DNA of 16,495 nt, from the NCBI GenBank assembly GCA_902773155.1, contig CACYDK010000143.1, positions 1 through 16,495 of the forward strand, read 5' to 3'. The DNA comes from an uncultured Ruminococcus sp. (GTDB taxonomy: Bacteria > Bacillota > Clostridia > Oscillospirales > Acutalibacteraceae). The notes under the pieces are model-generated. The model had not been told where the DNA came from. It searched no databases and saw nothing but the letters and a program-made list of their open reading frames with translations. Below are positions 1-16,495 of this stretch, piece after piece (position 1 is the first letter of the stretch; each line of letters opens with the position of its first letter). Position numbers and translations under genes: made by a program.

Positions 1-687
1 AGAAATACTACTATACCTACAAAGAAGAGCCAGATCTTCTCCACAGCGGCCGACAATCAGACTCAGGTTGAGATCAACGTTCTCCAAGGCGAGCGCGAGT
101 TTGCACGCGACAACAAGCAGCTCGGACTCTTCGCCCTCACGGGAATTGCTCCGGCTATGCGCGGCGTTCCCCAGATCGAGGTAACCTTCGACATCGACGC
201 CAACGGTATCGTTAACGTAAGCGCCAAGGATCTCGGCACAGGCAAGGAGCAGAAGATCACGATCTCCTCCTCCACAAATATGTCCAAGGAGGACATCGAC
301 AAGGCCGTTAAGGAGGCCGAGCAGTTCGCAGCCGAGGACAAGAAGCGCCGCGAGGAGATCGACGCCAAGAACGAGGCCGAAAACCTCGTATATCAGGCCG
401 AAAAGCTCGTAAACGAGAACGGCGACAAGCTGGATCCGGCCGATAAGGACGCTATTAGCTCCAAGGCCGCAGCTCTTAAGGACGCGATCTCAAAGTCCGA
501 CAAGGGTCTTATGGATTCCGCCAAGGAGGATCTGCAGAAAACTCTCTACGAGGTTTCCGCTAAGCTCTACCAGCAGGCCGCTCCTCAGGGTCAGCCCCAG
601 CAGCCTAACCCCGATATGGGAGGAGCTCAGAACAACGCCGACGGCAACGTATACGACGCCGACTTCACCGACGTTGACAACAACTAA
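1..687 (+). CDS. dnaK: Chaperone protein DnaK (Hsp70), C-terminal part
   Basis: The reading frame is open from the first base, so this is the 3' end of a gene that starts outside the window; 228 residues are visible. The first ~110 residues are the end of the beta-sandwich substrate-binding domain, with the Hsp70-typical stretches [22 protein letters not shown]-like [19 protein letters not shown] and [17 protein letters not shown]. These are followed by the helical lid and a glutamine-rich disordered tail ending in [10 protein letters not shown], close to the usual bacterial DnaK terminus. DnaK is the cytoplasmic ATP-driven chaperone that binds exposed hydrophobic peptides and works with DnaJ and GrpE. 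dnaJ follows 110 bp downstream on the same strand, the normal hsp operon order. The ATPase domain, start codon and any CIRCE operator lie upstream and are not seen. Confidence 0.98.
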
Positions 688-717
688 AATACTGCGAAAA
701 ACAGTGAATAGCTTAAG

Positions 718-746
718 CGTATGCCGGGCATTTTGTTCGGCATACG
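718..746 (+). terminator. Hairpin between dnaK and dnaJ (attenuator or weak terminator)
   Basis: A perfect 9-bp stem (CGTATGCCG at 718-726 pairs with CGGCATACG at 738-746) encloses an 11-nt loop. Only three T follow, so termination would be partial. It sits 31 bp after the dnaK stop and 52 bp before the dnaJ start. A partial terminator, or a 3' stabilising stem that raises dnaK over dnaJ expression, is a reasonable inference. Confidence 0.6.
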
Positions 747-797
747 TTTGGCGTTATTAAGTTGGCTTTCTTATACTTACCGCGATAGGAGAATTCT

Positions 798-1940
798 ATG
801 GCAGATAAAAGAGATTACTACGAGGTGCTCGGCGTACAAAAGGGCGCCTCGGAGGACGAAATAAAAAAAGCATACAGAAAAAGCGCAAAGCAGTATCACC
901 CCGACCTTCACCCCGGCGATAAGGTTGCCGAGGAAAAGTTCAAGGAGGTCAACGAGGCCTACGAGGTGCTCTCCGACAGCGAAAAGCGCGCCCGGTACGA
1001 CCAGTTCGGCCACGCGGGTGTAGACCCGAACTTCGGCGCCGGAGGCGGCAGTCCCTTTGGGCAGGATATGGATATCGGCGATATTTTCAACAGCTTTTTC
1101 GGCGGCTTCGGCGGTTTTGGCGGCGGCAGACGTTCCAACCCGAACGCGCCGCGCCGCGGCAACGACATCGAGGCTCAGGTGGTGATCACCTTTGACGAGT
1201 CGGCCAAGGGCTGTAAAAAAACCGTGACATATACTAACGTAGTAACCTGCGACGACTGCCACGGAACCGGCGCTCAAAAGGGGACCCAGGCCAAAACCTG
1301 TACGGCCTGCGGAGGCTCGGGACGCGTTACCGTCAGCCAGCGCTCGCCCTTTGGAGTTGTCCAGACCCAGCGCGCGTGCGACGCCTGCCGCGGAAAGGGT
1401 AAGATCATCGACTCGCCGTGCCGCTCCTGTAACGGCTCCGGCCGCGTAAGAAAGAAAAAGCAGGTCGAGATCAATATCCCGGCCGGTATATCCGACGGAC
1501 AGGTACTTAACGTAGGCGGTCACGGAAACAGCGGAATAAACGGCGGCCCCTCGGGCGATCTGCACGTATATATCAAGGTAAAGCCGCACGAGCTCTTCGA
1601 GCGCAGAGGCGACGACGTTTGGTGCGAGATGCCGATCACCGTGGCTCAGGCCATGCTCGGCAGCGAGGTAATAGTGCCGACTCTCGACGGAAAGGTAAGC
1701 TACCCGATCCACGAGGGAACGCAGGCCGGCGACGTGTTCAAGCTCAAGGGCAAGGGCTTCCCCCATCTCAACGGCCGCGGACGCGGCGATCAGTTCGTCA
1801 GGATGAACATCGAGATACCGCGCAGCCTTAACTCAAAGCAAAAAAATGCCGTCAAGGAGCTCGATGAACTCCTTAACGACAAAAATTATCAGAAAAACCG
1901 CACATTCAGGGATAAACTGAAAGCCCTGTTCGGAGATTGA
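798..1940 (+). CDS. dnaJ: Chaperone protein DnaJ (Hsp40)
   Basis: This is a complete 380-residue class A J-protein of normal length. The J domain covers about residues 5-70 with HPD at 34-36, the motif that stimulates DnaK ATPase. A Gly/Phe-rich segment follows at about 75-110. The zinc-binding domain has four canonical CxxCxGxG repeats starting at Cys151, Cys168, Cys194 and Cys208, binding two zinc ions. The two C-terminal substrate-binding beta domains end near residue 370. The ATG at 798 is preceded by AGGAG (787-791). The protein acts in the cytoplasm, delivering unfolded clients to DnaK. It is co-directional with dnaK and probably partly co-transcribed. It ends only 18 bp from the stop of the convergent dCMP deaminase gene, with no clear terminator in between. 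No motif is missing. Confidence 0.98.
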
Positions 1941-1958
1941 CCGTAATTTTGAGGAAGC

Positions 1959-2435
1959 TCAGTTAAATTTCAGCACTATCTCGTCTTTTTCGGTGCTGAA
2001 CTTCGTCAGCTTTACTCCTGCCGAGGTCAGCATTTTCTTGGAGGCTATTGTCTCGGGCGTATCGGCGTATTTGTCGTAGAGATATACGATTTCCGCGATA
2101 CCGCTCTGGATAATGGCCTTCGCGCATTCATTGCACGGAAAAAGGTCGACATATATCTTGGCGCCCTTAAGCGATTTTCCGTTGGCGTTCAGAATGGCGT
2201 TGAGCTCGGCGTGCACAACATATTTGTACTTTGTATCGTCGCCCTCGCGGTCCCACGGAAAATCATCGTCGGAGCAGCCGTAGGGAAAGCCGTTGTAGCC
2301 AGTTGAGAGGATAATGTTGTTTTGGTCGACTATGCACGCGCCGACCTGCGTGTTAGGGTCCTTGCTGCGCTTTGCGGCGAGCAGGGAAACTCCCATAAAA
2401 TACTCGTCCCAGTTGATATAGCCGCGGCGTTTCAT
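1959..2435 (-). CDS. Cytidine/deoxycytidylate (dCMP) deaminase family protein
   Basis: This 158-residue protein is a zinc-dependent deaminase of the dCMP deaminase / ComEB family. It has HAE at 75-77 (zinc ligand His and proton-shuttling Glu) and PCNEC at 100-104 (two Cys ligands). The N-terminal NWDEYFMGVSLLAAKRSKD and VGACIVDQNNIILSTGYNGFP-like stretches are typical of the family. The expected reaction is dCMP to dUMP plus ammonia in the cytoplasm, feeding thymidylate synthesis. I chose the ATG at 2435 because AAGGAGG lies 7 nt upstream; an in-frame upstream extension has no such signal and lies inside the neighbour. The start overlaps the stop of the upstream CpXC gene as ATGA, so translation is probably coupled. 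Late-competence gene comEB belongs to the same family, but no competence genes are nearby. Confidence 0.93.
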   Translation of the reverse strand: MKRRGYINWDEYFMGVSLLAAKRSKDPNTQVGACIVDQNNIILSTGYNGFPYGCSDDDFPWDREGDDTKYKYVVHAELNAILNANGKSLKGAKIYVDLFPCNECAKAIIQSGIAEIVYLYDKYADTPETIASKKMLTSAGVKLTKFSTEKDEIVLKFN

Positions 2436-3148
2436 TCCTGTTCCTCCTTGCTTTGTTCGGCGTTGCGTCGGGCGACCTGGCGTCCGCGCTTGTAGCGGTA
2501 AAGGATGTTTTCGGCCCATTCGCGGTCAATGCGGATAAAGCCCTTAAGGTTTTTGTCCTTTACAGCGAGCTCGTTTACAACGCTTACGGATTTTCCGTAT
2601 ATCTCGAGCCTTGCGCTCTGCACATACGGCCGCTTCTCTTCGCCGACAAAATAGGTGAAGCCCATCGTGTTGTTTTCGCTGTTGTACATCGAGAGATAAC
2701 CCTCGGTCACGTCCGGAATATTGTGCTTGGCGGCGACTGCCTCAGAGATCGCAAGCTTGGTAAGCTCCACAGCCATATCGTCCAGACCGCTCTCAAAAAT
2801 AAAAATCTTTTCCTTAAAGCTGTTAAAGTCCGGCACGATGCGCTTGTTGATGTGCTTTAGGTTCTTGAATTCCTCCTCGAGCGCCTTGTCGGCGAGCTGA
2901 AAATGCTCGATTTTCGGAATAAGGTATACCATAAAACGATTTTTCATATCGTTATACAGCACAGGATATGTAAGCCGCGCGGTGTAGCCGCAGTTTTTGC
3001 ATGTCCATTTAAACAGGCTCTCGTTCATCGCCTGGGCGCGCAGATCGCGTCTGGCGGTAACGTTGACGCTGGTATAAAGCGCGGCCTCGGTGGTCTCGTT
3101 GCACCTGGGGCACACGATATTTTTCCTGATTATATTAGAATTCGCCAT
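2432..3148 (-). CDS. CpXC-domain zinc-ribbon protein
   Basis: A 238-residue soluble protein. The N-terminal ~130 residues match the CpXC domain as I recall it: CPRC at 13-16, then CKNC at 50-53 followed by GYTARLTYPVLYND, together a likely zinc-binding knuckle. The rest is a mixed alpha/beta region without a motif I recognise. No signal peptide or membrane segment is seen. The domain is common in Bacillota, usually next to metabolic genes, and its biochemical role is not established. It is the first gene of a two-gene operon: its TGA overlaps the ATG of the dCMP deaminase. The ATG at 3148 has a GAGGT-type ribosome site just upstream and an extended -10 promoter at 3171-3179. It could be a regulatory or metal-handling partner of the deaminase, which is inference from the coupling only. 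Confidence 0.85.
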   Translation of the reverse strand: MANSNIIRKNIVCPRCNETTEAALYTSVNVTARRDLRAQAMNESLFKWTCKNCGYTARLTYPVLYNDMKNRFMVYLIPKIEHFQLADKALEEEFKNLKHINKRIVPDFNSFKEKIFIFESGLDDMAVELTKLAISEAVAAKHNIPDVTEGYLSMYNSENNTMGFTYFVGEEKRPYVQSARLEIYGKSVSVVNELAVKDKNLKGFIRIDREWAENILYRYKRGRQVARRNAEQSKEEQE

Positions 3149-3170
3149 ATTTCTACCTCATTTCAATCAT

Positions 3171-3199
3171 ATTATAGCAAGCGCCGAAGAAATGAGCAA
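3171..3199 (-). promoter_or_regulatory. Extended -10 promoter of the CpXC / deaminase operon
   Basis: On the minus strand a perfect TATAAT (3176-3171) is preceded by TGC, giving an extended -10. The -35 region 17 bp upstream (TTGCTC, 3199-3194) is poor, as expected for extended -10 promoters. The leader to the ATG at 3148 would be about 15 nt. Confidence 0.65.
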
Positions 3200-3225
3200 G
3201 TAATTTTAAAAAAAACATTGATTTA

Positions 3226-3254
3226 TTGAGAATTTTCTGTAATAATAATAGTAT
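3226..3254 (+). promoter_or_regulatory. Candidate promoter of the acidic coiled-coil gene
   Basis: TTGAGA (3226-3231) is a 5/6 match to the -35 box. At 17 bp spacing the -10 would be TAGTAT (3249-3254), only 4/6. A better -10, TATACT at 3252-3257, gives an overly long 20-bp spacer. The AT-rich segment clearly drives the gene at 3284, but the exact boxes are uncertain. Confidence 0.35.
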
Positions 3255-3283
3255 ACTCTAATATATAAAGCGAGGAGATTAAA

Positions 3284-3787
3284 ATGGCATTTTTTGATTC
3301 TGTTAAAAACGGATTTTCTACAGCGGTCGATACCGTATCGGGCATCACTCAGACCATCGTTGAGCGCAACCGCGTCAACGCCCAGCTCAACAGACTTAGA
3401 GCGGTTATGAAGAACGAGTGCGAGATGATCAACCGCGCCTATATCACTCTCGGTAAAAAGTACTACGAGAACAAAATCAACAACCGCATCGAGACCTGCG
3501 AGAACGAGGCCGAGCTTCTTCAGATCATCGCTAACTCCAAGGAGCAGATCAAAAAGGCCCGCGAGCGTTATCACAAGCTTCTCGATGCGCAGACTGTTGA
3601 GATCGTCAGCAAATATAACGCCGACGAGCTCGAGGACATAACCGTAGCCTGCTCCAACGAGGACGAGTACCCCGAGTCGCCGTTCCCCGTTGAGCCTGTA
3701 GCCGAGGAAGCCGCAGAGGAAGCCGAGCCCGAGGAGGCTCCGGCCGAGAGCTTCTCCGGCGAGGTAGCGGACGACGAGGATAACTGA
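3284..3787 (+). CDS. Hypothetical coiled-coil protein with acidic tail
   Basis: A 167-residue protein that I cannot name. Residues 1-25 form an amphipathic segment (MAFFDSVKNGFSTAVDTVSG). Residues ~26-110 are strongly helical and charged with likely coiled-coil character, containing LGKKYYENK and ending in KKARERYHKLLDAQ. From ~125 on the tail is almost all Glu, Ala and Pro, ending in VADDEDN. The front half resembles the many small Clostridia proteins that begin MAFFDK and normally end in a CxxC zinc ribbon. Here the zinc ribbon is absent and replaced by the acidic tail. No signal peptide or membrane helix is seen, so it is probably cytoplasmic. The ATG at 3284 follows GAGGAG at 3272-3277. 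It stands alone between a divergent operon and a terminator cluster. Confidence 0.8.
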   Translation: MAFFDSVKNGFSTAVDTVSGITQTIVERNRVNAQLNRLRAVMKNECEMINRAYITLGKKYYENKINNRIETCENEAELLQIIANSKEQIKKARERYHKLLDAQTVEIVSKYNADELEDITVACSNEDEYPESPFPVEPVAEEAAEEAEPEEAPAESFSGEVADDEDN

Positions 3788-3837
3788 CTCGGGCAGAGAT
3801 TCTCTTTGCCGAAGCGATGAAACTTAACAGTATTAAC

Positions 3838-3871
3838 AAAAAGAGGCTGTCGCAAAATTTGCGATAGCCTC
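3838..3871 (-). terminator. Hairpin terminator, T-run on the minus strand
   Basis: An 11-bp stem with one G-T pair (3843-3853 with 3861-3871) has a 7-nt loop. Five A at 3838-3842 become TTTTT after the stem on the minus strand, so the stronger polarity is minus. On the plus strand only CAACCTATTT follows, giving weak termination for the gene ending at 3787. Confidence 0.7.
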
Positions 3872-3876
3872 AACCT

Positions 3877-4113
3877 ATTTGTACCCCTTTTTAAAGGGGT
3901 GCGAATTGTTGCGAGCGCAGTGAGCCAATTCGCGGGGATCGTGTAGCGTAGCGGTCTCACAGATGAACTTCATCTTAAGAAAGAGTAATCCCCCAAAATC
4001 GAGCCCCGTGGGCTAACGATTTTGACCCTCTTAGCGAGGGCGGCACCCCTTTTGTCAGCCTGTGGCTGACATTTCCCCCAGCGGGGGAATTTCCTTTAAA
4101 AAGGGGTACAAAT
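3877..4113. repeat. Hairpin-rich intergenic element with perfect 21-bp terminal inverted repeats (MITE-like)
   Basis: The 237-bp element begins with ATTTGTACCCCTTTTTAAAG and one more G (3877-3897) and ends with the exact reverse complement (4093-4113). Inside are consecutive stem-loops: GCGAATTG/CAATTCGC at 3901-3908/3926-3933; AAAATCG...CGATTTT with AGCCC/GGGCT nested around 3995-4023; CCCTC/GAGGG near 4026-4040; GTCAGCC/GGCTGAC near 4054-4070; TTCCCCC/GGGGGAA near 4073-4089. No convincing protein is encoded and no clear target-site duplication flanks it. The structure fits a non-autonomous mobile repeat or a dispersed structured repeat. A copy number elsewhere in the genome cannot be seen here. 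Confidence 0.65.
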
Positions 4114-4130
4114 TGCGCATTGCGAATTGA

Positions 4131-4163
4131 AAAAAGGGCGTCGCATAACGCGACAACCCCTTT
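4131..4163 (-). terminator. Rho-independent terminator of the cohesin-like gene
   Basis: On the minus strand GGGGTTGTCGC and GCGACGCCC form an imperfect stem (GTCGC/GCGAC core, one bulge) with a 5-nt loop, followed by TTTTTT. It lies 9 bp past the stop at 4172. Confidence 0.8.
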
Positions 4164-4171
4164 GACATATC

Positions 4172-4933
4172 TTATTTGCTGTAGTGCTTGCGGATTATTA
4201 CCACGATCACAATTACCAAAACCACAACCGCGGCGGCGCATATCCAGAGGATCGTAGCCGTGTTGTCGGAGCCCTTCGAGACCTCTGTCGGACTCGGAAC
4301 ATCGGGGGTAAAGGTCCCCTCTACCTTGTAGTGACCTTTTCCGGTGCCGTTTTTCTCGCCCTTTCCGTCGGCGTAGTTTACAAACGAGCCCTGATACTCG
4401 TTCATATTCTCCGGGTCGGTGTTGAGCTTAGGCGCGGCCTTGTCGACCACGGTTTTGCCGTTGACGTCGATAGAATTGCTGAACGTAAAGCTCTTGAGAT
4501 AGGTAATATCGGGGCCGTAGAGCTCGGTAACGAAATATGTGATGTCGGTGTTGCCCGCTTTCTTTACCTTAAAATCCACGGTCACAAGGGGCTTGGTTTT
4601 CTTAAAGCTTACAAAGTCCGTGGCCGTCGTCCAGTTAAAGGGGATAATGTTCTCGAGCTTGGCGTTCGATACGGCTCCCTTGATATTCGGAAAGCTCAGC
4701 GATTTTTCGTCGAGCTCAAGATACTCGCTGTCGTAGAAAAGCTGCATCTGAATTCCGCTTAGCTCCTCGGTGCAGTCACCTAGATAGAGAGTGTAGGTGA
4801 TCTTGTCGCCCTTTTTTGCCTTGGCGTCGTCGTTGATAACGAGCCCCGAGGCCGCGAAGGCCGACGAACACGAGAGCACGAGGATGAGCGCGACAACGCT
4901 CAGGCTCAAAGCCGTTTTAAAAAATCTTTTCAT
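4172..4933 (-). CDS. Membrane-anchored cohesin-like domain protein
   Basis: A 253-residue exported protein. Residues 1-27 are a signal peptide (MKRFFKTALSLS..., cleavage after SSAFA). Residues ~30-165 resemble a cohesin / carbohydrate-binding beta-sandwich: GDKITYTLYLGD, then SGIQMQLFYDSEYLELDE, then a late strand VTVDFKVKKAGNTDITYFV, the usual order of cohesin strands. A Gly/Lys/Pro-rich linker (~190-222) leads to a single membrane helix (~226-247, ILWICAAAVVVLVIVIVVII) and a short basic cytoplasmic tail, RKHYSK. There is no LPXTG motif. The start is ATG 4933 because GGAG lies 8 nt upstream; a TTG two codons earlier is too close to it. The gene has its own promoter and terminator. Known cohesins dock dockerin-bearing enzymes, and a dockerin pullulanase is encoded 8 kb away. 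Pairing is inference; the domain could also be a cohesin-fold adhesin. Confidence 0.68.
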   Translation of the reverse strand: MKRFFKTALSLSVVALILVLSCSSAFAASGLVINDDAKAKKGDKITYTLYLGDCTEELSGIQMQLFYDSEYLELDEKSLSFPNIKGAVSNAKLENIIPFNWTTATDFVSFKKTKPLVTVDFKVKKAGNTDITYFVTELYGPDITYLKSFTFSNSIDVNGKTVVDKAAPKLNTDPENMNEYQGSFVNYADGKGEKNGTGKGHYKVEGTFTPDVPSPTEVSKGSDNTATILWICAAAVVVLVIVIVVIIRKHYSK

Positions 4934-4965
4934 ATACAAAACTCCAGTTTCATTAGATTATTCTA

Positions 4966-4994
4966 ATTATACATTACGATGACGATTATTGCAA
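4966..4994 (-). promoter_or_regulatory. Sigma-A promoter of the cohesin-like gene
   Basis: On the minus strand TTGCAA (4994-4989) and a perfect TATAAT (4971-4966) are 17 bp apart. The predicted leader to ATG 4933 is about 25 nt and contains the GGAG ribosome site. Confidence 0.7.
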
Positions 4995-5040
4995 CAGCCA
5001 ATGCTGTTATAATGATACTTGTCGTAATTTCCTGCAAAAT

Positions 5041-5073
5041 AAAAACGTCGGCTGCCTTGTAAAAAGACAGCCG
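5041..5073 (-). terminator. Rho-independent terminator of the 60-aa membrane protein gene
   Basis: An 8-bp stem with one G-T pair (CGGCTGCC at 5049-5056 with GACAGCCG at 5066-5073) is followed on the minus strand by a three-base spacer and TTTTTATTTT. It begins 9 bp after the stop at 5082. Confidence 0.85.
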
Positions 5074-5081
5074 CTTCTTCC

Positions 5082-5264
5082 TCAGTCGTGTTTATCGTGA
5101 GCGAGATAAATCGGTATGCACGCCGCTGCCGCAAAGATAAGCAGCATAACCTCGGCGACCGTCCCGTCTACCCCTCCGCCCAAAAGGGCGAAAATGACAA
5201 ACATAACCGCAATAAGACAGCCCGCGAGTAAGAGGCTGACTGCCTTAATGTGTTTTTGCAACAT
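5082..5264 (-). CDS. Small hypothetical membrane protein, 60 aa
   Basis: The product has two predicted membrane helices: residues ~8-28 (VSLLLAGCLIAVMFVIFALL) and ~36-54 (VAEVMLLIFAAAACIPIYL). A GGGVDG turn joins them, and the C-terminus is short and charged (AHDKHD). I do not recognise a family. The gene is credible despite its size: ATG 5264 has GGAGG seven nt upstream, a near-consensus sigma-A promoter lies at 5309-5337, and a terminator directly follows. It is a self-contained single-gene unit between galE and the cohesin-like gene, all on the minus strand. The hairpin-like topology with both ends probably on the same side of the membrane is predicted from hydrophobicity only. Confidence 0.75.
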   Translation of the reverse strand: MLQKHIKAVSLLLAGCLIAVMFVIFALLGGGVDGTVAEVMLLIFAAAACIPIYLAHDKHD

Positions 5265-5284
5265 AGGCTTCCTCCGTTTTCACA

Positions 5285-5306
5285 CACATCATCCAAATGG
5301 TGATGT
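5285..5306. promoter_or_regulatory. Imperfect dyad at the transcription start of the 60-aa gene
   Basis: ACATCA-t-CCA and TGG-TGATGT form a 9-bp dyad with one bulged base around an AA centre. It lies just downstream of the -10 box, so it could be an operator or a 5' stem in the mRNA. Confidence 0.35.
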
Positions 5307-5308
5307 AA

Positions 5309-5337
5309 ATTATAATTCGTAAATGGAAAAAAGTCAA
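5309..5337 (-). promoter_or_regulatory. Near-consensus sigma-A promoter of the 60-aa membrane protein gene
   Basis: On the minus strand TTGACT (5337-5332) and TATAAT (5314-5309) are exactly 17 bp apart, 11 of 12 bases matching consensus. This is the best promoter match in the window. The A/T tracts at 5341-5360 upstream could act as an UP element. Confidence 0.8.
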
Positions 5338-5446
5338 GTGTTTTTTCAAAAAATTTTTTCGGAATTACAACTTTGTAAAAACGGAAGGATTTTTTCTTAA
5401 AAGAATTAAAAATTTGTCAATATTTTACTACGGTAAAGCGCGTTTT

Positions 5447-6463
5447 TCAGTCCGGATCGTAACCGTTTTTGTTGTGGCTCTGCCAGTTCCAGCTGTCGCG
5501 GCACATATCCTCGAGGGTCTTTTCGGCCTTCCAGCCGAGTATTTTTTCGGCCTTGCTTGGATCGGCGTAGCACTCGGCGATATCTCCGGGGCGCCGCGGC
5601 TTTATGTCGTAGGGTATCTCAAGGTCGTTGACGCGCATAAAGGCGTTCACGATATCGAGCACGCTGTAGCCGGTGCCGGTGCCGATATTAAAGACCTCCG
5701 TTCCCTTGTGCGAGGCGGCGTAGTCCAGAGCCTTTACGTGAGCCTTTGCGAGATCGACTACGTGGATATAATCGCGCACGCCGGTACCGTCCGGAGTGGG
5801 ATAATCGTTGCCGAAAACGCCGAGACGGCTGAGCTTTCCGGCGGCGACCTGGGTGATATACGGCATCAGGTTATTTGGAATGCCGTTCGGGTTTTCGCCG
5901 ATACGTCCGCTCTCGTGAGCTCCTATGGGGTTAAAATACCTGAGCAGTACAACGGACAAACCTGCGTCGGCCGAGGCGGCGTCGGTGAGGATCTGCTCGT
6001 TCATAAGCTTTGTCCAGCCGTAAGGATTGGTACAGCCGGTGGGCATTCCCTCGACAAGCGGAACGCGCTCGGGCACGCCGTAAACCGTAGCGGACGAGCT
6101 GAACACGAAATTCGCGACGCCGTGCTTTTTCATCGCCTCAAGAAGCGTAAGGGTGGAGTCGATATTGTTGCGGTAATATCTGAGCGGAATCGCGCAGCTT
6201 TCTCCCACCGCCTTTAAGCCGGCAAAGTGGATGACCGCGTCAAAGTCGTTTTCGGAGAACATCCGCTCGACCGCTTCGCTGTCGCAGACGTCGAGCTCGT
6301 ATGATTTTACGTTCACGCCGGTGATCTCCTCCACACGGCGTATAGCCTCGGGACAGCTGTTGTCAAAATTATCGGCGATCACCGGCGTATGACCTGCAAG
6401 GATCAGCTCAACGCAGGTGTGAGAGCCTATGTAACCGGCTCCGCCTGTAAGCAGTACTTTCAT
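5447..6463 (-). CDS. galE: UDP-glucose 4-epimerase
   Basis: A full-length (338 aa) short-chain dehydrogenase-type epimerase that interconverts UDP-glucose and UDP-galactose with bound NAD+, in the Leloir pathway and in supply of galactose for surface glycans. The Rossmann motif GGAGYIG is at 7-13. DNFDNS is at 31-36. The catalytic SSSATVYG is at 122-129, with Ser124 corresponding to the known catalytic Ser. The YxxxK pair is Tyr148 and Lys152. GVRDYIHVVDLAKAH and the C-terminal RPGDIAECYADPSKA are hallmark GalE stretches, which separate it from other sugar epimerases. It is the second gene of an operon: only 5 bp separate it from the cyclophilin stop, and its AAGG ribosome site lies inside that gene's end. 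No strong terminator follows. Confidence 0.96.
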   Translation of the reverse strand: MKVLLTGGAGYIGSHTCVELILAGHTPVIADNFDNSCPEAIRRVEEITGVNVKSYELDVCDSEAVERMFSENDFDAVIHFAGLKAVGESCAIPLRYYRNNIDSTLTLLEAMKKHGVANFVFSSSATVYGVPERVPLVEGMPTGCTNPYGWTKLMNEQILTDAASADAGLSVVLLRYFNPIGAHESGRIGENPNGIPNNLMPYITQVAAGKLSRLGVFGNDYPTPDGTGVRDYIHVVDLAKAHVKALDYAASHKGTEVFNIGTGTGYSVLDIVNAFMRVNDLEIPYDIKPRRPGDIAECYADPSKAEKILGWKAEKTLEDMCRDSWNWQSHNKNGYDPD

Positions 6464-6468
6464 ATTAT

Positions 6469-6987
6469 TTACACCTTCTCGGGCTCGGGATAGTCGACTC
6501 CGAAGGTGTCGACCTCGACCTTGCTCATAACCTGACTGTCAAGGGGCTTGTCGGAAAAGTCGGTGTCGCACTCGGCGATCTCGTTCACAACGTCCATCCC
6601 CTCTATAACCTTTCCAAAGGCGGCGTACTGGCCGTCGAGGTGAGGAGCGCTCTTGTGCATAATAAAGAACTGAGAACCGGCGCTGTCGGGCATCATCGAG
6701 CGAGCCATCGAGAGCACTCCCTCGGTGTGCTTTAAGGTGTTTATAAACCCGTTCTGCACAAATTCGCCCTTGATATGATATCCGGGACCGCCCATACCGG
6801 TGCCTTCGGGACAGCCGCCCTGGATCATAAAGCCAAAGATAACCCTGTGAAAGGTCAGGCCGTCGTAAAAGCCCTTTTTGATAAGGCTTATAAAGTTGTT
6901 GACAGTGTTGGGAGCGATCTCGGGGTAAAGCTCCGCCTTGATTATTTTATCGCCGTTTACGGTAAAAGTTACAATTGGATTACTCAT
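6469..6987 (-). CDS. Cyclophilin-type peptidyl-prolyl cis-trans isomerase
   Basis: A 172-residue single-domain cyclophilin without signal peptide, so cytoplasmic. It catalyses cis-trans isomerisation of X-Pro bonds during folding. The active-site stretches are intact: FHRVI (46-50, catalytic Arg48), FMIQGG (53-58), MAR (94-96), GSQFFI (104-109) and [11 protein letters not shown] (118-127). His117 stands where human CypA has the cyclosporin-contacting Trp121, as in many bacterial forms. Two in-frame ATGs exist, at 6996 and 6987. The AAAGG site leaves only 2 nt before the first, so I chose 6987, giving the usual MSNPIVTF start. It is the first gene of an operon with galE, an ordinary housekeeping pairing with no obvious functional link. 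Confidence 0.94.
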
Positions 6988-7022
6988 ATTTATCATAGCC
7001 TTTCTGCCCGCCGTGATTCTGT

Positions 7023-7050
7023 CCGGCCGCCGGGCGGGCCCGGTCGGCGG
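7023..7050 (-). promoter_or_regulatory. Very GC-rich hairpin in the leader of the cyclophilin-galE operon
   Basis: CCGGGC/GCCCGG (7030-7035/7038-7043) is a perfect 6-bp stem on a 2-nt loop. An alternative outer pairing joins CCGCC (7027-7031) to GGCGG (7046-7050). The stretch is nearly all G and C, unlike the AT-rich DNA around it. It falls within the predicted ~85-nt leader. No known riboswitch consensus is recognised. Confidence 0.45.
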
Positions 7051-7079
7051 AGACGGCGTTCTGCCGCTGTATCAGTGAT

Positions 7080-7108
7080 ATTTTATAATATTTTATAGAA
7101 GAAATCAA
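7080..7108 (-). promoter_or_regulatory. Promoter of the cyclophilin-galE operon
   Basis: On the minus strand TTGATT (7108-7103) and TAAAAT (7085-7080) are 17 bp apart. Its -35 box lies back to back with that of the divergent regulator gene, separated by one base. Confidence 0.55.
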
Positions 7109-7109
7109 G

Positions 7110-7138
7110 TTGTATTTTACCGAAAAGTATGGTATATT
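7110..7138 (+). promoter_or_regulatory. Promoter of the DtxR/MntR-family gene
   Basis: TTGTAT (7110-7115) and TATATT (7133-7138) are 17 bp apart, and TGG directly before the -10 makes it an extended -10. Predicted start about 7145, leaving a short leader with AAGGAGG at 7154-7160. Confidence 0.65.
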
Positions 7139-7168
7139 ATTTCTATCACTTTTAAGGAGGCCGATGAA

Positions 7169-7543
7169 GTGACGATTAAGCAATCCGCCGAGGATTATCT
7201 CGAGGCGATACTTGTTGTGGGAACGACCAAGGAGCACGTTCGCTCCATAGATATTGTAAAGAAACTGAACCTGTCGAAGCCGAGCGTGAGCGTAGCTATG
7301 AAAAAGCTCCGTCAAAACGGCTACATAAATATGGATTCCGAGGGCTTTATTACCCTGACGGACACCGGGCGCGAGATAGCCGAAAAAATCTATGACCGCC
7401 ACAAATTCATCTCAAAATGGCTCGAGGAGATGGGAGTTTCAAAGGAAGTCGCGCTTGCCGACGCATGCCGGATCGAGCACGTGCTCTCCGACGAGACCTT
7501 CAACGCTATCAAGTCGAACTATCAGGTGACAGATAAAGAGTAA
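7169..7543 (+). CDS. DtxR/MntR-family metal-dependent transcriptional regulator
   Basis: A 124-residue metalloregulator with an N-terminal winged helix (residues ~8-65; recognition helix around KPSVSVAMKKLRQNGY) and a dimerisation / metal-binding helical part (~67-120). It lacks the C-terminal SH3-like domain of DtxR, as MntR does. Candidate metal ligands by alignment from memory are Asp9, Glu12, His78, Cys100, Glu103 and His104. The DACRIEHVLSDE stretch matches the DtxR/IdeR primary site with Cys, while Asp9 is MntR-like. The start is GTG 7169: AAGGAGG lies 8 nt upstream, and the nearer ATG at 7164 runs into TGA after two codons. It probably represses metal uptake genes when Fe or Mn is plentiful. 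It is divergent from the cyclophilin operon, and no transporter is adjacent. Confidence 0.88.
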   Translation: MTIKQSAEDYLEAILVVGTTKEHVRSIDIVKKLNLSKPSVSVAMKKLRQNGYINMDSEGFITLTDTGREIAEKIYDRHKFISKWLEEMGVSKEVALADACRIEHVLSDETFNAIKSNYQVTDKE

Positions 7544-7583
7544 AAGGTCGATCCTTACCCATATTAACTCTCAGCTATCAACA

Positions 7584-7648
7584 TTCGGGAGATTTTTGTA
7601 TCAATTGCACAAAATGTATTTGCGATCTTTGTTGACATTGCTCCCGAA
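7584..7648. promoter_or_regulatory. 8-bp inverted repeat around the -35 of the beta-helix gene
   Basis: TTCGGGAG (7584-7591) and its exact reverse complement CTCCCGAA (7641-7648) are 49 bp apart. The right arm lies in the promoter spacer between -35 and -10. It could be a pair of operator half-sites or chance. Confidence 0.35.
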
Positions 7649-7662
7649 AAATGTGATATAAT
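7632..7662 (+). promoter_or_regulatory. Promoter of the beta-helix protein gene
   Basis: A perfect TTGACA (7632-7637) and a perfect TATAAT (7657-7662) with TGA directly before it (extended -10). The spacer is 19 bp, two longer than optimal, which the extended -10 may offset. The predicted leader is about 65 nt. Confidence 0.7.
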
Positions 7663-7733
7663 ATTGTTGGAAGTATAACCACTGTTAACCGTACGGAGAA
7701 ACAGCTTTCAGATATTATAGAGAGGTGAGAGAT

Positions 7734-9188
7734 ATGAAAAAACTATTATCCGCTTTTATAGCTTTCGCTGTTTTACTTACCTCGGGCATTTCCTGCGCCT
7801 ACGCCGAAGGGGTTGATATTCCTACCGACGGCGACGCTCTTCAGCAGTTTTTAAACGGTCTTGACGACGATGATTATGACGGAAACGACGATGTCGACGA
7901 CGACAACGCGGAAGAAGAAGACGACGATACCGAGGAGGAAGGCGAGGACTATGAGGACAACGACAGCAGTTCCGTCTACGCGTCCTACAACGACGGCCGT
8001 CTGATCGGAACGGTTCAGGACGACGGCAGCATTCTCTTTGTTACTCAGGAGGACGCTCACGCCAACGCGAATGCCCTTAAGGATCTCCTCGACAGCGATG
8101 AGGAAAAAACAATCGTGCTCCCCAAGGAGCGCATCGAAATCGACCAGACCCTGGTTGTTTGCAGCAACACGACGATAATAGCCGAGGGCGCGACGATTTA
8201 CGAGACAGAGGACAAGGCGATTCTTCTGCACGAGTGCGACGATGTTGACTACAACTCCATAAACGACGTTACTATCCGCGGAGGCAAATGGCTTGTCGAC
8301 AAAATCGAAAAAAGGCAGAAGTACGTCAACACATCCATCCGCTTTATGCACGGCTCCAACATCACGATCGACGGAGTTACCGTGAACACAAATTACAACA
8401 GCCACGCGCTCGAGCTCATCGCGTGCGAGGACGTCGTCGTTAAAAACAGCAAATTCCTCGCGATCGGCAAAACCACAAAGAAATCCAACGAGGAAGCGGT
8501 TCAGATCGACATAGCCACCCCCGCAACCGCGCCTTACGCCGCAAAGTTCGGCGCCGAGTTCGTCAAGGGGCAGACCTGCCGCAATATCACGGTCAAAAAC
8601 TGCGAGATACGCGGCTCCAGAGGAATCAGCACCAACAAATGCGACGTTGACGAAAAAGGCAAGTACACAAATAAGTACCTCAACAAATTCCACGAGAACA
8701 TCACTATCGAAGGTTGTAAAATCAAAGGTATGACCTCCGAGGCTATGGCTCTTCACAACGCGCTCAACGTTACCGTTAGCAAGTGCGAGGTGAGTTCGAT
8801 GGACAAGAGATACGGCGAGACCTACTCGATCGGCATAAACATCGCGTCCTTCGGAAATCACAGCAAAAAGGGTCAGTCCAAAATCAAAGTTACAGGAAAC
8901 AAGGTAACAGCCGGACGCCAGGGGATCTATATCGGTTCCTACACCGACGACAAGAGATTCGGCTCCGCGATAATCAACAAAAACAATGTCACTACAAAAT
9001 TTAAGCACACTAAGGCTCAATTAAAGCGCAAGAAGCATCCCGATTTCTGCGCGATCTATGCCGCGGATACCGGTAAGGTCGAGATCAGAAGGAATACAAC
9101 AAAGACCAAGCAGGGCAAGAAGAACGCGATCTATACCAAGAACTGCGGAAAAGTTATCAAGAAAAACAACAAGGCAAAAAAAGGATAA
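7734..9188 (+). CDS. Secreted right-handed parallel beta-helix protein with acidic N-terminal segment
   Basis: A 484-residue exported protein. Residues 1-24 are a signal peptide (cleavage after CAYA). Residues ~44-78 are almost only Asp and Glu. From ~95 to 470 the sequence is built of irregular beta-helix rungs rich in patterns such as NITIDGVTV, NITVKNCEI, NITIEGCKI and NVTVSKCEV, typical of pectate-lyase / polygalacturonase-like solenoids. The last ~60 residues are Lys-rich, ending in KKNNKAKKG. I see no catalytic motif that fixes an enzyme activity, dockerin or sorting signal, so substrate and role are open: polysaccharide lyase or hydrolase, or adhesin. The ATG at 7734 is preferred over GTG 7725, because GAGGTGA (7722-7728) is its ribosome site. 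It is a single-gene unit with its own promoter and terminator. Confidence 0.82.
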   Translation: MKKLLSAFIAFAVLLTSGISCAYAEGVDIPTDGDALQQFLNGLDDDDYDGNDDVDDDNAEEEDDDTEEEGEDYEDNDSSSVYASYNDGRLIGTVQDDGSILFVTQEDAHANANALKDLLDSDEEKTIVLPKERIEIDQTLVVCSNTTIIAEGATIYETEDKAILLHECDDVDYNSINDVTIRGGKWLVDKIEKRQKYVNTSIRFMHGSNITIDGVTVNTNYNSHALELIACEDVVVKNSKFLAIGKTTKKSNEEAVQIDIATPATAPYAAKFGAEFVKGQTCRNITVKNCEIRGSRGISTNKCDVDEKGKYTNKYLNKFHENITIEGCKIKGMTSEAMALHNALNVTVSKCEVSSMDKRYGETYSIGINIASFGNHSKKGQSKIKVTGNKVTAGRQGIYIGSYTDDKRFGSAIINKNNVTTKFKHTKAQLKRKKHPDFCAIYAADTGKVEIRRNTTKTKQGKKNAIYTKNCGKVIKKNNKAKKG

Positions 9189-9221
9189 TCAAGACAACCG
9201 ATAATTGATAATTAACAGCTT

Positions 9222-9273
9222 CGGTCGGGCAGAAGGGCTCAGTATAAAAGAGCCTCATCTGCCCGACCGTTTT
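9222..9273 (+). terminator. Strong rho-independent terminator of the beta-helix gene
   Basis: A perfect 12-bp stem (9222-9233 with 9258-9269, CGGTCGGGCAGA/TCTGCCCGACCG) holds an inner GGCTC/GAGCC stem and is followed by TTTT at 9270-9273. Confidence 0.9.
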
Positions 9274-9283
9274 CTGTTGGCTT

Positions 9284-9341
9284 AAAAAGATCCGGCCTAC
9301 AGACAAAGCTTTTGCGCAGAGAGCCTGTCCGTAGGCCGGAT
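9284..9341 (-). terminator. Long hairpin terminator downstream of the anti-sigma candidate gene
   Basis: Arms 9290-9305 and 9326-9341 pair over 15 of 16 positions (ATCCGGCCTAC/GTAGGCCGGAT plus GACA/TGTC) around a 20-nt loop. On the minus strand TTTTT (9288-9284) follows the stem almost directly. It lies 80 nt past the stop at 9422. On the plus strand it would be a second hairpin after the beta-helix terminator. Confidence 0.75.
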
Positions 9342-9403
9342 TATCATATTTTAAACAACTATTATCGACCTTTAAACAACGTGTTTACAAGGAGGATGTT
9401 TAG

Positions 9404-9493
9404 TTGACAACAGCGCGACCCTTATTCCTTATCCTCCGCGTCGGGAGCTGTCTGCTCCTCTGTCGGCACGGGGTCGGTTTCGTCAGGCTCTGA
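9404..9493 (+). CDS. Possible 29-aa small ORF behind a perfect ribosome binding site (weak)
   Basis: AAGGAGG (9389-9395) is followed 8 nt later by a TTG codon that opens 29 codons to TGA at 9491-9493. The product would begin with TTARPLFLILRV and contain a short hydrophobic stretch. It overlaps the 3' end of the convergent anti-sigma candidate gene. No promoter is clear, though a direct repeat TTTAAACAAC occurs at 9350-9359 and 9371-9380. ATG at 9396 in another frame stops after three codons. This may be a leader remnant of a lost gene rather than a working gene. Confidence 0.15.
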   Translation: MTTARPLFLILRVGSCLLLCRHGVGFVRL

Positions 9494-10561
9494 GGGCGAT
9501 TCGGTTTCGTCGGCCTCCTCGTCCTCAGGGCTTTCGTCATCGTCGGATACCGTTTCGGTTTCCTCGGGGTCGGAATAGGGTATCGCGACTCCCTTTTGTA
9601 TCGCGGCGTCAATAAGCTCGAGCGCCTTGTCGGTTTCGGTTACGATCCCCCGCTCCTCGGCGGAGTCGAGAGCGATTATCGAATGATCCGAAATATAGTA
9701 GAGTCCGTAAGTCTTTACGGGCTTATCGTCCTCGGCAAAGGAGTAACCCTTGAGCTCCATAACTCCGGACGCGGTGGGGTTATCGCAGCGGAAGAAGAGC
9801 TCGCCGTCGGCGATCTCGCCGAGGCTTGCCAGAGCAAAGGAATCGCGCTCAAAAAACGCGCGGAAGGCTTCCTCGTCGGGGTCGCATTCGTTGATTTCAA
9901 TTTCGATATCGCTTTTTCTTACGAGCTCGGCAACTGCTTCTAAATCCATAAGCTCGCCGTCCGTATAGGCTTCGTCGAGCGTGTATACGCCTGCGTCGTT
10001 CACGGCGTAAAGTCCGAGTCCGTAGGGGGTGCGCTGAGTTTCACAGCTGAAGGCGTAGCCGCCGATAACGTACACGCAGTCGTAGGCGTAGTCGAGGTTG
10101 TTTCCGGCGTAGCAGATTTTGTAGCCGTCGACCTCGCCGAGATTTTCGAACGAGGTTACGGTAAAGTCGCTGTCCTCAAAGGCGTTTTCAAGGTATTCCC
10201 GCTTCTCGCGTGAGTTAAGGGCATTTACGCCGGAGCCGGAACCGTTGTCGCCGTCTTTAAGGTCGCTGTTATTTTTATCTGCGTTTTTATCGCCGGAGAT
10301 TACGGCCGCCTTGGTGACCTCTGTGGCCGTAACGGCGGGCTCCTTCGGGAAGAATACTCCTCCGGGATTTGCGAACACAACTGCCATCGCAAGTGAAAGA
10401 GCGCCTAAGGTCGCGGCTATCGCGATGAATTTCGTGCTTTTTATTCCTATTTTCTTTACCTTGCCGTCAGCCGGGGTCTGGTTTATGCACGCTTCTCTGA
10501 TTTTTTCAAGATCGGGGAGCTGTCTGTCTGCCACCAGCTTAAATAAATCTTTTTCTTTCAC
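9422..10561 (-). CDS. Putative membrane-bound anti-sigma factor with duplicated external domain
   Basis: A 379-residue single-pass membrane protein encoded directly after an ECF-like sigma gene. Residues 1-43 are a basic cytoplasmic part that could hold the sigma factor, 45-64 a membrane helix, and 65-120 a linker. Two tandem copies of a ~95-residue domain follow (about 122-217 and 231-323). They share the order DSDF/DSF, LGEVDG/LGEIADG, GYAFS/GYSFAED, YGLGLY/YGLYY, LDEA/LDSA and a closing helix. A ~50-residue Asp/Glu/Pro-rich tail ends the protein. The start is GTG 10561, overlapping the sigma stop as GTGA, so the two are translationally coupled; no other Met precedes the helix. Function as anti-sigma is inferred from position and topology. 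No zinc HxxxCxxC anti-sigma motif is present and I do not recognise the repeat. Confidence 0.68.
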   Translation of the reverse strand: MKEKDLFKLVADRQLPDLEKIREACINQTPADGKVKKIGIKSTKFIAIAATLGALSLAMAVVFANPGGVFFPKEPAVTATEVTKAAVISGDKNADKNNSDLKDGDNGSGSGVNALNSREKREYLENAFEDSDFTVTSFENLGEVDGYKICYAGNNLDYAYDCVYVIGGYAFSCETQRTPYGLGLYAVNDAGVYTLDEAYTDGELMDLEAVAELVRKSDIEIEINECDPDEEAFRAFFERDSFALASLGEIADGELFFRCDNPTASGVMELKGYSFAEDDKPVKTYGLYYISDHSIIALDSAEERGIVTETDKALELIDAAIQKGVAIPYSDPEETETVSDDDESPEDEEADETESPSEPDETDPVPTEEQTAPDAEDKE

Positions 10562-11118
10562 TTTACCTCACCCTTTCTCTCGTAAAATGAGCGTATTTCT
10601 TTGATAGTTCGGTACAGCTTGTTCTTGACGGAGGATTCGCTTATTTCCATAAGCGACGCGATTTCCGCGATACTCATATCGAGCGAGAACCTCAGGAAGA
10701 ATATCCTCCTGATATCCTGGGGCTTCTTTGAAACGAAGCGCTCGATCTCGTCTACGAGCTCATTTGTACAAAGCTGATCCTCGAGGGTTCTGTCCTCGAG
10801 CTCCTCGTCGAAAATGCTTTTGTCATCCTCGTTCACTATTACCGAGAGCGAAAGGTCTGATTTTGACTTTTCAAGTGCGGTATAGTGGCGATAGATCTTG
10901 TTCTTCGCAATATTAATGACAAACGCCTCATCGTTTTCGACGAAATCCGCGCCCTTGCTGAGCATAGTCCGGTAGAGCTCCATATAGGTCTCCTGGAGAA
11001 TATCGCTTATATCCTCCATATTGCCGCATTTAGCCGCAATATAGGATAAAACGTTCTTGTTTGTTGAGTCGTAGATTTCGTTGAAGCGAGACGTGATGGA
11101 ATTGTCGACAGATTTCAT
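10558..11118 (-). CDS. ECF-like RNA polymerase sigma factor
   Basis: A 186-residue sigma-70 family protein of the extracytoplasmic-function type. Region 2 is about residues 12-80 (core binding in NMEDISDILQETYMELY and DEAFVINIAKNKIYRHY). An acidic linker follows (~85-118). Region 4 is about 120-180 with a helix-turn-helix MSIAEIASLMEISESSVKNKLYRT that reads the -35 box. Regions 1 and 3 are absent, as expected. The chosen start is ATG 11118, with GAGGAG at 11129-11134. A GTG at 11136 in frame has no ribosome site, since that signal lies downstream of it. It is the first gene of an operon with the membrane protein at 9422. A TGAAAC/CGAC promoter-like pair upstream suggests self-regulation. The target genes are unknown. 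Confidence 0.88.
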   Translation of the reverse strand: MKSVDNSITSRFNEIYDSTNKNVLSYIAAKCGNMEDISDILQETYMELYRTMLSKGADFVENDEAFVINIAKNKIYRHYTALEKSKSDLSLSVIVNEDDKSIFDEELEDRTLEDQLCTNELVDEIERFVSKKPQDIRRIFFLRFSLDMSIAEIASLMEISESSVKNKLYRTIKEIRSFYERKGEVK

Positions 11119-11145
11119 CCTTATTTCGCTCCTCACTAAAGTAGT

Positions 11146-11170
11146 GTCGCAAAAACCCGAAAAAGTTTCA
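11146..11170 (-). promoter_or_regulatory. Candidate ECF-type autoregulatory promoter
   Basis: On the minus strand TGAAAC (11170-11165) and CGAC (11149-11146) are 15 bp apart. This resembles the sigma-W/X/M promoters of Bacillus (TGAAAC or TGTAAC, 16-17 bp, CGTA/CGTC/CGAC), one base short. It points at the sigma gene, with a predicted leader near 20 nt. It overlaps the hairpin at 11151-11177. Confidence 0.4.
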
Positions 11171-11177
11171 GGTTTTT
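11151..11177 (-). terminator. Bidirectional-looking hairpin between the glycosylase and sigma genes
   Basis: On the minus strand CCTGAAA and TTTCGGG pair (one G-T) on a CTT loop, preceded by AAAAA and followed by TTTTT, the shape of an intrinsic terminator. It would end the glycosylase transcript about 70 nt after its stop. The stem is short and AT-rich, so efficiency is uncertain. Confidence 0.5.
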
Positions 11178-11248
11178 CAAAATATTTTTATATTTATAAA
11201 AACTTACAGTTATTCGATGATACAAACTAATATTTTGTACAATTTAAC

Positions 11249-12082
11249 CTACCGATCGAACAACTCGGGGTGCATCCGGCTGTAATGGAAGATATACTGC
11301 TGCGCGATCCCGGCGTAGCGGCCGAACGAATCCGCGCTCATCCCGGGGAAAAGCCTATCGAGCGCGCGCCTCATCCAGACGTCGACCGGGAAGGCCTCGA
11401 TCCTGTGAAGCCCGAAAAGCAGAGTGCAGTCGGCTACCTTAACGCCGACGCCCTTGATCTTCATCAGCTCGGCACGCGCCTCGTCATAGCCGAGGGTTCT
11501 GCAGGCCTCAAGGTCGACCTCGCCCGAGCTCACGCGGCGCGCGGCGTCTATAATGTACTTGCCGCGAAATCCCGCGCGGATCGGCGCCAGGTCGTCCGGC
11601 TCGAGGGGCGCCAGCTTTTCGGCCTCGGGAAAGGCGAAGCTTCCGCCGATATCCTCGCCGAAGCTCTCGCACAGCCGCTTGACGATCCCCTTGATGCGCT
11701 TGATGTTGTTGTTCTGCGAGATTATAAAGGAGCACAGAGCCTCCCACGGCTCCTGTCTTAATATCCTTATCCCCGGCGCGTAGGCGGAGGCCTCGCGCAG
11801 AACGGGATGAAGAGCGCTTATCTGCTCTCTTACGGCGGAGTAGTCGAGGCTGAGATCGAGGTAATCGCTCCAAATATTGTCAAAATCCGCAGCGGTTGCG
11901 CCGTCGATGTACAAAACGCCGTCCTCAAGCCTCATAACAACCTCTTTGCCGAAGGCGACCCCGCGATAACCCGAGCCCTCCGCCTCCCAGCGGAAGCTCT
12001 GGCCGCAGTCGAGAGTCTCGGCAAGGTTCAGATCCGTGATATTCTCAATTTTCACTCCGTTTTCGGTGGAAATACAGTTCAT
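11249..12082 (-). CDS. 8-oxoguanine DNA glycosylase / AP lyase, OGG1 type
   Basis: A 277-residue base-excision repair enzyme that removes 8-oxoguanine opposite C and nicks the abasic site. The N-terminal OGG domain (~1-105) includes the conserved LDCGQSFRW at 24-32. The HhH-GPD domain follows (~110-270). SQNNNIKRIKG is at 122-132. The helix-hairpin-helix KIKGVGVKVADC is at 208-219, with Lys215 in the position of the Schiff-base lysine (human Lys249). PVDVW at 232-236 gives Asp234 as the general acid/base. The length suits the clostridial OGG1 group rather than MutY or AlkA, which lack that lysine. ATG 12082 follows GAGG six nt upstream. It is a single gene sharing a compact divergent promoter with the DUF6062 gene. 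Confidence 0.92.
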   Translation of the reverse strand: MNCISTENGVKIENITDLNLAETLDCGQSFRWEAEGSGYRGVAFGKEVVMRLEDGVLYIDGATAADFDNIWSDYLDLSLDYSAVREQISALHPVLREASAYAPGIRILRQEPWEALCSFIISQNNNIKRIKGIVKRLCESFGEDIGGSFAFPEAEKLAPLEPDDLAPIRAGFRGKYIIDAARRVSSGEVDLEACRTLGYDEARAELMKIKGVGVKVADCTLLFGLHRIEAFPVDVWMRRALDRLFPGMSADSFGRYAGIAQQYIFHYSRMHPELFDR

Positions 12083-12112
12083 TTTGCACCTCGTGTTTTT
12101 TTACCACAAAAC

Positions 12113-12145
12113 AGTATACCATATTTCGACAGAATATGATATACT
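12113..12145. promoter_or_regulatory. Symmetric divergent promoter pair (glycosylase and DUF6062 genes)
   Basis: The 33-bp segment is a near-perfect inverted repeat: AGTATA-c-CATAT (12113-12124) against ATATG-a-TATACT (12134-12145), 11 of 12 pairs around TTCGACAGA. Each arm is an extended -10 box, TGG-TATACT on the minus strand and TGA-TATACT on the plus strand, pointing outwards. Neither side has a good -35. The plus start would be near 12152 and the minus start near 12106. Confidence 0.6.
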
Positions 12146-12178
12146 AATATTGTACTATTTTTTCTCAGGAGGCGGATT

Positions 12179-12874
12179 ATGAAAGAAAACATATGCACAA
12201 TTCCGATAAACGACCTGTTCAAGCCCAAGAACGGCTGTCCGATTTGCCGTATGGAGGAAATGCTCGAGGAAACCTACGTCGATTTCGTGGTCGGCGACGC
12301 GATGATGGAGCCGAATATCCGTATCGAGACGAACCGCAAGGGCTTTTGCCACAGACATTTCTCAAAAATGTTCAAGGCAGGACAAAAGCTTCCTAACGCT
12401 CTCATCATGGAGTCGCACCTCCAGCAGATCATCGACGAGCTTTTGCCGAAAAAAGCCGGCTCCAAGCCCGACAAAAAAGCCCTCGACAGGATCGATGAGC
12501 TCAGCCGCACCTGCTACGTCTGCGACAGGATCGAAAACGACATCCACCACCTTCTCGCGACGGTTTTTGCCGAATACCAGAAGAGCGCTGAATTCCGCGA
12601 GCTTTACCGCGATCAGCCCTTCGTCTGTCTTAACCACTACTCGCTCATAATGCGCGACGCTTCCGGAAAGCGCGGGGTCGGCTCCAAGTATATGGCCGAC
12701 TTCCACGAGGCGACCTACGGCCTCACCAAAAACTACCTGCTGTCTCTAAAGGAGGACACCTCCTACTTCTGCTCGATGTTCGATTACCGCAACCGCGGGG
12801 GCGATTTCGGCCGGAGCAAGGACGTAATCGAGCGGAATATCGAATATCTGACAAAGGAAAAACCCGTCGAATGA
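12179..12874 (+). CDS. DUF6062-like protein with four Cys/His knuckles
   Basis: A 231-residue soluble protein that I match from memory to the DUF6062 family of Bacillota; the function is unknown. It carries paired metal-ligand-like motifs: CPIC at 20-23 with CHRH at 57-60, then CYVC at 112-115 with CLNH at 150-153. These suggest two similar halves, each binding one metal. The C-terminal SMFDYRNRGGDF is characteristic, and a sequence of this kind closes the family. There is no signal peptide or membrane segment. ATG 12179 has AGGAGG (12167-12172) six nt upstream. It is divergent from the DNA glycosylase gene with a shared promoter region. No clear terminator follows before the pullulanase promoter at 12922. 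Confidence 0.8.
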   Translation: MKENICTIPINDLFKPKNGCPICRMEEMLEETYVDFVVGDAMMEPNIRIETNRKGFCHRHFSKMFKAGQKLPNALIMESHLQQIIDELLPKKAGSKPDKKALDRIDELSRTCYVCDRIENDIHHLLATVFAEYQKSAEFRELYRDQPFVCLNHYSLIMRDASGKRGVGSKYMADFHEATYGLTKNYLLSLKEDTSYFCSMFDYRNRGGDFGRSKDVIERNIEYLTKEKPVE

Positions 12875-12921
12875 CAAAAAGGACGGGCTGTTCGGCCGCC
12901 TGAATTAGTCGGTATTACCTA

Positions 12922-12950
12922 TAGACAACCACGGCAAAAAGTGTTAAAAT
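12922..12950 (+). promoter_or_regulatory. Promoter of the pullulanase gene
   Basis: TAGACA (12922-12927) and TAAAAT (12945-12950) are 17 bp apart, with TGT directly before the -10 (extended -10). A short leader with AAGGAGG (12965-12971) leads to ATG 12979. No catabolite-repression (cre) box was recognised. Confidence 0.65.
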
Positions 12951-12978
12951 GTATCGTGAAAATTAAGGAGGTTTTGAA

Positions 12979-15900
12979 ATGAAAAAAATACCTAAGAAAA
13001 TCCTGTCCGTTCTGCTTTCGGGCGTGCTTGTAGCCTCGGCAGCCTGGACAGCCGGCGCCGCGCCGCTCGACAAGGAGCCCACAGCGGCGGATAACAGCTA
13101 TACAAGCGCCTGTCAGCAGCTGGACAACCAGTTCGGCTACGACGGCAATGACCTCGGCTTTACCTATACTCCGCAGAAAACCACCTTCAAGGTATGGTCT
13201 CCTAAGGCGACCTCGGTTACTCTCAATCTTTACAACGAGGGCAACGGCGGAAACAAGCTCAAGACAGTTAATATGACCAAGGGCGCAAAGGGCGTTTGGT
13301 CGGTGGACGTAAACGAGGACATCAAGAACAAGTTCTACACCTACACCGTCACGACCCCCAACGTTCTCGGACAAAACCAGAAAACAAACGAGACTCAGGA
13401 TATCTACTCCGTAGCTACCGGCGTCAACGGTAAGCGCTCTCAGGTCGTAGACCTCAAGAGCACAAACCCGAGCGGCTGGGAAAGCGACGCTCACGTGGTT
13501 CCCCAAAAGAGCACAGACTCCTACGTCTGGGAGGTTCACGTAAAGGACTTCTCTTGGGACACAAAGTCCGGAGTTTCCTCCAAGAACCGCGGCAAATACC
13601 TCGCCTTTACCGAGCAGAACACCACGCTCAGCAACAACGGCAAAAACCCCACCATGCTCAACTACTTAAAGAGCCTCGGAGTAACTACGGTACAGATCAC
13701 TCCCTTCTATGATTTCGGCTCCATCGACGAGGCAGGCTCGGCCGACCAGTTCAACTGGGGCTACGATCCCGTCAACTACAACGTTCCCGAGGGCTCCTAT
13801 TCCTCAAACCCCAACGACGGTAACGTTCGTATCAAGGAATGTAAGCAGATGATCCAGGCGCTCCACAACGCCGGCTTCTCGGTTGTAATGGACGTTGTTT
13901 ATAACCACATGTTCTCGGCAACGGACTCCAGCTTTGAGAAAACCGTTCCCAACTACTATTTCCGTATGATGGCCAACGGTAAGTATTCCGACGGCTCCGG
14001 CTGCGGAAACGAGACCGCCTCCGAGCACAAAATGTTCAGAAAATTCCTCATCGATTCCTGTATGTACTGGGTCAACGAGTATCATATCGACGGCTTCCGC
14101 TTCGACCTTATGGGAATCCACGACTGCGAGACGATGAATCTTCTCCGCGCAGAGATGGACAAGGTCGACCCGAGACTCACTATCTGGGGCGAGGGCTGGA
14201 CAGGCGGCTCCTGCAACTATCCTTCAAAAACCTGCACAGGCCAGACCTTCCACGAGGCCGACCGCTTCCAGTCGCCGAACTTAAACGAAAGAGTCGCCAT
14301 CTTTAACGACGGTATCCGCGACGCCGTAAAGGGCTCCGTCTTTGCTCTCGACGGCAAGGGCTTTATCCAGGGCAGCGCCTCCTCAGCCAAGGAGCTCAAG
14401 GAGGGTATGCTCGGAAACACCGTCGGCACTCACAACGCCGCCAACTATCAGTGGACTTCAAAGGCGCCGTCTCAGACGGTTTCCTACACCTCGTGTCACG
14501 ATAACCAGACTCTTTGGGACAGAATCGCCTGCTCACAGGGCGTAAAGAGCGGTTTCCGCAACCGCACCGACAAGTTTGCCGCTCAGAACCGTCTTGCCGG
14601 CGGAATTATGAATATGGCTCAGGGTATAACCTTTATGCTTGCCGGTGAGGAAATGGGACGCTCAAAGGACAACGACGAAAACAGCTACAAGTCGGCCGCT
14701 ACGACAAATATGATCGACTGGAGCTGGGTTCAGAGCAACGCCGATATCGTAAACTTCTATAAGGGCACCCGCCAGATCCGCGCCTGCTTCTCACCTCTGC
14801 GCGATAATACAACCAGCTCGAAAAACAACTACAACTGTACAACAGGCGACAGCTCCACAACCTACGCCGCCATCTGGAACAACAACAAGAGCGGCGAGTG
14901 GAAGAAGCTCGCGGTAATCGCGAACGGCTCCGGTAACCAGATCAATCACTCCTTCAACGACGGCACAAACTGGGTGATCCTCGCCAACGGAACCTCCGCC
15001 GGACTCAAAAAACTCGGCGAGACCAGCGGCAGCTTTACCGTTCCCGCCTACTCAATGGTAATTGCCGTTGATAAGCAGAGCTTCGAGTCCGTAACGCCCA
15101 CCCCGGTAAAGAACGCCGTAGTCGGCGGCACGGTCACTCCCACAGAGCCCCCCACAGAGCCTCCTACAAACGCTCCCACAAACGCTCCTACAGAAGCGCC
15201 TACAGACGCTCCCACAGACGCTCCGACAGACGCTCCTACAAACGCTCCTACTCAGGCTCCCACAGACGCGCCCACAGACACCGATACACAGGCGCCCACA
15301 AATGCTCCTACAAACGCTCCCACAGACGAGCCTCAGACAACAGAGGTTTACGGCGACGCTAACCACGACGGCGATATCACCGTAGCCGATGTGACCGCAA
15401 TCCAGAAGCACCTTGCCAGCCTCTCAACTCTCTCCGATATCGGCACTACCCTCGCCGACGTCGACAAAAACGGCAAGATCACTATCAAGGACGCTACATA
15501 TATCTCCAAATACCTCATCAAGATGAACGACAGCGCGAGCGTCGGCAAGCCCTACGGCAATGCTCCGGCCGCCGATCCGACCTCTCCTGCTCCGACAGAA
15601 GCTCCCGAGACAGCTCCCATAGCCGCCCCGACCGAGGCTCCCACAGCCGCTCCTGCGGAAACCCCGACAGAGGCGCCGACAGCCGCTCCGACCGAGACCC
15701 CGACGGACGCTCCCGCCGAGACGCCTACAGACGCTCAGCCGGAGCCCGTAAACGGAACCCTCGTATACTTCGCGAACAACCAGGGCTGGGGTACTCCTCA
15801 CATCTATCTCTGGAAGAACAACTCCGATCCTATCCAGCAGAACGCCGCTTGGCCGGGAGTAGCTATGGAGAAGGATGATTCCGGCAGATATTTCTGCGTG

Positions 15901-15996
15901 ATCCCCTCCGATTACGATATGATGATCTTCAACGACGGCGCCTCAAGCCAGACCGACGATATGTCCGTACCCTCCGAAAGCGGACAGGAGTTTTGA
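12979..15996 (+). CDS. Secreted type I pullulanase with type I dockerin and starch-binding module
   Basis: A 1005-residue exported GH13 debranching enzyme cleaving alpha-1,6 links in pullulan and branched starch. Domains: signal peptide 1-27/28; CBM48-like region ~40-150; GH13 barrel ~168-620; C-terminal beta domain to ~712; Pro-Thr linker 721-789; type I dockerin 790-851; second linker 866-923; CBM26-like starch-binding module 924-1005. Catalysis: DVVYNH 305-310, GFRFD with nucleophile Asp376, GEGW with acid/base Glu405, and HDN with Asp508. FNWGYDP (258-264) is the type I pullulanase signature with Phe for the usual Tyr. Dockerin loops: Asp793, Asn795, Asp797, Thr801, Asp804 and Asp827, Asp829, Asn831, Thr835, Asp838. 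The module's IFNDG and SQTDD stretches match CBM26. AAGGAGG precedes ATG 12979. The dockerin implies attachment to a cohesin scaffold, as in amylosomes. Confidence 0.93.
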   Translation: MKKIPKKILSVLLSGVLVASAAWTAGAAPLDKEPTAADNSYTSACQQLDNQFGYDGNDLGFTYTPQKTTFKVWSPKATSVTLNLYNEGNGGNKLKTVNMTKGAKGVWSVDVNEDIKNKFYTYTVTTPNVLGQNQKTNETQDIYSVATGVNGKRSQVVDLKSTNPSGWESDAHVVPQKSTDSYVWEVHVKDFSWDTKSGVSSKNRGKYLAFTEQNTTLSNNGKNPTMLNYLKSLGVTTVQITPFYDFGSIDEAGSADQFNWGYDPVNYNVPEGSYSSNPNDGNVRIKECKQMIQALHNAGFSVVMDVVYNHMFSATDSSFEKTVPNYYFRMMANGKYSDGSGCGNETASEHKMFRKFLIDSCMYWVNEYHIDGFRFDLMGIHDCETMNLLRAEMDKVDPRLTIWGEGWTGGSCNYPSKTCTGQTFHEADRFQSPNLNERVAIFNDGIRDAVKGSVFALDGKGFIQGSASSAKELKEGMLGNTVGTHNAANYQWTSKAPSQTVSYTSCHDNQTLWDRIACSQGVKSGFRNRTDKFAAQNRLAGGIMNMAQGITFMLAGEEMGRSKDNDENSYKSAATTNMIDWSWVQSNADIVNFYKGTRQIRACFSPLRDNTTSSKNNYNCTTGDSSTTYAAIWNNNKSGEWKKLAVIANGSGNQINHSFNDGTNWVILANGTSAGLKKLGETSGSFTVPAYSMVIAVDKQSFESVTPTPVKNAVVGGTVTPTEPPTEPPTNAPTNAPTEAPTDAPTDAPTDAPTNAPTQAPTDAPTDTDTQAPTNAPTNAPTDEPQTTEVYGDANHDGDITVADVTAIQKHLASLSTLSDIGTTLADVDKNGKITIKDATYISKYLIKMNDSASVGKPYGNAPAADPTSPAPTEAPETAPIAAPTEAPTAAPAETPTEAPTAAPTETPTDAPAETPTDAQPEPVNGTLVYFANNQGWGTPHIYLWKNNSDPIQQNAAWPGVAMEKDDSGRYFCVIPSDYDMMIFNDGASSQTDDMSVPSESGQEF
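15139..15345 (+). repeat. Degenerate 12-bp tandem repeat coding for the first Pro-Thr linker
   Basis: About 17 imperfect copies of a 12-base unit of the type CCTACAGACGCT encode P-T-x-A/P. The x position alternates between Asp, Asn, Glu and Gln, giving an extended, probably flexible spacer between the catalytic part and the dockerin. Such repeats can change copy number by slippage. Confidence 0.85.
15355..15537 (+). other. Type I dockerin module within the pullulanase
   Basis: Two duplicated EF-hand-like calcium loops with their helices, beginning GDANHDGDITVADV and ADVDKNGKITIKDA. Every calcium-ligand position (1, 3, 5, 9, 12) is filled in both. Positions 10-11, which help decide cohesin specificity in other systems, are Val-Ala in the first copy and Ile-Lys in the second, so the two halves differ. 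Confidence 0.92.
15574..15747 (+). repeat. Second Pro-Thr-Ala repeat linker of the pullulanase
   Basis: Units of APTEAPT, ETPTEAPT and ETPTDAPA type separate the dockerin from the C-terminal starch-binding module. It is richer in Ala than the first linker and has a looser repeat. Confidence 0.75.
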
Positions 15997-16037
15997 TGAT
16001 CGACATAGTTAATTAAGCTCAATTAAAAAACATCACA

Positions 16038-16078
16038 GCCGGGCAGACAGGTCAAAAACCTGAGCTGCCCGGCCGCTT
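16038..16078 (+). terminator. Rho-independent terminator of the pullulanase gene
   Basis: A perfect 9-bp stem (GCCGGGCAG at 16038-16046 with CTGCCCGGC at 16065-16073) has an inner CAGGT/ACCTG stem and is followed by CGCTTTG. The T-run is short, but the stem is strong. It lies 41 bp past the stop. Confidence 0.8.
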
Positions 16079-16173
16079 TGCGTTTCGGGTGTCCGGATAA
16101 GAAAGGCGCGCCTTGCGCGAATTTCGCTATACATCGCACGTTTCTGCGCGGCAGAAAACTGCGCGGAGAATAC
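16079..16173. other. Gene-free stretch between the pullulanase and gap terminators
   Basis: No credible gene is seen. It contains a 12-bp palindrome AAGGCGCGCCTT (16103-16114), a perfect hairpin TTTCTGC-GCG-GCAGAAA (16141-16157) and a direct repeat CTGCGCGG (16144-16151 and 16159-16166). Open frames here lack ribosome sites and known motifs. Confidence 0.5.
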
Positions 16174-16226
16174 AAAAAGAAGCCGGGAAAACAAGCTCTC
16201 GTATGAGAGCCTGTCCTCCCGGCTTT
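16174..16226 (-). terminator. Rho-independent terminator of gap
   Basis: On the minus strand a perfect 9-bp stem AAGCCGGGA/TCCCGGCTT (16180-16188 with 16217-16225) contains a nested GCTCTC/GAGAGC hairpin and is followed, after C, by TTTTT (16178-16174). It starts 33 bp past the gap stop. Confidence 0.9.
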
Positions 16227-16258
16227 CAATTATCAATCAGCAAATCTTGGTCGAATAA

Positions 16259-16495
16259 TCAGCCTAACTCTGCGAAGTACTTGATTGTTCTAACCATCTG
16301 GCTTGTGTAGCTGTTCTCGTTGTCGTACCAGGAAACTACCTGTACCTCATAGAGGTCGTCAGCGATCTTGGCTACCATTGTCTGTGTAGCGTCAAAGAGC
16401 GAGCCGTATGTCATACCGATGATGTCGGAGGATACGATCGGATCCTCGTTGTAGCCATAGCTGTCGGAAGCAGCAGCCTTCATAGCGGCGTTGAT
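16259..16495 (-). CDS. gap: Glyceraldehyde-3-phosphate dehydrogenase, C-terminal part
   Basis: The frame runs off the right edge of the window, so only the last 78 residues are seen. They match the GAPDH C-terminus: INAAMKAAA, then [21 protein letters not shown], then [25 protein letters not shown] before the stop. WYDNEN(S/W)Y is a hallmark, with the Asn that positions nicotinamide. The enzyme oxidises glyceraldehyde-3-phosphate with NAD+ and phosphate in glycolysis. The catalytic Cys and the NAD-binding domain lie outside the window. It is convergent with the pullulanase gene, with a terminator for each between them. Confidence 0.97.

Follow-up and report, generated by a model that had tools for sequence, protein, structure and literature searches.

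The window analysed here is a stretch of 16,495 nucleotides that forms the complete contig C143 of its home genome, an assembly of 1.54 Mb in 227 contigs with a completeness of 94.4%. Its two key genes are one for a membrane-anchored single-cohesin protein of 253 residues, here called cohTM (4172..4933, reverse strand), and one for a dockerin-bearing type I pullulanase of 1005 residues (12979..15996, forward strand). The cohTM gene begins with an ATG at position 4933 that is preceded by GGAG. On its 5' side are a galE-like gene (5447..6463) and a ppiB-like gene (6469..6996), both on the reverse strand, both named by inspection and both ordered as in R. bromii, with 78% and 84% identity, respectively, to the copies at the related locus L078. 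A promoter-like site on the 5' side of cohTM (4994-4966) and terminator-like hairpins that flank it (5073-5049 and 4155-4139), all of them consensus matches only, fit a separate cohTM transcript. The gap between galE and cohTM (4934-5446) has an attenuator-like layout, with a promoter-like site, a terminator-like hairpin and a second promoter-like site. Elsewhere in the window are a gene for an exported right-handed beta-helix protein (7725-9188, forward strand; PF13229, 31.8 bits) and, at 9422-11136 on the reverse strand, an ECF-type sigma factor gene overlapping that of a protein without a Pfam match, possibly an anti-sigma factor or sensor. Sequence related to the latter region is present in L047:1891-5349 (28% identity).

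All features of the cohTM protein lie on the reverse strand; model residue numbers begin at residue 2, the protein number being the model number plus one. By inspection, the protein starts with a signal peptide of the AFA-A type (4853..4933), which is followed by a cohesin module (4427..4846, model residues 29-168). A PF00963 scan of full-length cohTM returned no rows, a result that by itself would have refuted the claim of a cohesin, but scores of 28.0 and 27.1 bits, against a cut-off of 24.1, came from the isolated domain and from a search of the genome. The module has the cohesin jelly-roll fold, and the closest solved structures are both R. bromii Sca5 cohesins (7urp and 7uvg). Near its C-terminus, hydropathy and the structure model show a membrane helix (4181..4261, model residues 224-250) that is followed by a short basic tail. 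We found 116 homologues of cohTM at E<=0.01, those nearest to the window protein, and chose 53 from among them, referred to below as close homologues. A hydrophobic helix follows the juxtamembrane motif (see below) in all 53, with tails beyond it of up to 48 residues; PF00963 missed 35 of the 53 at full length. The initial annotation had described an exported cohesin-like protein with a C-terminal membrane helix, and profile, fold and helix all agree that cohTM is a true cohesin of this kind. With a signal peptide (by inspection), one cohesin, a C-terminal helix and no dockerin, it has the composition of a TM-anchored single-cohesin scaffoldin. We also considered a lipoprotein anchor and rejected it as unlikely, because just 9 of the 53 members retain the signal-peptide cysteine.

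Between the cohesin and the helix lies a juxtamembrane motif, YQGxFxNYxDGKGExNG (4346..4396, model residues 179-195), with pLDDT block means of 93-95. The motif is the best conserved 17-residue window in the close homologues, with a mean majority fraction of 0.80 versus 0.59 for the cohesin, and residues Q180, G181, N185, Y186, D188 and G191 are invariant among them. The linker that separates the motif from the helix is variable, with a spacing of 31-83 residues (median 40) in the close homologues, and contains a second conserved element, (V/T/I)(D/E)V(T/S)(K/R/Q) (4274..4291, residues 214-219), identified from column counts. The C-terminal part of cohTM might conceivably act as a cryptic sorting signal that places the protein on the wall, like Sca2 and Sca5, since a helix with a basic tail looks alike in both cases, the stretch ahead of the helix carries a conserved V-(T/S)-(K/R/Q) element and the genome has a sortase (on contig C207, 54.3 bits). 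We regard this as highly improbable. LPxTG-like signals were found in none of the 53 close homologues and V.TG in two, the Gram-positive anchor profile PF00746 gave no row for cohTM and none at E<=0.01 among the 53, and the tails of up to 48 residues also argue against a sorting signal. The same profile is passed by an SBP360-like protein of the same genome (23.7 bits, cut-off 20). The absence of a sortase motif, as originally claimed, thus holds to the extent that cohTM has no detectable sortase signal.

Most of the genus genomes sampled encode a membrane-anchored cohesin. A family profile matches at E<=1e-20 in 94 of 120 genus genomes (54 of 63 of high quality), with exactly one match in 88 of the 94; such a match is absent from the other 26 (9 of 63), and cohTM is not universal. 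Judged from match span, the match covers the helix in 66 of the 94, in one case as two pieces. The other 28 all have a cohesin ORF, with a terminal membrane helix in 26 and interruption by N runs in 2. The hit positions in one genus genome agree with those of R. bromii ATCC 27255, and the sampled genus is presumably that of R. bromii. All 120 genus genomes encode at least 8 dockerins. The family sample comprises 200 genomes. A match at E<=1e-10 occurs in 17 of them, in some cases through the cohesin part only, and all 17 belong to the 57 genomes in which 10 or more dockerins were counted (Fisher 7.6e-11, a test that ignores relatedness). The 8 family genomes that match over model positions 5 to 247 are likewise all among those 57 (3.0e-5, with the same proviso). 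A dockerin count of 30 in the family sample, or of 49 in the genus sample, is to be read as at least that number. cohTM therefore co-occurs with many dockerins, and at two of five further family loci (L150 and L151) a dockerin ORF is found, by inspection, a few genes from the cohesin gene.

The juxtamembrane motif has a narrower distribution than the protein. It is present in only one of the 28 divergent genus members, and its absence from the other 27 marks it as a subgroup marker; we accordingly rejected it as a signature of the whole genus. The strict pattern also has no match at four of the five further family loci (L150-L153). Across the loci scanned, the pattern matches 37 ORFs; six of them lie outside L046-L086, and each of the six duplicates the window protein, the R. 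bromii protein or the G187 relative. In 27 of the 28 divergent genus members (L164-L191) the cohesin lacks the motif, and nearly all of these cohesins have a membrane helix. Several of these have long acidic tails past the helix, and they form a second subgroup of the family.

We compared gene order in 41 named loci (L046-L086) from a scan of GTDB species genomes. Because the motif served as the seed of the scan, members without it escape detection and the loci carry no information on motif conservation; the flanks are at most 8 kb, and many end at contig ends. The locus of R. bromii ATCC 27255 runs through ppiB, galE, a Sca5-like scaffoldin, cohTM, a 399-residue protein and a 555-residue cohesin protein, where the names Sca5-like and Sca2-like, as used for this strain, are assigned from architecture. 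The Sca5-like scaffoldin has X25, two cohesins and a sortase-like NAVQTG; the 399-residue protein has a sortase-like end and no significant Pfam match, and the 555-residue protein also has a sortase-like end. A Sca5-like ORF, in some cases a contig-end fragment, is the nearest upstream ORF on the same strand in 20 of the 41 loci. A downstream ORF on the same strand is present in 37 (19 of the 399 type, 12 SBP360-like, 4 of the 555 type and 2 others) and missing from four. At least one of these Sca5-, 399-, SBP360- or 555-like neighbours occurs in 36 of the 41, a count in which R. bromii and L046, the reference sources for the neighbour types, match by construction. cohTM is syntenic with scaffoldin genes in many relatives. 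By gene order, it appears to be orthologous to the R. bromii protein encoded between Sca5 and the second cohesin protein, the one with a sortase-like end.

In the window itself the order is ppiB-galE-cohTM, with Sca5 missing, and synteny is broken directly after cohTM, either by rearrangement or by misassembly. The usual next gene is found on contig C157, where the SBP360 copy of the home genome has 66% identity. This CBM26-like anchored protein (C157:5780-6859, L163), whose relatives come after cohTM in 12 of the 41 named loci, has a CBM26 match below threshold (22.1 bits, cut-off 28.1).

The pullulanase is recognised by TIGR02104 with 642.9 bits (cut-off 504.5) and comprises CBM48 (13153..13383, a profile match), GH13, dockerin and CBM26 domains, all on the forward strand. 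Its dockerin (15349..15516) scores 40.0 and 45.1 bits with PF00404 (cut-off 22.9), and both calcium-binding loops are complete by inspection. The CBM26 starch-binding module (15763..15963) scores 61.4 bits. The complete two-loop dockerin and starch-binding module reported by the initial annotation are therefore both real, and its proposal of an amylosome also fits the genome as a whole.

The home genome has the dockerin GH13 enzymes with CBM26, and the scaffoldin with a cohesin and a starch-binding module, that characterise an amylosome. A dockerin search gave 21 rows, of which 20, in 20 ORFs, are above the cut-off. Ten of these ORFs are related to alpha-glucans: seven, the window pullulanase included, contain GH13, an eighth is pullulanase-like but incomplete at its 5' end, and two have CBM26, in one case with no enzyme domain and in the other together with a metallophosphatase domain. 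CBM26 is above its cut-off in eight of the 20. Among the rest, leucine-rich repeats are found in four, there is one ORF each with GH25, GH53 and a papain-like protease, and in three the dockerin is the sole Pfam domain at E<=0.001. A wider cohesin profile marks eight places in the home genome, five of which were rows of that profile. The family profile gives independent support to C207:8 (E 1.9e-6), C207:7109 (8.5e-10) and C196 (3.1e-11). C45 matches the wider profile (1.1e-20) and is not itself one of its rows, the C52 cohesin has only a sub-threshold PF00963 score (17.3 bits), and the C47 and C110 matches are marginal. Only the window cohesin passes the PF00963 cut-off. The scaffoldin with a starch-binding module is the first C207 ORF, which is cut by the contig end and combines CBM26 (38.1 bits) with the cohesin matched at E 1.9e-6 (PF00963 19.8 bits, under the cut-off). 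An exported ORF at C110:6339-7445 (reverse strand, L038) joins a weakly cohesin-like domain to a dockerin at its C-terminus and may be a monovalent adaptor. By inspection, C196:4492-7204 (L028) holds a GH13-like exported ORF that has no dockerin, beside a cohesin protein with Big_2-like repeats.

The initial annotation further suggested, as a hypothesis, that cohTM could fix the pullulanase straight to the membrane, which we take as a proposal of a dedicated pair. Both genes are on one 16.5-kb contig, both domains are real, and a Sca5 cohesin of R. bromii accepts several dockerins according to the available text of PMC5814915. Such a pair is possible, but nothing specific supports it, and we consider it unlikely. 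The two genes are on opposite strands, with 8 kb and several genes between them, and form no operon. They were not seen side by side in the 41 named loci, where a pullulanase of the window's architecture was not seen within the flanks near cohTM. A pulA gene is the best match in the reference set at L080 and L084 only (ORFs of 117 and 671 residues, and of 704 residues, respectively), and two of these ORFs end in a dockerin by inspection. A regular expression flagged a further dockerin-like ORF at the edge of L079, a pattern that missed the L080 and L084 dockerins and so yields no count. Within the home genome, at least four other cohesin proteins and 20 dockerin ORFs compete, and the pullulanase dockerin could go to any of those cohesins. 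The best R. bromii match of the pullulanase, in a comparison that covered 15 of 21 dockerin loci in 3-kb pieces, is an Amy12-sized locus with 44% identity over residues 286-849; its frame has 1064 residues, against 1059-1060 for Amy12, and the two dockerins are just 27% identical. The Amy12 dockerin shows strong ELISA binding to a Sca5 cohesin in the available text of PMC5814915. On the likely reading set out below, the Amy12-like pullulanase is an amylosome enzyme whose partner is more likely another cohesin than cohTM.

Overall, we think it likely that the home genome codes for an R. bromii-type amylosome in which cohTM is a single-cohesin scaffoldin, held by its helix at the membrane and probably binding one dockerin protein. 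The C-terminal helix would hold the cohesin on the outside of the cytoplasmic membrane, and the cohesin would most likely capture one dockerin-bearing amylosome protein, whether an enzyme, a starch-binding protein or a scaffoldin, near the membrane. From cohesin 2 of Sca5 to its sortase-like motif there are roughly 170 residues, with the cohesin end estimated. The reach of cohTM is short by comparison, and its cohesin would therefore sit under or inside the wall, taking wall thickness from general knowledge. We infer dockerin binding, its calcium dependence, the choice of dockerin and the location under the wall. Several features count against this reading. With 31-83 residues between motif and helix, a bound 110-kDa enzyme might lie inside the wall, away from starch, and because the motif, not the cohesin, is best conserved within the close family, dockerin capture may not be the main function. 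The loss of synteny after cohTM in the window, the 26 of 120 genus genomes that gave no match and the failure of every other home-genome cohesin to pass PF00963 also weigh against it.

The short reach may be better suited to retention or hand-over of exported dockerin proteins than to showing a 110-kDa enzyme to starch granules. In its strongest form, this idea makes cohTM, throughout the R. bromii genus, a loading station that catches exported dockerin proteins and passes them to the wall-anchored scaffoldins encoded next to it, with the motif, in the one large subgroup that has it, recruiting an export, folding or sorting factor. The invariance of the motif in the close homologues and the scaffold genes that adjoin cohTM are consistent with this proposal. 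If true, it would add a dedicated and so far unrecognised membrane step to amylosome assembly. We consider it distinctly unlikely: the divergent members that keep the cohesin (and, in 26 of 28, a visible helix) lack the motif in all but one case, and its strict pattern has no match in L150-L153, which argues that the motif is not needed for the common function, and we know of no precedent. It is also quite unlikely that cohTM keeps the fold of a cohesin but has lost dockerin binding and does something else at the membrane. Non-cellulosomal cohesins exist (2xdh, by its title), and both the many full-length members missed by PF00963 and the position of the best conserved window outside the cohesin would fit. 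On the other side, the fold is nearest to two Sca5 cohesins with dockerin binding reported in the available texts of PMC9112005 and PMC5814915, matches in the family sample occur only in dockerin-rich genomes, and scaffoldin genes often adjoin cohTM. Capture of a dockerin protein at the membrane remains our preferred reading.

R. bromii is described as a keystone species for the breakdown of resistant starch in the human gut (available texts of PMC5814915 and PMC9112005), and the assembly and cell attachment of its amylosome are still being worked out. cohTM is a concrete candidate amylosome component, carried by most sampled genomes of the genus and encoded beside a Sca5-like gene in R. bromii. 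As far as the available texts go, five scaffoldins are described (PMC5814915 and PMC9112005) with six known cohesin modules (PMC9112005). In ATCC 27255 we count eight cohesins in seven proteins, five of the eight being profile rows: Amy4, the Sca5-like pair, the 555-residue protein, a 712-residue frame with an N-terminal cohesin (Sca3-like), cohTM, and proteins of 298 and 335 residues. With cohTM, the number of cohesins known for the species would also rise from 6 to 8. The 298-residue protein (L088:1300-2196, forward strand; PF00963 32.4 bits) is a second single cohesin with a C-terminal TM helix, seen by inspection, and has no motif. The 335-residue single-cohesin protein (L160:1387-2394, reverse strand) has a lipobox-like N-terminus, VMSGC, and is perhaps lipid-anchored. 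Sca4, which appears only as a likely cell-free scaffoldin in the texts consulted, can be at most one of cohTM and the 298- and 335-residue proteins. In the literature searched, which left most subscription journals outside, we found no description of the cohTM locus, its genus-wide spread or the motif, and no mention of PDB code 7URP.

Membrane-anchored single cohesins are themselves already published, although PMC11557425 is the only publication among those searched in which the architecture was seen. Scaffoldin anchors include C-terminal TM helices, and two single-cohesin TM 'nonSLH-anchoring' scaffoldins are named in Lachnoclostridium sp. MSJ-17 (PMC11557425, available text). cohTM has the same architecture, and L060 is the cohTM locus of that strain; the available text of that account says nothing of a locus, a spread across the genus, a juxtamembrane motif or a tie to amylosomes. 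The R. flavefaciens ScaE cohesin (2zf9) is also among the closest known systems. At the level of the whole genome, the resemblance is to the R. bromii amylosome (Sca1-Sca5; Amy4, 9, 10, 12 and 16), with its dockerin GH13 enzymes carrying CBM26 and its cohesin scaffoldins, and the window and R. bromii have the gene order ppiB-galE-(Sca5)-cohTM in common. A further close system is Sca5, whose cohesins are nearest in fold among solved structures and whose counterpart adjoins the cohTM orthologue in ATCC 27255. Sca5 differs in its X25 starch-binding modules, its pair of cohesins, its long linker and its sortase signal; cohTM contains a single cohesin, lacks a CBM and carries a membrane helix.
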